From: Emcibacter sp. SYSU 3D8
GTDB taxonomy: Bacteria > Pseudomonadota > Alphaproteobacteria > SMXS01
Assembly: GCF_039655875.1 (NCBI RefSeq)
Contig: NZ_JBBYXK010000003.1
Location: forward strand, 124,001-188,000
Direction: 5' to 3'
Length of the DNA stretch: 64,000 nt
Shown: one piece after another, positions 1-64,000 of the stretch
Layout: each line of letters begins with the position of its first letter
Numbering within the stretch: the stretch's first letter is position 1
Position numbers and translations under genes: made by a program
The notes under the pieces: generated by a model
What the model was told of the DNA's origin: nothing
What the model saw: only the letters and a program-made list of their open reading frames with translations
The model's database searches: none

Positions 1-3
1 GGC

Positions 4-696
4 CTATCGCGACGCCGCCGACAGGATCGGTCCGCCGTCCGGCATCTGCACAAGGACCGCCGTCCTGAGACCGGGCGGCGCCGGCGGCAGCGGCATGACG
101 GTCGTTTCGCCGGTCCAGCCACCGAGGCGGACAAGCGAGCGGACCACATTCCTGTGCGGCAATGTCCGGCCGCCGTTCTCGCCGCGCCGGATCGCCACCT
201 GTACAATCCGCGGTTCGTAACGCACCAGCCACACGTCGGCTGCCCGCGCCGTCCTGCCCGGTCCGATGGTGACCTGCTTCGCCGACAGCGTGACCGCGGG
301 ACCAGCCTGCTGCCGGCGCGCGGCGTCGATCAGCGCGTCCACCTCCTGACGGCGGCTGCCGACGGCATCGGCCCGCCCGTTCACGACGATCTGCGGTGTG
401 AACACGCTGCGTTTGCCCAGCGTGGCGGCGTAATCGTGCTGGCGCCGGGTATATTCCCGGCTGGCGAACGTATCCTTCCAGCCCAGCTTGTCCCAATAGG
501 TGACGCCGAAGCTGAGCGCGACGATGCCCGGCCTTTCGCTCAGCGTGGCCAGTAGGGCATCGGCCGGCGGACACGACGAGCAGCCCTGGCTGGTGAACAA
601 TTCGACGACAACCGGCGCGGTGGCCGACGCGGGCCCGGCTGCCAGGACGATTCCGATCGCCAGCGCGGCCAATCCCGCGCGGATCTTGCGTGACAT
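4..696 (-). CDS. DUF1223 family secreted thioredoxin-like protein
   Basis: 230 aa. An N-terminal signal peptide (hydrophobic stretch about residues 7-24, AxA-like cleavage near residue 26) indicates export. Directly after it comes VELFTSQGCSSCPP, the hallmark of the DUF1223 family, whose CxxC sits on a thioredoxin-like fold. The biochemical role of the family is not established; a periplasmic redox function is inference. The start is supported by GGAGG upstream of the ATG. The gene runs on the minus strand to the window edge and its stop codon is complete at position 4. It stands 52 bp from the amidohydrolase behind it, in the same direction, so co-transcription is possible. Confidence 0.85.
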   Translation of the reverse strand: MSRKIRAGLAALAIGIVLAAGPASATAPVVVELFTSQGCSSCPPADALLATLSERPGIVALSFGVTYWDKLGWKDTFASREYTRRQHDYAATLGKRSVFTPQIVVNGRADAVGSRRQEVDALIDAARRQQAGPAVTLSAKQVTIGPGRTARAADVWLVRYEPRIVQVAIRRGENGGRTLPHRNVVRSLVRLGGWTGETTVMPLPPAPPGLRTAVLVQMPDGGPILSAASR

Positions 697-748
697 GGCT
701 CAGCCTCCATGAAGTCTCATGGATCATTCGCCGGACGCCGCCCAGGAG

Positions 749-1798
749 TTACAGGTCAAGCCTGTAGACCCGTTTCGCTGTGCTCGAGAACAGTGCCGTC
801 TTGTCCGCTTCGGAGAAATCGGCGGTCATGCGCTTGAACGCGTTCCATAGCACCATGTAGGAGCAGCATGACTTGTCGACGGGGAAGTTGCTCTCGAACA
901 TGCAGCGCTCCGGCCCGAAGGTGTCGATGACGAAGAGGTACCAGTCGCGGGTGCGGGCGGCGACATCTTCGGAGGTGGGCGGCGCGGCGTTGTTTTCCCA
1001 GCCGAAGCCGCAGATCGGCATGGTCAGGCCGCCAACCTTGACGCTGACATTGGGGCAGGTGGCCAACTCGGCCATGTCTGCCTTCCATTTGGCCATGACC
1101 TCGGCGTGCCTGCCCGCATAGGGGCCGATGCCGAGGACGCCGCCCACATGGTCGAGGATGATGCTGACCTCGGGCCGCGCGCGGGCCAGTGCCGTCAGCT
1201 CGGGGATTTGCGGGTGATAGAGCCAGGCATCGAAGCTCATGCCATATCTGCCCAGCGTCGCGATGCCCTCGCGGAACGCCGCGTCACCCAGCAGGCCCGG
1301 CGGCGGCACCGGGCGCGCGGGCGGCGGTTTGGATGGATCCCAGCCGGCGGCGATCATGATCGCCCTGTCGACGGCCGGATCGGTGTCCGAGGCAACGGCG
1401 TGCCGGATGCCGCGGAACCGGCCGCGCGCCACCGCCAGGTGGGCGTCGAGCACGTCGGCGACAGCGGCGCCCAGACGAAGATTCGCGTGGCCGACGATGC
1501 CGGCGTTCATCCGCGACGTGCCATAAATGCCGCTGGCGCTCATGGCCGCGATACCGTTGACGAATTCGGTCTCGCCGATCGGCCGCAGCGGCTCCGGCCC
1601 GTCGATCCGGTGCATGGACGCGGCCTGCACATAGACGGTGGCGATGATGTTGTGGCCCTGCTGGTCGGCCAGGAATTCATCCAGCAGATAGCGGAAGCCC
1701 GGTCGCTCCCACAGATGATGATGGGGGTCGACGATGGGGCGGTCAGGGTCGAGCGCCTCTTCCTTCACAAGCTCCAGCCATTCAGCCCGCGGCGCCAT
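749..1798 (-). CDS. amidohydrolase family protein (amidohydrolase_2, lactonase-like)
   Basis: 349 aa. The N-terminal metal-binding motif DPHHHLW (about residue 24), a mid-protein ILDHVGG and a late ESNFPVDK place it in the amidohydrolase-related TIM-barrel family (PF04909), which includes 2-pyrone-4,6-dicarboxylate lactonase, fuconolactonase and decarboxylase-type enzymes. The substrate cannot be assigned. The start has a strong GGGAGG ribosome site before the ATG. No signal peptide, so probably cytosolic. The neighbouring orphan binding protein runs in the opposite direction and the two share the 1799-1973 region for promoters. Confidence 0.85.
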   Translation of the reverse strand: MAPRAEWLELVKEEALDPDRPIVDPHHHLWERPGFRYLLDEFLADQQGHNIIATVYVQAASMHRIDGPEPLRPIGETEFVNGIAAMSASGIYGTSRMNAGIVGHANLRLGAAVADVLDAHLAVARGRFRGIRHAVASDTDPAVDRAIMIAAGWDPSKPPPARPVPPPGLLGDAAFREGIATLGRYGMSFDAWLYHPQIPELTALARARPEVSIILDHVGGVLGIGPYAGRHAEVMAKWKADMAELATCPNVSVKVGGLTMPICGFGWENNAAPPTSEDVAARTRDWYLFVIDTFGPERCMFESNFPVDKSCCSYMVLWNAFKRMTADFSEADKTALFSSTAKRVYRLDL

Positions 1799-1973
1799 AT
1801 CCTGCCTCCCCCGTCACGCGTCTCGCGGCAAGAATAAGCGGCATCGCCGCGTCGCCCAAAACAATTCATCGGGCCTGTGATCAGGTGCGGCGCACCGCAA
1901 TCTCCAGTTGATCTTCGCCGCGGGATTCCGGACTCTGGCTAGGCAGCTATCCGCACATCCAGAGGCAGGGCCA

Positions 1974-3188
1974 ATGGCCGACGAACCGCAACGCGCACCC
2001 GTGTTCTGGGACCAGAAGTTCCGGGAAGTTGTGCTGCGCCATCATGGTCCCAGCTATTCCGCCATCGGTCAGATCGCCCTGCAGGCAGAGAAGGATCTGG
2101 GCTTCCGGATCGAGATGACGGTGGACGACGAGGACACCCTGATCCAGCGGGCGATCACCGAGCCCGAGTTCACCGATATCCTCGATCTGGATCACTGGGC
2201 GTACGAACTGGTGGTGCCAAGGGGCGTGCTTCAGGGGATCCCGCTATTTCGCTACGACTGGTGGGACCAGACATTGCCGATCTTCACCACCGGCACGCGG
2301 CCGGACGGCACCGCCACGCCGCGCCAGGGCAGCAATCCCTTCACGGTGCAGTATCTGGATACGCCGTCGAGCAAGCAGTTCGCGCCCGGCCAGACAGATA
2401 CGATCGCCATGGTGCCGCACATTCTCAACGCCGACACGCTGGGCGTGCGCACCGATCTGATCGGCCGGCCGGTGAGAAGCTGGTCCGATCTGGTCAATCC
2501 CGAGTTCAAAGGCAGGGCGGCGCTGGTCGATATCCCGGCGATCGGCATCCTCGACGCGGCCATGGCGCTCGAGGCGGCGGGCGTTGTGCGCTATGCCGAC
2601 ATGGGAAACATGACCCGCGCCGAGATCGATGCCACCGTGGACCGGCTCATGGAACTGAAGAAATCCGGCCATTTCACCATCCTGTGGCAGCGTTACGAGG
2701 AATCGATCGATCTGCTCGCCTCGGGTGACGTGGTGATCCAGTCCATGTGGGCGCCCGCCGTGTCCAAGGTACGGGCTCTCGGGGTGCAATGCGACTATCC
2801 CGGATTGGCGGAAGGCTACCGCGGCTGGTCGGCCGGCCTCAGCATCATGCGCCATGTGGACGGCCTGACGCTCGAGGCCGCCTACCAGTACATGAACTGG
2901 TACAATGCAGGCTGGGCCGGCGCCTATGTGGCTCGGGCCGGCTATTACAGTTCGGTGCCGGCCACCGCACGCGACTTCCTCACCCGCAACGAATGGGATT
3001 TCTGGTACGAGGGCCGCCCGTCGGTCGAGCCGATCACCGACGCCTTCGGCGACGTGATCAGCCCCGCCGGTTTCCTGCGGTTCGGCGGCGCCATCTGGGA
3101 CCGGCTGGGCCGGATCGCCTGCTGGAACACGGTGATGGACGAGCAAGATCATCTCGACCGCCGCTGGCAGGAATTCAGGGATGCCTGA
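1974..3188 (+). CDS. extracellular solute-binding protein, PotD/PotF-like, without visible signal peptide
   Basis: 404 aa from the ATG at 1974, preceded by AGGCAGGG; an in-frame start at 1908 exists but has no ribosome site. Residues such as VRTDLIGRPVRSWSDLVNPEFKG and the C-terminal ...NWYNAGWAGAYVARAGYYSSVP stretch match the two-lobed periplasmic binding proteins of spermidine/putrescine ABC importers. No Sec or Tat signal is visible with either start and no permease or ATPase gene is adjacent. It may be a true binding protein with an unusual export route or a cytoplasmic ligand-binding derivative. Ligand unknown. Confidence 0.75.
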   Translation: MADEPQRAPVFWDQKFREVVLRHHGPSYSAIGQIALQAEKDLGFRIEMTVDDEDTLIQRAITEPEFTDILDLDHWAYELVVPRGVLQGIPLFRYDWWDQTLPIFTTGTRPDGTATPRQGSNPFTVQYLDTPSSKQFAPGQTDTIAMVPHILNADTLGVRTDLIGRPVRSWSDLVNPEFKGRAALVDIPAIGILDAAMALEAAGVVRYADMGNMTRAEIDATVDRLMELKKSGHFTILWQRYEESIDLLASGDVVIQSMWAPAVSKVRALGVQCDYPGLAEGYRGWSAGLSIMRHVDGLTLEAAYQYMNWYNAGWAGAYVARAGYYSSVPATARDFLTRNEWDFWYEGRPSVEPITDAFGDVISPAGFLRFGGAIWDRLGRIACWNTVMDEQDHLDRRWQEFRDA

Positions 3189-3320
3189 CAGGCGGGATCG
3201 ATCGCCCGACGCTGGCTTGGTGTAAGACCGTTCCGTCCTACTTAAGGCGTATTGTCGAGGGATAGTGCCACAGACGGATTTTCCGCATGTCGCGCAGCCC
3301 CGTCACCAAAGGAACCGAAG

Positions 3321-3677
3321 ATGAGTCGACCCCCCGATCGCGCGAAGCCGGTTCGCACCGCCAAAGTTGACGAGCGAACGTCACTGCAGCGCTACAGGGA
3401 CGCCGACAAGGCGCAGCAGGCGACCTCCGGCGTGGGCGAGCCGCCGCAATCCCTGAGTGACGCGGAAGCCGGTTGCTGGCGCGAGCTCATCGCGCTCTCG
3501 GGGTCCATGGTGCTTACGGGCGCCGACAGATGGCGCGTCGAGATGGTCTCGCGCCTCATGGCCACGGTCAGGTCGGGGGAGTTCAAGGACTTCGAATTGC
3601 GCTCCCTCGACCGTCTCCTTGGGCAGATGGGTATCCCGCTGGCAGAATTCGCCCATCCTGCGCCAGGCACCGCCTGA
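3321..3677 (+). CDS. small protein resembling P27-type phage terminase small subunit
   Basis: 118 aa from the ATG at 3321 (AAGGA upstream); a longer frame opens at 3252. After a basic, disordered N-terminus, the middle reads LSDAEAGCWREL...LTGADRWRVEMVSRL, which follows the pattern of P27-like terminase small subunits (helix with Trp, then a Leu-Thr-x-x-Asp turn and a long helix). The resemblance is distant. No terminase large subunit or other phage gene is nearby, so it is either a domesticated relic or an unrelated helical protein. The role is unknown. Confidence 0.5.
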   Translation: MSRPPDRAKPVRTAKVDERTSLQRYRDADKAQQATSGVGEPPQSLSDAEAGCWRELIALSGSMVLTGADRWRVEMVSRLMATVRSGEFKDFELRSLDRLLGQMGIPLAEFAHPAPGTA

Positions 3678-3694
3678 TCCGGCGGGCGAGTCGC

Positions 3695-4516
3695 CTATTC
3701 CTTCGGCGGGTAGGCGTTCTGGCTCATCATGGCCATCACCTGCTTCGGCTCCTTGAAGCCGGGCTGGGCGGAGTCGCCGAACGCCGCCATCAGCGCATCG
3801 CACCGGGCCTGCACATGGGCGCGGTAGTCGCCATGGGTGAAGACGTAGAGCTCATTGGCCTTGATGGCCTCCACCACGCGCCGGCCCACGTCGGATGCGT
3901 TCATGCCGGTCGGCGGGCCGTCGGCGGGCCGTCCGCTGAGATTGCTGACGACGGTGCCGGGCATCAGGATCGACACGCCGATATTGTCGGGCTTCAGCTC
4001 CCAGGCCATCACCTCGCCGAAGCCGACCGCGGCATATTTGGCCACCACGTAATCGCCGATGGGCGACGCCGCCACGGCGCCGGCCATGGACGAGGTGATG
4101 ACGATGTGTCCACCCTCGCCATGGGCGCGCAGCAGGCCCAGCATGTAGTGGACCGTGTTGTAGACGCCGGTCAGATTGATGGCCATCATCCGGTCCCACT
4201 TCTCCGGCTCGGTCTCGGCAACCTTGGCGCCCGACGGCGGAATGCCCGCATTGGCACACACCACATGCAGCTTGCCGAACGCCGTGATCTTCCTGGCCGC
4301 GTCCTCCAGCGCGCCCCGGTCGGTGACGTCGAGCAGCATGGTCAGCACGTCGGTGCCGCGCGCCTTGAAGTGTTTCTCTGTCTGGTCGAGCCCGGCCTTG
4401 TTGACGTCGGCGATGACCAGCCGCATGCCCTTGTCGGCGAACGCGTCCGCCATGGCCAGGCCGATGCCGCTGGCGCCGCCCGTGATGAAGGCCGTCCGGC
4501 CCGATAGATCGCGCAT
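3695..4516 (-). CDS. SDR family oxidoreductase
   Basis: 273 aa from the ATG at 4516, with GGGAGA upstream; the frame continues to 4558 without a better start. Classical short-chain dehydrogenase/reductase: TGGASGIG cofactor loop near the N-terminus, NAG at about residue 92, catalytic Ser in TSSMAG and Tyr/Lys in YVVAK. The C-terminus carries about 40 residues beyond the Rossmann core (ARCDALMAAFGDSAQP), as in the larger catabolic SDRs. NAD(P)-dependent alcohol/ketone oxidoreductase; substrate unknown. It is convergent with the terminase-like gene (17 bp apart) and divergent from putA. Confidence 0.85.
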   Translation of the reverse strand: MRDLSGRTAFITGGASGIGLAMADAFADKGMRLVIADVNKAGLDQTEKHFKARGTDVLTMLLDVTDRGALEDAARKITAFGKLHVVCANAGIPPSGAKVAETEPEKWDRMMAINLTGVYNTVHYMLGLLRAHGEGGHIVITSSMAGAVAASPIGDYVVAKYAAVGFGEVMAWELKPDNIGVSILMPGTVVSNLSGRPADGPPTGMNASDVGRRVVEAIKANELYVFTHGDYRAHVQARCDALMAAFGDSAQPGFKEPKQVMAMMSQNAYPPKE

Positions 4517-4650
4517 CCTGAATTCTCCCCTGGAATGATGCCCAGAGTTGGGCGGCATCCGCCGCGCAAGTCAAGCATGAGGGTCAAGCAGATGACGGGG
4601 GCCGTTCTGGCGCCATGTTATGATGAGGCACATCCTGCGACAGGAAATCG

Positions 4651-7600
4651 ATGAGCAGCCAAACCCGCCAGGCCATCGCCGAGGCTTATCTCCGGGACGA
4701 GACCGACGCGGTCGCGCGGCTGGTCCCTGTCGCCCGGCTGGCGCCCGGGGAAGCGCGCGAGACCGACAGGGTCGCGCGCCTGCTGGTCGCCGCGGCGCGC
4801 GACGGCCGCAGGCGGCAGGGCGGCATCGACCGCTTCATGCAGGAATACGATTTGTCGACCGAGGAAGGCATCGCGCTGCTGTGCGTTGCCGAAGCCATGC
4901 TGCGTATTCCCGATACCGAAACCGTCGACGAGCTGATCGAAAGCCGCATCGGCTCGGCAAGCTGGCGGGCCCATCTGGGCGAGTCCGATTCGCTGTTCGT
5001 CAACGCCTCGACCTACGGACTGGTGCTGGGCGCACGGGTGCTGCGCATGGCCGACGACGCGGGCGGCCTGCTGCCGCGCCTTGTCGGCCGCATGGGAGAG
5101 CCGGTGGTGCGCGCCGCGATCCGCCAGGCCATGCTGCTGCTCGCCGGCAAGTTCGTCATGGGCGAGACCATCGAGAAGGCGCTGAAAGCCACCGCCAACT
5201 GGCCCGGCTACCGGTTTTCGTTCGACATGCTGGGCGAGGCGGCGATGACCGCGGCCCAGGCCCAGGACTATTTCGACCGCTACCTGGTGTCGATCATGGC
5301 GGTCGCAAAGGGCGCCGGTCCGTTCGATCCGCTCACCGCGCCGGGCGTGTCGGTAAAGCTGTCTGCGCTGCATCCCCGTTACGAGCCGGGCCAACGGGAC
5401 CGGGTGATGGCCGAACTTGTGCCCAAGCTCCACAAGCTGGCCGTGGCCGCACGCGGCGCTGGCGTCCTGCTGACCGTCGATGCCGAGGAAGCCGCGCGGC
5501 TTGACCTGTCGCTTGAGGTCATCGAGGCGGTCGCGGACGCGCCCGGTCTGGCGGGCTGGGACGGCTTCGGCCTCGCGGTACAGGCATACGGCAAGCGCGC
5601 CATGGCAGTGCTCGATTGGCTGGCGGAAAAGGGCCGCGTCACCGGACGGCGCTGGCCGGTGCGGCTGGTGAAGGGCGCGTATTGGGACAGCGAGATCAAG
5701 CTGGCCCAGCAGCTCGGCCTCGACGAGTTCCCGGTGTTCACCCGCAAGGGCGCCACGGATGTATCATACCTGGCCTGCGCCCGGCGGATGCTGGCCCAGC
5801 CCTACATCGTGCCCCAGTTCGCCACCCACAATGCCCACACCGTCGCCGCCGTTCATGCCATGGCGGGTGGACGCAGTGACTACGAGTTCCAGCGGCTGTT
5901 CGGCATGGGCGACGCACTGCACGAGCAGGCTGTGAAATCCCTGGGCGTCTCGTGCCGCATCTACGCGCCGGTGGGCAGCCACGAGACCCTGCTGCCCTAT
6001 CTGGTGCGCCGGCTGCTGGAGAACGGCGCCAACACCTCCTTTGTCAACCGGCTGGCCGATGATGACGTGCCGGTCGAGGCGGTGATCGCCGATCCGGTCG
6101 AGCGGGTGGCGGCATTGAAATCCAAGCCGCATCCGGCGGTTCGGCGGCCGGCGGATCTCTACCAGCCGGAGCGGCGCAACGCACGGGGCCTGATCGTCAG
6201 CGAGCCGCCCTTCGGCGATGCGATCAGGCGCGATATGGCGGCCGCCCTTGCGGTGCCGCTGCAGGGGCATGCGCTGGTTGGCGGGCAGCCGGTGGGCGGC
6301 GAGCCCGTCGACCTGCGCGAGCCAGCGGACAGGTCGAGACTGGTGGGCACCATGGTCAATGCCGGTGCGGCGGACGTCGACCGCGCCCTGTCGCTGGCGG
6401 TTGCCGCCGCAGCGTCCTGGGACCAACGGGGCGGCGCGGCGCGCGCGGCAATCCTGGAAAAAGCCGCAGACCTGTTCGAGCGCGACCGGGCGCTGCTGAT
6501 GGCGCTGTGCGTGCGCGAGGGCGGCAAGACCGTGCCCAACGCGCTCGCCGAGCTGCGCGAGGCGACGGACTTCCTGCGATATTATGCGGCGCAGGCCCGG
6601 CTGCGTTTCGAACGTCCAATGGTGCTGCCGGGGCCGGACGGCGAGCGTAACGAGCTGACGTTGCGCGGGCGCGGCGTGTTCGCCTGCATCAGTCCATGGA
6701 ACTTCCCGCTGGCCATCTTCACCGGCCAGGTCGCGGCCGCGCTGGCGGCCGGCAACGCGGTGTGCGCCAAGCCGGCGGGGCCGACGCCGCTGACTGGCTT
6801 CGCCGCGATCCGGCTGCTTCACGAGGCAGGCGTGCCCGTCGACGTGCTGCACTTCCTGCCCGGTCGCGGCGCAGCGGTGGGCGGTGCGCTCATTGGTGAC
6901 CGGCGGATTGCCGGTGTTGCGTTCACCGGCTCGAACGACACGGCGGACAATATCCAGCGCAACCTCGCCGCGCGCGGCGGCGCCATCGTGCCATTCATCG
7001 CCGAGACCGGCGGCATCAACGCCATGATCATCGATTCCAGCGCCTTGCTCGAGCGGGCGGTGGCGGATGCGATTCGCTCGGCTTTCGACAGCGCCGGTCA
7101 GCGCTGTTCGGCCGCCCGCGTCGTGTTCGTGCAGGCCGATGTGCATGACGCGTTCACCAGCCTGTTGACCGGCGCCATGGCCGAACTCCGGCTGGGCGAT
7201 CCCATAAGTGAATCGACCGACATCGGTCCGATCATCGACGAGACATCGCGCGATAAGCTGGCCGCCTATGTGGCGGAGATGAGCGGGCGGGGCCTCGACG
7301 TCGTCAGCAGCGGCACGGTGCCCCGCGACGGCGTCTTCCTGCAGCCGCATCTGATCCGGTTTGCCAGGCCGCAGATGCCGGCGCGCGAAGTGTTTGGCCC
7401 GGTGCTGCATGTGGCGCCCTATGCCGGCGAGTCGCTCGATGGGCTGTGCGATCTGATCAACGGCGCGGGCTTCGGCCTTACCCTGTCATTGCACACGAGG
7501 CTGCCGTCGGTCATCGACCGGGTCGCAGCGCGCATGAAGGTCGGGAATATCTACGTGAACCGGGACCAGATCGGCGCCGTCGTCGGCATCCAGCCGTTCG

Positions 7601-7752
7601 GTGGCGAGGGTCTGTCCGGGACCGGCCCGAAGGCAGGCGGTCCTCACTATCTGACGCGTTTCTCGGTGGAGCGGGCTGCGGCCAGCAACGTGGCCGCCAT
7701 CGGCGGCGTGACCGACCTTTTGTCGCTCGACCCCTGGCAGGACGTGCCCTGA
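4651..7752 (+). CDS. putA: bifunctional proline dehydrogenase / L-glutamate gamma-semialdehyde dehydrogenase
   Basis: 1033 aa, start supported by AGGAAATCG before the ATG. Residues about 170-470 form the FAD-dependent proline dehydrogenase barrel (SVKLSALHPRYE, RLVKGAYWDSEIK, YAPVGSHETLLPYLVRRLLENG). Residues about 520-1000 form the aldehyde dehydrogenase, with general base Glu near 783 (FIAETGG) and nucleophile Cys near 818 (SAGQRCSAA). Together they oxidise proline to glutamate with channelled P5C. The ribbon-helix-helix DNA-binding domain of enterobacterial PutA is absent, so this PutA should not repress its own gene, and no PutR-type regulator is adjacent. An extended -10 (TG-T-TATGAT, 4617-4624) lies just upstream. 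Confidence 0.96.
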   Translation: MSSQTRQAIAEAYLRDETDAVARLVPVARLAPGEARETDRVARLLVAAARDGRRRQGGIDRFMQEYDLSTEEGIALLCVAEAMLRIPDTETVDELIESRIGSASWRAHLGESDSLFVNASTYGLVLGARVLRMADDAGGLLPRLVGRMGEPVVRAAIRQAMLLLAGKFVMGETIEKALKATANWPGYRFSFDMLGEAAMTAAQAQDYFDRYLVSIMAVAKGAGPFDPLTAPGVSVKLSALHPRYEPGQRDRVMAELVPKLHKLAVAARGAGVLLTVDAEEAARLDLSLEVIEAVADAPGLAGWDGFGLAVQAYGKRAMAVLDWLAEKGRVTGRRWPVRLVKGAYWDSEIKLAQQLGLDEFPVFTRKGATDVSYLACARRMLAQPYIVPQFATHNAHTVAAVHAMAGGRSDYEFQRLFGMGDALHEQAVKSLGVSCRIYAPVGSHETLLPYLVRRLLENGANTSFVNRLADDDVPVEAVIADPVERVAALKSKPHPAVRRPADLYQPERRNARGLIVSEPPFGDAIRRDMAAALAVPLQGHALVGGQPVGGEPVDLREPADRSRLVGTMVNAGAADVDRALSLAVAAAASWDQRGGAARAAILEKAADLFERDRALLMALCVREGGKTVPNALAELREATDFLRYYAAQARLRFERPMVLPGPDGERNELTLRGRGVFACISPWNFPLAIFTGQVAAALAAGNAVCAKPAGPTPLTGFAAIRLLHEAGVPVDVLHFLPGRGAAVGGALIGDRRIAGVAFTGSNDTADNIQRNLAARGGAIVPFIAETGGINAMIIDSSALLERAVADAIRSAFDSAGQRCSAARVVFVQADVHDAFTSLLTGAMAELRLGDPISESTDIGPIIDETSRDKLAAYVAEMSGRGLDVVSSGTVPRDGVFLQPHLIRFARPQMPAREVFGPVLHVAPYAGESLDGLCDLINGAGFGLTLSLHTRLPSVIDRVAARMKVGNIYVNRDQIGAVVGIQPFGGEGLSGTGPKAGGPHYLTRFSVERAAASNVAAIGGVTDLLSLDPWQDVP

Positions 7753-7756
7753 ACGC

Positions 7757-7782
7757 AAAAAAGGCGGTCCTTGCGGACCGCC
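7757..7782 (-). terminator. intrinsic terminator of the cold-shock gene
   Basis: A perfect 8-bp stem GGCGGTCC/GGACCGCC (7763-7770 and 7775-7782) with a TTGC loop. Read on the minus strand it is followed by six T residues (A-run at 7757-7762 on the plus strand), a textbook Rho-independent terminator about 55 bp after the csp stop. It also lies 10 bp after putA, where a CTCT follows the stem, so it may weakly stop putA transcription. Confidence 0.85.
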
Positions 7783-7835
7783 TCTCGCCCCGGCGAGCCG
7801 AAGCTCATGCCAGGGACGGCATGAAATGCCGCAGC

Positions 7836-8045
7836 TTAGCCGATCTGCAGATTGCAGGCCGACGACTTGCCGGTCTTGCGATCTTTTTCGAGCTCGAAGC
7901 CAAGCTTCTGGCCCTCATTGAGGCTGGTGTGCCCGGCGCGCTCGACGGCCGAGATGTGCACGAAAACGTCGGCGCTGCCGTCGTCGGGCTGGATGAATCC
8001 GAAGCCCTTCTGGGCGTTGAACCACTTCACGGTTCCATTGGTCAT
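7836..8045 (-). CDS. cold-shock domain protein (CspA family)
   Basis: 69 aa. The start at 8045 is fixed by AAGGAACG upstream and by the family N-terminus ([10 protein letters not shown]). RNP1 (KGFGFIQP) and RNP2 (DVFVHISAV) motifs are intact, giving the five-stranded beta-barrel that binds single-stranded nucleic acid and acts as an RNA chaperone. Monocistronic: own sigma70-like promoter about 140 nt upstream, long leader and strong terminator. A second copy lies at 49053-49262. Several csp paralogues per genome are normal in alphaproteobacteria; which are cold-induced cannot be told here. Confidence 0.95.
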
Positions 8046-8193
8046 AGTGCGTTCCTTGTGGAATAGAATCATCGGCCGGAACAGTTCCGGACGAACCAAA
8101 TTTTCGATATTGAGGGGGTCAGGGTTGGCGCTCGCACTTTACTGGAGCATCGAGCTTGGCCGTACCAATACGAATTTGATGAGGCGTAGTTAG

Positions 8194-8221
8194 AGTATAA
8201 ATACGGAAGATGCAAGCGCAA
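8194..8221 (-). promoter_or_regulatory. sigma70-like promoter of the cold-shock gene with long 5' leader
   Basis: On the minus strand TTGCGC (8221-8216), a 16-nt spacer and TATACT (8199-8194). Transcription would start near 8187 and leave a leader of about 140 nt before the csp ATG at 8045. Long leaders are characteristic of cold-regulated csp mRNAs. The leader holds a perfect inverted repeat CCGGAAC-A-GTTCCGG around 8077-8091. Confidence 0.5.
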
Positions 8222-8239
8222 TATTGGTTATTATTTCTT

Positions 8240-8267
8240 TGCCGGATGTCCGGCATGGAATTTTTTT
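8240..8267 (+). promoter_or_regulatory. inverted repeat followed by T-run (terminator or operator)
   Basis: TGCCGGA-TG-TCCGGCA (8240-8255) is a perfect 7-bp inverted repeat followed after five bases by seven T residues (8261-8267). It looks like a plus-strand terminator, but no plus-strand gene ends nearby. It sits directly upstream of the EcfG-like promoter at 8268, so an operator or a barrier between the divergent units is equally likely. Confidence 0.35.
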
Positions 8268-8292
8268 GGAAAACATTGTATAGTCATTCGTT
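8268..8292 (+). promoter_or_regulatory. EcfG-like promoter candidate (one mismatch) for the sigma-region-2-like gene
   Basis: GGAAA (8268-8272), 16-nt spacer, CGTT (8289-8292). The consensus read by EcfG general-stress sigma factors is GGAAC-N16/17-CGTT, so only the last -35 base differs. Predicted start near 8300, about 70 nt before the ATG at 8369. The flanking 8046-8368 region is visibly AT-richer than its surroundings and contains no other gene. Confidence 0.4.
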
Positions 8293-8368
8293 CAGCCCCT
8301 CTAAACGACCTTGCGTGGCCATCCGCCCGTCGGCGCCATGCAATCCCGCGATACCATGAAAGACCGCT

Positions 8369-8632
8369 ATGCCCATGGAAGCGTCCCGCCGGCGCGAAGA
8401 GATATTCTTGATGGAACCCGAGTTGCATGCCTGGGCGTCGTCCTACACGGACGACCCGAATCTGGCCTATGCACTGGTGCATCACACCATCATGAAGTCC
8501 TGGAACGCGCTGAACCGGCCGGCCGCTGCAGTGACAACCCGGACGTGGCTTGCCGAGTTGATGTGGCACACGGTGAGCACCATGGATTGCTTCGATGACA
8601 CGCGCCAGTCCGACGGCAGGCTACTCAACTAG
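8369..8632 (+). CDS. small protein resembling an isolated ECF sigma region 2
   Basis: 87 aa from the ATG at 8369; starts at 8375 or 8411 are possible and the ribosome site is weak. Residues about 16-65 can be laid against region 2 of the EcfG-type sigma at 13826: LHAWASSYTDDPNLAYALV against LRAFGRSLSGTRDRADDLV, then TIMKSWNA against TLMKAWAA, and a TxTxxWLAELMW segment where sigma has the FRAWTFVIL core. There is no region 4. The -10-contacting acidic pair DD is replaced by YA. It could be a decoy, an anti-sigma partner or a relic; the intact frame and tight linkage to the next gene argue against a relic. It lies 9 bp before the 8642 gene. Confidence 0.5.
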   Translation: MPMEASRRREEIFLMEPELHAWASSYTDDPNLAYALVHHTIMKSWNALNRPAAAVTTRTWLAELMWHTVSTMDCFDDTRQSDGRLLN

Positions 8633-8641
8633 GATACGGAT

Positions 8642-8890
8642 ATGAACGCCTTCGATTACCAGGTACCAGCTGAATTATTCCTGCGCGGCATTGGCGCGGG
8701 TGGCAAACGCCTCGTCTACAAGCGCTTTGTCTCGGCCGCCGCGGCAGTTCAGTTCGCGGTTGAAGGAGCAAGTGGCTTTGCGACGGCCACGCTCGAGGTC
8801 GACGGCGACCGCTTTGAGAAAGCCGATATCCGCCGGCTCTATGATGCCGACGATTACCCGCTGTCGCGAAACGTTCCGCTCGCCGCCTAG
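8642..8890 (+). CDS. conserved small hypothetical protein
   Basis: 82 aa, ATG preceded by AGGATACGG, 9 bp after the sigma-region-2-like gene, so translationally linked. It begins DYQVPAELFLRG and ends in LEVDGDRFEKADIRRLYDADDYPLSR, which I associate with short conserved proteins of rhizobia and relatives. No transmembrane segment, signal peptide or cysteine motif. Function unknown. If the EcfG-like promoter at 8268 is real, this gene would be stress-induced together with its upstream partner. Confidence 0.65.
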   Translation: MNAFDYQVPAELFLRGIGAGGKRLVYKRFVSAAAAVQFAVEGASGFATATLEVDGDRFEKADIRRLYDADDYPLSRNVPLAA

Positions 8891-9083
8891 GATCGGCTCA
8901 GGCCGTCACGCTCACCTCTACCGGCATCACCCTGAGGGCATTCGTCATGCCGATGACGCTTCCGGAGACGGGGATGGTTTGCCCGATGTGGCGCGTGACC
9001 GTCACCGGTGTCAGGTTGCGGCCGGCGACTGGGTGCCTTCGTCGTTACGGCTCTGGGTCGCCAGAGCGCCCGGAACGGTCAAT

Positions 9084-9185
9084 TCAGCACCGGAATAACA
9101 GAACGGCTTGCGCGAGCCGGTGCGGGGCCGGCTGGACTGCCTGATGGTACCGGTAAACGGTGCGATGCCGTATCGACTGCACCAT
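9084..9185 (-). pseudogene. transglutaminase N-terminal fragment
   Basis: A 33-codon frame with AAGGAGG about 11 nt before its ATG. It reads IRHRTVYRYHQAVQPAPHRL, the signature opening of bacterial transglutaminase-like N-terminal domains, and then stops. No catalytic core follows in any frame down to 8890. The surrounding 8891-9392 stretch (about 500 bp) holds no intact gene; other minus-strand frames give short, unassignable remnants. I read this as what is left of a deleted transglutaminase gene. Confidence 0.5.
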
Positions 9186-9300
9186 GACCGGACGCCCCTC
9201 CTTGCCGGATTTCCGCTCGTGCTGGCAGATCCGCATTGATGGCCGCGTACGCAACGGCGCAGGTCTGCCGGGCAGGCGGTGCCGTTCCTGCCACTGACCC

Positions 9301-9319
9301 ATTGCAAAATTCTTGCAAT
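9301..9319. promoter_or_regulatory. inverted repeat upstream of P450, operator candidate
   Basis: ATTGCAA-AATTC-TTGCAAT is a perfect 7-5-7 dyad about 75 bp before the P450 start at 9393. Symmetric sites of this size are typical for TetR- or MarR-type repressors, but no regulator gene is adjacent. Confidence 0.4.
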
Positions 9320-9392
9320 CCTGTTCACCTGCAAGCATGACTGTGGCAGGGCCGAATGGCCGCCACTTGGCCAGAAACGGGAGATTTTCGCC

Positions 9393-10700
9393 ATGGCACG
9401 CACGACGCCGCGCACCGAACCGAACCATATGAAATGTCCCGTGTCCGTGAGAGACGTGGACCTGTTCTCGCCGGGCGCGCAGGAACACTGGTACGAGGCC
9501 TATCCGATCCTGCACAGCGAGTCCCCGGTGCACCGCATTCCCGGCGAAGGCACCACGCCGAACCACGACGGCTTCATCCTCACCAAATACGAGGACATCT
9601 CGCTGGTGGTGAAGGATCCGGTGCGCTTTCCCGCCTTCCTGTCCGACAAGCCCAAGCCCAATCCCGATGGCTCGCAGCAACAGCTCAACGCCATGCAGGT
9701 GTCCATCCTCAGCCTGCGTCCCAGCATAGAGCTGTGGCGTGCGCACCGGCAGGAGCTGACCGATCCATGGGTTGGCCCGGGCGCCACCCGCAACACGGCG
9801 ATGATCACACGATTTACCGATGAGCTGATCGACAACTGGATCGACAACGGCAAGGTGGACTTCGTCAACGAGTTCGCCCGGCCGCTACCGCAGATGGTAA
9901 TGGCCGCCGTCCTCGGCTTTCCGCAGTCGGACCTGAAGAAGCTCGAGCGCTGGGGCACCGCCCAGGTCGCGGCGTTCGTCTATGGCCGCGGCCACCGCAA
10001 CCAGCTCACCCCCGAAGAGACCGCCGAGCAGTTCAGGATTCTCGACGGCTTCAAGGAATATGTCGCCGACTGGGTCGTGGAAAAGCGCAGCAATCCGCAG
10101 GACGACATGATCTCGTTCCTGACCCAGGTGACCTACAAGGCGCTGGATCGCAAGCTGACCGACGTCGAGATCAACGGCATCGTCTATGCCATGCTGATCG
10201 GCGGCCTGGAGACCACCCAGTATGCCATTGCCGAACAAGCCCAGCTCCTCTGCGAGGATCCGGATCTGTTCCAGACCATCAAGGCAGACCGCTCCAAGCT
10301 GCGCCCCTTTACCGAGGAAGGCATGCGTCTTCGGGCGCCGACGCAAGGTCTGTCGACCCGCTACACCATCCAGGACGAGGAGTTCCAGGGCGTGAAGGTG
10401 CCGAAAGGCTCCATTCTTCATATGCGCTGGGCTGCCGGCAATCTGGACCCGGACGAGTTCGAATGTCCGGCCGAGGTGATGCTCGACCGCAAGGGCGTCG
10501 GCCGGCACCTGACCTTCTCGCAGGGGCCCCGCATCTGTCCGGGTGCAGGTATCTCGCGGCTGGAACAGCAGATTGCCTGGGATCGCCTGCTCGATCGCAT
10601 CGACAGCCTGGAATATGACGAGGGCAACACGTTCCGGCACCAGCCGGGCATCATGATGGGGCTGCTCGAGCTGCATCTCAAGTTCACCAAGTCGGCCTAG
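9393..10700 (+). CDS. cytochrome P450
   Basis: 435 aa from the ATG at 9393 (GGGAGA upstream). All P450 landmarks are present: I-helix GGLETTQ near residue 270 (oxygen-activation groove), ExxR in EEGMRL, and the heme loop FSQGPRICPG with the thiolate Cys near 381. Soluble bacterial type with no membrane anchor; it needs ferredoxin and reductase partners that are not in the window. The SDR 10 bp downstream probably oxidises the hydroxylated product. Substrate unknown. A dyad at 9301-9319 may bind a regulator. Confidence 0.95.
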   Translation: MARTTPRTEPNHMKCPVSVRDVDLFSPGAQEHWYEAYPILHSESPVHRIPGEGTTPNHDGFILTKYEDISLVVKDPVRFPAFLSDKPKPNPDGSQQQLNAMQVSILSLRPSIELWRAHRQELTDPWVGPGATRNTAMITRFTDELIDNWIDNGKVDFVNEFARPLPQMVMAAVLGFPQSDLKKLERWGTAQVAAFVYGRGHRNQLTPEETAEQFRILDGFKEYVADWVVEKRSNPQDDMISFLTQVTYKALDRKLTDVEINGIVYAMLIGGLETTQYAIAEQAQLLCEDPDLFQTIKADRSKLRPFTEEGMRLRAPTQGLSTRYTIQDEEFQGVKVPKGSILHMRWAAGNLDPDEFECPAEVMLDRKGVGRHLTFSQGPRICPGAGISRLEQQIAWDRLLDRIDSLEYDEGNTFRHQPGIMMGLLELHLKFTKSA

Positions 10701-10710
10701 GGGCCGGACC

Positions 10711-11421
10711 GTGGCCGCGATTTCGCTGAACGGCGCAAGGGTGCTCGTCATCGGCGGCAGTTCGGGCTTTGGCGAGGCGACCGCCGCGCGAGCCGCCCGC
10801 GAAGGCGCCCACGTCACCATCGCCTCCCGATCCGAGGACAAGCTGCGCGCGGCGGCGGCGCGGATCGGCGATCAGTGCCAGACGGCCGTGGTCGATGTCC
10901 GCGATGGCGACGCCATTGCCGGCATGCTGGCGCGGCTGGGAACGCTTGATCACATCGTGTTGTCGGCCGGCGAGTTGCCGCCGCCCGGGCCGATGTCGCT
11001 CGAGCACATGCACGAACAGGCCAATGCGCGGTTCTGGAGCGTCATCCATGTGGCGCGTAACGCGCAGTTCGGACCCGGCGGCTCGCTGACACTGGTAACC
11101 GGCGCGGCCACGCTTCGACCGCCAAAGGGCATGGCCGCCCTGTCGGCAATCGGCGCGGCGGTGAATGCCCTGTCGCGCGGCCTGGCGCAGGATCTGGCGC
11201 CGGTGCGGGTCAATACGATCATTCCGGGCGCGGCCGACACGCCGCTGTGGGACACCATGCCAGCCGACAAGAAGGCCGATCGCATGGAGCAGATCGGCCG
11301 GGGATTGCCGGTTGGCAGGGTCGGCGAAGCCGATGACGTGGCGATGCAGATAATCGCCTGCATGGTGAACCCGTTCATGACCGGCAGCCTTGTGGTGCTG
11401 GATGGCGGCGGCTCCATCTGA
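10711..11421 (+). CDS. atypical SDR family protein lacking the YxxxK active site
   Basis: 236 aa, GTG start 10 bp after the P450. The N-terminal cofactor loop IGGSSGFGEA and the C-terminal GSLVVLDGGGSI are typical of the SDR fold. Where Tyr-xxx-Lys should be, after the strand ending LVTGAATLRPP, the sequence reads KGMAALSAIGAAVNAL with no Tyr or Lys. It belongs to the atypical SDRs that either use other residues or are catalytically impaired. Co-transcription with P450 suggests a role in handling the hydroxylated product. Confidence 0.85.
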   Translation: MAAISLNGARVLVIGGSSGFGEATAARAAREGAHVTIASRSEDKLRAAAARIGDQCQTAVVDVRDGDAIAGMLARLGTLDHIVLSAGELPPPGPMSLEHMHEQANARFWSVIHVARNAQFGPGGSLTLVTGAATLRPPKGMAALSAIGAAVNALSRGLAQDLAPVRVNTIIPGAADTPLWDTMPADKKADRMEQIGRGLPVGRVGEADDVAMQIIACMVNPFMTGSLVVLDGGGSI

Positions 11422-11423
11422 CG

Positions 11424-11448
11424 GGAACTTTCGCCTTCCGATGTTGTT
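11424..11448 (+). promoter_or_regulatory. EcfG-type promoter candidate for the 82-aa protein
   Basis: GGAAC (11424-11428), 16-nt spacer, TGTT (11445-11448), equivalent to GGAAC-N17-GTT. Transcription would start near 11456, which excludes upstream in-frame starts of the next gene and favours the ATG at 11501. Confidence 0.5.
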
Positions 11449-11500
11449 GACCATATGGGCCGAGATGCCTGTCGACACCCTTCAACAACACGCCGGCATC

Positions 11501-11749
11501 ATGAAAGTAAGGACAAGAGCAGCGGAATTCGTCACCCATTACGAAGGCAACTGGTGCTCGATCGGGGTGCACCGGGACGGCCGCGGACAGGTATTGCTGG
11601 CCTTTCCCGACCCGGATGGCCGGATCATCTCGGAAGCCGCCACGGTGCCGCAGGTGTGGGATTTCCTCGAGGGGGTCGAGCGGTTGGACCGCGAGGAACT
11701 CGACAGGTGGGTCATGGGGCATCTGCCGGGGAATGCCGAAAGAGGCTGA
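11501..11749 (+). CDS. hypothetical protein, stress-regulon candidate
   Basis: 82 aa from the ATG at 11501, chosen because the EcfG-type promoter at 11424-11448 would begin transcription near 11456; no clear ribosome site is seen. The sequence (HYEGNWCSIGVHRDGRGQVL, then PQVWDFLEGVERLDREELDRW) suggests a short beta-rich half and a helical half. No known domain recognised. It precedes the hybrid kinase by 144 bp on the same strand. Function unknown. Confidence 0.5.
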   Translation: MKVRTRAAEFVTHYEGNWCSIGVHRDGRGQVLLAFPDPDGRIISEAATVPQVWDFLEGVERLDREELDRWVMGHLPGNAERG

Positions 11750-11893
11750 CGCCCTGCCTGTGCCAGTGTTTCGGCACATCGGATGCGATAGCATCGAACG
11801 GCAGTGATGGCTGCGGTAGCAGGTGCAGGCGCGCCGCTCAGGGGAAGAGGACACAGTCTTGCATTGCGCCGGGGATGAGGTTGCGGCCGATCT

Positions 11894-13741
11894 ATGAGAA
11901 GCATTTTCCCGCTGATCATCGGATTTATGATGCTTGTGCTCGTGGTCCTGGCGACCGGAGCGCTCGTGCGCGCGCACGAGGACATGAACGAGAAGGTCCG
12001 TGGCTCGCTGGAGATTGAAAACGGCCTCTGGCAGCTGCTGTCGGCGCTGCAGGATGCCGAAACGGGCCAGCGCGGCTATCTGCTTACGGGCGACCCGCAA
12101 TATCTTGACGCTTACAACAACGGCGCGCCGCATATCCCGGAGCGCCTTGAATATCTGCGCCGGGCGACGGCAGGAAACGCGGCGCACCAGCAGGCGCTCG
12201 ACGCGCTCGCAGGGGTCATGGAGCGGCGGCTGGTCATCATTGATAACGGCATCGCCCTTTATGCAGCCGGCAGGATCGATGAGGCCACATCAATTATCGG
12301 CAGCGACGAGGGCAAGCGGCTGATGGACCGGGCGCGGTCCATCGTCGCGGTCATGCGGTCCGGCGAGGACCAGTATCTGGACGCCTTGAAGGACAATACC
12401 CGCCGCGCCGTCCGACGCCTCGAGATGGCGATTGTCGCCGCGATTGTGGCGGTGATCCTGCTTGCGGCCTATGCGGTGTTTGACGCCTATCGGCGAAGCG
12501 CCGGTCTGGTGCGGACCCGCAACGAACTGCGGGTGGTCAACAGCCAGCTGGTGCAGGAGGCGAAAACCCGGGCGGCGGTCGAGGAACAGTTGCGCCAGTC
12601 GCAGAAGATGGAGGCCATGGGGCAACTCACCGGCGGTCTCGCGCACGACTTCAACAATATGCTGGCGGTGATCGTCGGTAACCTGAATCTGCTGTCGCGG
12701 CGGCTGGCCAGGGGCGAAACTGATGTGGAGCGCTATATCGCCCAGGCCATGGACGGCACCGAACGCGCCACGACACTGACGCACCGCCTGCTGGCATTCG
12801 CACGCAAGCAGCCGCTGTCGCCGGAGCCTATCGAGATCAACCGGCTGGTCGCCAGCATGTCGGACATGCTGAACCGGACATTGGGTGAGACCATCCGGGT
12901 CGAAACGGTCCTCGCTGGCGGGCTCTGGACCGTGAACGTGGATCCGGGGCAGCTGGAGAACGCCATTCTGAACCTCTCGGTGAATGCCCGTGACGCCATG
13001 TCCGGCGGTGGCAGGCTCACCATCGAAACCGCCAACGCCCATCTGGATGACATGTACGCCGCAAACCATGTAGGCGTGCCGGCGGGCCAGTATGTGCTGG
13101 TAGCGGTCTCGGACACCGGCACCGGTATGCCGGAAGAGGTGGTCGCCAAGGCATTCGAGCCGTTCTTCACCACCAAGGAGGCCGGCAAGGGCACGGGGCT
13201 GGGCCTTTCGCAGGTCCACGGCTTCGTCTACCAGTCGGGCGGTCACGTGAAGATCTATTCCGAACCGGGTTCCGGCTCGTCGGTGAAAATCTACCTGCCG
13301 CGGCACCATGGTGCCGCAACCACGGCGCAGCCCGATGCCGACATGGCGCCGCCGCCCCAGGGCGCGCCCCATCAGGTGATTCTGGTCGTGGAGGACGACG
13401 ACCGGGTTCGGCAGATGTCGGTCGATGCGCTGCGCGACCTGGGCTACACGGTCATCCATGCCAATGGTGCAGAAGCGGCGTTGAGGCTGCTCGACGAACA
13501 CCCGGAGGTCACGCTCCTGTTTACCGACATCGTCATGCCCGACGTCAATGGACGGGAACTGGCCGACCGGGCGCTGGAGCGTCGGCCGGGACTTAAGGTA
13601 TTGTTCACCACCGGCTACACCCGCAATGCGGTCGTACACAACGGCGTGGTCGATCCGGGCGTGCAACTGATCGGGAAACCGTTCACGCTGTATCAGCTGG
13701 CGCACAAGGTCCACGAGGCCATTCATGCCGGACCAGACTGA
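11894..13741 (+). CDS. hybrid sensor histidine kinase with CHASE3 and receiver domains
   Basis: 615 aa. Transmembrane helix 1 (about 5-27), an extracytoplasmic CHASE3 sensor with the signature ETGQRGYLLTGDPQYL, helix 2 (about 178-198), HisKA with phospho-acceptor His near 250 (LAHDFNN), HATPase with N, G1 (DTGTGMP) and G2 (GKGTGLGLSQV) boxes, and a C-terminal receiver with Asp near 544 (TDIVMPDVNG). A complete membrane sensor kinase. No cognate output regulator is fused; the stress sigma gene follows 84 bp downstream, but classical hybrid kinases of this type usually signal elsewhere, so a link with the GSR is only suggested by position. Confidence 0.93.
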   Translation: MRSIFPLIIGFMMLVLVVLATGALVRAHEDMNEKVRGSLEIENGLWQLLSALQDAETGQRGYLLTGDPQYLDAYNNGAPHIPERLEYLRRATAGNAAHQQALDALAGVMERRLVIIDNGIALYAAGRIDEATSIIGSDEGKRLMDRARSIVAVMRSGEDQYLDALKDNTRRAVRRLEMAIVAAIVAVILLAAYAVFDAYRRSAGLVRTRNELRVVNSQLVQEAKTRAAVEEQLRQSQKMEAMGQLTGGLAHDFNNMLAVIVGNLNLLSRRLARGETDVERYIAQAMDGTERATTLTHRLLAFARKQPLSPEPIEINRLVASMSDMLNRTLGETIRVETVLAGGLWTVNVDPGQLENAILNLSVNARDAMSGGGRLTIETANAHLDDMYAANHVGVPAGQYVLVAVSDTGTGMPEEVVAKAFEPFFTTKEAGKGTGLGLSQVHGFVYQSGGHVKIYSEPGSGSSVKIYLPRHHGAATTAQPDADMAPPPQGAPHQVILVVEDDDRVRQMSVDALRDLGYTVIHANGAEAALRLLDEHPEVTLLFTDIVMPDVNGRELADRALERRPGLKVLFTTGYTRNAVVHNGVVDPGVQLIGKPFTLYQLAHKVHEAIHAGPD

Positions 13742-13825
13742 CGCTGGGTCGGCTGGACATTGGACGCGCATGATGGTTCCTACGCGGCGGTACGAGTAGA
13801 GTCCGATAACAACGATGTCAGGCCC

Positions 13826-14353
13826 GTGAGCGAAGACACAGAGTCCGAAATCGGCGAATCGCTGTCTGACGCCGAGTTCGCCCGCGAGCTGGAAGCGGTG
13901 CTGCCGTCGCTTCGTGCGTTCGGCCGCAGCCTCAGCGGCACGCGTGACCGGGCCGATGATCTGGTGCAGGAAACGCTGATGAAGGCATGGGCTGCGCGCA
14001 CCCGTTTCCGGGCCGGCACTAGCTTTCGGGCCTGGACATTCGTGATCCTGCGCAATGCCTTCCTGTCCGACCGGCGGCGGCTTTCGACCACCATGGAGAC
14101 TGGCGGCGAGATTGCCGATTCGGCCATGTCGACGCCGGCCTCGCAGGATCAGGGGCTGATGCTCGACGACCTGCAGCGCGCGCTGATGCAACTTCCCGAC
14201 GCCTGGCGCGAGGCCGTGGTGCTGGTGGGGGCGGGCGGCATGTCCTATCAGGAAGCCTCGGAAATCTGCGGCTGTCCCATCGGCACGATCAGGAGCCGGG
14301 TCGCACGCGGCCGGGCCGAATTGGGCCGCCTCATGAATGGCCCCGCCGAGTAG
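13826..14353 (+). CDS. ecfG: EcfG-type (ECF15) RNA polymerase sigma factor
   Basis: 175 aa from the GTG at 13826; the frame opens earlier at a TTG (13760, 197 aa) and neither start has a strong ribosome site. Region 2 reads LPSLRAFGRSLSGTRDRADD with LVQETLMKAW, and region 4 reads LMQLPDAWREAVVLVGAGGMSYQEA with EICGCPIGTIRSRVARGRAEL, which is the EcfG pattern. It would direct the general stress response from GGAAC/GTT promoters and be held by NepR. Unlike the usual nepR-ecfG operon, nepR is 2 kb away on the other strand, so this could also be an EcfG paralogue. No EcfG-type promoter was seen before it. Confidence 0.85.
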   Translation: MSEDTESEIGESLSDAEFARELEAVLPSLRAFGRSLSGTRDRADDLVQETLMKAWAARTRFRAGTSFRAWTFVILRNAFLSDRRRLSTTMETGGEIADSAMSTPASQDQGLMLDDLQRALMQLPDAWREAVVLVGAGGMSYQEASEICGCPIGTIRSRVARGRAELGRLMNGPAE

Positions 14354-14380
14354 CGGGACGGCCATGCCTGCATTTTTTCG

Positions 14381-14405
14381 GGAACCGATTGTCAGGTGGT
14401 GAGTT
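14381..14405 (+). promoter_or_regulatory. EcfG-type promoter candidate for the response regulator
   Basis: GGAAC (14381-14385), 16-nt spacer, AGTT (14402-14405). It lies 28 bp after the sigma gene and about 108 bp before the response regulator start at 14513. A GCCCGC/GCGGGC hairpin (14453-14473) lies in the predicted leader. Confidence 0.5.
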
Positions 14406-14512
14406 ACCGCCAACGAGTTCTTGGTCTAGGGTAGTTTGCTGGGCCTCTTGAGGCCCGCGCGGCTTTTGCGGGCGGTTCCGTCCGATTACGGTAATGAGTT
14501 GGGGATTGATTG

Positions 14513-14875
14513 ATGCGCGAAACCAGCATTCTCCTGGTCGAGGATGATCCGGCAATCTCGATGATCGTCGAGGAGATGATGATCGATCTGGGGATGTCGA
14601 ACGTTACCACGGCGGGGCGGCTTCCTGCCGCTGTCGAGGCGGCGAGCAGCGGCGGTTTCGATTGCGCCATCGTCGATCTCAAGCTGCATGGCCAGGATAC
14701 CTTCGAAGTGGCGCGCATCCTCACCAAGCGCAACATTCCGTTCGCGTTCTTTACCGGCTATTCGGCCGACACCCTTCGCGAATACGCCGAACAGCCCGTG
14801 CTTCCCAAGCCGTTCGCCGAATCGGACCTGAAAGCCATCCTTGATCACCTCCTGAAGGTACCGGGCGGCGCCTGA
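14513..14875 (+). CDS. single-domain response regulator, FAT GUY type
   Basis: 120 aa, ATG preceded by GGGGA. A lone receiver: acidic pair in VEDDP, phospho-acceptor Asp near residue 54 (AIVDLKLHG), Lys near 98 (LPKPF). The segment PFAFFTGYSAD is the FAT GUY variation of the beta4-alpha4 region. Family members such as SdrG of Sphingomonas act with HWE/HisKA_2 kinases in the general stress phosphorelay. The position between the EcfG-type sigma and the HWE kinase fits that role. It has its own EcfG-type promoter candidate. Confidence 0.9.
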   Translation: MRETSILLVEDDPAISMIVEEMMIDLGMSNVTTAGRLPAAVEAASSGGFDCAIVDLKLHGQDTFEVARILTKRNIPFAFFTGYSADTLREYAEQPVLPKPFAESDLKAILDHLLKVPGGA

Positions 14876-14907
14876 CGCGCCCGATGCCGGAAAATCCGCA
14901 CTGTCCG

Positions 14908-14932
14908 GGAACTTCGGCGGCGCGGACCGGTT
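14908..14932 (+). promoter_or_regulatory. EcfG-type promoter candidate for the HWE kinase
   Basis: GGAAC (14908-14912), 16-nt spacer, GGTT (14929-14932), about 118 bp before the kinase start at 15050. The -10 is the same GGTT as in the candidate upstream of the DJ-1/PfpI gene at 60181. Confidence 0.5.
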
Positions 14933-15049
14933 GTATAATGGCAGGCACCGTATCCGCGGAGCGGCGGGTATGGGATGGCGGCACGATTTCCGAGGCCCTT
15001 GATGGTCAACCCGCTGCGTCCCTGGGAAAGACGCCGGAATAGGATTGCA

Positions 15050-16492
15050 ATGAACGCCGCCTTTTTGGAGGCACAGAATGGGCACGTGATGAACCAGGCC
15101 AACGGGGGAGATTTGCTTATTCTTGCAGACGCGCTGCGACTGCTGCCGACGCCTGCCTGCATCCTGGATGCTGCAGGCCGGATTGTGGGCTGCAATGCCA
15201 AGGCAACGGGCGTGTGGGGCCGCGAGCCCGGGCCGGAAGATACGTGGGCCAGCATGGCCGGCAACGACGGCTCCGGGCGGCAGTTCCAGGCCCTCCTGGA
15301 GTCTGGCCAGGCCCAGACAAATGCGGCGCTGACCCTGTGCCCCTCGCCCGAAACACGCCTGGACGTGCTGGCCAACGCCGAGCCGGTGTGGGACGAAGGC
15401 GAATATGTCGGCACGGTTGTGACCTTCCAGTCCCGTCCTGAATCGTCCGGCACGACCACCCGTTTCTGGGACATGCTCGACGTCTTGCCGGCGGCAATCT
15501 GCGTCGCCGATCCCGAGGGACGCCTTACCTATTTCAACCAGGCGGCGGCCGACCTCTGGGGCGCCGTACCGGAAGAGGGCAGCAGCCTCTGGAGCGCTCC
15601 CTGGAGAGTCTACGGCAGCGACGGATCGGTGCTGCCCCACGATGAAACGCCCATGGCCATTGCGATCCGCGAGCGTCGGCCGGTACGGGGGGTTGAGTTG
15701 ACCCTGGAGCGTCCGGACGGTTCCCGGGTCGCGATCCTGCCCCATCCGACGCCGCTTTATGACGCAACCGGCCGGTTCATCGGCGCGGTGAACATGATGG
15801 CCGATATTACCCATCAGAAAGTGGCCGAGGATCGCCACATCCTGTTTGCGCGCGAGCTCAATCACCGGGTGAAAAATGCGCTGGCGACCGTCTATGCCAT
15901 TGCCATGCAAACCCTGCGCTATACGGATTCGCTGGAATCGTTCCGCGAGTCGTTCAGCAGCCGTCTGCTCGCGCTGAGCCGCGCGCATGATCTGCTGGTA
16001 CGGTGCCAGTGGCAGGAGACGCCGCTCAAGATCATCCTCGCCGAAGCGCTCTCGGCCTTCGGCTCATCGCGGCTCGATGTGGAGGGTGACGACGCCGATT
16101 TCGGGCCGCGTGCCACGCTGACGCTGGCGATGACGTTCCATGAACTGGTCACCAATGCAGCCCGCTTCGGCGCCCTGGCTGAAGGCGAGGGTTTCGTCGA
16201 AATACGCTGGCGGGTTGTCCGCGACGAGGACGGCGAGCGCATGGTCGCGCTGACCTGGCGCGAGACCGGCGGCCCCAGGGTCGAGGCGCCCGTCGAATCC
16301 GGCTTTGGTTCCCGCCTGATCAATCACAATTTGATGGCGCTTGGCGGCTCGATCGAGATGGATTATGCGGCCGAGGGGCTACGCTGCGAGATGAAATTTC
16401 CGGTAATCAACGAGGCGCCGGCTACTTCTTCGGCGGCTCGTCCTTCAGGCGAGACAGCAGGTCCAGCATCTCCTGGGGAACTGGTTCGTTGA
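15050..16492 (+). CDS. HWE-family sensor histidine kinase with PAS domains
   Basis: 480 aa from the ATG at 15050 (AGGA five bases upstream). No transmembrane segment. Two PAS-like regions: one with LLPTPACILDAAGRIVGCN, and one from about residue 145 (DVLPAAICVADPEGRLTYFN). The phospho-acceptor is in NHRVKN (His near 271). The N-box His (FHELVTNAARFGA, near 364) and Trp-x-Glu (WRE, near 403) define the HWE subfamily; GFGSRLI is the G box. Such kinases phosphorylate PhyR or FAT GUY regulators. The last 23 codons overlap nepR on the opposite strand and read like unconstrained tail. Confidence 0.93.
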   Translation: MNAAFLEAQNGHVMNQANGGDLLILADALRLLPTPACILDAAGRIVGCNAKATGVWGREPGPEDTWASMAGNDGSGRQFQALLESGQAQTNAALTLCPSPETRLDVLANAEPVWDEGEYVGTVVTFQSRPESSGTTTRFWDMLDVLPAAICVADPEGRLTYFNQAAADLWGAVPEEGSSLWSAPWRVYGSDGSVLPHDETPMAIAIRERRPVRGVELTLERPDGSRVAILPHPTPLYDATGRFIGAVNMMADITHQKVAEDRHILFARELNHRVKNALATVYAIAMQTLRYTDSLESFRESFSSRLLALSRAHDLLVRCQWQETPLKIILAEALSAFGSSRLDVEGDDADFGPRATLTLAMTFHELVTNAARFGALAEGEGFVEIRWRVVRDEDGERMVALTWRETGGPRVEAPVESGFGSRLINHNLMALGGSIEMDYAAEGLRCEMKFPVINEAPATSSAARPSGETAGPASPGELVR

Positions 16493-16586
16493 CAACTTCG
16501 TCATACAATCGCCGGAGATTGTCGCCCAAGCGCTTGCGTTGCTCGGGCTTCTTGATCCCGGAGTCTTTGCCTTGCGTCACGTTCAC
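16422..16586 (-). CDS. nepR: NepR anti-sigma factor
   Basis: 54 aa from the GTG at 16586; a second GTG at 16580 with AGGGCAGG upstream may be the true start. The core LGDNLRRLYDEVVNEPVPQE with MLDLLSRL is the diagnostic NepR motif: helix 1 and helix 2 that clamp EcfG regions 2 and 4 or the sigma-like domain of PhyR-P. The gene is divergent from phyR, as usual, but not followed by ecfG. Its 3' end overlaps the HWE kinase gene tail-to-tail by 71 bp (16422-16492). Two promoter candidates lie upstream, one sigma70-like and one EcfG-type. Confidence 0.92.
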   Translation of the reverse strand: MNVTQGKDSGIKKPEQRKRLGDNLRRLYDEVVNEPVPQEMLDLLSRLKDEPPKK

Positions 16587-16627
16587 CTGCCCTGTCAGTG
16601 CCCGAATGCCCGTTCTAGATTCATCCG

Positions 16628-16657
16628 ATTATCAGCCCTTCGGCGAAAACGGGTCAA
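16628..16657 (-). promoter_or_regulatory. sigma70-like promoter for nepR
   Basis: On the minus strand TTGACC (16657-16652), an 18-nt spacer and GATAAT (16633-16628), with one mismatch in each hexamer. Transcription would begin about 35-40 nt before the nepR start. It could give the basal NepR level needed to keep the sigma factor silent. Confidence 0.5.
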
Positions 16658-16724
16658 TGACTGAACGCTTGCATCCCCACGACTCAAGGTTTTCACTCGA
16701 TGTGAAGCCTCGTGTCGCTACTAC

Positions 16725-16749
16725 AACTCGAAAACACACGGAGAGTTCC
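16725..16749 (-). promoter_or_regulatory. EcfG-type promoter candidate for nepR, overlapping the phyR ribosome site
   Basis: On the minus strand GGAAC (16749-16745), a 16-nt spacer and AGTT (16728-16725), identical in form to the candidate at 14381. The -35 element is the complement of the bases just before the phyR ATG, between its Shine-Dalgarno and start codon. It would create stress-dependent negative feedback through NepR. Confidence 0.45.
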
Positions 16750-16750
16750 C

Positions 16751-17551
16751 ATGTCGCTCGCAGCTGACCTCGCTCCTCATCTCTCCCATCTTCGCCGCTA
16801 TGCGCGCGCGCTGACCGGAAGCCAGGTCCATGGCGACGCCTATGTACGGGCCTGCCTCGAGACCATTGTCGAGGCGCCGGACGAATTTCCGCGCGATGTG
16901 GGCGCCAAGGTGGGCCTCTACAAGGTGTTCTATGCCATCTGGATGACAGCCCATGTGGACGAGCCGGCCGACCTCGACGATTCGATGGCCAAGCCCGAGC
17001 GGCGGTTGCAGCGGCGGCTTGAAGAACTGACGCCGGTCAGCCGGCAGGCGCTGCTGCTCACGGCCATGGAGGGCTTCGGCGAGAACGAGACCGCCGAGAT
17101 CATCGGCATCACGCCTGATGAAGTGGGCGAACTGGTCGAGATGGCGCTGGCAGATATCCAGCGCCAGGAGCGCACCAAGGTGCTGATCATCGAGGACGAG
17201 CCGGCCATCTCAATGGATCTGGCCTCGCTGGTCACCGATCTGGGGCACCAGGTCGTCGCCATTTCCATGACCCGCAACCAGGCGGTGAAGGCCGCGCGAG
17301 ATCACAAGCCGGGCCTGGTGCTGGCCGATATCCAGCTTGCCGACGGCAGCTCGGGCCTTGATGCCGTCAAGGAAATCCTGGGCCAGATGGAAGTGCCGGT
17401 GATCTTCATCACCGCGTTCCCCGAGCGGCTGCTGACCGGCGAGCGCCCGGAGCCGACTTTCCTGATCACCAAGCCGTTCGACCATCGCACGGTCCAGGCC
17501 ACGATCAGCCAGGCGCTGTTCTTCAACACGTCGGAGGCGCTGGTCGCCTAA
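16751..17551 (+). CDS. phyR: general stress response regulator PhyR
   Basis: 266 aa. The start at 16751 is set by GGAG upstream and by the family N-terminus (MSLAADLAPHLSHLRRYARAL); a GTG at 16712 is in frame but unlikely. Residues 1-130 form the sigma-like output domain (helix-rich, with an ALLLTAMEGFGENETAEIIG region-4-like part). Residues about 140-262 form the receiver with Asp near 192 (LADIQLADGSSGLD) and Lys in TKPFDHR. When phosphorylated it binds NepR as a sigma mimic and releases EcfG. No EcfG-type promoter was found directly before it. It converges with the 17562 gene, 10 bp away. Confidence 0.96.
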   Translation: MSLAADLAPHLSHLRRYARALTGSQVHGDAYVRACLETIVEAPDEFPRDVGAKVGLYKVFYAIWMTAHVDEPADLDDSMAKPERRLQRRLEELTPVSRQALLLTAMEGFGENETAEIIGITPDEVGELVEMALADIQRQERTKVLIIEDEPAISMDLASLVTDLGHQVVAISMTRNQAVKAARDHKPGLVLADIQLADGSSGLDAVKEILGQMEVPVIFITAFPERLLTGERPEPTFLITKPFDHRTVQATISQALFFNTSEALVA

Positions 17552-17561
17552 TCCGTCCGGG

Positions 17562-19241
17562 TCAGGCGATGGTGGACCGCAGGCTTTCCAGGTAACCATG
17601 GACCGCCTGCACCACCACCGAGCCTTCGCCCACCGCCGAGGCCACGCGCTTCACCGACCCGGCGCGGACGTCGCCAACGGCGTAGACGCCGGAGCGGCTG
17701 GTTTCATAGGGCGAGGCCGGGTAGGCGCCATGATTGTGACCTCCGGTGACGACGAAGCCCTGGGCGTCCCGGTCCAGGCAGCCGTCCAGCCAGTCCGTGT
17801 TCGGTACGGCGCCGATCATCACGAAAAGGTTGCCGCAATCGATGCGGGTGACCTGTCCGTTATCGCGGCAGGTCCATGAGACATGGCGCAGTGTGGCATC
17901 GCCTTCCAGGCCCGTTACTTCGCAGCCGGGGTGCAAGGTGATGCGCGGCGAGGCGTCGATCCTGCGAACCAGATAGTCGGACATGGTGGCGCTCAGGCTC
18001 GGGCCGCGCACCAGGATGTGGACGTGCCTGGCGATCCGCGACAGGAACACGGCGGCCTGGCCAGCCGAATTGCCGCCGCCCACGACGATGGCCTCCTCGC
18101 CGTGGCAGAGCTGGCCTTCCATGGCGGTGGCCGCGTAATGGATGCCCTGGCCCTCGAACCGGCCGTAGTCCGGCACGTCGAGCTGGCGGTATCGGGCGCC
18201 GGTCGCCACCACGACCGCGTTCGCCGACGCCCTGCTGCCGTCGTCGAGCTCGAGCTGGTAGGGCAGGTATTCGCAATGCAGCTTCAGCGCCTGCCGCGAC
18301 ACCGCCAGCCGCGCGCCGAACTTCTGCGCCTGCACCTGCGCCCGGCCGGCGAGCGCCTCGCCCGAGATGCCGGTGGGAAAGCCCAGATAGTTTTCGATCC
18401 GCGAGCTGGTGCCGGCCTGGCCGCCCGGCGCCATGCACTCGACGACCAGCACATCGAGGCCTTCCGAGGCCGCATAGACCGCCGCGGCCAGTCCGCCCGG
18501 GCCCGCGCCCACCACCACGAGGTCGTAAACATGCAGCGGATCGATGCTGGCGGTCAGGCCCAGCCTGTCGGCCAGCTCGGGAATTGGCGGATTGCCCAGT
18601 ACGGCGCCGCCCTGGACGATGACCGCCGGCAGCGTGTTGGGGCCGATCTGGAAGCACAGCTGCACGCCGGCCGCGTTCGGGTTGCTGTCGGTATCGACCA
18701 GCCGGTAGGGATAGCCGTTACGGGTCAGGAAACGCATGATCCGCAAGGTATCCGCGCCATGACCCGGCCCCACGACGACCGCGCCGCCCTGCTCGCGGCG
18801 CATCAGGCCGACGCGGCGCAGGATGAACGCCCGCATGATCGTCTCGGCGATGTCCGCTTCGGCGGACATCATCCGGCGGAAGGCGGCCCGGTCCAGCCGC
18901 GCAAGACGCGCGTCCACGACGGCGCGGGCGCTGACCAGGTTCTCGTGGTCGTTGAACAGGTCGACCTCGCCGGTGAACTGGCGTTCGCGGTGCACCGTGA
19001 CCCTGGTTTCGCGGCCATATTCGTCGTGGCCGAAAATCTCCAGCGCACCCTCCAGCACCAGGAAGAAGTCGCTGTCGCGCTGGCCGCGCTGGTACACCAG
19101 CACGCCGGCCGGCACATCCTCGACCTGGCCGTACCCGGCGATGCGTTCCGCCACCTCTTCGGGGAGGTGCGGGAACATCTGGTGCTCGCGGCTGCGCAGT
19201 TCGTCCGGCAGCGGTTCGGCCATGTCGTCGACCGTACTCAA
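17562..19241 (-). CDS. cNMP-binding domain / thioredoxin-reductase-like FAD oxidoreductase fusion
   Basis: 559 aa. Residues about 20-140 are a cyclic-nucleotide-binding (CRP-type effector) domain; about 155-230 resembles a glutaredoxin-like module without CxxC; about 240-555 is a thioredoxin-reductase fold with FAD loop GAGPGGLAAA and NAD(P) loop GGGNSAGQAA. At the position of the reductase CATC the sequence is HYAATAMEG, so the redox-active disulfide is lost. It probably oxidises NAD(P)H with another acceptor, gated by a nucleotide or other ligand. The ATG overlaps the upstream stop (ATGA), making it the last gene of the RND efflux operon. Confidence 0.88.
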   Translation of the reverse strand: MSTVDDMAEPLPDELRSREHQMFPHLPEEVAERIAGYGQVEDVPAGVLVYQRGQRDSDFFLVLEGALEIFGHDEYGRETRVTVHRERQFTGEVDLFNDHENLVSARAVVDARLARLDRAAFRRMMSAEADIAETIMRAFILRRVGLMRREQGGAVVVGPGHGADTLRIMRFLTRNGYPYRLVDTDSNPNAAGVQLCFQIGPNTLPAVIVQGGAVLGNPPIPELADRLGLTASIDPLHVYDLVVVGAGPGGLAAAVYAASEGLDVLVVECMAPGGQAGTSSRIENYLGFPTGISGEALAGRAQVQAQKFGARLAVSRQALKLHCEYLPYQLELDDGSRASANAVVVATGARYRQLDVPDYGRFEGQGIHYAATAMEGQLCHGEEAIVVGGGNSAGQAAVFLSRIARHVHILVRGPSLSATMSDYLVRRIDASPRITLHPGCEVTGLEGDATLRHVSWTCRDNGQVTRIDCGNLFVMIGAVPNTDWLDGCLDRDAQGFVVTGGHNHGAYPASPYETSRSGVYAVGDVRAGSVKRVASAVGEGSVVVQAVHGYLESLRSTIA

Positions 19242-19873
19242 ACGGCGCGCCGCGAGTTGGGGCAGTCGCCCAGCGGGATGATCCGGTCCAGCCGGTCGAC
19301 CAGCGCCGACGGCGCATACATGATGCTGCCGTGGGTCAGCATGGGCTCGATCAGGCCGGTACGCAGTAGGCCGGCGGCGACCGAGCGGAACTCGTCCTCG
19401 GACCTGAACACCGACGGCACCAGCGCCTCGATGGCGCGGCGCTCGGCGCTGGCACTACGTTTGGTCTTGTCGCGCAGCAGCATGCCGCAATCGTTGACGT
19501 ACTGATGCAGGCTCTGCACCACGTCCATCTCGCGCGGCGAGATGATGGCGAGGATATCGGCGAGCGGCAGGAACTCGCCGGCCGCCGTGCCGGCGCGCGC
19601 CACGTTGGCGATGGCCTGGGCGAGCAGCGACAGGTTGTAGTCGGCGGTGCCCTCCTGGACGGCGCGGCGGTAGCGCATCAGCAGCGGCACCAGCGCCTCG
19701 GCCTCGTCGTCGCTCAGCGTCCGCTCCACGGCCTGAAGCTGCTGATCGAGGATGGCGAGGGCGGCGGTCATGCGCTTCGACGAACTTTCGGCCGCCTCGC
19801 CCTGGTCGCAGCCGCCTTCGACCACGCAGGCGGCGAGCCGCCGCACCGTCGTATCCAGGTCCATGTCAAGCAT
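19238..19873 (-). CDS. helical hypothetical protein in the RND/oxidoreductase operon
   Basis: 211 aa from the ATG at 19873, placed 7 nt after GAGGAG; an ATG at 19879 is too close to that site. Predicted mainly alpha-helical, with a central ADYNLSLLAQAIANVARAG followed by LADILAIISPREMDVVQSLH, then a C-terminal winged-helix-like part. A loose resemblance to the DUF4393/Abi-alpha family is possible but not convincing. It starts 16 bp after the RND pump and overlaps the oxidoreductase by 4 bp, so it is probably co-translated and may link the two. Confidence 0.6.
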   Translation of the reverse strand: MLDMDLDTTVRRLAACVVEGGCDQGEAAESSSKRMTAALAILDQQLQAVERTLSDDEAEALVPLLMRYRRAVQEGTADYNLSLLAQAIANVARAGTAAGEFLPLADILAIISPREMDVVQSLHQYVNDCGMLLRDKTKRSASAERRAIEALVPSVFRSEDEFRSVAAGLLRTGLIEPMLTHGSIMYAPSALVDRLDRIIPLGDCPNSRRAV

Positions 19874-19889
19874 CGCCATGCTCCTCGCG

Positions 19890-23047
<3,158 letters not shown>

Positions 23048-23051
<4 letters not shown>

Positions 23052-24253
23052 GTGCCGCCGGCCGCCGCCGCACCGAGCTTGTCGATGGCGACCGGTTGCG
23101 GCGTCACCTTGCCGCCGGGCCGGGTGCGCTGGAGGCCGCTGACGATGACCAGATCGTCCTTGCCGACGCCGGACCGGACGATGCGCAGTCCGTCCGACAG
23201 CGGGCCGAGTTCGACCGGCCGGTAGGCCACGGTGTTGTCCCTGGCGACCACGTAGACGAACTTGCGCGACTGGTCGCTGCCGATGCTGCTGTCGGGCAGC
23301 AGGACGGCGTTGTACCTGCCGCTGCCGATCAGCTTCAGCCGGCCGAACATGCCGGGGAGCAGCACGTTGTCCGGGTTGGCGAACACGGCCCGCGCCTGCA
23401 CGGTGCCGGTCGAGCGGTCGACCCGGTTGTCGACGAAATCCATGTGGCCCTTGTGCGGGAAGCCGTCCTCGTCCTGCAGCGCGACGGCGACCTCGTTGGG
23501 TGCGTCGCGTGAACTCGGCCGGCTGCCTTCGCTGGAAAGCCGCGTGTATTTCAGGTAGGCGGCCTCGTCGGCGTCGAAATAGAAGTGGATCGGGTCGAGC
23601 GAGACGATGGTGGTCAGCAGCGTCGATTCGGCAGTGCCGCCGCTGATCAGGTTGCCGACGCTGACCTGGTAGCGGCTCACCCGGCCGGCGACCGGCGCGC
23701 GCACCTCGGTGAACTCCAGGTTGAGCCTGGCGTCGCGCACCGCCGACTCGGCGACGGTGACGGCGGCCTCGCCGGACCGCTTGGCCTGGCGGCGCTCGTC
23801 CAGCACCCGCTCGGAGATGTTGCCGCGGCTGAACAGGGCCTCGGCGCGCTCCAGGTCGCGGCCGGCCAGGTCGAGCTGCGACTTGGCGGACACCAGCTCG
23901 GCCTGCGCCCGGTCGACGGCGATGCGGAACGGCCGCTGGTCGATGACGAACAGCAGGGCGCCCTTCTTCACGGTCTCGCCGTCCGCGAAGTTGATCGACG
24001 ACAGGTAGCCGCTCACCCGGGCGCGCACGTCGACGTCCTCGGTGGCCTGGAACCGGCCGGTGTACTCATCCCACTCCACCGTCTCGCGCACCAGCGGCTT
24101 GGCGACGCTGACGGGCGGTGGCGGCGGCGCGCCCGACGTCTCGCCCTCGGCGCCGCAGGCGGCGAGCCACAACGGCAACATGCAGGCAAGGGCGATACGC
24201 CGGAGCGATGGGAAGCCGGGCTGACGCTGTTGGCGATATCGCGTGGCGCTCAC
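23048..24253 (-). CDS. RND efflux periplasmic adaptor (membrane fusion protein), lipoprotein
   Basis: 401 aa from the GTG at 24253. Hydrophobic leader and lipobox LAAC about residue 33 mark a lipoprotein anchored in the inner membrane. Barrel-sandwich (lipoyl) halves at about 70-110 (RARVSGYLSSINFADGETVKKG) and 165-210 (VRAPVAGRVSRYQVSVGNLI) flank a coiled-coil hairpin; beta-barrel and membrane-proximal domains follow. An ATG at 24346 is in frame but would lie 5' of the predicted start of transcription. First gene of the four-gene operon reaching to 17562. Confidence 0.92.
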
Positions 24254-24347
24254 GGATCGGCTCTCTGGTTGGCTATCCGGCGGGGAATCCTCCGCTACGA
24301 TGTTGCGCTGCAGAATGACTCGAACCGGCCTGCCAGGAATTGGCATC

Positions 24348-24378
24348 AGTATAGGTGCGCCGCCTGGGAGGATGTCAA
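24348..24378 (-). promoter_or_regulatory. promoter of the RND operon with 19-nt spacer
   Basis: On the minus strand a perfect TTGACA (24378-24373), 19 nt, then TATACT (24353-24348). The hexamers are strong but the spacer is longer than optimal. Promoters of this shape are often activated by MerR-family regulators that untwist the spacer; no such gene is nearby. The predicted transcript starts near 24341. Confidence 0.55.
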
Positions 24379-24435
24379 GGCTACCGCGCCGCGCACGTCA
24401 GCCGTGCCGTTTCGCACAAGCGAAGGGGATTCGAG

Positions 24436-25578
24436 TCAACCGGCCGGAATCAGCCGGATCCGGGTGATCTCCGATGGCACGCCCAGACGCTTGGGTGGGC
24501 CCCAATAGCCGGTGCCGCGGCTGGTATAGACCCACAGATCGCCGAGTCGGTCCAGGCCGCCGATGAACGGCTGCTGCAGCCGGACGAAATGGTTCCAGGG
24601 CCAGAACTGGCCGCCATGGGTATGACCGGACAACTGCAGGTGAAAACCGGCCTCAGCGGCGGCCGCTGCGCTGCGCGGCTGGTGCGCCAGCAGGATACGC
24701 GGCAGACCCTCGGGCGCGCCGCGGATGGCGGCGGCCGGATCGCTGCGCTCGGCGGGGTCGAAGTGATGGGCGCTGTAATCCGGTACCCCGGCGATCACCA
24801 GCAACGCGCCGTCGTGGTCCAGTACGTTGTGACCGTTCACCAGCACGATCAGGCCCAGCCGCCGCATCTCGGCAGTCCAGGCCGGCGCGCCCGAATAATA
24901 TTCGTGATTGCCGGTGACGAAGAAGGCGCCGTGCCGCGCGGTCAACCGCGACAGGGGCTGGGTGTGATGCGCCAGGTCGCGCACATTGCCGTCGACCACA
25001 TCGCCGGTCACCGCGATCAGGTCGGCGCCAATGCCGTTGACGGCATCGACGATGGCATCGAGGTACCGCCGTTTGATGGTCGGTCCTACATGGATGTCGG
25101 TGATCTGGGCGATGACGAAACCGTGGAGCGCATCGGGCAGGCCGTCAATGGGCACCTCCACATGCTTGATCTGGGCGCGCCGTCGTGCGTTGATCAAGCC
25201 GATCAGTGTCGCCAGGACAGCCAGGACCGGGACGGCCACGGCAGAGCGGACCGCGAAGCGGGTGAACGCCGGATCGGACGCGGACAGGGCCATGCCCAGC
25301 AGCACCAGATCACGGATCAGGGTCAGGATCAGCAGCGACGAGAACAAGCCCATGAACAGCGAGCCGGCCCAGGCCAGGATATCGGACAAGGGTTGTTGCC
25401 GGACTCCCCGCGACGCCACGCTCATGGGCATCAGCAGGAACGACGCCGTCAGCATGCCGGCGCCCGCCAGGCGCCAGGTGCCGCTCACCGGCAGGTCGGG
25501 CAGCAGCCGGATGCCGATATAGCCGTGGAGCGCGCCGACAAGCGCCATGACGATCAGGAAGAGGGAGGGCAGGCGCAT
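24436..25578 (-). CDS. membrane-anchored metallophosphoesterase (YkuE/YaeI-like)
   Basis: 380 aa from the ATG at 25578 (AGGGAA upstream). The N-terminal about 140 residues hold four hydrophobic helices. The catalytic part shows the calcineurin-like signature in order: ITDIHVG (about 158), VTGDVVDG, TGNHEYY and SGHTHGGQFWP near the C-terminus. Relatives with membrane helices hydrolyse phosphodiesters or pyrophosphates of lipid headgroups; the substrate here is not known. It stands alone, divergent from the VOC gene at 25716. Confidence 0.88.
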   Translation of the reverse strand: MRLPSLFLIVMALVGALHGYIGIRLLPDLPVSGTWRLAGAGMLTASFLLMPMSVASRGVRQQPLSDILAWAGSLFMGLFSSLLILTLIRDLVLLGMALSASDPAFTRFAVRSAVAVPVLAVLATLIGLINARRRAQIKHVEVPIDGLPDALHGFVIAQITDIHVGPTIKRRYLDAIVDAVNGIGADLIAVTGDVVDGNVRDLAHHTQPLSRLTARHGAFFVTGNHEYYSGAPAWTAEMRRLGLIVLVNGHNVLDHDGALLVIAGVPDYSAHHFDPAERSDPAAAIRGAPEGLPRILLAHQPRSAAAAAEAGFHLQLSGHTHGGQFWPWNHFVRLQQPFIGGLDRLGDLWVYTSRGTGYWGPPKRLGVPSEITRIRLIPAG

Positions 25579-25715
25579 ATGGGTTCCCTGGTGGGCGTCG
25601 CCGGAAGATGGGCCGGAAGAGGCCAAGGTCAACAGGGTCGGCGCTGGCCGCCTTGCGCTTGGCCGCCGGAGCTTTCACAGTCAGGGCCGCAATTGCGCAA
25701 TCATGGGGAAATTCG

Positions 25716-26267
25716 ATGCGGCTGCCGACCGACAGAAACGTGTTCCAGAACGCCTGGGTGGTGAACGACCTGGAAGCCGCCATGACGCGATGGCTCGACT
25801 TCTACGGTATCGGCCCGTTCTATGTGCTCGAGCAGCTGAACCTGGACGGCACGCTCTATCGCGGCCAGCCTTCGGAGCTGCGGCTGTCCGTGGGCCTGGC
25901 GCAGGCCCAGTCGGTGCAGATCGAGCTGATCTTCCAGCACAGCAAGGGCCCCAGCGTCTACCGGGACATGGTTCCCGAAGGGCAGACCGGGTTTCACCAC
26001 GTCTGCACCTACACCGACGATTTCGCCGCCGACAAGGCCTATTACGAGCAGGCCGGTTACGCCACCGCCATGGAAGGCGGCGCGCCCGACGGCTCGGTGA
26101 AGTTCGGCTATTTCGACACCCGCAAGGACTTCGACATCTTCACCGAGGTGATCAGCGCCTCGCCCGGCATCCTCGCCCGCAACGAGATGGTGCGCCGCGC
26201 CTCCGTCGATTGGGACGGCAGCGATCCCATCCGCATCATCACGCCGGATGGCTGGCGGGCGGCCTAG
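25716..26267 (+). CDS. VOC family (glyoxalase/dioxygenase-fold) protein A
   Basis: 183 aa from the ATG at 25716 (GGGGA upstream). It opens with the family pattern NAWVVNDLEAAMTRWLDFYG and has the paired beta-alpha-beta-beta-beta modules with GFHHVCTYTDD marking a metal-ligand His region. Related to methylmalonyl-CoA-epimerase/glyoxalase-like proteins common in catabolic clusters. It shares architecture with the VOC genes at 28180 and 46801. The last 4 bp overlap the flavin reductase gene tail-to-tail. Reaction unknown. Confidence 0.8.
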   Translation: MRLPTDRNVFQNAWVVNDLEAAMTRWLDFYGIGPFYVLEQLNLDGTLYRGQPSELRLSVGLAQAQSVQIELIFQHSKGPSVYRDMVPEGQTGFHHVCTYTDDFAADKAYYEQAGYATAMEGGAPDGSVKFGYFDTRKDFDIFTEVISASPGILARNEMVRRASVDWDGSDPIRIITPDGWRAA

Positions 26268-26902
26268 GGCCGCTTCCGCTCGACCGCCCAGTCGGCATAG
26301 GCGATGCGCGGCATGTTGAACATGCCGGCCGTCGTCGTGTACCAGCCGCCGCCATGCATGCGGCCGATCAGCTTCAGCATGGGCGCGTCCACATACATCT
26401 TCTCAGCGTCGAAACAGGCATCGTCGATGTGCATGTAGACCACCTCGCCGACGACGATGCGGTTGCCGGTGCCCACTTCCATGGTGGTCATGCGCTTGCA
26501 CTCGAAGCTGACCGGCGATTCCTTGATGTAGGGCACGTTCACCTTCACGCCGGGCACGGCGGTCAGACCGGCGCTGTCCATCTCGTCCTCCTCGGCGGGG
26601 AAGTCCATGGCGCACAGATTCATGTGCGGTGCGATTGCCTCGCTGACCAGGCTGACGACAAATTCGCCGGTGTCGCGGATGTTGTCGCCGGTGTCCTTGC
26701 GCGGTGAATAATCGGTGACCTCCAGCCCCAGCACCACCAGCGGCGGTTCGCTGCTCATGGCATTGAAAAAGCTGAAAGGCGCCGAATTGACGATGCCGTC
26801 CTTGCTGACGGTGGTAACCAGGGCGATGGGGCGCGGCACCACGGTCGACACCAGCAGCTTGTAGCGTTCGGGGCGGGACAGTTTGGCGAAATCCAGTTCC
26901 AT
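26264..26902 (-). CDS. flavin reductase family protein (FMN-binding split barrel)
   Basis: 212 aa from the ATG at 26902, with GGGAG six bases upstream. The N-terminal ERYKLLVSTVVPRPIALVTT followed by GIVNSAPFSFFNAMSSEPP is diagnostic of the flavin-reductase-like split-barrel family (PF01613), which supplies reduced FMN to monooxygenases or acts directly on substrates. The gene is divergent from the enolase-superfamily gene across a palindromic operator candidate, which suggests a shared regulator and pathway. Confidence 0.88.
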   Translation of the reverse strand: MELDFAKLSRPERYKLLVSTVVPRPIALVTTVSKDGIVNSAPFSFFNAMSSEPPLVVLGLEVTDYSPRKDTGDNIRDTGEFVVSLVSEAIAPHMNLCAMDFPAEEDEMDSAGLTAVPGVKVNVPYIKESPVSFECKRMTTMEVGTGNRIVVGEVVYMHIDDACFDAEKMYVDAPMLKLIGRMHGGGWYTTTAGMFNMPRIAYADWAVERKRP

Positions 26903-26932
26903 GGCGGGCTCCCAGGTTTGCGATGCCATTAA

Positions 26933-26948
26933 TTATATCGCGATATAA
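26933..26948. promoter_or_regulatory. perfect 16-bp palindrome between divergent catabolic genes
   Basis: TTATATCG-CGATATAA, an uninterrupted palindrome 31 bp before the flavin reductase start and 77 bp before the enolase-superfamily start. AT-rich in a GC-rich region, it overlaps the likely promoter zone for both genes and is a strong operator candidate; GntR/FadR-type or MarR-type repressors bind sites of this shape. No regulator gene is adjacent. Confidence 0.6.
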
Positions 26949-27024
26949 AAAATGGCAAGGCCCGGTGTTGGCGGCGCGGACGATCCCGGCTAAGACTGCG
27001 CAGTCCCCGGAACAGGAAACAGCC

Positions 27025-28104
27025 ATGACCCCGAAAATCACCGGATTGCGTGTACGTGCCGCCGTCGTGCCGCGCCCCCGGCCACTGATCTTCCATACGG
27101 CGAAGTTCACCAAATCGCCCCTGCTGCTGCTGGATCTGGAGACAGACGCGGGCGTCACGGGCCGCGCCTATCTGTTCTGCTATCACGACGAGGCGGTCGC
27201 GCCGCTGGTGGCCATGACCCGCAACATGGAACCGCTGCTCGTCGGCATGGACCTCGAGCCGCTGGCCATCAACCGCAAGATCTGGAGCAGCTTCCGCTAT
27301 CTGGGCATGCAGGGGATCGCCGCCATGGTGCTGTCGGTGATCGACATGGCTGCCTGGGATGCGCTGGCGTGCTCGGCCGGCCTGCCGCTTGCCCGGTTAC
27401 TGGGTGGCACGGCCAAGCCGCTTGCCACCTATGACAGCACCGGTCTGGGCGGCCCGGACTCGGTGGCGCGCGAGGCGCGCGAACTGGCCGATGCCGGTTT
27501 CGCCACCATCAAGATCAAGCTGGGCTATCCGACCGCCGACGATGACCTCGCGGTGATCCGCGCCATCGGTGCCGAGGTGCCGGGCATGAAGCTGATGGTC
27601 GACTACAATATGCGGCTGTCCAACATCGAGGCCGCCGCGCGCATGGCCGCGCTCGAGCCGGAAGGGTTGCTGTGGGTCGAGGAGCCGCTGGATTCAGGCG
27701 ATCTGGATGGCCACGCCGCGCTGGCCCGCGACTTCCGTACGCCGATCCAGATGGGCGAGAACTGGTGGAACGTGCAGGACATGGCCCGGGCGGTGAAGGC
27801 CCAGGCCACCGACTGCGTCATGATCGACATCGGCCGTATCGGCGGCGTCACCGGCTGGTTGCAATGCGCGGCGCTGGCCGAGGCGCACGGCGTGCCTTTG
27901 TCCAGCCACTTCTTTCCGGAAATCAGCGCCCAGATGATGTCCGTCACGCCCACGGCGCACTGGCTCGAATTCCTCGAATGGGCGAGTCCGATCCTCACCG
28001 AACCGGTCAGCGCCGCGAACGGCATCCTCGAGCCGTCCACCCGGCCCGGCTCCGGCGTCGAGTGGGATGAGGCGGCCGTGGCGCGCTACGAAATCAAGCT
28101 CTGA
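27025..28104 (+). CDS. mandelate racemase/muconate lactonizing (enolase superfamily) protein
   Basis: 359 aa from the ATG at 27025 (AGGAAAC upstream). Catalytic landmarks: KxK at 163-165 (IKIKLGY), Mg2+ ligands Asp193 (MVDYNM), Glu219/220 (WVEEPL) and Glu245 (MGENWW), then Asp268 and His295 (SSHFFPEI) forming the second acid/base dyad. That Lys-x-Lys plus His-Asp pair is the mandelate racemase subgroup, which abstracts a proton alpha to a carboxylate (racemases, sugar-acid dehydratases). The substrate is not predictable. Confidence 0.9.
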   Translation: MTPKITGLRVRAAVVPRPRPLIFHTAKFTKSPLLLLDLETDAGVTGRAYLFCYHDEAVAPLVAMTRNMEPLLVGMDLEPLAINRKIWSSFRYLGMQGIAAMVLSVIDMAAWDALACSAGLPLARLLGGTAKPLATYDSTGLGGPDSVAREARELADAGFATIKIKLGYPTADDDLAVIRAIGAEVPGMKLMVDYNMRLSNIEAAARMAALEPEGLLWVEEPLDSGDLDGHAALARDFRTPIQMGENWWNVQDMARAVKAQATDCVMIDIGRIGGVTGWLQCAALAEAHGVPLSSHFFPEISAQMMSVTPTAHWLEFLEWASPILTEPVSAANGILEPSTRPGSGVEWDEAAVARYEIKL

Positions 28105-28179
28105 GACTTTTCTGCAAGGGTGCTTGTATTCGGCATGGACGTTCGGGATACTGCCGCTCCCAGGGGAAGGAGACCGACC

Positions 28180-28707
28180 ATGACCGTGACCAAGTACAGC
28201 CTGTTTCAGGAAGCCTATTTCGTCGACGATATCGAGGATGCGATCAAGCGCTGGAACCGGCTGTTCGGCGCCGGCCCGTTTCGCCGCGTGCCGCACCACA
28301 AGACCGACAAGTTCGACTATCGCGGCACCGACACGGAAGCCGACGTGTCCTATGCCTTCGGCTATCAGGGCGACATCATGGTGCAGTTCATCGAGCAGCA
28401 CGACGAGAAGGCCTCCATCTACCGCGACATGTTCAAGCGGGGCGAGGAAGGTCACCACCATGTTGGCGTGCTGGTCCATGACTTCGAGGTCGAGTACCAG
28501 CGATTGCTCGACATGGGCTTTGAATGCGCCTGCCGGCTCTATGCCGACAAGGTCGACGCCGCCTATTTCGATACGCGCTCGGTCAACGGCTGCTTCACCG
28601 AAATCCACGGCGACCCGCCGCACATCCTGCAATCCTTCGCCACCTGGAAGCGTGCGCACGAGCTGTGGCGGCCCGGCTACAGCCTGTATCTCGAGGAGCA
28701 GCCCTGA
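28180..28707 (+). CDS. VOC family protein B
   Basis: 175 aa from the ATG at 28180, with AAGGAG seven bases upstream. It reads EAYFVDDIEDAIKRWNRLFG then GHHHVGVLVHDFE, matching the other two VOC proteins of the window in length and motif order. A His-rich loop (GHHHV) and Glu (CFTEIHGD) could bind the metal. It follows the enolase-superfamily gene by 75 bp on the same strand and may belong to its transcript. Confidence 0.8.
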   Translation: MTVTKYSLFQEAYFVDDIEDAIKRWNRLFGAGPFRRVPHHKTDKFDYRGTDTEADVSYAFGYQGDIMVQFIEQHDEKASIYRDMFKRGEEGHHHVGVLVHDFEVEYQRLLDMGFECACRLYADKVDAAYFDTRSVNGCFTEIHGDPPHILQSFATWKRAHELWRPGYSLYLEEQP

Positions 28708-28737
28708 CGGCTCCAGGGTTCCCTGCAGGATCGCTCC

Positions 28738-28766
28738 TTGTGTCCGACGCCCGGATGATATATAAA
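28738..28766 (+). promoter_or_regulatory. sigma70-like promoter of the PEP-CTERM gene
   Basis: TTGTGT (28738-28743), 17 nt, TATAAA (28761-28766), within an AT-rich island. The predicted start near 28773 leaves a leader of about 50 nt. Confidence 0.55.
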
Positions 28767-28821
28767 ATTCGAAATAAATAGTGAGTGCCGCAAGGCGCGC
28801 CAATCGGGCAATGGACAGCGA

Positions 28822-29481
28822 ATGCGTTTGGGAATGGGTTTTGTTGCGGCGGCTTTTGCCGTGATCGTGACGACGGGCGCCGCGCAGGCGACACCCGTCA
28901 ACCTGATTTCCAATGGCGAGTTCGAAACGCCCGGCAGTGTCACCGACTACACCATCTTTCCGACCAATGGCGTTCCCGGCTGGGGCACCACCGGCAGCGG
29001 CATCGAGTTGTGGCAGCAGGGCTTCCTGGGATCGCCGACGACGGGCAGCGATGGCCTGTCGACCGGCCAGAGCCTGGAGCTGAACGCCAACAATGGCAGC
29101 GATTCCGTATTCCAGCTGTTCACGGTGCCGCTCAACATCACCTCGAGTTCGGCTGTGCTGAGCTTCGACGCCTGGCCGCGCCAGGCGGCGCTGGGCGCGG
29201 TTTCGCTGGTGGGTACCATTTCCGGCACGATCCTCGCGCCCTCCTCGATGGCGATGAACAACGCCCTGTGGACGCCGAATGTCTTCAACGTGACTGTCGC
29301 CGCCGGTGAAACCATCCGGCTGGTCTTCCAGGCCCTTGGCGGGAACTCGGCGATCTCTCCCCATGTGGACCAAGTTGCCTTCACGGTCGATGTGCCGGAA
29401 CCCGGCGCGCTGGGGCTTCTGTGCGCCGGCCTGATGGGCCTGGCGCTGGTCCGGCGCCGGAGACGTTCCGCCTCCTTCTGA
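28822..29481 (+). CDS. PEP-CTERM sorting-signal secreted protein
   Basis: 219 aa. Signal peptide at about 1-24 (MRLGMGFVAAAFAVI, cleavage after AQA), a beta-rich body rich in Ser, Thr, Asn and Gly (LISNGEFETPGS..., PGWGTTGSG), and a C-terminal VPEPGALGLL followed by a hydrophobic helix and RRRRR: a classic PEP-CTERM tail. Such tails are recognised by an exosortase, which removes the tail and releases the protein or links it to exopolysaccharide matrix. Resembles DUF642-type carbohydrate-binding secreted proteins. No exosortase or polysaccharide locus is in the window. Own promoter and terminator. Confidence 0.88.
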   Translation: MRLGMGFVAAAFAVIVTTGAAQATPVNLISNGEFETPGSVTDYTIFPTNGVPGWGTTGSGIELWQQGFLGSPTTGSDGLSTGQSLELNANNGSDSVFQLFTVPLNITSSSAVLSFDAWPRQAALGAVSLVGTISGTILAPSSMAMNNALWTPNVFNVTVAAGETIRLVFQALGGNSAISPHVDQVAFTVDVPEPGALGLLCAGLMGLALVRRRRRSASF

Positions 29482-29500
29482 CATCCACTTTCCGCCATCC

Positions 29501-29535
29501 ACAGGCCCGGCCGCGCGACAATGTGCCGGGCCTGT
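29501..29535 (+). terminator. hairpin after the PEP-CTERM gene
   Basis: A perfect 10-bp stem ACAGGCCCGG/CCGGGCCTGT (29501-29510 and 29526-29535) with a 15-nt loop, 20 bp after the stop. There is no T-run, so termination may need Rho. Confidence 0.5.
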
Positions 29536-29611
29536 TCCGCGTTTCGGGTGTCGATGATGGATCGGATGAACTAGCATCGACCCCGGGGAATTTCGGGGAG
29601 GCGACGGGTTC

Positions 29612-30856
29612 ATGCGCTTGTATTACGGCTGGAACGTCATGGCCGTGGCGTTCATGTGTCAGGCGCTGGTCTATGGCCTGGCCATGTATTCCTTTACCTT
29701 CTGGGTGACCCACTGGATGGCCGAGTTCGGCGCCAGCCGGGCCGATTTGATGTGGAGTACGTCGTTTTCCATCGCCGCCATGGGCGCCATGGCGCCGTTC
29801 GCGGGCCGCGCCATGGCGCGGGTGCCGATCCGGATATTGGTGTGCGGCGGAATCGCTTCGTTCGTGTTGGCCTATGTGATGCTGTCGCAGGCCAGTGCTG
29901 CATGGCAGGTGGGCGCCATCTACGCCACCCTCGTCGGCGTCGCCCTGTTGCTGACCGGGCCACTGGTCGCGCAGGCGCTGGGCGCCGCATGGTTTCGACG
30001 CAACCGGGGTTTTGCCATCGGTATCGGCATCAGCGGCCTCGCCATGGGCGGGTTCCTGATGCCGCCATTGACCACCTGGCTGATCGGCGAGCTGGGCTGG
30101 CGCCACGCCCATCTGGCGCTGGCCGCACTGGTCGCTGCCGTCGCCCTGCCCGCTGCGTGGCTGGTGGTGCGAAGCCGTCCCGAGGACATGGGGCTCGAAC
30201 CCGAACCGGCCGGCGACGAGGCCGCGATGGCGCGCACAATCATGGATGGACGGGCGTGGACACTGCGCGAGATTCTCGGCAACCGGGCGTTCTGGATTCT
30301 CGCCATCGCATTCTTCACGCCCAACTTCGCGTTTCGCGGCATCCAGCAGAACTGGGGGCCCTATGCGGCCGACATCGGCCTCGACGCGCAGACCGCCGCG
30401 TTCATCGTGTCGATCAGCGCCGCCGGCCAGATGGCCTCGAAGCTGGCATTCGGTGCGCTCAGCGACCGTTTCGGTCTGCGGACGCTGTACTGGATCGCCA
30501 TGGCCTGCCTTGCCGCCAGCGCGCTGCTGCTGATCGGCCGGCCGTCCATGCCGGCGATCTGGGCGTTCGCCGCGTTGATGGGGGTGGCGGCCGGTGAATT
30601 CACCCTGCTCGGCGTGTTCTGCGCCCGCCAGTTCGGCGCCCGCGACTTCGGCAAGGTCATGGGCATGCTGCTGTTCCTGATTACGCTGGGGTCGTTCGGC
30701 GCAGTCCTCGCGGGCTGGGTCCGCGATGTCACCGGCAGCTATGACGGCGCCTATTACATGCTGCTGGCGCTGCTGGTGCCGTCGATCATCGCCATGGCAT
30801 TCCTGCATCCGCCCCGGCCAGCGCCGCGCGCGGCGGAAGCGGTGCCGGGCGCGTGA
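29612..30856 (+). CDS. MFS transporter, monocarboxylate/oxalate-type
   Basis: 414 aa with 12 predicted membrane helices; GGGGAGG precedes the ATG. The start RLYYGWNVMAVAFMCQ, the RxxGxAxGIGxSG-like loop (RNRGFAIGIGISG) and a central hydrophilic loop match MFS members of the OFA/monocarboxylate group, which import organic acids with protons. Substrate unknown. Catabolic genes before and after suggest uptake of a pathway substrate. Confidence 0.85.
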   Translation: MRLYYGWNVMAVAFMCQALVYGLAMYSFTFWVTHWMAEFGASRADLMWSTSFSIAAMGAMAPFAGRAMARVPIRILVCGGIASFVLAYVMLSQASAAWQVGAIYATLVGVALLLTGPLVAQALGAAWFRRNRGFAIGIGISGLAMGGFLMPPLTTWLIGELGWRHAHLALAALVAAVALPAAWLVVRSRPEDMGLEPEPAGDEAAMARTIMDGRAWTLREILGNRAFWILAIAFFTPNFAFRGIQQNWGPYAADIGLDAQTAAFIVSISAAGQMASKLAFGALSDRFGLRTLYWIAMACLAASALLLIGRPSMPAIWAFAALMGVAAGEFTLLGVFCARQFGARDFGKVMGMLLFLITLGSFGAVLAGWVRDVTGSYDGAYYMLLALLVPSIIAMAFLHPPRPAPRAAEAVPGA

Positions 30857-30917
30857 ACCGCGGTTGTCAGTGCTCGTGGCCGGGCGTTATGCTCGGCCCG
30901 CACAAGGGGAGACGAGC

Positions 30918-31205
30918 ATGATCGGCGTTATCGCAACCCTCCGTATCAAGGCGGAGCAGGTCGACGCATTCCGCACCCATATGGCGGGCATGACCCGCAC
31001 CGTGGAATCGCAGGAACAAGGCAATCACTTCTACCGCGGCTATGCCACGAAGGACCCGCAGGTATTCGTGGCGCTGGAAGCCTACAGGGACCGTGGCGCG
31101 CTGGATGCGCACGGCAATTCGGATCATGTCGCTGCCGTGATGCCGAAGGTCGGCGCCATGCTGGAAGGCGACGTGCAGGTTGAAATTCTCGAGCAGGTAT
31201 GGTGA
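30918..31205 (+). CDS. antibiotic biosynthesis monooxygenase (ABM) domain protein 1
   Basis: 95 aa, AGGGGAGA upstream of the ATG. A single ferredoxin-like ABM fold: IGVIATLRIKAEQVDAFRTH, then FYRGYATKDPQVFVALEAY, then SDHVAAVMPKVGAML, with the His typical of the helix near the C-terminus. Members are small cofactor-free quinone-forming monooxygenases or dimeric accessory proteins. The gene overlaps the next ABM gene by 7 bp, so the pair is translationally coupled and the proteins may form a heterodimer. Confidence 0.85.
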   Translation: MIGVIATLRIKAEQVDAFRTHMAGMTRTVESQEQGNHFYRGYATKDPQVFVALEAYRDRGALDAHGNSDHVAAVMPKVGAMLEGDVQVEILEQVW

Positions 31206-31504
31206 GCACGATGATCGGAGTGACCGCGCGGGTAAAGATCCAGGACGGCAAGGAGCAGGCCTTCGAGGATTTCTGCAAGGGCGTCATCGACGCCGTCCGG
31301 GCCAACGAGCCGGGCAATCTGTTCTACAGCCTGTTCCGCACCGAGCGGAAAGGCGAGTACGTGTTCATCGAACGCTGGACCGACCAGGCAGCCATCGACG
31401 CCCACGGCACGGCGCCGCATATGAAGGCGGCGATTCCCCGGTTCGGCGAATTCGTCGCCGGCCCCGTGGAGTTGACCCAGTATGACGAGTTGCCCCAAGG
31501 CTAG
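31199..31504 (+). CDS. antibiotic biosynthesis monooxygenase (ABM) domain protein 2
   Basis: 101 aa from the ATG at 31199; an internal ATG at 31211 matches the family start (MIGVTARVKI) equally well. Same fold as its upstream partner (NLFYSLFRTERKGEYVFIERW, APHMKAAIPRFGEF) but only moderately similar, so the duplication is old. It converges on the SLC13-type permease gene, 15 bp away. Confidence 0.85.
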   Translation: MVSTMIGVTARVKIQDGKEQAFEDFCKGVIDAVRANEPGNLFYSLFRTERKGEYVFIERWTDQAAIDAHGTAPHMKAAIPRFGEFVAGPVELTQYDELPQG

Positions 31505-31519
31505 GCCGGCGAGGCTGCG

Positions 31520-33349
31520 CTACAAGTTGTAGCGCAGCACCAGCAGGACCGAGAGCGACACGATCATGATCACCACCAGCGGCGCACCGGCGCGCAGATA
31601 GTCGCGGAATTCGTAGCCGCCGGCCGACATGATGAGAATATTGGTCTGGTAGGCGAACGGTGTCGCGTAGCAAAGATTGGCGCCGAACAGGACCGCGAGC
31701 ACCAGCGGCTCGGCCGGGATGCCGAGCGTCTTCGCCAGGCTGACGGCGATGGGCGTGCAGACTGCCGCCGCCGCGGTGTTGGACGCGAAATTGGTCAGCA
31801 GGGTCGCGAACAGCATCATCGCGGCCAGGACGGCCGCAGCCGGCAAGGGCTGCAGCACGACGGCGAATATCTCGCCAAGCCATCCGGCGGCACCTGTCTC
31901 CATCAATGCCCGTCCCAGGGCGATGCTGGCGGCGACCAGCACGATCACCTGGGCGCTGAGGGCGCGGCCGATGCGGTCGAACCGGATGCACCCGGTCGCG
32001 ATCATGGCGATGGAGCCGCCCAGCGCGGCAATCGAGATCGGCATCAGCTTGAACGATGCCAGGAACACGACCGCGGCCATAATGGCCATCGCGACGCTGG
32101 CCTTGCCGCTGCGCGGCATCTCTGCAGCACCTTCCAGGACCAGGGCGCTCTCGCCCAGTTCCATGGCCCGCAGCCGCTGCGCCGTTCCCTGGACCAGCAC
32201 CACGTCGCCCAATTCCAGCACTTCGTCGGCCGAGTGATGCGGTTCCGCGAACAATGTGCGGTTCGGCCGGTGCAGACCGATTGCCACCACGCCGTAGCGA
32301 TCGGCGATCTGCGCCGACTTGATGGACTGACCGGTCAGCGGCGAATCCGCGCCCACCACCAGTTCGGCGACCACATCGTCGTCATCGTCGGCGGGGTCGT
32401 CGCGCAGGGATCGCAGGGTCTCCAGCACGGTGGGATGGGCGAGCGGCGCCTTCAGGTCCTCGCTGGCCTCGCGCAGGTGGGCCATGGTGCCCTCGACCCT
32501 GACGAGATCGCCGGGCTCCAGCTTGCTGACAGCCTGGGCGCCGTATTCCATGAAGTCGGGGCGAATGACCGAGGTGATCTTCAGCTCGTGGCCGATGCGC
32601 TTTTCCAGCTCGCTGGTCGGCGTCCCGACCACGGTGCTCTGCGGCACGATGAACAGCGCGGCCTCGAACAGCCGTGACGATCCGGATGCCGCCGACGAGT
32701 TGCTCGGCAGCAGCCGGGGCATGACGAACCACAGATAGGGCAGGGCGATAACGCCCGCCATCAGCGCGATGTCGGCGAAATGGAACACGCTGAAGCGTGG
32801 CAGACCCAGATCGGCCGCGATGGAGGTGACGAGCAGGTTGGTCGAGGTGCCGATCGTGGTCGCCATGCCGCCGATCAGGATCGCGCAGTTGACCGGCATC
32901 AGCGTCTTGGACGCCGGCACGCCCACCCGGGTCGCCAGATTGAGCAGGATCGGCAGGGTCAGCACCATGACCGGCGTGTCGTTGACGACCATGCTCAGGC
33001 CGGCAGCGATGACGAGGCTGCACAGCATGCCCAGCGGCTTGTTCGCGCGCCACAGCCGGGCGAGGAAGCGACCGGCGGGCTCCAGCGCACCGGTCACCAC
33101 CAGCCCGCGTCCCAGGATCATCAGGCAGCAGATGGCGACCAGGGCCTCGTGTCCAAAGCCGCCAAAGGCGATGGCCATTCCGGTGAAGCCCTCGCCGGTC
33201 TCCAGCGGAAAGAAATAGAAGCCCAGCGCCAGGATGCCGATCACCATCATCGACACCAGCTCGATCCGGAGCTTGCCGGTCGCGAACAGCCAAAAGGTGC
33301 CAATGGTCAGGAGAATGGTGGCGAATGCGTGGATGGATGGCAGCGTCAA
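31520..33349 (-). CDS. SLC13-type permease with two RCK_C (TrkA-C) domains
   Basis: 609 aa from a TTG at 33349 with GAAGGG upstream. Two membrane halves (about 1-215 and 415-609) bracket two cytosolic RCK_C modules (about 235-310 and 330-400; LEPGDLVRVEG, LELGDVVLVQG). Re-entrant-loop motifs MVVNDTPVMVL in the first half and TNFASNTAAAAVCTP in the second are typical of SLC13/ArsB-like ion transporters. Likely a Na+-coupled anion carrier (sulfate or dicarboxylate class) gated by a ligand at the RCK_C domains. It lies 113 bp after the SDR at 33463 on the same strand. Confidence 0.87.
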   Translation of the reverse strand: MTLPSIHAFATILLTIGTFWLFATGKLRIELVSMMVIGILALGFYFFPLETGEGFTGMAIAFGGFGHEALVAICCLMILGRGLVVTGALEPAGRFLARLWRANKPLGMLCSLVIAAGLSMVVNDTPVMVLTLPILLNLATRVGVPASKTLMPVNCAILIGGMATTIGTSTNLLVTSIAADLGLPRFSVFHFADIALMAGVIALPYLWFVMPRLLPSNSSAASGSSRLFEAALFIVPQSTVVGTPTSELEKRIGHELKITSVIRPDFMEYGAQAVSKLEPGDLVRVEGTMAHLREASEDLKAPLAHPTVLETLRSLRDDPADDDDDVVAELVVGADSPLTGQSIKSAQIADRYGVVAIGLHRPNRTLFAEPHHSADEVLELGDVVLVQGTAQRLRAMELGESALVLEGAAEMPRSGKASVAMAIMAAVVFLASFKLMPISIAALGGSIAMIATGCIRFDRIGRALSAQVIVLVAASIALGRALMETGAAGWLGEIFAVVLQPLPAAAVLAAMMLFATLLTNFASNTAAAAVCTPIAVSLAKTLGIPAEPLVLAVLFGANLCYATPFAYQTNILIMSAGGYEFRDYLRAGAPLVVIMIVSLSVLLVLRYNL

Positions 33350-33462
33350 GTTGCGCCCTTCGTCAGCTTGGGGCGGCAGTTATGTGCTGCTCCGTAACAT
33401 CCGTCAATTCGAAGCATCACACGGGGAACGGGTCCCCGGCCACCCGGTCGATTCAGCCTACC

Positions 33463-34305
33463 CTAATCCAGCTTAAATGCCTCGAACTTGCTTTTATAGT
33501 CCGGATGCCAGCGGGAAAGCGGCGGCCGGTTCCTGACGATGTCGTCCGCCGACCACCGGATACGCTTTCGGTCCATGTCGCTCGAGACGTCGTTGTCGGG
33601 ACAGATGACGTAGAAGTCGCCAGCGGCCATGGCGTCCATGGCATAATCGACCACCTGATCGGCGGTCCACGCGCCGGGCGGCTTTTCCGCGCGGTTGCCC
33701 TTTGTGATGCCGGTGAAGGTGAAGCCGGGCACCAGCAGATGGGCGCTGATCCGGCAGCCGGGCGTGTTGCGCAACTCGTGCTGCAGCCCTTCGGTCAGCA
33801 CCTTGATGCCTGCTTTGGTGACATTGTAGGCAGTGTTGCCGGGTGGACAGGTGATGCCCTGCTTGGAGCCGGTGTTGACGATGGCGCCCGCTGTTCCCTG
33901 CGCGATCATGGCGGGTGTGAAAGCCTGCACGCCATTGATCACGCCCCACAGATTGACCGCCAGTACCTGCTGCCAGCCCGCGTAGTCGGTGAACGGGCCG
34001 CCGCCCGCGCCGATGCCGGCATTGTTCATCAGCACGTGCACCGCGCCAAACGTATCGTAGGCTGTGTCTCTCAGGCGCTGGACGTCGTCCATGCGGCTGA
34101 CATCGGTGCGCAGGGCAATCACGTCCGCGTCGCGCGACAGCGCCGCCACCTCGGCCCGCGCCGCCTCCAGCCGGTCGCTGACGTCGGCCAGGCAGACTTT
34201 CATTCCAGCTGAGGCGAAACGGCGGGCCGCGGCGAGTCCGATACCGCTCGCGCCGCCGGTAATGACGGCCACATTGCCGCTGCTGATTGCGGGGTGAAGT
34301 GGCAT
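33463..34305 (-). CDS. SDR family oxidoreductase
   Basis: 280 aa from the ATG at 34305 (AGGAG upstream); the frame extends far upstream but into the DUF547 gene. Motifs: TGGASGIG, NNAGIGAGGG, catalytic Ser in NTGSKQG, Tyr/Lys in YNVTK. The C-terminus is extended by about 50 residues (CPDNDVSSDMDRKRIRW). It starts 4 bp after the DUF547 gene ends, so the two form an operon. NAD(P)-dependent, substrate unknown. Confidence 0.88.
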   Translation of the reverse strand: MPLHPAISSGNVAVITGGASGIGLAAARRFASAGMKVCLADVSDRLEAARAEVAALSRDADVIALRTDVSRMDDVQRLRDTAYDTFGAVHVLMNNAGIGAGGGPFTDYAGWQQVLAVNLWGVINGVQAFTPAMIAQGTAGAIVNTGSKQGITCPPGNTAYNVTKAGIKVLTEGLQHELRNTPGCRISAHLLVPGFTFTGITKGNRAEKPPGAWTADQVVDYAMDAMAAGDFYVICPDNDVSSDMDRKRIRWSADDIVRNRPPLSRWHPDYKSKFEAFKLD

Positions 34306-34309
34306 GGCC

Positions 34310-35269
34310 CTACTCCTGGAATGAACCGCCGGCGCCGGCGCCCCGATTGATTTGCCCGCGCGGCATTTTTCGCGATGACGGCGGCGGCTTGCCGGCCAGC
34401 TTCCAGCTGAAATCGTAGCTGGCGATCTGCGTCGCGGTGGCCAATTCGGCGCGGCGGGCTCCGGCATGCTCACGCAGATGGGCCAGCACGCCTGTCTCGC
34501 CGCCCAGCGCCGCCTGATGCCACTCATAGAGTTCGGACAGCCGCAGCGCGCCGCCCTTCAGCTTTACATTGTCCGTGTCGGCGATGAATCGCTCGGCGGC
34601 GGCAGCGAGCTGGCGCTCGGCCTGCGAGCCTTGGAACGGCGCCTTGCTCAGGGCCGGGCAGCCGCGCAGCGGGCACGACAATCCGTAGAGCACCAGGCCG
34701 GGCTTCCAGTAGGCGTAGAGGATGCGGTGTTCGATATCGTTCAGCGACAGGGTGACCCCGGAGACGGTCAGGTTGCGGACAGCCCACGGATTGTCGTCGT
34801 CAGTGTACATCTTCTTGATGTTGAGCCGCTGGGTGTCGGCCCATGGGTTGCGGCTGGCAAAATCCTGTCCGCCGCTCCCCAGGGCGTTGAACCGGTCGAA
34901 CATCGCCCGCAGCGTGGCGGCATTGTAAAGGTTCAGCCAGAACGCCAATTGTTCGTTCCTGTTGAGCTGGGCAACCGGGGTGTTGGTCATTTCGTTGACG
35001 AAGGCGTCCAGCGCGTCGCGTCCCTGGATTCCCAGCCCGCCGTAATTGACGCTGTTATTGCCCTTGTCGTCCTGCTCGATCACCGCGTCGAGGATGCGTG
35101 CCCACAAAGTATAGCTGTAGGTCTGGATGCTGTGGGGATCGTTGGCCGCGAATTCTGCTATCGGCCCGCCGGGCGGCGCGGGCTGCGGCGTCGCCTGGAC
35201 CGCCGGCGCCGCAAGCCAGATCATGATGGCCGCGCAAAAGGCGAACAGCTTGTGTCGGTCGTGTGGCAT
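34310..35269 (-). CDS. DUF547 family exported protein
   Basis: 319 aa from the ATG at 35269 with GGGGAGGGG upstream. Signal peptide at about 1-28 (FAFCAAIMIWLAAPAVQA). The body has the DUF547 hallmarks NEQLAFWLNLYNAATLRAM, the NDIEHRIL motif and LSCPLRGCPALSKAPF, with a conserved Cys pair that may be redox-active or metal-binding. The function of the family is not known. It is divergent from the Rieske oxygenase gene and first in an operon with the SDR. Confidence 0.85.
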   Translation of the reverse strand: MPHDRHKLFAFCAAIMIWLAAPAVQATPQPAPPGGPIAEFAANDPHSIQTYSYTLWARILDAVIEQDDKGNNSVNYGGLGIQGRDALDAFVNEMTNTPVAQLNRNEQLAFWLNLYNAATLRAMFDRFNALGSGGQDFASRNPWADTQRLNIKKMYTDDDNPWAVRNLTVSGVTLSLNDIEHRILYAYWKPGLVLYGLSCPLRGCPALSKAPFQGSQAERQLAAAAERFIADTDNVKLKGGALRLSELYEWHQAALGGETGVLAHLREHAGARRAELATATQIASYDFSWKLAGKPPPSSRKMPRGQINRGAGAGGSFQE

Positions 35270-35346
35270 CGGTTCCCCTCCCCAAGGTTCCCGAAACCCT
35301 AAAGCGCTGGCCGGCATCCGGCAACATCGGCCGTTTATCGAGCTGA

Positions 35347-35375
35347 TTGTTTTATGCTAGGCTGCATAATATAAC
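35347..35375 (+). promoter_or_regulatory. promoter with dyad in the spacer, upstream of the Rieske oxygenase
   Basis: TTGTTT (35347-35352), 17 nt, TATAAC (35370-35375). The spacer is almost exactly filled by a perfect dyad TTATGC-N6-GCATAA (35352-35369), which would place a repressor or activator across the polymerase site. The predicted start is near 35382, about 84 nt before the ATG. Confidence 0.55.
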
Positions 35376-35465
35376 GCATGTCGTACCACGCACGGCGGGA
35401 GAGGTCGTGCTATATCGGTGCATGATTCGCGGGCACGAGCCGCGCTCAGGAAAACGAGGATATCC

Positions 35466-36659
35466 ATGTCTAGAGAGAAGCTGGTCGAGATCGTCCGCCA
35501 CAATATCGCGCACCACAAGGCGGGCACCATGGAACAGGCGCCGGGCGTCTACAAGGTGCCGGCGTCGGCCTACACGGACGAGGCGCGCTTCAAGCGCGAG
35601 ATCGACCTGATCTTCAAGCGCATGCCGCTGATGCTGGCGCCCAGCGCCGAGGTGCAGAACCCGGGTGACTACAAGGCGATGACGCCGTTCGGCACACCGG
35701 TGCTGATCACCCGCGGCAAGGACGGCAAGGCCCGTGCGTTCCTGAACGCCTGCGGCCATCGCGGCGCCCAGTTGCGCGACTGCGGCACCGGCAAGGCCAG
35801 CCGGTTCGTGTGCCCCTATCATGGCTGGACCTACAACAACGAGGGCGATCTGGTCGGCGTCGCCGCCAGCGACGAGTTCGGCGAGTTCGACCGCAGCGAA
35901 TACGGGTTGCCCGCGTTGCCGACCATCGAGCGTGCCGGCCTGATCTGGGCGGTACTCGATCCGCACTCGACCATCGATATGGAGGCCTTCCTGTCGGGCT
36001 ATGACGACATGCTCGCCCACTTCAATTTCGACAAGTGGCACCTGTTCGACTCGCGCGTCCTGCGCGGCCCGAACTGGAAGGTGGCCTATGACGGTTACCT
36101 GGATTTCTACCACCTGCCGGTGCTGCACAAGAACACCATCGGCGGCGCCCGTTCGCCGCAGGCCAATTATTATGCGTGGGGTCCGCACCAGCGGGTGACC
36201 TCCCCCGACCGTTACGCGCATCTGGACAACATGCCGGAGAGCGAGTGGCCGATGGAAGACATCATGACCGGCGTCTGGACCATCTTCCCGCATATCTCCA
36301 TCGCCTCGTTCAAGGGCGGCGGGCGCGGCGTGATGATCTCGCAGCTGTTTCCGGGCGAGACTGTCGGCGAGTCCTTCACCACCCAGTACTACATGATGGA
36401 ATCCGAGCCCGATCAGGCCGGCAAGGACGGTGCCCGCAAGCAGTTCGACCTGCTGGAGAACGTGGTCCGCGACGAGGACTACAAGACCGGCCTGCAGGTG
36501 CAGGAATCGCTCGGTGCCGGCGCCCGGACTCATTCGCTGTTCGGCCGCAACGAGTGGGGCGGACAGAAATTCCACGGCTGGGTCCAGCGCCTGCTGGAGA
36601 CTCCCGACGACCAGCTCAACGCGCTGTTCCAGCAGCCCGAGCGGCAGGCGGCCGAATAG
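35466..36659 (+). CDS. Rieske non-heme iron oxygenase, alpha subunit
   Basis: 397 aa from the ATG at 35466 (GAGGATATCC upstream). The Rieske [2Fe-2S] ligands are Cys96-x-His98 (CGHRGAQL) and Cys116-x2-His119 (CPYHGW). The mononuclear iron is held by His216 and His221 (DFYHLPVLHKN) plus a later Asp. Aromatic-ring-hydroxylating type, catalysing dihydroxylation, monooxygenation or demethylation; it needs a ferredoxin/reductase not seen here and has no beta subunit nearby. The substrate is not predictable. Confidence 0.93.
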   Translation: MSREKLVEIVRHNIAHHKAGTMEQAPGVYKVPASAYTDEARFKREIDLIFKRMPLMLAPSAEVQNPGDYKAMTPFGTPVLITRGKDGKARAFLNACGHRGAQLRDCGTGKASRFVCPYHGWTYNNEGDLVGVAASDEFGEFDRSEYGLPALPTIERAGLIWAVLDPHSTIDMEAFLSGYDDMLAHFNFDKWHLFDSRVLRGPNWKVAYDGYLDFYHLPVLHKNTIGGARSPQANYYAWGPHQRVTSPDRYAHLDNMPESEWPMEDIMTGVWTIFPHISIASFKGGGRGVMISQLFPGETVGESFTTQYYMMESEPDQAGKDGARKQFDLLENVVRDEDYKTGLQVQESLGAGARTHSLFGRNEWGGQKFHGWVQRLLETPDDQLNALFQQPERQAAE

Positions 36660-36678
36660 GGTTTCAAGGACTTGGCTG

Positions 36679-36711
36679 ATGGGCGCGGGCCGCAGGGTTC
36701 GCGCCCATTTT
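36679..36711 (+). terminator. intrinsic terminator after the Rieske oxygenase gene
   Basis: A perfect 9-bp stem ATGGGCGCG/CGCGCCCAT (36679-36687 and 36700-36708) with a 12-nt loop and TTTT immediately after. It separates the gene from the convergent P450 gene. Confidence 0.75.
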
Positions 36712-36760
36712 CTTGCAGCCCGTTAGTTTGACGCCGCAATCGACGCAGCGTCGGCGTGTG

Positions 36761-37999
36761 TCATGTCGTCTTGCGGGTCGTCGCCGGGTCCCACACCAGC
36801 GGCAGGTCTCGAACGCAGCCGACGATGCCGCCCATGCATTCGATCTCGGCGCCTGGCGCCAGGCTGAACTCAGGAATGCGCGACAACCACTCTTCCAGGG
36901 TGATGCGTATTTCCACCCGCGCGAGCGGCGCCCCCACGCAATGATGCGGACCTTTGCCGAAGCCTGAATGCCTGTGCGGCGGCCGGGCGAAATCAACCTT
37001 CATCGGGTCGGCATTCTGCCGCTCGTCAAGGCCATGCAACTGCGTCGGCAATACCATCATGTCGTCCTTCTTGAGGGTGACGCCATGAAAGTCGGTATCG
37101 CGCGTGACAAGCCGGCCGATGGTGACCAGCCCATACCGGCGTACGAGTTCCTCGACGGCTGCGGGGATCAGCGACTTGTCCGCTGCGAGCCGTTGCCGGT
37201 CCTCCGGGTTTCGCGCCAGATACAGGAACAGATAGCCGAGGAAATTGACGACGGTGTCGAGGCCGGCGATCAGGATCTGCGTGATGAAGTTGATGCACTC
37301 ATCGAAGGTCAGCTCGCGCCCGCCGACCTTGGCGTTGACGATTTCACTGAAAAAATCATCTCCCGGATTGGCCCGGCGCGCCTCGATATAGGGCCGGGCA
37401 TAGGCATCGAACGCCTGCCTGATTTCCTCATAGGTCATGGACCCGTCCGGCCGTACGAGTTGATCGGACAGGCGCTTCAGCTTTGTCGCATCAGCGAGGG
37501 GCAAGTCGACCATGGCGAGGAAAACCCGCACTGGGAACTGCTCGGCATAGGCGGTGATGAGATTGCAGGCGCCGGAGGCCCGCACTGTCTCGATCAACTC
37601 TACCGCGATCGAGCGAATGGTCGGCTCCAGGCCACGGATCCGGCTTGGCACGAAGCCCGGATTGATGACATTCCGGTAGGCGCGATGCTCCGGCGGATCG
37701 AGCGTGGTCGGCAGCATGTTGTGCAACTCGCCGATCGAGCGAGGCACCAGGATGATACGATTGGAAAATGTCTCGTAGTCGTTCAGCGCGCCGGTCAGGG
37801 CATCGCCGCGCAACGCTATCCAGTGACCGCCGTTGCGCGGAGTCCACATGACGTTGTATCTGGCCTCGTCCTGGATCGCTTTCCATGCCAGATGGAAATC
37901 CGCCGAAACGTTTGCCGGATTGTACATGTCGATATCGACGACCCGGTCGTCGGGCACATAGGCTGGCTTGGGCGTGAGACCATGATCATGCAGGGCCAT
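36761..37999 (-). CDS. cytochrome P450
   Basis: 412 aa from the ATG at 37999, with GGAGAG upstream. I-helix IAGLDTVVN, ExxR in EELVRR, and the heme-binding loop GFGKGPHHCVG with Cys near 353. A soluble class I-type P450, similar in layout to CYP101/camphor-type enzymes; a redox partner is not encoded nearby. Distinct from the P450 at 9393. It converges on the Rieske oxygenase gene. The 38000-38191 gap behind it has no gene and no clear site. Confidence 0.94.
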   Translation of the reverse strand: MALHDHGLTPKPAYVPDDRVVDIDMYNPANVSADFHLAWKAIQDEARYNVMWTPRNGGHWIALRGDALTGALNDYETFSNRIILVPRSIGELHNMLPTTLDPPEHRAYRNVINPGFVPSRIRGLEPTIRSIAVELIETVRASGACNLITAYAEQFPVRVFLAMVDLPLADATKLKRLSDQLVRPDGSMTYEEIRQAFDAYARPYIEARRANPGDDFFSEIVNAKVGGRELTFDECINFITQILIAGLDTVVNFLGYLFLYLARNPEDRQRLAADKSLIPAAVEELVRRYGLVTIGRLVTRDTDFHGVTLKKDDMMVLPTQLHGLDERQNADPMKVDFARPPHRHSGFGKGPHHCVGAPLARVEIRITLEEWLSRIPEFSLAPGAEIECMGGIVGCVRDLPLVWDPATTRKTT

Positions 38000-38191
38000 C
38001 TGTCTCTCCAATCGGTTGGCCGGACGCTGCTGGCCGCAGGCCGGTCTGGGCTTGCGCCGCTGCCATGGGACGCGCCGGGCCCGTATTGAACGCCGAGGTT
38101 GCCGCCCATGTCAAAAATCGTGGGACGCGGCAGGGAAACTCCGTCACACCGGCTGCCGTTCGCCTGCGATTCCCACGGCGCCGCGGCGGCT

Positions 38192-38959
38192 TCATTCGTT
38201 CTCGTATTCGATACGGATGCTGGCGCCGCAGGCCTTGCAGTGCACGGCGTCCGCTTCATGGCGCATCAGCCCGCAGTACGGGCACGGGTGTCGGACCTTC
38301 GGCGTGCGCATGGTGACCTGGACCAGCCGGAAGAACAGCGAGACGCCGCCGATCATGATCAGGATCGACAACAGCCGTCCCCCAAACCCCGGCAGGACGA
38401 TGTCCCCGTAGCCGGTGGTCGTCAGCGTCGTGACGGTGAAATAGAGCGAGTCCATATAGGACGCAACCGCCGGCACGCGCGCCGCGAACCCGCTGTGCAC
38501 CAACGCCGTCATCATGAAGATGAATACGGTGAGATTGGCGATCGCCTTCGCGGATTCCGCCAGATGGCTGTTCATCCAGCGGCCGTGGCCGATGATGCGC
38601 CAGAATGCCTGCCCGTTGATCAGCGAATAGGCGCGCAGGATGCGCAGAAAGCCCAGATTGGCCGCATAGACCGGGATGACCAGCGACAGCAGTACAATGA
38701 TGTCCGCCCAGACGATGGGCCGCGACACCCACTTTCTGAAATTCCCGTACGCCCAGGCCCGCGCCACAAGGTCGATCAGCAGGACCGCTGCGATGACGTA
38801 ATCGATGACGAGAAACAGGGGGCCATGCTCGAGGAACGGAGACACGATGAAGAACGCGATCAGGGCGGCGTCGAACACCAGGAGCTTGGCCTGGAAACGG
38901 ATCGATTCCTTGGACTTGCCGAAGTAGAGCGTGTTCAGCCTGGTCTTGATCGACTTCAC
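38192..38959 (-). CDS. Kv-like potassium channel with C-terminal zinc ribbon
   Basis: 255 aa from a GTG at 38959 (AGGA upstream). Six hydrophobic segments, a short S4-like helix (FLRILRAYSL, few Arg, so weak voltage sensing), a pore loop and the K+ selectivity filter TTGYGD at 181-186. After S6 the cytosolic tail carries Cys226-x2-Cys229 and Cys241-x2-Cys244 (CPYCG, CKACG), a zinc-ribbon arrangement unusual for a small channel. Probably a K+ conductance with a metal- or redox-sensitive tail. Confidence 0.85.
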   Translation of the reverse strand: MKSIKTRLNTLYFGKSKESIRFQAKLLVFDAALIAFFIVSPFLEHGPLFLVIDYVIAAVLLIDLVARAWAYGNFRKWVSRPIVWADIIVLLSLVIPVYAANLGFLRILRAYSLINGQAFWRIIGHGRWMNSHLAESAKAIANLTVFIFMMTALVHSGFAARVPAVASYMDSLYFTVTTLTTTGYGDIVLPGFGGRLLSILIMIGGVSLFFRLVQVTMRTPKVRHPCPYCGLMRHEADAVHCKACGASIRIEYENE

Positions 38960-39105
38960 GGCATCCTGCCTGTCACCGAGCGCACGGCGCGGCTTTCTGC
39001 CTTTGGCCACCGCAAGCCCCGGCTCGACATCGCAGATCTCGGCCTCTGACGTCTGGCGGCCCAGCGTTCGGGTTCCAATGCCAAGCCAGCCTGCACGGAG
39101 CGCTC

Positions 39106-39600
39106 CTAGTTCTTGGGCGGGAACTCGCCAGGGAAGCCCGCCGAGAAATGCCGTTCCGGCCACATGAACTGCAGGCTGGTGCGGGCGATCTTCCACGCGC
39201 CAGCCACCTTGCGGTATTCCTCGTCATAAAGTCCCAGCCAGATGAAGGGATGGTCGTTCTTGGGCCGGCTGGTCACCAGGTCGAGCAGGTAGCGGCGGCC
39301 CACGGCGCTGGTCGGGCCGGTGAGTTCCACCCAGTGATGCGAGTTGGCGTGCAGGGCACTGAATGCCTCGCCGCCCATGTCCTCCTTCACCTGGGCGAAG
39401 TTTCGGCGCAGTTCGTCGCGGCCGTTCCAGGTGCCGTAGGGGCCGAACTCGCACAGCGCATCCTCGGTGAAGATGTCCACGAGCCGGTCCAGATAGGCGT
39501 GGTCCTGCAACTGGGAATAGAGCAGGCCCAGCTTGCGGATGTCGTCGATGTCCAGCAGGGCGCGCAGCCGCTTGATCTCATCGGCGGTGAAGTCGCTCAT
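39106..39600 (-). CDS. SnoaL/NTF2-like protein
   Basis: 164 aa, ATG preceded by AAGGAACG. The N-terminal helix DIDDIRKLGLLYSQLQDHAYLDRLVDIFTEDALCEF and the beta-sheet part typify SnoaL_4/NTF2-like proteins, small cone-shaped enzymes that include steroid isomerases and dehydratases, or binding proteins. His in SHHWVEL and Asp residues line the likely pocket. It starts 12 bp after the SDR gene, so the two form an operon. Substrate unknown. Confidence 0.8.
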   Translation of the reverse strand: MSDFTADEIKRLRALLDIDDIRKLGLLYSQLQDHAYLDRLVDIFTEDALCEFGPYGTWNGRDELRRNFAQVKEDMGGEAFSALHANSHHWVELTGPTSAVGRRYLLDLVTSRPKNDHPFIWLGLYDEEYRKVAGAWKIARTSLQFMWPERHFSAGFPGEFPPKN

Positions 39601-39612
39601 TTTTCGTTCCTT

Positions 39613-40512
39613 CTAGTCAAGGTCCATGCCGTCCATGCCGGCGTTCTTGCGCGCCTTGGCGACCAGCCGTTCCACCACCGGCCCTAGGTTTGTCGGGTCG
39701 GCGATGGGTTCGGTGATGGGACCGCGGTGCCAGCCTTCGGCGATGGCGAGGATGCGGCCCGATGCCTCGAACATGCGGCCGGTCACGTCCTTCGATTCCG
39801 TGCTGGCCAGCCAGGTGACGATGGGCGCGATCCAGAACGGGTCGCCCTGTTTCTTCTCTTCCTCGGTGCGCTCGCGCAAATTCTCGGTAAGGCGGGTCAA
39901 TGCGCCGGGCGCGATGCAGTTCACCGTGATGCCGTAACGGCGAAGTTCGCGTGCGGCGATGATGCTGAACGCCGCGATGCCCTGCTTTGCCGCACCGTAA
40001 TTGGTCTGGCCGATATTGCCGTAGATGCCGGACACCGACGAGGTGTTGATGATCCGGGCATCGACCGGCTCGCCGGTTTGCTTGGCCACATCGCGCCAGT
40101 GGGCGGCGGCGTGATGGGCGGGGCCGAAGGTGCCTTTCAGGTGCACCCTGATGACCGCGTCCCATTCCTCCTCGGTCATGTTGACCAGCATGCGGTCGCG
40201 CAGGATGCCGGCATTGTTGATCACGACATCGAGCTTGCCCCAGGTCTGGACGGCCTGGTCGATCATCCGCTTGGCTGCCTTGAAGTCCGACACGTCGTCA
40301 TAATTGGCGACTGCGTCGCCACCTGCGGCCTTGATCTCGTCCACGACCAGTTGCGCCGGCGTCTGATCGGCGCCAACGCCGTCGGCCGCCGCGCCCAGAT
40401 CGTTCACCAGCACCTTGGCGCCATGTTCGGCCAGCAATTTGGAATATTCACGACCGATACCGCGTCCCGCGCCCGTGACCACACAGACGCGCCCCTCGCA
40501 GAGCCTGCTCAT
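39613..40512 (-). CDS. SDR family oxidoreductase, MFE2/3-hydroxyacyl-CoA dehydrogenase-like
   Basis: 299 aa from the ATG at 40512 (GGAAAGGGG upstream). Motifs: VTGAGRGIGREY, NDLGAAADG after beta2, NNAGILRDRM, catalytic Ser in TSSVSG, and Tyr/Lys in YGAAK. The NDLG-type insert and NAGILRDRM follow the (3R)-hydroxyacyl-CoA dehydrogenase domain of multifunctional enzyme 2, so a beta-oxidation-like step on a bulky acyl-CoA is plausible. Paired with the SnoaL-like gene 12 bp downstream. Confidence 0.88.
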   Translation of the reverse strand: MSRLCEGRVCVVTGAGRGIGREYSKLLAEHGAKVLVNDLGAAADGVGADQTPAQLVVDEIKAAGGDAVANYDDVSDFKAAKRMIDQAVQTWGKLDVVINNAGILRDRMLVNMTEEEWDAVIRVHLKGTFGPAHHAAAHWRDVAKQTGEPVDARIINTSSVSGIYGNIGQTNYGAAKQGIAAFSIIAARELRRYGITVNCIAPGALTRLTENLRERTEEEKKQGDPFWIAPIVTWLASTESKDVTGRMFEASGRILAIAEGWHRGPITEPIADPTNLGPVVERLVAKARKNAGMDGMDLD

Positions 40513-40674
40513 GCTTTCCCCTTTCCGTCCCCGTTTGTCCCGCCCGGGCGAGATCGGCCCAGGTGCTCGCGCCGCCTGCCGGTATTCAACCGGACCTGGG
40601 CAGCTCAAGACAGGCCAGCATGATTGCCCGGGTGAACGGGCTTTGCAAAACCCTTTATCCGTGAATCTCTGCTC

Positions 40675-42066
40675 TCACGCCGCGCCTGCACGAGCCTTGA
40701 TGCCACCACCGGCCAGCGTGCGGCCAAGATCCCAGATCGCGCCGGGAACACGGTGGGCGTCGGCGATCGCCGCGTTGAATCCGTCCCGGATCCATGCTCG
40801 GTCCACATCCGTGATGGTCAGGGGCGGCAGCAGCTTGATCACGTTCATGTTGTCGCCCGCCACCTGCGACAGGATCCGGTGATCCTGCATCAGCGGAATG
40901 ATGATCATCTGGCAGAACAGGCCCTTGCGCGCCTGCTCCAGCAGCGCCCAGGCCGCTTTCAGGGTCAGGCTTTGGGGCTTGTCGAACTCGATCCCGATCA
41001 TCAGGCCCTTGCCGCGCACCTCCTTGACGAATTCGTGCCGCCCAACCATGGCGGCGAGGTCGCCAAGGATCGCGTCGCCCATCACGTCGGCGTGGCGGAT
41101 GAGGCCCTCGGACTCGATGATCTCAAGCGTGGCAAGCCCGGCCGCCATGGCCATGTCGTTCTTGGCGAAGGTCGAGCCGTGGACCACGGCCCGGTCCATC
41201 CGGTCGAAGACCTTGTCATAGACCCACTTCTTCGCCGCCACCGCCCCCACGGGAATGAACCCGCCAGACAACGCCTTGGCCAGCAGCACCATGTCGGCGT
41301 CCACGTCCCAGTGCTCGATGGCAAGGAACCGGCCGGTACGGCCCACACCCGTCTGGATTTCGTCGGCGACGAACAGCGCGCCGTGCTTGTGGCATAGCCG
41401 GGCGGCCTCGCGCAGATAATCGCCGGCCGGCATGTTCACGCCCTTGCCCTGGATCGGCTCGACGATGAAGGCCGCCACGTCGCCGCGCGCCAGTTCCGCT
41501 TCCAGCCGCTCCAGTTCGTTGAACGGCACGGCGGTGCATCCCGGGAGCAGCGGTTCGAAGCCGCCCCGGTAATTGGCGTCGCCATTGAGCGACAGCGCAC
41601 CGTTGGTCAGACCGTGAAACGCATGTTCGCAGAAGATTATGCGCGACCGTCCGGTCGCGAAGCGTGCGAACTTGATCGATGCCTCGACGGCCTCGGCGCC
41701 GGAGTTACAGAAGAACATCTTTTCCATGCCGGGCATGTAGGCCAGCAGCCGCTGGGCCAGCACGCCGGCCAGTACCGGCACGTCCATCTGGACAAGATTG
41801 GGCAACTCGCCGCCCAGCACTTCCTGAAGCGCGGCGATCACGGTCGGATGGTTGCGTCCTATGGCGAATGAGCCGAAACCGCTGAGCAGATCGAGATGGG
41901 CGTGGCCGTCCTGGTCGTAAAGATACTGGCCCTTGCCGCGCACATAATTGCGGTCGAAGCCGATGGTGCGCAGCACCCTGACCATCTGTGTGTTCAGGTA
42001 CCTGTTATGAAGGTCGTATTTGTCCGGGCCGTCGGTGGACAGCAGCCGGGCGAGATCGAGCGTCAT
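40675..42066 (-). CDS. hpnO: class III PLP aminotransferase, HpnO-like
   Basis: 463 aa, AAGGAATGGA before the ATG. PLP-fold type I aminotransferase: FFCNSGAEAVEASIK phosphate region, Asp235 in FVADEIQTG, Schiff-base Lys264 in LLAKALSGG. Long stretches match the acetylornithine-like aminotransferases of hopanoid loci (HpnO), which form aminobacteriohopanetriol by transamination. Location 163 bp after the hpnN-like transporter, same strand, supports this reading, but a generic omega-aminotransferase cannot be excluded and other hopanoid genes are outside the window. Confidence 0.7.
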   Translation of the reverse strand: MTLDLARLLSTDGPDKYDLHNRYLNTQMVRVLRTIGFDRNYVRGKGQYLYDQDGHAHLDLLSGFGSFAIGRNHPTVIAALQEVLGGELPNLVQMDVPVLAGVLAQRLLAYMPGMEKMFFCNSGAEAVEASIKFARFATGRSRIIFCEHAFHGLTNGALSLNGDANYRGGFEPLLPGCTAVPFNELERLEAELARGDVAAFIVEPIQGKGVNMPAGDYLREAARLCHKHGALFVADEIQTGVGRTGRFLAIEHWDVDADMVLLAKALSGGFIPVGAVAAKKWVYDKVFDRMDRAVVHGSTFAKNDMAMAAGLATLEIIESEGLIRHADVMGDAILGDLAAMVGRHEFVKEVRGKGLMIGIEFDKPQSLTLKAAWALLEQARKGLFCQMIIIPLMQDHRILSQVAGDNMNVIKLLPPLTITDVDRAWIRDGFNAAIADAHRVPGAIWDLGRTLAGGGIKARAGAA

Positions 42067-42229
42067 TCCATTCCTTCCAAGTCCGGCGCGCCACTTTCGG
42101 CGTGAAAACTAGCACGGCGGCGCACGCCGGAAGACTCCGAAATTCTTCTCTTGTCGACGGCGAATGGGCGCTGCCGCAGGGCCTCGGGCGGCTATGGGCA
42201 TTGGCGGATCATTCCGGCCCGCCAGCTGT

Positions 42230-44854
42230 TCAAGCGGCCTTCGTACCGGGGTCTTCGCTGTCGTTTTCCGGCGCGCCGCGCGGCGTTCCCAGCAGGGCCG
42301 GCTCGAAGATCAGCGCGCAGATCAGGGTCCAGACCAGCGAAATTACCAGCACCTTGCCCATGCTGGCGGTGCCGGGATGGTCCGACAGCCACAGGCTGCC
42401 GAAGGCGGCGCCGGTTGCCAGCGCGCTGAACAGCACCGCGCGTGCCAGGCTCGATTGCAGCAGGTCCTTCTCGCCCGCCCGCCAGGCCATGACGAAATAA
42501 ATATGGAACGCGACGCCGACGCCGAACAGCAGCGGGAACGCGATGATGTTGGCGAAGTTGATCGGCAACTGGATCAGCACGCAGGTGCCCAGCGTCAGGA
42601 ACCCAGACAGCACGATGGGCGCGAGCGTTGCGGCCACTTCGGTCACGCTGCGCAGTACCGCAAGCAGCAACAGGGTAATCGCGATCAGCGCCAGTATGCC
42701 CGCCTGCACGAAGGCGCCCGAAATGGTATCCCCGGCCTCGATCACCGAGATCGGCGGTCCCGACGCGTCCGGCGCCACCGACTGGATGGCGTGCGCGAAT
42801 CGCTTCAGCGTGGCGTTGTCGTTGCTGTCGCCCGTGGGGAACACCTGGATGCGGGCGCGGCCGTCCTCGCTCACCCAGTCGCGGACCAGATCCTGCGGCA
42901 GATCGGCCATGGTGACCGGCTGGGCCATCAGCGCGGCGCGGGTCTGGTCCAGCAGGACCCTGAAGGGCTCGATCAGCGCCTTCTCGGCGATCACCCGTCG
43001 CTCCGCAGGGCCGTCCACCAGCGTCTCGAGCGCGCCGGCGAGCCGCAGTGCATTGGCGGCGTCATCGCGTCCCACGGCCGCCGTGCGCAGCGAACGGGCG
43101 GTCTCCGACAGGCTGGCGGCGGTCTCGGCATCCGTGGGCGGCGGGGCGGCGTCCATCGGATTGAGTGTCGGATCGAGCAGGCTGGCCGTATCGCCGATCA
43201 GCGCCAGCTTGGCGTCCTGGTCCGCGGGCACGAAACTAGAAATGGTAATGGCCTGTGACACCTCGGGCAGAGCTGCGAGCTTTTTCCCCAGGGCCGCAGC
43301 CTCGTCCGGGCCGGGCATCAGCACGTCGATGGTGTTGAGCGTCCGGTCTGGATCGCTCATCAGGTCGTGCAGGGTGGCGACCGCCTCGCCGTTCTGGTCG
43401 CGCAGGTGCAGCGGGTTGAAGTCGAACTTCACCAGCGGCAGTCCCGCAATACTGGCGGCCATCAGCAGCCCGAAGGTCCACAGCACCAGTTTGCGCCGAC
43501 GCAGCAGGAACGCATCGACCGGCGCCAGCGCCTTGCGCCCGACTTCCAGCGATTGCAGCGGCGAGCGGAACAGCAGCAGCAGGGCCGGCAGCAGCGTCAC
43601 GTTCAGCGCCAGCGCCACCGCCATACCGGCGGCGGCGATGATGCCCAGTTCGGAAATGCCCACATAGGAGGTCGGCAGGAAGGCGAGAAAGCCCAGGCAG
43701 ATGCCGGCGGCGGCAAGGGTCAGGGCCCCGCCGAGAGCGTCGGCTGCGCGCCGCAGCGCCAGCTTCGGATCAGGCTCGGTCAGGCGCTCCTGCCGGAACC
43801 GGACGCTGAGCTGGATGCCGAAATCGATACCCAGGCCGACGAACAGCGGAATGAAGGCGACGGAGATCAGGTTGAACCGCCCGACGGTGACCAGACCCAG
43901 CGCCATGGTGATCAGCAGCCCGGCCATGGTGGTCGTCATGATGGCGGCAACGGTGCGCAGCGAACGGGTGGCCAGCCACAGCATCAGCAGCATGCAGCCG
44001 ATGATCGCCGTGCTGACCAGCCAGATATTGTGGGCGAGCGAGGCGAATTCCTCGTCCTCCATGGCGACCGAGCCGGTCAGACGCACGGTCACGCCATGGT
44101 CGGGATCCAGGCCCAGGTCGCGTGCGCTTTCGCGGATCGCATCAGACGCCTGCTTGCCGGGCATCAGCGACTGATAATCCAGTCTGGGCTTCACCAGGAT
44201 GAAACGGCGCAGCGGCGCCTGCAGGCGCGAGCCGCCGCCATCGCCCAGTATGGCCTGCCATGAGAAATAGGCGGGCCGGCCGGCGTTCACCGCCTCCATG
44301 GCGTCGGCCAGCGCCGCAAGCGGCTTGTCGATCTGCGCGAAGGTGGTCTCGCCGCTCCTGATGCCCAGCAGGGCCGCATTGAATACATCCATCACGCCGC
44401 GCAGGCTGGGATCATAGGACAGTTGGCCCAGAAAGGGTTGGGCGGCGACCATCGCATCGGTTGCCTGCTCCACGTCTTCGACCGAACCGTAAAGCAGCGC
44501 GGCATGAGAGAAGAACGCACCCCCGTCGGGGCGGCGCACACCCGCAAAGTTCGTGGTATCGGCCTGCAGCCGTTCCTCGAGCCGGGCGGCGGCGCTTTCG
44601 GCGAGTTCCGGAGTTTTGGCATCGATCACCGCCACGATCAGGTCACCGACCTGCGGGAACGCCTTCTCCATGGCAATATTGCGCATGCGGTAGTTGACGT
44701 CCGAGGCGATCAGTTCCTCGGTCTTGGTGGTCATTTTGAAATGGCCAGAAACATACCAGGCCGCCAGTGCGCAAAGGAGCACGGCGGCGAGAGCGACGAG
44801 CGCAGGGTGGCGGCAGCTGAGCGCGACGGCGCTCGGAACGGGCGATAGCCTCAA
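42230..44854 (-). CDS. hpnN: MMPL/RND-type transporter, HpnN-like
   Basis: 874 aa from a TTG at 44854; no better start exists and the ribosome site is weak. N-terminal helix, a large periplasmic loop (VGDLIVAVIDAKTPELAE, FSHAALLYGSVEDVEQATD, AAQPFLGQLSYDPSLRGV), then a helix bundle (LISVAFIPLFVGLGIDFGIQ); the pattern repeats in the second half. This is the layout and wording of hopanoid-associated HpnN, which moves hopanoids to the outer membrane. Proton-driven; inner membrane. Followed by an HpnO-like aminotransferase gene. Confidence 0.8.
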   Translation of the reverse strand: MRLSPVPSAVALSCRHPALVALAAVLLCALAAWYVSGHFKMTTKTEELIASDVNYRMRNIAMEKAFPQVGDLIVAVIDAKTPELAESAAARLEERLQADTTNFAGVRRPDGGAFFSHAALLYGSVEDVEQATDAMVAAQPFLGQLSYDPSLRGVMDVFNAALLGIRSGETTFAQIDKPLAALADAMEAVNAGRPAYFSWQAILGDGGGSRLQAPLRRFILVKPRLDYQSLMPGKQASDAIRESARDLGLDPDHGVTVRLTGSVAMEDEEFASLAHNIWLVSTAIIGCMLLMLWLATRSLRTVAAIMTTTMAGLLITMALGLVTVGRFNLISVAFIPLFVGLGIDFGIQLSVRFRQERLTEPDPKLALRRAADALGGALTLAAAGICLGFLAFLPTSYVGISELGIIAAAGMAVALALNVTLLPALLLLFRSPLQSLEVGRKALAPVDAFLLRRRKLVLWTFGLLMAASIAGLPLVKFDFNPLHLRDQNGEAVATLHDLMSDPDRTLNTIDVLMPGPDEAAALGKKLAALPEVSQAITISSFVPADQDAKLALIGDTASLLDPTLNPMDAAPPPTDAETAASLSETARSLRTAAVGRDDAANALRLAGALETLVDGPAERRVIAEKALIEPFRVLLDQTRAALMAQPVTMADLPQDLVRDWVSEDGRARIQVFPTGDSNDNATLKRFAHAIQSVAPDASGPPISVIEAGDTISGAFVQAGILALIAITLLLLAVLRSVTEVAATLAPIVLSGFLTLGTCVLIQLPINFANIIAFPLLFGVGVAFHIYFVMAWRAGEKDLLQSSLARAVLFSALATGAAFGSLWLSDHPGTASMGKVLVISLVWTLICALIFEPALLGTPRGAPENDSEDPGTKAA

Positions 44855-44932
44855 CGGCCTGTTACTCCGGTGGCTTGCGATTTGGTGGAGTGTATATAGC
44901 CGTCCCGGCGGCCGCGAACCACGGGAACGTGT

Positions 44933-46645
44933 TCAGCCCGGCACGCCCTCGTTGGGAACGTCCTTCAGGCTGCCGGCAACCACGACCCGATTCCTGCCGG
45001 ACTGCTTGGCCTGGTACATGGCCTTGTCTGCCTGACGCAGGACCGCGTCGGGCGAACTGCCGTGCTTGGGGTAGGCGGCGACGCCGATCGACATGGTGAT
45101 CGGCGAGATCAACTTGCCGTGGAAGGGGACTTCCAGTTGCTCCAGCGCGCGCCGGAGGTCTTCGGCGCGCTCCCGGGTCTGGTCCAGCGAGGTGCTTGGC
45201 ATCACCAGAACGAACTCCTCGCCGCCGTACCGGCAGGCGATATCGCCCTTGCGGACGCTGGCCACCAGCACCTGGGAGACGGCGCGCAGCGCCGCGTCGC
45301 CGCCGTCATGGCCGTGGGTGTCGTTCAGCAGCTTGAAGTGGTCCAGGTCGCCGACAATGACGCCAACGCCCTCGGCCGAGCGTGACGCGCGTCCAAATTC
45401 CAGCACCAGCGCCTCCTCGAGATAGCGCCGGTTGAACAGGCCTGTCAGCGGGTCGCGCAGTGACATGACGCGCAGCGCCTCGCGCAGCCGGTAATTGGCC
45501 AGCGCCAGCCCCAGATTGCTGGACAGGGTGCTGAGGCCTTCGTCAAGGCCCGCGGCCGCGGCTTCGCCTTCGATATAGAGCAGGCCGACAATGCTGCCGC
45601 GTCCGAGCAGGGGATAGCAGGCGTAGCCGCCGTTGAAATCGGGATGCTCGTGCTGGCAGCGCACCTCGCGGCCGCCCGCCGGCACCAGGTGAACCTGGCT
45701 GCGCCGCAGCGCCCAGCAATCGTCGGGCGCGAAACCCGGTTCGGTGCCCACGGCGTCGCCCCAGCTGGCGATGGCGCTCAGCATATTCTGCGAGTTGTTC
45801 ATCAGGAACAGGATGCCGGCACGGCCGGGGACGATCTGCGGGGCATAGCTGCCGACGATGTCGCTCAGTTCCTGGTCGGTGGTTGCCTCCTGCAGGCGCT
45901 GGACCATGCCGTTGAGCAGGTGGACCGAGCGGGTGCGGTCCTCCAGCGCGGCCGTGATATCCTGCATGGCGATCTCGCGGTCGCGGCCGGTTTCGATCTC
46001 CCGCTCCAGGGTCTCGCTGGCGTTGCGCAGCCGGTCGATGAGTTGCTCCCGCTCGATCTGCAGCCGCGTGCTGCTTTCGATCCAGCGGTGCATGTTGCGC
46101 CCCGCCACCGCAAGCACCGCCGAGAACGCCAGCAGGAGCAGCGCCATCTCGACCGACCTGCCATCGCCGATGATGAACAGCATCATCGCCATGGGCAGGA
46201 TGGCCGGCAGTGCGAACCCGTAGAATGCCGGCATATAGGTGGCGTTGCCTACCATGGCGCCGGCCGTCATGCCGCCCAGCACGAACACCACGAAGACGTG
46301 GAATCCCACATCGTTGGTGATGAAGACGACCGAGCCGGCCAATCCCCACAGGCAACCTGTCGCCACCGCGCCGCTGACGAACCGGTGTCGCCACGGAGCC
46401 GTTTCCAACGTCTCCTGGTCGGCGGCGGAGAAGCGCTGCCACAGATGCAGGCGCCAGGCGGCGATGATGATGAACGCCACGATCCAGCCGACCAGCAATG
46501 ACGCCGGATAGACGGGCGACAGCGCCGCTGCGGTGATTCCGGCGGTGACCACGTTGAGCAACGGGATGACCGGCGTGCGGTACATCATTCTTGTCTGCTC
46601 GAGACGGACCCGGCCCTCGAGCGCTAGCATCGTGTCGTCTGGCAC
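44933..46645 (-). CDS. membrane diguanylate cyclase with GAF domain
   Basis: 570 aa from a GTG at 46645 (GGGGA upstream); an ATG at 46630 is an alternative. Five to six hydrophobic helices in the first about 190 residues, a coiled coil (about 200-245), a GAF-type domain (about 245-400) and a GGDEF domain. The active-site loop is RYGGEEF near 475, preceded five residues earlier by RKGD, an intact inhibitory I-site. It should make c-di-GMP with product inhibition. No EAL domain. Divergent from the VOC gene at 46801. Confidence 0.93.
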   Translation of the reverse strand: MPDDTMLALEGRVRLEQTRMMYRTPVIPLLNVVTAGITAAALSPVYPASLLVGWIVAFIIIAAWRLHLWQRFSAADQETLETAPWRHRFVSGAVATGCLWGLAGSVVFITNDVGFHVFVVFVLGGMTAGAMVGNATYMPAFYGFALPAILPMAMMLFIIGDGRSVEMALLLLAFSAVLAVAGRNMHRWIESSTRLQIEREQLIDRLRNASETLEREIETGRDREIAMQDITAALEDRTRSVHLLNGMVQRLQEATTDQELSDIVGSYAPQIVPGRAGILFLMNNSQNMLSAIASWGDAVGTEPGFAPDDCWALRRSQVHLVPAGGREVRCQHEHPDFNGGYACYPLLGRGSIVGLLYIEGEAAAAGLDEGLSTLSSNLGLALANYRLREALRVMSLRDPLTGLFNRRYLEEALVLEFGRASRSAEGVGVIVGDLDHFKLLNDTHGHDGGDAALRAVSQVLVASVRKGDIACRYGGEEFVLVMPSTSLDQTRERAEDLRRALEQLEVPFHGKLISPITMSIGVAAYPKHGSSPDAVLRQADKAMYQAKQSGRNRVVVAGSLKDVPNEGVPG

Positions 46646-46800
46646 CTGATCCCCACGCCCTTACTGCACGCTTATCAACCTCCGATTGTAGCAGATATTC
46701 CCGGCAAGGGGAGATTCCCGGCGCGCCGATACTATTCAGCCGTCCGGACCGTCTCTACAGTACGTTTATGAAACAATCGTCAGAAAAGGGGAGACGTACG

Positions 46801-47361
46801 ATGAGGCCAATCCTGAACGCCGCCAAGATCATCCAGAACTGTTATATCGTCCGGGATCTGGAGGCGGCCTGCAAGCGGCTCAACCAGATGTACGGTATCG
46901 GTCCGTTCATGGGCGGCCAGGCCGGATCGCTGACCGAACACACCTATCGAGGCCGGCCCGAGGAGCCCATCGGAATCCGCGGCGTCTTCGTCCAGTCGGG
47001 CGATCTCAACATCGAACTGGTCGAGTTGACCTCGAAGACGCCCAGCGCCTTCCACGACATGTTCCCGAACGGCGAGGAAGGCTTCCATCACGTCGCCTGC
47101 TTTACCGACGATTACGAAAAGGAGCGCGACGCCTTCGTCGCCGCCGGCTATCCGCTCGCCAGCGAGTTCATCGCCGTGGGCAAGAAGTTCTGTTACATCG
47201 ACGCCCGCGACCCGCTGGGCCACATGATCGAACTTTATCCGCAGCACAAGACCGTGCGCGCCATGTATCAGAAAACCCGCGACATGGCGGCCAACTGGGA
47301 CGGCAAGGAACTGATCGTTCCCTGGGATCTGACCGGCTACGACATCGAGGAAGGTCTCTGA
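46801..47361 (+). CDS. VOC family protein C
   Basis: 186 aa, AGGGGAGA before the ATG. It opens NCYIVRDLEAACKRLNQMYG with GIGPF and continues GFHHVACFTDDYE, then IDARDPLGHMIELYP with the C-terminal Glu metal ligand. This is the best-conserved of the three VOC paralogues, close in layout to methylmalonyl-CoA epimerase-like enzymes. It converges with the SnoaL-like gene 4 bp away. Confidence 0.82.
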   Translation: MRPILNAAKIIQNCYIVRDLEAACKRLNQMYGIGPFMGGQAGSLTEHTYRGRPEEPIGIRGVFVQSGDLNIELVELTSKTPSAFHDMFPNGEEGFHHVACFTDDYEKERDAFVAAGYPLASEFIAVGKKFCYIDARDPLGHMIELYPQHKTVRAMYQKTRDMAANWDGKELIVPWDLTGYDIEEGL

Positions 47362-47365
47362 ACAG

Positions 47366-47887
47366 CTAGAGTTCGTCGGCCATCACCAGGCCGGCCGTGG
47401 CGAACTTGCTGGGCTCTACGGAATAGGCTTCCGTATCTTCCACCATTGGCCGGATGGTCTCGAAGTACCAGCGGCCGTCACGGAACACGAAGTCGTCCTG
47501 ATAATAGCCCAGGATACGGAAGAACTGGACCGTGCCGTCCGGCGTGTTGCCGGCATAGACCATCATCATCCGCCAGTAGCCGGTCGCCCGGTCGCCGGTC
47601 ACGGTGATGTTGGGGTTCGTCACCATGTGCTGCGAATTGCGGATCCGACCCGAATTCGCCAGCCCGTCGAAAAAGACGCGGCGTTCGGCGTGACCCTTGG
47701 CATCGACCTCCATGGCGTCGCATTTCCAGCGGCCTTCCGGCACGAAGATGGCCTCGAGCGAATCGGCGTTGTGGTTGTCGTCGCACCCGGCGCAGTAGCG
47801 CGACTTCAGGTTCATGATCTCGGTGACGGCTTCCACCCGGTGCAACCGCTCCAGCAGCGCGTTCACGTCCAGCGTTTCGATGTTCAT
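47366..47887 (-). CDS. SnoaL/NTF2-like protein
   Basis: 173 aa from the ATG at 47887 (AGGGGAA upstream). The family helix EAVTEIMNLKSRYCAGCDDNH is followed by a curved sheet (YWRMMMVYAGNTPDGTVQFF). SnoaL_4 type; the catalytic Asp/His pair of steroid-isomerase-like members could be the CDDNH site. Function unknown; it lies tail-to-tail with VOC protein C. Confidence 0.78.
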   Translation of the reverse strand: MNIETLDVNALLERLHRVEAVTEIMNLKSRYCAGCDDNHNADSLEAIFVPEGRWKCDAMEVDAKGHAERRVFFDGLANSGRIRNSQHMVTNPNITVTGDRATGYWRMMMVYAGNTPDGTVQFFRILGYYQDDFVFRDGRWYFETIRPMVEDTEAYSVEPSKFATAGLVMADEL

Positions 47888-48010
47888 CTGAATTCCCCTG
47901 TTTCCCGTATGCGTTAGATCAAGCCCAATCGCCAACCGAGTCAACCGTCAACCACGCTTGTTGGCGGCGCCGGTCCGGGATATGTTACCGGTAGGAAACA
48001 GGAGAGAGCC

Positions 48011-48502
48011 ATGAGCCCGCTACCCGCCACGATGCCGCAGACTTCTGAAGCGGCCTTCGCCTATATCGGCACCATCGAGACACCCAGTGTCGACGACCTG
48101 AAGCTGATGGTCTGTCTCGAGGCGAGTGGCCAGAGCTTCTACGACGCCCTGGCGGCAGGGGCGCCGTCCGAGGAAATCGGCGCGCTGCTGAAGGCCAATG
48201 GGCGTGAGGAAATGGCCCATGCCAGGCGATTGCAGACCGCGATTCGCATTCTCACCGGCGAGACGTTCGACATTCCGACGCCGGATACCAACCCCTACGA
48301 TACCGCGCCCGCAAGTCTTCGGGTCGACGTGGCGCTGCTTGAGACCATGGCGGCGGGCGAGTTCGGCGGCGAGGTGATGTACGAGGGATGGGCTGCCCGA
48401 ATCGGCAACGAGGAAGTGGCGAAACTGCTGCGCCAGAACGGCAAGGAAGAACGCCGGCACGGCGAAAGGGCCGAGCAGGCCAAGGCGCTGATGGCCGCCT
48501 GA
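48011..48502 (+). CDS. ferritin-like/rubrerythrin-type diiron protein
   Basis: 163 aa, AGGAGAGA before the ATG. Four-helix bundle with the two iron half-sites: MVCLEASGQSFYDAL with NGREEMAHARR, and ETMAAGEFGGEVMYEGWA with NGKEERRHGER. The repeated E...ExxH pattern binds a diiron centre. It has no C-terminal rubredoxin domain. Likely peroxide-reducing or iron-handling; the family role is not fixed. It converges on creA, 4 bp away. Confidence 0.82.
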   Translation: MSPLPATMPQTSEAAFAYIGTIETPSVDDLKLMVCLEASGQSFYDALAAGAPSEEIGALLKANGREEMAHARRLQTAIRILTGETFDIPTPDTNPYDTAPASLRVDVALLETMAAGEFGGEVMYEGWAARIGNEEVAKLLRQNGKEERRHGERAEQAKALMAA

Positions 48503-48506
48503 TCGG

Positions 48507-48974
48507 CTACCTTGCCGGTCTGCTCCAAGGCATGATCGGCACGGTGGAGATCGAGTTCTTCGGCGACCCTTCAACCAGCTTGTCCGAATAGCTCAGGTAA
48601 ACCAGCGTGTTGTTGGCCCGGTCGTAGAACCGGACGACCTGCAGTTTCTTGAACAGCCATGACCGGCTTTCCCGGAAGACGTTTTCGCCGTCCTTTGGCG
48701 TCCCCTTGAACGTGATCGGGCCGATCTGGCGGCAGGCAACGGACGCGTCGGAGGTATCTTCGGCCAGTCCGATCGCGCCCTTGACGCCGCCGGTCCTGGC
48801 GCGGCTCACATGACAGACCACGCCGCCGACCTTGGGGTCGCGGAAACTGTCGACGCAAACCTTGTCGTTAAGCAGTCCCAGGCCACGGAACGTGGTGGAG
48901 ACGCAGCCCACTTCCTCGGCGTGGGCCGGGAATGCGAGGCAGGACAGGAAGAAAATCGGTAGCAGGACGCGCAT
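48507..48974 (-). CDS. creA: CreA family periplasmic protein
   Basis: 155 aa from the ATG at 48974 (AGGA six bases upstream). Signal peptide at about 1-19 ending in AHA. The mature protein reads VCVDSFRDPKVGGVVCHVSR, then GLAEDTSDASVACRQIGPI and LSYSDKLVEGSPKNSISTVP, the almost invariant CreA (PF05981) signature with four Cys. The family is widespread and uncharacterised. Confidence 0.95.
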   Translation of the reverse strand: MRVLLPIFFLSCLAFPAHAEEVGCVSTTFRGLGLLNDKVCVDSFRDPKVGGVVCHVSRARTGGVKGAIGLAEDTSDASVACRQIGPITFKGTPKDGENVFRESRSWLFKKLQVVRFYDRANNTLVYLSYSDKLVEGSPKNSISTVPIMPWSRPAR

Positions 48975-49006
48975 GCCGCATCCTGTCATGGAGCGCCGGA
49001 AATGAC

Positions 49007-49030
49007 AAAGGGCGCCGACAGGCGGCGCCC
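49007..49030 (-). terminator. terminator after the second cold-shock gene
   Basis: A perfect 8-bp stem GGGCGCCG/CGGCGCCC (49010-49017 and 49023-49030) with a 5-nt loop; on the minus strand it is followed by TTTGT. It lies 23 bp after the csp stop. Confidence 0.65.
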
Positions 49031-49052
49031 CTTGCCGTAATCCGGTTGAGAC

Positions 49053-49262
49053 TCAGGCCTTCTGAAGGTTTTCGGCCGAAGTCTTGCCGCGCTTGGGATC
49101 GCGCTGCTCCTCGTAGGAAACCTTCTCGCCTTCGTTGAGGCTCTCCATACCGGCCCGCTGGACGGCTGAAATGTGTACGAACACATCAGGGCCGCCAGAG
49201 TCGGGCTGAATGAAGCCATAACCTTTGGTGCTATTGAACCACTTCACGGTACCGACGGGCAT
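49053..49262 (-). CDS. cold-shock domain protein (CspA family)
   Basis: 69 aa from the ATG at 49262 (GGAGAAAG upstream), with the start set by the family N-terminus [13 protein letters not shown]1 is KGYGFIQP and RNP2 DVFVHISAV. It has the same length as the paralogue at 7836 but a more basic C-terminus ([16 protein letters not shown]). Single-stranded RNA/DNA-binding chaperone. The 49263-49447 gap upstream has no gene. Confidence 0.95.
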
Positions 49263-49447
49263 CGGCTTTCTCCAATCAATAAGTGGCGCGACGTCGGACG
49301 AGCCGCGCATCAACCTGAACGATTGGCAGCAATCCATACCCAAACTTGGCGAGACGATCGGCAAACCGCAGCAGCATGACGCAAGAATGATGGGCAGCCT
49401 CGCGCGCCAACGCAAGCCAGAATTGCAGGTTGCGCATTACGAGGTCA

Positions 49448-50281
49448 TTATTCTTCCGAAATGAATCGCATCCAGTTGGCCAGATCGCGCAGCCTTTCCG
49501 CCGGATCGAGCACGTCGGCGTCGACGCCGAAGACCCATCGATCGCCCGCGGTGCCGCCCCGATCGAACGAGGCGAAGGTGTCGGCGGCCAGGGCCGCAGC
49601 GGCCTCGGTCTGGAAGAACCCTTCCTCGACCAGGCCGGCGGTATAGCGGCGCATGGACGCCGCGATTTCGCCGAAGGTGTATTCCGGGTGATATTGCACG
49701 CCCCAGAACGCGCCGGCGCCCACCTGGAAGGCGGCGGCCTGCACGCGAGTCATGGAATTATAGGCCAATATCCGGGCATTTTCGGGCAGTGCAGTAACAA
49801 TATCCCGGTGGACCGCGATGGCGTCGAATACGCTCGGACGGCCCTCGTAGAGCGGGTGGGCGCGTCCGGATTCGGTCAGCAGGATCTTGCGGGCAAGGCC
49901 GATCTCGCGGCCCAGCGGGTTCTTCAGCACCGTGCCGCCGGCCGCCACCACGCCGACCTGCAGACCCCAGCAACTGCCAAACTGGGGCACGCCCGAGGCA
50001 AAGCAGGTGCGGCAGAATTCGAGCTGGCGCTCGACCTCCGGCCCGCCGTTGTAGACGTTGAGCGACGAGCCGGTCCAGGCAATGCCGTCATAGGCTTTCA
50101 GCGCCGCCAAATCGGGCAGGGCCGTGTCCGGGTCCGCCGGAAACGCCACGCCGAGGGTCAGGTCTCCCCTGATTCGGCGCAGTGATTCGGCATAGAGCAG
50201 GTTGGCCTCTCGCCCCCGCGCGGCAACGGCACGCCGGCGGCCCTCGGCGGTGTTGCCTTCGACGATGAGAATTTTCGGCAT
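49448..50281 (-). CDS. class I glutamine-amidotransferase-like hydrolase (predicted gamma-glutamyl amide hydrolase)
   Basis: 277 aa. Class I GATase triad: Cys104 in FGSCWG, His198 and Glu200 in VQYHPE. No synthase domain is fused. It is the last gene of the five-gene operon with a GS-like ligase, aldehyde and alcohol dehydrogenases and a permease, so by analogy with PuuD it should hydrolyse the gamma-glutamyl bond of the oxidised product and release glutamate. It is not the PuuD subtype by sequence, as far as can be judged, so the role is inferred from context. It starts 9 bp after the alcohol dehydrogenase. Confidence 0.83.
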   Translation of the reverse strand: MPKILIVEGNTAEGRRRAVAARGREANLLYAESLRRIRGDLTLGVAFPADPDTALPDLAALKAYDGIAWTGSSLNVYNGGPEVERQLEFCRTCFASGVPQFGSCWGLQVGVVAAGGTVLKNPLGREIGLARKILLTESGRAHPLYEGRPSVFDAIAVHRDIVTALPENARILAYNSMTRVQAAAFQVGAGAFWGVQYHPEYTFGEIAASMRRYTAGLVEEGFFQTEAAAALAADTFASFDRGGTAGDRWVFGVDADVLDPAERLRDLANWMRFISEE

Positions 50282-50290
50282 GTCGCGTTC

Positions 50291-51478
50291 TCAGTGGAGT
50301 TGGGCCGCGTCTTCGATCCGGCCGGAAACGGCGGCGCGGAAAATGCCCTCGAGGACGGACGCCGTCACCGCGATGGGGTTGCCGCCAGCCGACGGGTCGG
50401 CTTCGGCGAAGCGGCCGATCTCTGCAGCGCGGCGCGCGTCGACGCCGATTTCCGCCAGGGTGTGCGGAATGCCGATTCGGTCCCGCAGATACAGCACCTG
50501 GGCCATCACCGAATCGAAGCCGGGATGGGAATGGGCAAGCACGGCAGCCAGATGGCCCATCTTGCCCTCGATCGCAGGGCGGTTGTGCATCATCACATAG
50601 GGCAGAACGACGGCGTTGGTCAGGCCATGATGGGTGTCATAGAGCGCGCCGACCGGATGGGAGATGGCATGAACCGCGCCCAGTCCCTTCTGGAATGCCG
50701 CGGCGCCCATGGAGGCGGCGGTCAGCATGCGCGAGCGGGCCAGGATGTTGCCGCCGTCCTCGACGGCGCGGGGCAGGTGCTCGACGATCAGCCGCATGCC
50801 TTCCAGCGCGATGCCATCGGCCATGGGATGAAAGCCAGGCGCGCAGAATGCCTCGAAACAATGGGTAAAGGCGTCCATGCCGGTCGCCGCGGTGATGTGC
50901 GCCGGCAGCTTGACGGTCAGCTCCGGGTCCGAGAGGACGATGGCCGGCAGCATCTTGGGATGGAAGATGATCTTCTTCTCGTGGAGGTCCTCGTTCAGCA
51001 CAACGGCGGCGCGGCCCACTTCCGAGCCGGTGCCTGCCGTGGTCGGCACGGCGACGATGGGAGCGATGCCGTCAGGATCGGCGCGGGTCCACCAGTCGGC
51101 GATGTCCTCGAAGTCCCAGATCGGCCGGGTCTGGCCGCTCATGAAGGCGATCGCCTTGCCCGCATCCAGCGCCGATCCGCCGCCGAAGGCGATCACGCCG
51201 TCATGGCCGCCCTGCCTGTAGGCTGAGACGCCGTTGTCGATGTTGGCGCCTACCGGGTTCGGCTTGATGTCGCAGAACGCTGCCGTTTCGATGCCCTGAC
51301 GCCGCAGATCCTCCAGCGCCGCCTGGGCGATGGGCGATGGCAGCAGCCCCTTGTCGGTGACGAACAGCGGCCGGTCGATGCCCAGCGTCCGGCAAGCCTG
51401 CACCAGTTCCTTGATGCGGCCGGGACCGTGCAGGATGCGCGTCGGATAGTTCCAGTTGCCAGTCAGCGAGTCGCTCAT
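50291..51478 (-). CDS. iron-containing alcohol dehydrogenase (group III)
   Basis: 395 aa from the ATG at 51478 (GAGGAC upstream). NAD loop GGGSALDAGKAIAF, the signature VPTTAGTGSEV, and metal ligands in ATGMDAFTH (Asp and His) and AISHPVGALYDTHHG (His residues). Oxidises primary alcohols to aldehydes. In this operon the expected substrate is a gamma-glutamylated amino alcohol, giving an aldehyde for the dehydrogenase encoded 11 bp upstream. That role is inferred from order, not from specific residues. Confidence 0.92.
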   Translation of the reverse strand: MSDSLTGNWNYPTRILHGPGRIKELVQACRTLGIDRPLFVTDKGLLPSPIAQAALEDLRRQGIETAAFCDIKPNPVGANIDNGVSAYRQGGHDGVIAFGGGSALDAGKAIAFMSGQTRPIWDFEDIADWWTRADPDGIAPIVAVPTTAGTGSEVGRAAVVLNEDLHEKKIIFHPKMLPAIVLSDPELTVKLPAHITAATGMDAFTHCFEAFCAPGFHPMADGIALEGMRLIVEHLPRAVEDGGNILARSRMLTAASMGAAAFQKGLGAVHAISHPVGALYDTHHGLTNAVVLPYVMMHNRPAIEGKMGHLAAVLAHSHPGFDSVMAQVLYLRDRIGIPHTLAEIGVDARRAAEIGRFAEADPSAGGNPIAVTASVLEGIFRAAVSGRIEDAAQLH

Positions 51479-51489
51479 GGTCGGTGTCC

Positions 51490-52884
51490 TCAGCGCGTCG
51501 TGGTGCGCAGATGGAAGGATTTGGGCCGGGTCAGGGCGTGGTAGCCCAGCGCCGACAGGGTGCAGCCGCGGCCGCTGTCCTTGACCCCGGTCCAGGCCAG
51601 CGCCGGATCCAGATAGTCGCAGCGGTTCATGAACACCGTACCGGTGTCGATCCGGCGTCCGATCCGCTCGGCCGCCTCGACGTCCTCGGTCCAGATGGCG
51701 GCGGTCAGACCATAGGCGCTGTCGTTCATCATCCGCACGGCCTGTTCGTCCGACGTCACTTTCATGATGCCGATGGCGGGGCCGAAGGTCTCTTCGGTCA
51801 TGATCCGCATGGCATGATCCACGTTGACCAGTATCTGGGGCGCCAGATAGGGCGTTCCAGCGGCGTCGGCCGGAAAGTGCGCCGGGTTCAGCAGCGCCGA
51901 GGCGCCCTGCTTCACGGCCTCGTCGATCTGATCGCGCACGAAGGCGGCCGCCGAGGCACGCACCATGGGGCCCAGCGTGGTGTCCGGCTGCGTCGGATCG
52001 CCCAGGACATAGTTCCGGGTCAGCGCACACGCACCGGCGACGAAGTCGTCGAACAGGCGCTCGTGTACATAGATGCGCTCGATGCCGCAACAGCTCTGGC
52101 CCGAATTGAACATTGCGCCGTCCACCAGGTTCTCGATAGCGTGCGGCAGGTTGGCGTCGGCGCGCACATAGGCCGGGTCCTTGCCGCCCAGCTCCAGCCC
52201 GGCGGCGGCGAACTTGCCGGCCAGCGCCCGCTGCACCGCATGGCCGCCTTCGACCGAACCGGTGAAACAGACGCCGCCGATCCGCCTGTCGGCGATCAGC
52301 GCTGCCGCGTCGGCATGGCTCAGATGGAGGTGGGTGAACACGCCGCCCGGCAGGCCCGCGGCGTCGAAGGCCTGGGCGAAGCGTTCGGCGCATAGCGGCG
52401 TCTGGTGGGAGTGCTTCAGGATCACCGCGTTGCCAGCGGCCAGCGCCGGGATCACCGCGTTCACCGCCGTCAGATAGGGATAGTTCCACGGTGCGATCAC
52501 CGCGATCACGCCCAGCGGCTCATGAGTGACGTACCGCTTGAAACCTTCCTTGGGCCCCGGATCGAGCGGCGCGAGTGCATCCTCGGCCAGCTCGATCATG
52601 GCGCGCGCCCGCTCCTCGAAGCCGCGCACTTCGCCGGGCGTATAGGCGATGGGACGGCCCATCATCCAGGTGAGTTCTGTGGCGATCTCCGGCCCATGGG
52701 TCACGAAGGCGTCAACCGCCTTCGACAGCAGCGTCTGGCGCTCGGCCAATGGCGTGGCCTGCCACGCACGCTGGCCCGCGAGGGCCTCGTCCAGCGCGGC
52801 GTCGATGGCGCTGGCTTCCGCCAGCGGACGCTCCACATAGACGCGCCCGTCCACCGGGCTCACGCAGTGCAGGGTCGCAGCCAT
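51490..52884 (-). CDS. NAD(P)-dependent aldehyde dehydrogenase
   Basis: 464 aa. ALDH superfamily: APWNYPYL near 131, Glu231 general base (LELGGKD), nucleophile Cys265 (SGQSCCGIE), and EETFGPAI near the C-terminus. The start codon shares one base with the stop of the GS-like gene (TGATG), so translation is coupled. Predicted to oxidise a gamma-glutamyl-amino-aldehyde to the acid, like PuuC or IpuI. Confidence 0.93.
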   Translation of the reverse strand: MAATLHCVSPVDGRVYVERPLAEASAIDAALDEALAGQRAWQATPLAERQTLLSKAVDAFVTHGPEIATELTWMMGRPIAYTPGEVRGFEERARAMIELAEDALAPLDPGPKEGFKRYVTHEPLGVIAVIAPWNYPYLTAVNAVIPALAAGNAVILKHSHQTPLCAERFAQAFDAAGLPGGVFTHLHLSHADAAALIADRRIGGVCFTGSVEGGHAVQRALAGKFAAAGLELGGKDPAYVRADANLPHAIENLVDGAMFNSGQSCCGIERIYVHERLFDDFVAGACALTRNYVLGDPTQPDTTLGPMVRASAAAFVRDQIDEAVKQGASALLNPAHFPADAAGTPYLAPQILVNVDHAMRIMTEETFGPAIGIMKVTSDEQAVRMMNDSAYGLTAAIWTEDVEAAERIGRRIDTGTVFMNRCDYLDPALAWTGVKDSGRGCTLSALGYHALTRPKSFHLRTTTR

Positions 52885-54251
52885 CAGATGATCTCGAAGT
52901 AGCGGGCCAGCTCCCAGTCGGTGACCGCCTTTCGGAACTCACGTTCCTCCCAGTCGCGGGTCGCGGCGTAGTGTTCGACGAAGGCGTTGCCGAACAGGTC
53001 GCGCGCCGCTCGTGACTTATGCAGCCGTTCGGCCGCTTCCGTCAGGGTGCGCGGCAGGCTGCGCGACGCCGGGAAGTCCAATTCGTAGGCGTTGCCGGTA
53101 ACCGGGTCGTCTGGCTCGACCTTGTTCTCGATCCCCCACAGGCCCGAGCCGATGGCGCAGGCCAGTGCGATGTAGGGGTTGATGTCGGCGGCCGCGACCC
53201 GGTACTCGATCCGCTGCGCCTTGGGCGATCCGCCGATGACTCGCAGCGCGCAGGTGCGGTTCTCCACGCCCCAGCTTGCCTGGGTTGGGGCCCAGAAGCC
53301 GGGAACAAGCCGGGTGTAGGAATTGACCGTTGGCGCGACCATGGCGAGCAGTTCGGGCATCAGCTGCTGCTGACCGCCGACGAACCACCGCATCGTGTCG
53401 GACATGGCGTGTGGCATTGCCGGGTCGTGAAATGCCGGCGTGCCGTCCTTGCCGGTCAGCGACACATGCAGGTGCCCGCTCTGGCCGGGCCAGTCGGGCG
53501 ACCACTTGGCCATGAACGTCGCCATCCAGCCGCGGTTTTGCGCCAGGATTTTCACGAAGGTCTTGAACAGCGCCGCCTTGTCGGCGGCGGCCAGGGCCAC
53601 GTCGTGATTCAAGGCTGCCTCGATGACGCCCGGTCCGGTTTCGGTGTGCAGGCCCTCTATGGGGAAATCCATGGCCGCGGCCATGTCTAGCAGTTCCTTG
53701 TAGAAGTCGGCATGTACCGTACTGCGCAGCATGGAATAGCCGAAATAGCCCGGCGTGATGGTCTTGAGGCCCCGGTAGTTCTTCTCGCGCACCGAATGAG
53801 GTGTCTCATCGAACACGAAGAATTCGAATTCGGCGGCGGCGCGCACGCCGAAGCCCAGCTTGTTCGCCCGGCCCAGCACACCCCGCAGCACGCCGCGCGG
53901 GCAGACGCCTTCGGCCTCGCCGGCGAACTCGCCGAGAAACAGCAGCATGTCGCCTTCCATGGACACGGCGCGGCAGCTGTTGGGAACGATGCGGACCATG
54001 GCGTCCGGATAGGCCGTGTGCCAGCCCGTGACCTTGACGTTGTCGTAGAGTTGGTCGTTCGAATCCCAGCCCAGCACCACGTCGCAGAAGCCGAAATCGT
54101 TGTCGAGGGCCGAGAAGAACTTGTCCTTGCTCATATATTTGCCACGCATGACGCCATCGACGTCGAACACGCCGACCTTGACGTGGGCCAGCCCCCGCTG
54201 CTCGACGATCGCCCTGGCGTCGTCGGCGGTCTTCACCTGTCTTGGATCCAT
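52884..54251 (-). CDS. glutamine-synthetase-like gamma-glutamylamide ligase
   Basis: 455 aa from the ATG at 54251, weak ribosome site. GS fold: N-terminal beta-grasp with VGVFDVDGVMRGK, then catalytic EFEFFVFDET, LHTETGPGVIEAALN, GQSGHLHVSL and the C-terminal RIEYRVAAADINPYIALA. It belongs to the GlnT/PuuA-like group that joins glutamate to an amine using ATP rather than to ammonia. With an ethanolamine-type permease next to it and alcohol and aldehyde dehydrogenases after it, an amino alcohol is the likely partner. Confidence 0.88.
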   Translation of the reverse strand: MDPRQVKTADDARAIVEQRGLAHVKVGVFDVDGVMRGKYMSKDKFFSALDNDFGFCDVVLGWDSNDQLYDNVKVTGWHTAYPDAMVRIVPNSCRAVSMEGDMLLFLGEFAGEAEGVCPRGVLRGVLGRANKLGFGVRAAAEFEFFVFDETPHSVREKNYRGLKTITPGYFGYSMLRSTVHADFYKELLDMAAAMDFPIEGLHTETGPGVIEAALNHDVALAAADKAALFKTFVKILAQNRGWMATFMAKWSPDWPGQSGHLHVSLTGKDGTPAFHDPAMPHAMSDTMRWFVGGQQQLMPELLAMVAPTVNSYTRLVPGFWAPTQASWGVENRTCALRVIGGSPKAQRIEYRVAAADINPYIALACAIGSGLWGIENKVEPDDPVTGNAYELDFPASRSLPRTLTEAAERLHKSRAARDLFGNAFVEHYAATRDWEEREFRKAVTDWELARYFEII

Positions 54252-54312
54252 GAGTTCCGCGTCTCGTCCGGTTGAAACGGCGCGATGCAAGGACACCGCG
54301 CCGAAAAGCCTA

Positions 54313-55809
54313 TCAGTCGCTGTGCCCCGGCGCACCCTTGGTCATGGCGAACTCCTCCTCGGGCGACAGCACCAGCCGGTGCCGCCCGAACACCGCGAAA
54401 TAGAGGATCATGATCGCGTAATAGCAGGCGGTGGCGATCACCGGCGTGCGGAAAGCCGGGTCGGTGACCTGGAAATAGATGGTCACCAGCCCGATCAGCA
54501 TGGTCGCCACCGCGCCGGGGATGCCGAACGGGCTGCGATAGGGCCGCTCGATGTCGGGCATGTTGATCCGCAGCAGAATGAACGAGATGGCCTGGTAGAT
54601 GTAGGACAGCATGGCGCCGAACACGGCCATGTTGAGCAGCGTGGCGCCGATCAGCGAGCCGCTGTCGTCGGGGTAGAGGAACCAGATGGCCAGCATCACC
54701 GCCATGCCGACCGCGCTGCCCGCGATCAGCGCGGCATGCGGCGTCTTGTGCTTGCCATGTGTGATCGACAGGCCCTTGGGCAGGTAGCCTGCCCGGGACA
54801 GCGAATAGATCTGCCGTCCGAATGCATACATGATCGCGTGGAAGCTGGCGATCAGACCCAGAATGGCCGCGAGCGCCAGCAGATTGGCGATGCTGGTGCC
54901 GTACATGGACCGGAATCCGTCGAGCAGCGGTTCGCCTGATTCCTTCAGACCCCACGAACCCGGCCCGATCGAGGCGTTGAAGAACAGCACGCCGAAGCCG
55001 GTCAGGATCAGGGTGAAGATGCCCAGCCGGATGCCCTTGGGCATGTCGCGGCGCGGGTCGACCGATTCCTCGGCGGCCAGGGGAAGCTGTTCGATGGCAA
55101 GGAACAGCCAGACCGCGAAAGGCAGGGCGCCCAGGACGCCGTGATATCCGTCGGGGAACCATGGCCCGCCGCCGTCCGGCAACTCGATCAGCGTCCCGTC
55201 GGGACCGACACCGATATTCATGGCCCAGCGGCCGAAATCCGCATGGGGAATGGCGCTGACGAAAAAGATCACCAGCACCGCAAGCGCCACCAGGGTGACG
55301 AAGACGGTTACCTTGAAGGACAGTTCCACGCCGAACAGGTTCATGCCCAGAAAGATCAGGTACCCGGCCAGCCAGTAGAACGGCTGGAACGAGGAGGGCG
55401 TCCCTAGGATCGCCTCCACGTAACTGCCGATGAAGAACACGATCACGGCCGGCGTCAGGATGTACTCGATATTCTCGGCGATGCCGGTGATGAACCCGCC
55501 CCACGGCCCCATCGCCGACCGCGCAAAGGAGTAGGCGCCGCCCGTATGCGGCAGGGCCGGCGACATTTCGGCAATGGAGTAGGTCAGACCGAGATACATG
55601 ATCGAGATGAGGATGGTGGCGACGAACATCGAGCCCCAGCCGAAAGCCAGGCCGAAGTTCCACCCGGAGAAGTCACCCGAGATGACGGCGCCTACGCCCA
55701 GCGCCCACAGCGAAAATACCCCGGCATATCGCCGCAGCCCGCGCCGCTCGAAATACTGACCGTCGACCGTATTGTAGGAAACGCCATGCGTGCCCTTGAT
55801 CTCGCTCAT
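54313..55809 (-). CDS. APC family permease, ethanolamine transporter (EAT) type
   Basis: 498 aa, GGGGAACG before the ATG, 12 predicted helices. Helix 1 reads SLWALGVGAVISGDFSGWNF, followed later by GGAYSFARSAMGPWGGFITG and AENIEYILTPAVIV, the signature stretches of the EAT ethanolamine permeases. First gene of the operon; a 61-bp gap separates it from the ligase. It should import the amine substrate of the pathway. Confidence 0.88.
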   Translation of the reverse strand: MSEIKGTHGVSYNTVDGQYFERRGLRRYAGVFSLWALGVGAVISGDFSGWNFGLAFGWGSMFVATILISIMYLGLTYSIAEMSPALPHTGGAYSFARSAMGPWGGFITGIAENIEYILTPAVIVFFIGSYVEAILGTPSSFQPFYWLAGYLIFLGMNLFGVELSFKVTVFVTLVALAVLVIFFVSAIPHADFGRWAMNIGVGPDGTLIELPDGGGPWFPDGYHGVLGALPFAVWLFLAIEQLPLAAEESVDPRRDMPKGIRLGIFTLILTGFGVLFFNASIGPGSWGLKESGEPLLDGFRSMYGTSIANLLALAAILGLIASFHAIMYAFGRQIYSLSRAGYLPKGLSITHGKHKTPHAALIAGSAVGMAVMLAIWFLYPDDSGSLIGATLLNMAVFGAMLSYIYQAISFILLRINMPDIERPYRSPFGIPGAVATMLIGLVTIYFQVTDPAFRTPVIATACYYAIMILYFAVFGRHRLVLSPEEEFAMTKGAPGHSD

Positions 55810-56116
55810 CTCGCGTTCCCCCGGCTGATGGCAGACGAACGGGTGACCCGCTCCGGCCCCGAAACGAAAGCTTCGGGACCTTGCGAGGGAGAGTCAATGT
55901 TCGGCGTGATCCGACCGACCAGATGGGTAACGAATTGGTCGCCGCGGGAACAGCGGCCGGGCGGCGTGCCGACGGCCAGAGACGTGCATCATAAATTACA
56001 AGACGCCGCTCTTACCGATGGGTAACATTCCTGTGGCCGAGTGCCGCGCCGGCGCCGGAATGGGGAGTGACGGGGATGCGATACGCTGTTTCCAGCTTGC
56101 GTACAGGGGCAATCGC
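55810..56116. other. intergenic region between the divergent amine operon and MFS gene
   Basis: About 300 bp without a convincing gene. It holds a short hairpin CCCGAA/TTCGGG just behind the permease start and a TTACC-GATG-GGTAA dyad at 56012-56025. The second lies about 90 bp before the MFS start used here. No hexamers of good quality were found. An alternative MFS start at 56018 would use part of this stretch. Confidence 0.4.
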
Positions 56117-57301
56117 TTGACGGTGGCAGAGGCGGCGCGCGTCGATCTTCCGCCGGGTCGCTGGCGCGGTCTTGCGCCGATTATATTTCTGGCCGTCATC
56201 ATGGGCGCGGCCATCGCCGCATCCATCGGCATGGCATTCAACATCGAGGCCATCGCCAAGCGCTTTGGCGGCAGCAACGCCGCCTATGGCACATTGGCGA
56301 CCGTCGAGTTGCTGTCGATCGCCGCGGGCACGCTGGCGGGCAGCCGCCTTGCCGGCCGGCTCGGGCCACGCAACGCGGCGTTTGCCGGCATGACGCTGGC
56401 GGCCGCCGCCAATTTCGGCGGCATCTTCACCGGCTCCATCGACCAGCTCATGGTGTTTCGGGTGCTTGCGGGCCTGGGCGGCGGCAGCGTGATCGCAGTG
56501 GTCATGTTCATGGCCGGGCGCAGCGACCGGCCCAATGTGCTGTTCGGCGCCCTGAACAGTTCGGTGGGCGTGCTGGGCATATTGCTGTCGATCGCCTTGC
56601 CGCGGCTGATTGGCGCCTACGACATCACCGGCGCTTATGGGCTCTATGCGGCAATGGCCGTGCTGGCCCTCGGTTTCATCGTCACCCTGCCGGGCCGCGC
56701 CGCGCCCGTGGAAGGCGAGGGCGACCAGAAGGCGCCGTCGCTGGGGATGCGGCAATGGCCGCCGCTGGTGGGGTTGGGCGTGATCTTTCTGGGGCACTCG
56801 GCGCTTGCGATCTTCATCGTCCGCATCGGCGTTGGTACCGGCGTGCCCATGACCACGCTGGGCTATGTGTTCGTGGCGGTCAGCGGCTTGTCGGTGGTGC
56901 TGCCCGTCCTGTCCGGACTTTACGGCGTCAAGGTGCCCGCGGCGCTGTTCGCCGGTGTGGTGCTCGCCATGCTTGCCATCTCGGCCAACATCATGGCCAA
57001 CGCGCAGGACCTGCCCATGTTCATCATCGGCGTGGCGCTCTATGCCACCTTGCCCACGGCCATGATGCCCGTCGTGCTGACCGCATTTGCGCGGCAGGAC
57101 CCCAGTGGCCGGCTGGCCGCGGCCAATCCGGCCTTCGTCACCCTGGGCGCCGCCGTTGCGCCCATCATCAGCGGCCGGGTCATCGACATCGGTGGCTATT
57201 CGCTGGTAGCCTGGATGTCGACCGCCTGTTTCCTCCTCGGCGCCCTGCTGCTTGCGGCGACCCTGTTTTCGGCCGACCGGGCGAGACGCGCGCAGGCGTG
57301 A
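56117..57301 (+). CDS. MFS transporter
   Basis: 394 aa from a TTG at 56117 with AGGGG seven bases upstream; an ATG at 56018 gives 427 aa but adds a polar, low-quality N-terminus. About 12 helices; an MFS-like loop after helix 2 reads AGSRLAGRLGPRNAAFAG. Charge-poor helices and the absence of sugar or drug signatures leave the substrate open. It precedes the Rieske oxygenase gene by 76 bp on the same strand and may import its substrate. Confidence 0.75.
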   Translation: MTVAEAARVDLPPGRWRGLAPIIFLAVIMGAAIAASIGMAFNIEAIAKRFGGSNAAYGTLATVELLSIAAGTLAGSRLAGRLGPRNAAFAGMTLAAAANFGGIFTGSIDQLMVFRVLAGLGGGSVIAVVMFMAGRSDRPNVLFGALNSSVGVLGILLSIALPRLIGAYDITGAYGLYAAMAVLALGFIVTLPGRAAPVEGEGDQKAPSLGMRQWPPLVGLGVIFLGHSALAIFIVRIGVGTGVPMTTLGYVFVAVSGLSVVLPVLSGLYGVKVPAALFAGVVLAMLAISANIMANAQDLPMFIIGVALYATLPTAMMPVVLTAFARQDPSGRLAAANPAFVTLGAAVAPIISGRVIDIGGYSLVAWMSTACFLLGALLLAATLFSADRARRAQA

Positions 57302-57377
57302 CTCTGATCCGTCTTCATGGTTAGCTTGCGTACTTGTATCGCAATGACGACCATGTTTGCCGATTGGGGAGATGACG

Positions 57378-58778
57378 GTGAATAAGCAGGTTAAAGGCGG
57401 CATGAAGCCCGGGGAGGCGCGCAGCGTCGGCCCCAGCGTCCAGCAGATCATCGATCGGGACGGCGACAATCCGCCCGAATGGTTCCACTCGGAATCCTGG
57501 GAATATCAGGGTGACGAGACGCTGACCGTCGAGCGCTACATCAGCCAGGACTATCACGACCTGGAAATGGAGCGGATGTGGTCGCGGGTCTGGCAGATGG
57601 CGTGCCGCGAGGAGGAAATCCCCGAGATCGGCGACAATGTGGTCTACGACATCGGCAACTTGTCGTTCATCATCGTTCGCTCGGACGACAACAGCATCAA
57701 GGCATTCAAGAACGCGTGCCTGCACCGCGGCACCCAGCTTCGCGCCGAGGACGGCTCGGTCACCCAGTTCCGCTGTCCGTTCCACGGCTGGACCTGGAAC
57801 CTGGACGGATCGCTGAAAGAGATTCCCTGCAAGTGGGATTTCCCGCATGTGGATGAAGCCCAGTACAATCTGCCCGAAGTGAAGGTGGGCACCTGGGGCG
57901 GCTTCGTGTTCATCAACATGGACAAGGACGCCATGCCGCTCGAAGAGTGGCTGGGCGTGCTGCCGCAGCACTTCTCCAGTTTCCCGCTGGAGCGCCGTTA
58001 CATGACGGCGAATGTCCGGCGCATCATGCCGTGCAACTGGAAGGTGGCGCAGGAAGCCTTCATCGAATCGTATCACGTGGTCGAGGCGCACTCGCAGGCC
58101 ATGCCGGTGACCGGCGACGCCAACACCCAGTACGATCTCTACGGCGACCGGATCAGCCGGCTGTATACCCAGGGCGGCGTGACCAGTCCGCACCTGACGC
58201 CGCTCTCCGAACAGGAGATCGCCAACATCATGATGCAGTCGCCCAAGCTCAAGGAGCGGGGCGGCGCGCTGCCGTTGAAGCCCGGCGAAACCGCGCGCAG
58301 CCGCTACGTCAAGGTGATGCGCGAGGAACTGGAGGAACGCTTCGGCGCCGACCTCTCCTCGCTGAGCACCACGGAGATCCTCGATAACATCGAGTACTTC
58401 CTGTTCCCCAACTTCTTCCCCTGGTTCAATTTCAGCCTGCCGCTGATCTACCGGTTCCGGCCCAACGGCAACGATCCGGAAACCTCGATCATGGATGTGA
58501 TGCTGCTGCATCCGGTGCCGGACGACGGGCCGCGCCCCGATCCGGCGCCGCTGAATGTCCTGCGCCCGGACCAGTCCTTCAACGAGGCGCCCGAACTCGA
58601 CCAGATTTCGGCGATCTTCGAGCAGGATGTCTCCAACATGCCGCGTGTGCAGAAGGGCATGAAGATGCTGGAGAAGGGCGTCACCCTGGGCAATTACCAG
58701 GAATCCCGCCTGCGCCACATGCACCGGCTGCTCGACCGGTACATCGCCACGCCGCGAGGCGAGCCGCTGAAGAGCTAG
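57378..58778 (+). CDS. Rieske non-heme iron oxygenase, alpha subunit
   Basis: 466 aa from the GTG at 57378, because GGGGAG ends right against an in-frame ATG at 57372 and is well spaced for the GTG. Rieske ligands Cys114-x-His116 (CLHRGTQL) and Cys133-x2-His136 (CPFHGW); mononuclear iron at His233 and His238 (ESYHVVEAH). Longer than the oxygenase at 35466 and of a different subgroup. No reductase, ferredoxin or beta-subunit gene is adjacent. The reaction is unknown. Confidence 0.92.
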   Translation: MNKQVKGGMKPGEARSVGPSVQQIIDRDGDNPPEWFHSESWEYQGDETLTVERYISQDYHDLEMERMWSRVWQMACREEEIPEIGDNVVYDIGNLSFIIVRSDDNSIKAFKNACLHRGTQLRAEDGSVTQFRCPFHGWTWNLDGSLKEIPCKWDFPHVDEAQYNLPEVKVGTWGGFVFINMDKDAMPLEEWLGVLPQHFSSFPLERRYMTANVRRIMPCNWKVAQEAFIESYHVVEAHSQAMPVTGDANTQYDLYGDRISRLYTQGGVTSPHLTPLSEQEIANIMMQSPKLKERGGALPLKPGETARSRYVKVMREELEERFGADLSSLSTTEILDNIEYFLFPNFFPWFNFSLPLIYRFRPNGNDPETSIMDVMLLHPVPDDGPRPDPAPLNVLRPDQSFNEAPELDQISAIFEQDVSNMPRVQKGMKMLEKGVTLGNYQESRLRHMHRLLDRYIATPRGEPLKS

Positions 58779-58808
58779 CTCGAACCATCCGGATACGGCT
58801 TCGACTTC

Positions 58809-58835
58809 AGCCCCGCGGCTTGCCGCCGCGGGGCT
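58809..58835 (+). terminator. hairpin after the second Rieske oxygenase gene
   Basis: A perfect 10-bp GC-rich stem AGCCCCGCGG/CCGCGGGGCT (58809-58818 and 58826-58835) with a 7-nt loop, 30 bp after the stop. No T-run follows. The rest of 58836-59130 contains no gene that I can support; a weak GGAAC-N16-CGTC element lies at 59066-59090. Confidence 0.55.
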
Positions 58836-59130
58836 TCACCTTGTCCATCGCCTGAGCGTCACCCGAAGGGCGGCGTCCCATGCGCGCAGCTTTCCGGAGA
58901 ACGGGCCGCATCGCGCCGATGCTGCACCTGGGTTCTGACGGGCGGCCAACAATTTCAGCCGGCCCGAACGACACCTTTCACAGGCCACCGGACTGACGAG
59001 GTGAAGCGCAGGATCGCGCCCCGCTGGACGGGGCCAGAGCAGGTCCGATTCCGCTACACGCGGTGGGAACCAATGGCGGTTTCAGGCGTCTCCTTTTCAG
59101 ACGTCCGACGAGGAAGTGGTACCCATAGCT

Positions 59131-60072
59131 ATGACCTTCGCAGTTCGCATCGCGCCGGAAGCGGCGCCGCTGGATGCCGCGCTCGCCCGGTTACGCCCCG
59201 TCGCGCCAATTGCGGCACGCAGTGCGGGCCGGGCGCTGGGAGCCGCGCTCTCCAATATGCGCCGCTCCCGTTCGCCGGAGATCGCCTGGCGGGCCAGCTC
59301 TCTCACCAATACGGGTTTTCCGGTCGAGATGTCCTGGTCCTCGCGGGACTCGTCCGTGCGCTGGACCTCGGAAGCGTCGGGGCCGGATACGCCGGAGGGC
59401 GAGCGGCTCGGCCATGCCTTGCAGGTGTTGCAGGGCTTGGGCGTCAATACCGGCGTACCCGACTGGCTGATGCCGCAGACCGGTCAGGCGCTGCGGTTCG
59501 GCGCCTGGGTCAGCGGCCGCCATGACGGCGAGGGCGACCGGTACAAGCTGCATGTCGATATGGCCGGCGCCGAGCTGCCGGTCGACCTGCTGCGTCCCTC
59601 GATCCTGCACTCGATTCCGTCCCGAATCGTCTGGCGCATGGCCGGCATCGACGGCAGCGCCGGGACGGTCGAGCTTTATGGCCGGTTGCAGAAACCCGAA
59701 ATATGGGAGACCGAGCGGCTGCTGATCCGTTGCGGTCTGCATGTGAACGCGGTCATCGACCTGGCATCCCATCTGACCGGCCGTCCGTGCGAGGATTATC
59801 TGTTGCCCGGCGATGCCGGCCTTAGCCTTGCCACCCTTGACGGGCGTCTGGTCGCGGCCGGATTTTTCGTCCAGGCCGGACCCATGCTCGGCGGCGATGA
59901 GACAGTCAGCCGCAAGTTGCGGGAGTTGGCCAGGCGATACGGTTGGGACACGGCGATTTACGAAGCCATGCTTGGGAACGGCGCCCCTGACAGGACGGGC
60001 CGGCACGGCATGATCGGCTTCGGCGTCACCGAGGAAGGCAAGCCATGGCTGCAGGTGGGCCTGCGGCCCTGA
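59131..60072 (+). CDS. hypothetical protein of unrecognised family
   Basis: 313 aa from the ATG at 59131; a GAGGAAG lies 14 bp upstream and a GTG at 59116 is possible. Cytosolic, without signal or membrane segment. It shows repeated units of strand-strand-helix: FPVEMSWSSRDSSVRW, ALRFGAWVSGRHDGEG followed by YKLHVDM, GTVELYGRLQK, LSLATLDGRLVAAGFF, HGMIGFGVTEEGKPWLQVGL. Repetition of this kind recalls barrel folds such as the ABBA prenyltransferases, but I cannot assign it. A weak EcfG-like element precedes it. Confidence 0.6.
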   Translation: MTFAVRIAPEAAPLDAALARLRPVAPIAARSAGRALGAALSNMRRSRSPEIAWRASSLTNTGFPVEMSWSSRDSSVRWTSEASGPDTPEGERLGHALQVLQGLGVNTGVPDWLMPQTGQALRFGAWVSGRHDGEGDRYKLHVDMAGAELPVDLLRPSILHSIPSRIVWRMAGIDGSAGTVELYGRLQKPEIWETERLLIRCGLHVNAVIDLASHLTGRPCEDYLLPGDAGLSLATLDGRLVAAGFFVQAGPMLGGDETVSRKLRELARRYGWDTAIYEAMLGNGAPDRTGRHGMIGFGVTEEGKPWLQVGLRP

Positions 60073-60180
60073 AGCCACGGCGTTCGCCTTGAATCGGGTG
60101 AACTGCGGCGGCTCCGGGGACCGGTGCGCTTGATCCTGCGCGCCCGCCGGCACCATCCGACGCCTTCAGTATCCGCCTGA

Positions 60181-60205
60181 GGAACCATGTCCATCCTGCG
60201 CGGTT
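60181..60205 (+). promoter_or_regulatory. EcfG-type promoter candidate for the DJ-1/PfpI gene
   Basis: GGAAC (60181-60185), 16-nt spacer, GGTT (60202-60205). The predicted start near 60212 leaves about 32 nt before the ATG. Same -10 as the candidate upstream of the HWE kinase. Confidence 0.55.
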
Positions 60206-60243
60206 GAAACGGGCGAGGGCTGGGACTCTGGAAAGGAACTCCG

Positions 60244-60807
60244 ATGACCGATATCGCCAATGCCAGGATACTTATTCTCGCCACCGACGGGTTCGAGAAA
60301 TCCGAACTGATGGAGCCGCGCCGGCAGCTGCGGGAACAGGGTGCGACCGTGCATGTCGCATCCCCCAAGTCCGGCCAGATCAAGGGCTGGGAAGACGGCG
60401 ACTGGAGCGGCGCCGTGCCCGTCGATATGGAACTCGGCGCCGTAAGCGCCAATGAATACGACGCGCTGGTATTGCCCGGCGGCGTGATCAACCCGGACCT
60501 TCTGCGCACCGAGGAAAAGGCCATCGACATCATCCGGGAGTTCTACGGTGCCGGCAAGACCGTGGCGGCGATCTGTCATGGCCCGTGGCTGCTGGTCGAA
60601 GCCGGGTTGATCGGCGGCAAACAGGTTACCTCCTACCCCTCGATCCGCACCGACGTCGAGAATGCCGGCGGCCACTGGCGTGACGAGGATGTCGTCGTCG
60701 ACCAGGGCCTGGTGACCAGCCGTTCACCGGATGATCTGCCCGCCTTTATCGCCAGCATCGTCGAGGAGATCGGCGAGGGTACTCACGAGAGGCAATCAGC
60801 GGCATAG
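60244..60807 (+). CDS. DJ-1/PfpI family protein (YhbO-like)
   Basis: 187 aa, AAGGAA before the ATG. Catalytic nucleophile Cys111 with His112 in the elbow AICHGPW, and Glu18 near the N-terminus (DGFEKSEL), which is the PfpI/YhbO layout. Relatives protect against glyoxal, oxidative and osmotic stress. Its EcfG-type promoter fits a general stress gene. The last 12 bp overlap the extensin-like gene tail-to-tail. Confidence 0.92.
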   Translation: MTDIANARILILATDGFEKSELMEPRRQLREQGATVHVASPKSGQIKGWEDGDWSGAVPVDMELGAVSANEYDALVLPGGVINPDLLRTEEKAIDIIREFYGAGKTVAAICHGPWLLVEAGLIGGKQVTSYPSIRTDVENAGGHWRDEDVVVDQGLVTSRSPDDLPAFIASIVEEIGEGTHERQSAA

Positions 60808-61494
60808 GCGCGCCGGCCCAAGGTCCAGATGGAAGTGGTCGGCATGCGCGGCGTTGTAGTCGGGGCCCAGGACCGTATTGAAGAACCGGCACGCCCCGTC
60901 ATGGGCCTCCTGCAGGAAGCGGCCTTTGGCGGTGTCCTTGCCCCAGTCGCGCCGTACCGACACGATCTGCCCGTCCTGTAGCCGGAAGGCGGCGATGTCG
61001 AGGGCGTTCGCCGTGGCATGCTGGCTGCGCCGGCCGGAGTCGCCGCCGCCGATATTGCGGCAGGCATAACTGCCGAGGTGATCGATGCGGGCAAGGCCGC
61101 TTCCCAAGTGGCGGCGGGCGGCGAGGTCGGCAAGGTTCTCGTACCAGTAAAGCCCGGCGGCGAGCGCGCAGGTCGCTTGAAATCCGCTGCTGTAGGGGAT
61201 GTGCGACCGGACGATGCTCACGCCGCCCGACAGGCCGCAGCCGTTGCGCTCGGGGCGGTCGGGCAGCGCCTCGTAGCGGAGCTCCGATCGGTCCAGCGCC
61301 GCCCGGCACGCCGCCACGTCCCTTGCAAGGCCATTGATCTGGAGTTTCGCGAACCACCCCGGTTCATGCTCCAGCTCAACGTCGCTCCACGGCGCGAAAT
61401 TGGGCGGCACCTTGACCCATCCCAGGTGAACCGCCAGCGCCGTTGCGGCGCCGGCGAGCAGCAAAATTCCCATGAACCATCTGGCCGTCCGCAA
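60796..61494 (-). CDS. extensin-like C-terminal domain protein (M15-like peptidase fold)
   Basis: 232 aa from a TTG at 61494 with AAGGG upstream; an ATG at 61473 would shorten it by seven residues. N-terminal membrane anchor or signal (GILLLAGAATALAVHL). The C-terminal domain has SQHATANALDIAAF and AAHADHFHLD, the metal-ligand pattern of the ExtensinC family related to D-Ala-D-Ala peptidases, plus conserved Cys. Probably periplasmic, acting on cell wall; activity not shown for most members. Confidence 0.88.
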   Translation of the reverse strand: MRTARWFMGILLLAGAATALAVHLGWVKVPPNFAPWSDVELEHEPGWFAKLQINGLARDVAACRAALDRSELRYEALPDRPERNGCGLSGGVSIVRSHIPYSSGFQATCALAAGLYWYENLADLAARRHLGSGLARIDHLGSYACRNIGGGDSGRRSQHATANALDIAAFRLQDGQIVSVRRDWGKDTAKGRFLQEAHDGACRFFNTVLGPDYNAAHADHFHLDLGPARLCR

Positions 61495-61754
61495 TGCTCT
61501 GCCCTTTGTCGCTGATCAATGGAAACCCGCACGGATGCCATTGGTTCTCCCGAGCGTGCCACGAGATGGGAGGACGCGGTGCAAGGCCCGGAACCTTCGG
61601 CCTGCTGGATCGTAATTATTGGTAGATGGCCCGGCAGGCGGCGCGGCCGAGGCCCGAGGGGCATTCATTCTTGTACGCGCTCGGTGTTCCGGTCGCCACT
61701 GAACTGGGAAATCTCATGAACGACGTCTCAGCCGTCTATGTCAGGGAACAGGTC

Positions 61755-62564
61755 ATGCAGATCAGGGTTGGCTACGACCTGATCTACGAGTGCTGTCAGC
61801 CGACGCCGATGATCGTGACCCTCAATATCCATCCGGACCGGGCGGGCGACATCATCGTCCCCGACACCATGTCGACCGATCCGCAGGTGCCGCTGACCCA
61901 TTATATGGACGGCTACGGTAACAAGTGTACGCGGCTGGTCGCGCCGGCGGGACAGATCCGCATTGGCGCCGAGGCGGTGGTGCGCGACAGCGGTTTCCCC
62001 GATCCGGTTGCCGAGGACGCCCAGCAGCTGGCGGTCGAGGAGCTTCCCCATGAAACGCTGGTTTATCTGCTGGGCAGCCGCTATTGCGAGACCGACCGTC
62101 TCGCCGGCTTCGCCTGGGCCAAATTCGGTGATGTTGCAGGCGGCTGGCAAAGGGTCCAGGCGGTGGTCGATTTCGTCCACGACCATCTGCGCTTTTCCTA
62201 TCCTGACGCACGCCCGACTCGCACGGCGCTCGATGCGTTCACCGAGGGCAAGGCGGTGTGCCGCGACTTCGCCCACCTGTCGATCACCCTGTGCCGCGCC
62301 CTCAATATCCCGGCGCGCTACTGCACCGGCTATCTGGGCGACATCGGTGTACCGCGCGACCCGGCGCCCATGGATTTCTCGGCCTGGTTCGAGGTGTTTC
62401 TCGGCGGCCGGTGGTACACCTTCGACGCCCGCCACAACACGCCGCGCATCGGCCGCATCGTCATTGCCCGCGGCCGTGACGCCTCGGACGTGGCGATCAC
62501 CAGCACCTTCGGTCCCCACCAGCTGCGCCAGTTCAAGGTCTGGACGGACGAAGTTGTGGGCTGA
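61755..62564 (+). CDS. transglutaminase-like family protein
   Basis: 269 aa from the ATG at 61755, the usual start for this subfamily (MQIRVGYDLIYECCQPTPM); an ATG at 61716 gives 282 aa. N-terminal beta domain, then the transglutaminase core with nucleophile Cys in GKAVCRDFAHL and the segment FSAWFEVFLGGRWYTFDARH carrying the likely His. Probably a cysteine protease or amidase in the cytosol. A GGAAC-N16-CGTA element at 61590-61614 is a weak EcfG-like candidate. Confidence 0.88.
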   Translation: MQIRVGYDLIYECCQPTPMIVTLNIHPDRAGDIIVPDTMSTDPQVPLTHYMDGYGNKCTRLVAPAGQIRIGAEAVVRDSGFPDPVAEDAQQLAVEELPHETLVYLLGSRYCETDRLAGFAWAKFGDVAGGWQRVQAVVDFVHDHLRFSYPDARPTRTALDAFTEGKAVCRDFAHLSITLCRALNIPARYCTGYLGDIGVPRDPAPMDFSAWFEVFLGGRWYTFDARHNTPRIGRIVIARGRDASDVAITSTFGPHQLRQFKVWTDEVVG

Positions 62565-62632
62565 CATCGGGCCGGATGACAATTTTCCAACTTTGGCGCA
62601 GAATTCCGGGGTAACTCTCGCGGGAGTGGCCC

Positions 62633-63004
62633 ATGACTCCTCGTATCTGGGTGTTCGCCGCCGCTGGCGTCTGGCTGGCTTTCTTCATTGCTTCCTTCGT
62701 CGCCTTCAATGCCATGAGCCCGACGGGCGACGACTTTGCGCGCGGTATGAAGCGGGCCGGTACGCTGCTCACCTGGCAGGCGGGCGCCATGTCTGCGGCG
62801 ATGGCGGCCTTCGTTCTCGCCCTGCGCCGAAGCGTACCCCGCACGATCGGCACCGCTCTCGCCGGTTTCGCGCCCATGGTGGTGATGGTGCTGGAATTAT
62901 TGGTTGTCGTCGCCTTGGTGGTGTGGGTTGCGACCCGCGACCCCGCCGACCGGATCGAGCGATTCTATTACCCGGATGGCTCCCCGACCCAGCGCCTCAG
63001 GTAA
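62633..63004 (+). CDS. small integral membrane protein, hypothetical
   Basis: 123 aa, GGGAG before the ATG. Three hydrophobic helices: about 5-27 (VFAAAGVWLAFFIASFV), 45-65 and 75-100 (MVVMVLELLVVVALVVWVA), with a short charged tail (DPADRIERFYYPDG). No known motif. It overlaps the next gene tail-to-tail by 8 bp. Function unknown. Confidence 0.7.
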   Translation: MTPRIWVFAAAGVWLAFFIASFVAFNAMSPTGDDFARGMKRAGTLLTWQAGAMSAAMAAFVLALRRSVPRTIGTALAGFAPMVVMVLELLVVVALVVWVATRDPADRIERFYYPDGSPTQRLR

Positions 63005-63776
63005 GCCGCAGCGCCGGGGCTTCGATCCGACGGTACGCCTGAGCCAGCTTGTCCGCCCAGGCCGCGGCCGTCTCCGGCGTGCGGATGCCGTCCTGCCGGG
63101 TTTCGACCAGCACATGCGGAATATCATGCCGCTCGCCGTGCACGGGAATGGAATAATCGCTGTCGGGCGTGACGGCATAGGGCTGATTGTCGCCGACAAC
63201 CGTTCCATCCTGGCGCAGCGCCGGGATCAGCAGCCGCGCCAGCCGGTCGTCCCTGCCATAGGCGATGGCGATAGGCCACGGGCGGGGACCATCGCCCATA
63301 TCCGGGGTGAAGCTGTGGATCGACAGCAGCAGGGTGGGACGCCCGCGGCGCTTCTCCAGCATGTCCTCGATAGCGGCGTGATAGGGCTGGTGCAGTTGGT
63401 CTATCCGCGCGGCGCGGTCTTCTGGTGCGATGGCGGCATTTCCGGGCACGGTAACGCCGCCACTCACAGGGGCGATGAGCTGGGTGTTCGCCAGCGGGCG
63501 GTTGCAGTCGATCACCAGCCGGGAATATCCGCTCAGCACAAGCGGCGCATCGAGCAGCACCGACAATCGCCGTGCCATATGCGCGGCGCCCGGGTCCCAG
63601 GCGATGTGGTCCGCGCGTTCTCCGTCGCTCAGGCCCAGCGTGCCGAGCCGCCGGGGAATCCGGTTCGATGCGTGGTCGCAAATCAGGAAGGCGGCACTTC
63701 TGCCACCGGCATTGACGATCTCGAATGCCGGCGGGTCATCCGGCTGCAGCAGCGTCTCGTCCACGATTCCGTCCAC
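62997..63776 (-). CDS. N-formylglutamate amidohydrolase-like protein
   Basis: 259 aa from a GTG at 63776; another GTG at 63764 is possible. The family pattern FLICDHASNRIPRRLG, then SRLVIDCNRPL, LLSIHSFTP and HVLVETRQDGI with metal-ligand His and Glu residues matches PF05013. The family removes formyl or similar acyl groups from glutamate; it lies in no histidine operon here, so the true substrate is uncertain. Confidence 0.85.
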   Translation of the reverse strand: MDGIVDETLLQPDDPPAFEIVNAGGRSAAFLICDHASNRIPRRLGTLGLSDGERADHIAWDPGAAHMARRLSVLLDAPLVLSGYSRLVIDCNRPLANTQLIAPVSGGVTVPGNAAIAPEDRAARIDQLHQPYHAAIEDMLEKRRGRPTLLLSIHSFTPDMGDGPRPWPIAIAYGRDDRLARLLIPALRQDGTVVGDNQPYAVTPDSDYSIPVHGERHDIPHVLVETRQDGIRTPETAAAWADKLAQAYRRIEAPALRLT

Positions 63777-63805
63777 ACCTTCCGTCCTGTTCTTGTGCCG
63801 GGCCG

Positions 63806-63822
63806 CTTATATCAGATAAGCA
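63806..63822. promoter_or_regulatory. inverted repeat between divergent genes
   Basis: GCTTAT-ATCAG-ATAAGC, a perfect 6-5-6 dyad between the amidohydrolase gene and map, 41 bp before the map start. Possible operator; no regulator nearby. Confidence 0.3.
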
Positions 63823-63862
63823 GGTCGAAGGCGGTTTCTTGGCCGCAGGAAAGGATCTGACC

Positions 63863-64000
63863 ATGACCATCGGCAACGAGAATGACCTGGAGAAGCTCCG
63901 GGAGATCGGCGGCATCGTCGCCCGTGTGCTGCACGCCATGGGCGAGGCGCTGCGCCCCGGCATCAGCACTGGCGAGATCGACGCGCTGGGCCGCCGGATG
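63863..64000 (+). CDS. map: type I methionine aminopeptidase, 5' part only
   Basis: The first 46 codons, cut by the window end; AGGAAAGGA lies before the ATG. The sequence LEKLREIGGIVARVLHAMGE followed by RPGISTGEIDALGRRM is the N-terminal substrate-pocket region of type I methionine aminopeptidases, which remove the initiator Met. The metal ligands lie beyond the window. Confidence 0.85.
   Translation, partial: MTIGNENDLEKLREIGGIVARVLHAMGEALRPGISTGEIDALGRRM

Follow-up and report, generated by a model that had tools for sequence, protein, structure and literature searches.

The locus described here raises the question of what a protein can do that appears to consist of region 2 of a sigma factor and nothing else. 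The window (the whole stretch of 64,000 nucleotides that was analysed) contains, as an open-reading-frame check showed, a frame of 87 aa, here termed gene A. A previous sequence-only reading had compared its product by eye with region 2 of an EcfG-type sigma factor encoded about 5 kb away, and had pointed to a conserved 82-aa protein (gene B) following after 9 bp. Both statements hold, with ecfG lying 5.1 kb from gene A and the gene B frame being present behind a 9-bp gap. The genes concerned are:

8369–8632, plus strand: gene A, an 87-aa stand-alone, degenerate EcfG-type sigma region 2 with orthologues in all seven genomes of the genus
8642–8890, plus strand: gene B, its 82-aa partner with a predicted beta-beta-alpha-beta-beta-alpha fold, directly 3′ of gene A in all seven genomes
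13760–14353, plus strand: EcfG-type (ECF15) sigma factor, assigned by Pfam and NCBIfam; of the paralogues tested, the one nearest to gene A

Likeness to sigma region 2 and ancestry of gene A

The resemblance of the 87-aa product to sigma region 2 is real, as Pfam, NCBIfam and PDB profile matches agree on it. Sigma70_r2 (PF04542) is the only Pfam family matched by the window protein, with 16.3 bits (E 0.0086), which is below the curated gathering cut-off of 24 bits. All seven orthologues match this family and no other (best E 0.00033), and the top score of a gene A copy in the Sigma70_r2 search of the seven genomes was 20.2. NCBIfam ranks an ECF sigma factor model first (E 6.8e-6), and the four top NCBIfam models of gene A are all within the top five of the EcfG of the window. 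When a profile of the seven sequences was compared with 177,635 distinct PDB sequences, the first match was 5UXX (E 5.5e-4), a sigma factor of Bartonella quintana solved in complex with NepR.

The fold predicted by AlphaFold2 from the seven-row alignment (mean pLDDT 80.3, pTM 0.67) is that of a sigma-2 domain, and sigma-2 structures headed the lists of both Foldseek and VIA-align for this model. By Foldseek, 5UXX ranked first, with no match reaching E 0.001. VIA-align superimposed the model on 1H3L with Z 12.2 and an rmsd of 1.3 over 74 residues, a Z value that is not decisive on its own as small helical bundles score high generally, the sequence evidence being independent of it. The sigma-like domain of PhyR showed a related fold as well, the superpositions on 3T0Y (Z 7.6, rmsd 3.5) and 9CB6 (Z 9.3, rmsd 3.7) comprising 77 residues each. 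The domain stands alone, as had been claimed, since Pfam matched no region 4 in the 87 aa; a receiver domain or a sigma-4-like part was likewise without a Pfam match. Within the seven genomes, the other Sigma70_r2 matches at E ≤ 0.05 lie in open frames of at least 152 aa and gene A is the sole match in a short frame, with four of its seven copies reaching this threshold; as the other three fall short of it, further diverged lone domains could escape the search.

According to profile–profile comparisons, EcfG is the closest paralogue of gene A among the groups tested. The alignment of the two, with an hhalign probability of 89.6, runs over 53 columns without gaps and shows 30% identity. Among the other paralogues of the order, two groups resembling EcfG reached 73.5% and 56%, whereas of the other ECF groups one was found at 17% and three below 1%. 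These comparisons used 29 of the 30 ECF loci (L072 left out) and three of the four PhyR loci (L092 left out); two further loci of the PhyR search, L094 and L095, were not included. With PhyR of the same genus no profile match was obtained (probability 0.07%), although the same method linked EcfG and PhyR at 80% and 91% over about 130 columns; as this control spans regions 2 and 4 together, a link through region 2 only could escape it. Gene A thus looks EcfG-derived rather than like a cut-down PhyR, an origin which is disfavoured, and to judge from its sequence gene A most likely descended from an EcfG-type sigma factor. The left-out locus L072 (G004:C5:26816-27298) is an EcfG-like paralogue with one in-frame TAG, also located within its region-2 match, which may reflect either the decay of an EcfG copy or an error in sequencing.

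Conservation and the residues lost and kept

A search of 41 genomes detected gene A in the genome of the window and in six other genomes of the genus, so that the frame is not missing in close relatives. Of the two outcomes that the sequence-only reading had named as refuting its claim, lack of a sigma-2 fold and absence from close relatives, neither was thus observed. Outside the genus, the weak matches in G008 and G021 are inside long frames (202 and 258 aa). Compared by order, ten genomes of one family gave gene A in all seven genus members and in none of the three others. In a class sample of 385 genomes, with scoring limited to 13 candidates per genome, gene A was among the matches listed for four genomes, all belonging to the same genus. 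No stand-alone relative from outside the genus was among the matches listed for this sample; those from outside sit in frames of 170–337 aa. Regarding a plasmid or phage origin, no plasmid match was obtained for the DNA of the region or the gene A protein, and gene A has no PHROG family match.

The orthologues share 54–92% identity with the window protein, 41 of 87 positions being invariant across the seven genomes, and their open frames are 89–133 aa long. No internal stop codon was found in any of the seven matches. Pairwise dN/dS values (Nei-Gojobori) range from 0.06 to 0.14 among G000, G001, G002, G004 and G005, from 0.22 to 0.33 with G006 and from 0.32 to 0.45 with G003. Gene A is therefore under purifying selection, as judged from the five close genomes. 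These low values, the uninterrupted frames and the invariant positions argue against gene A being a functionless, decaying remnant of an ecfG duplicate. Although the missing region 4 and the lost sigma motifs would fit such a remnant, this explanation is strongly disfavoured and barely credible.

In sigma factors, helix 2.2 (region 2.2) docks on the beta′ clamp of RNA polymerase. Two parts of gene A are of particular relevance in this context:

8456–8503, plus strand: helix 2.2 of gene A, residues 30–45, PNLAYALVHHTIMKSW, with its acidic contacts replaced
8504–8536, plus strand: loop matching the promoter-reading loop L3, residues 46–56, drifting in gene A

The seven gene A proteins were compared with 26 full-length ECF proteins from the class search. 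The DD..QE of ECF sigma factors is replaced by YA..HH (Y34, A35, H38, H39) in all seven, which bears out the earlier remark that the DD pair has been lost (now Y34 A35). Among the full-length proteins, position 34 is D or E in 25 and A in one, position 35 is D in all 26, position 38 is Q in 22 and H in four, and position 39 is D or E in all 26. R66, present in 20 of them (three gaps), is W in every gene A protein, and N67, present in 17 (eight gaps), is H in six and kept in G003 only. Residues L19, A23, A33, L36, V37 and W60, which are common to ECF sigma factors, are kept. Within the same six genomes, helix 2.2 has 12 of 16 invariant columns in gene A and 13 of 16 in EcfG; the loop L3, by contrast, has one of 11 in gene A and nine of 11 in EcfG. 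In ECF sigma factors this loop is described as reading a base of the −10 element (available text of PMC8103513).

Gene A has thus kept helix 2.2, but with its docking residues exchanged, and has preserved neither R66 nor the sequence of the promoter-reading loop; it no longer looks like a working sigma factor. A docking face that is conserved in altered form, next to a promoter loop free to vary, agrees with a binding protein which no longer reads DNA. The same residues bear on an earlier suggestion, namely that gene A might be a polymerase competitor or a brake on EcfG, occupying the RNA polymerase clamp in place of sigma factors without any start of transcription. The conservation of helix 2.2 and the retained ECF-shared residues would suit a protein of this kind. 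However, as the acidic residues at the docking positions are missing in all seven orthologues, a role as competitor or brake looks improbable.

Gene B, the stress genes and the upstream region

Gene B adjoins gene A in all seven genomes of the genus, so the two-gene unit is conserved as proposed. The spacing is 7–10 bp in six of them, the start of gene B being uncertain in G003. AlphaFold2 predicted the order beta-beta-alpha-beta-beta-alpha for gene B with a mean pLDDT of 90.3 (21 sequences). No Pfam family matches the window protein, and within the set of 21 members no Pfam match is common to more than two. A weak likeness to ERH (best Z 6.6, rmsd 3.8, 72 residues; no Foldseek match at E ≤ 0.001) was taken as not meaningful. 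A different order of the same class has homologues of gene B in 16 of 121 genomes. Two of these 16 genomes have more than one match (the loci of the family include L059 and L096-L113), and the family, which is unnamed, shows a motif of approximately FDY..PAELF...YRRF.TAAEAI.FA.E. None of the 19 loci of the other order has a gene A-like frame beside the gene B homologue (flanks of about 1.5 kb), which suggests that gene B does not need gene A. GGAAC-N16,17-NGTT was not found within 450 bases upstream of the homologues at these 19 loci.

The predicted fold of gene B contains no helix-turn-helix, and gene B was accordingly rejected as region 4 of a split sigma factor. A split sigma factor of the RsoA/SigO kind, to which gene A would give region 2 and a separate protein region 4, would match a sigma-2-only make-up like that described for RsoA (PMC8103513) and T4 gp55 (PMC2988020), each as given in the accessible text. 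Besides the fold of gene B, the replaced acidic residues of helix 2.2 and R66 as well as the drifting loop L3 speak against it. Furthermore, no stand-alone region-4 protein recurs across the seven genomes in a PF08281 search, which a diverged or PF04545-only protein could escape. Taken together, a split sigma factor appears very improbable.

A different possibility is that the partner of gene A lies outside the sigma/anti-sigma network, gene A having been co-opted to work with the product of gene B or with another protein. The invariant face formed by Y34, A35, H38 and H39 would then be a new interface. Genes A and B adjoin in each genome while the distances to nepR and ecfG vary (see below), the replacements in helix 2.2 are specific and invariant, and the compact predicted fold of gene B could act as a binding domain. 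The relatives of gene B in the other order, on the other hand, speak against co-option by gene B, since no gene A-like frame was found in the flanks of the 19 loci. Overall, such a co-option is a genuine, albeit doubtful, possibility.

The surroundings of the two-gene unit in the window include the following genes:

7836–8045, minus strand: divergently oriented gene for a CspA-like cold-shock protein, preceding gene A in all seven genomes (window, L013-L017, L007)
16440–16538, minus strand: NepR core match (PF18557, 50 bits, E 1.4e-12), candidate partner of gene A
16712–17551, plus strand: PhyR with sigma-like domain and receiver (PhyR_sigma2 82.9 bits; NF006623 351 bits)

Downstream of the unit, a cytochrome P450 gene is found in six of the seven genomes (window, L013-L017), the locus of G003 being too short. 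The link to the general stress response genes is less constant. Gene A and ecfG are separated by about 2.6 kb in G002, 5.8 kb in G004 and about 71 kb in G003, and are on different contigs in G001 and G006. A close EcfG orthologue was found in six of the seven genomes (none in G005). NepR matched strongly in five (G000, G001, G003, G004, G006) and weakly in G002, and G005 gave no match; in G003, nepR is about 64 kb away from gene A. PhyR was found in four genomes, and not in G002, G004 and G005. All three, NepR, PhyR and an EcfG orthologue, occur together in G000, G001, G003 and G006. Contig ends and the completeness of G005 (78%) may explain the missing genes. In G006 (L017), the P450 gene is followed, as the nearest reference gene detected, by the thioredoxin-reductase-like gene that comes after phyR in the window. 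The stress block is thus missing beside gene A there, and ecfG, nepR and phyR of this genome exist on other contigs. The sister genomes G007-G009, which are without gene A, exhibited no NepR, no PhyR and weak or no ECF matches, the absence side of this co-occurrence resting on these three genomes.

Several further observations were made on the stress genes. Second, weaker NepR-like matches were detected at G003:C1:236235-236336 (L052, 31.6 bits) and G002:C34:31304-31381 (L051, 25.7 bits), both 2–3 kb from long sigma frames (313 and 316 aa; perhaps RpoH), and weak NepR-like matches (24–26 bits) also occur in G001 and G004. In the window, a single-domain response regulator (14510-14875), with an EcfG-type site upstream (14381, plus strand), lies between ecfG and an HWE kinase gene; it is reminiscent of the SdrG/MrrA hubs. 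The usual location of nepR is described as directly upstream of ecfG (available text of PMC8103513). In the window this place is taken by a CHASE3 histidine kinase with a receiver (11894-13741), and nepR is instead apart from ecfG and divergent from phyR.

Two elements upstream of gene A have to be considered with respect to its transcription:

8268–8292, plus strand: GGAAA-N16-CGTT, the claimed EcfG-like site; unsupported, near chance and absent in six congeners
8272–8281, plus strand: AACATTGTAT element, candidate −10 region common to close congeners

The EcfG-type consensus is given as GGAAC-N16-CGTT for Sphingopyxis (PMC7083833) and as GAAC-N16,17-C/GGTT for M. extorquens (PMC4814048) in the accessible parts of these papers. 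The sequence-only reading had placed an EcfG-like promoter in front of gene A, and the site GGAAA-N16-CGTT, one base off GGAAC-N16-CGTT, is indeed present. However, with 38 sites at one mismatch or less in the 64-kb window, compared to a mean of 22.9 in ten first-order Markov sequences, its occurrence is near chance. Moreover, it was not found within 350 bases upstream of gene A in six congeners, including the close G001, G002, G004 and G005. Further matches of a relaxed pattern, at −164 in L001 and, close to where cspA begins, at about −310 in L001-L005, are distinct from the claimed site. GGAAC-N16-NGTT is located upstream of the response regulator (14381, plus strand), the HWE kinase (14908, plus strand) and nepR (16749, minus strand), and these three sites recur in G001 and G004. 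In G003 and G006, which are more distant, they were not seen with the same pattern, and the contig of G002 ends before them. As the site in front of gene A has a near-chance frequency and does not recur, while the stress-locus sites recur in two close congeners, the claim of an EcfG-type promoter for gene A is unsupported and was rejected. The AACATTGTAT element has identical letters in G000, G001, G002 and G005, reads AACATTGCTT in G004 and is absent upstream of gene A in G003 and G006.

A possible anti-sigma factor ligand and its relation to known systems

The explanation proposed here is that gene A encodes a sigma-2 mimic which binds an anti-sigma factor, with NepR as the prime candidate. 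Judged by sequence and predicted structure, this explanation is put forward tentatively and falls somewhat short of an even chance. According to it, region 2 of an EcfG-type sigma factor would, with the loss of region 4, have ceased to be capable of sigma factor function and would have been retained as a small binding protein. Gene A would neither dock productively on RNA polymerase nor read a promoter, and would offer the face of helix 2.2 to a partner whose usual target is a sigma-2 domain. By occupying the sigma-2-binding half of NepR, it could weaken the inhibition of EcfG without phosphorylation. Gene B, as constant neighbour, would be expected to help or regulate gene A. NepR is the prime candidate as the nearest solved sequence relative of gene A is a NepR-bound sigma factor, as PhyR shows a partly similar loss in helix 2.2 and as the genus possesses NepR, PhyR and EcfG. 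A phosphorylation-independent interaction with NepR, which the sequence-only reading had suggested as one role of gene A, is described for RT-PhyR′ (accessible text of PMC12148442). As NepR contacts both sigma-2 and sigma-4 according to the available text of PMC4598750, a sigma-2-only ligand may be a weak one.

Several observations speak against a mimic that binds an anti-sigma factor. The link of gene A to the stress locus is loose, its distance to nepR and ecfG being variable. PhyR was not found in three of the genomes with gene A, and one of these, G005, also lacks NepR and a close EcfG among the matches found. The promoter is not of the EcfG type. Among the matches listed, gene A is restricted to one genus, whereas the available text of PMC8103513 presents the NepR-PhyR-EcfG switch as a general feature of the class. 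Finally, gene A is accompanied more constantly by gene B than by nepR, yet gene B has relatives elsewhere without gene A. A more specific proposal is rather unlikely in its complete form. In it, an EcfG-derived half-sigma decoy would bind, without phosphorylation, the half of NepR that recognises sigma-2, would set a basal threshold of the stress response beside PhyR and would be regulated by gene B.

The previous statement that no system of this form is described was too strong, as RsoA, T4 gp55 and Mext_0132 are sigma-2-only precedents, although to our knowledge none of the three is known as non-transcribing. The following comparisons refer to the accessible parts of the cited papers. RsoA of Bacillus subtilis carries a sigma-2 domain alone (PMC8103513) and transcribes together with SigO, which provides region 4, whereas no such partner was found for gene A. 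T4 gp55, a small member of the sigma family, is related to domain 2 of sigma factors (PMC2988020). Together with gp33 and gp45 it recognises late promoters, and its docking site is the beta′ coiled coil; gene A, in contrast, is devoid of the docking acids. Mext_0132 of M. extorquens is a sigma-2-only EcfG paralogue (PMC4814048) and hence, compared by description only, resembles gene A in being EcfG-derived, sigma-2-only and alphaproteobacterial. It is, however, close to EcfG1 (score 134, E 6e-39; PMC4814048) and far less diverged than gene A. In the open-access literature, as covered by titles and the beginnings of abstracts and with subscription papers mostly outside this set, no conserved sigma-2-only protein without the transcription residues was found.

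EcfG (ECF15), the alphaproteobacterial general stress sigma factor, shares its region 2 with gene A over the 53 columns (30% identity) mentioned above. With 197 aa it comprises a region 4, which is absent from the 87 aa of gene A, and it keeps DD..QE, R66 and a conserved loop L3, all of which are replaced or drifting in gene A. PhyR is a known non-transcribing sigma mimic and acts as an anti-sigma antagonist by binding NepR. Like gene A, which is probably non-transcribing as well, it is sigma-like and has part of the acidic motif of helix 2.2 replaced. DAYVRA in PhyR compared to DDLVQE in EcfG means that positions 35, 38 and 39 are replaced and the first D is kept (three PhyR sequences, by eye). 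If the proposed binding of an anti-sigma factor is true, a selected sigma-2-only protein without the transcription residues would imply that a binding domain can be all that remains of a sigma factor, and with gene A it could be tested in a simple way which half of the interface with NepR suffices for partner switching. In the stress response of Alphaproteobacteria, mimicry of sigma factors is known for PhyR, which combines sigma-2 and sigma-4 parts with a receiver domain and is switched by phosphorylation, whereas gene A consists of sigma-2 only.
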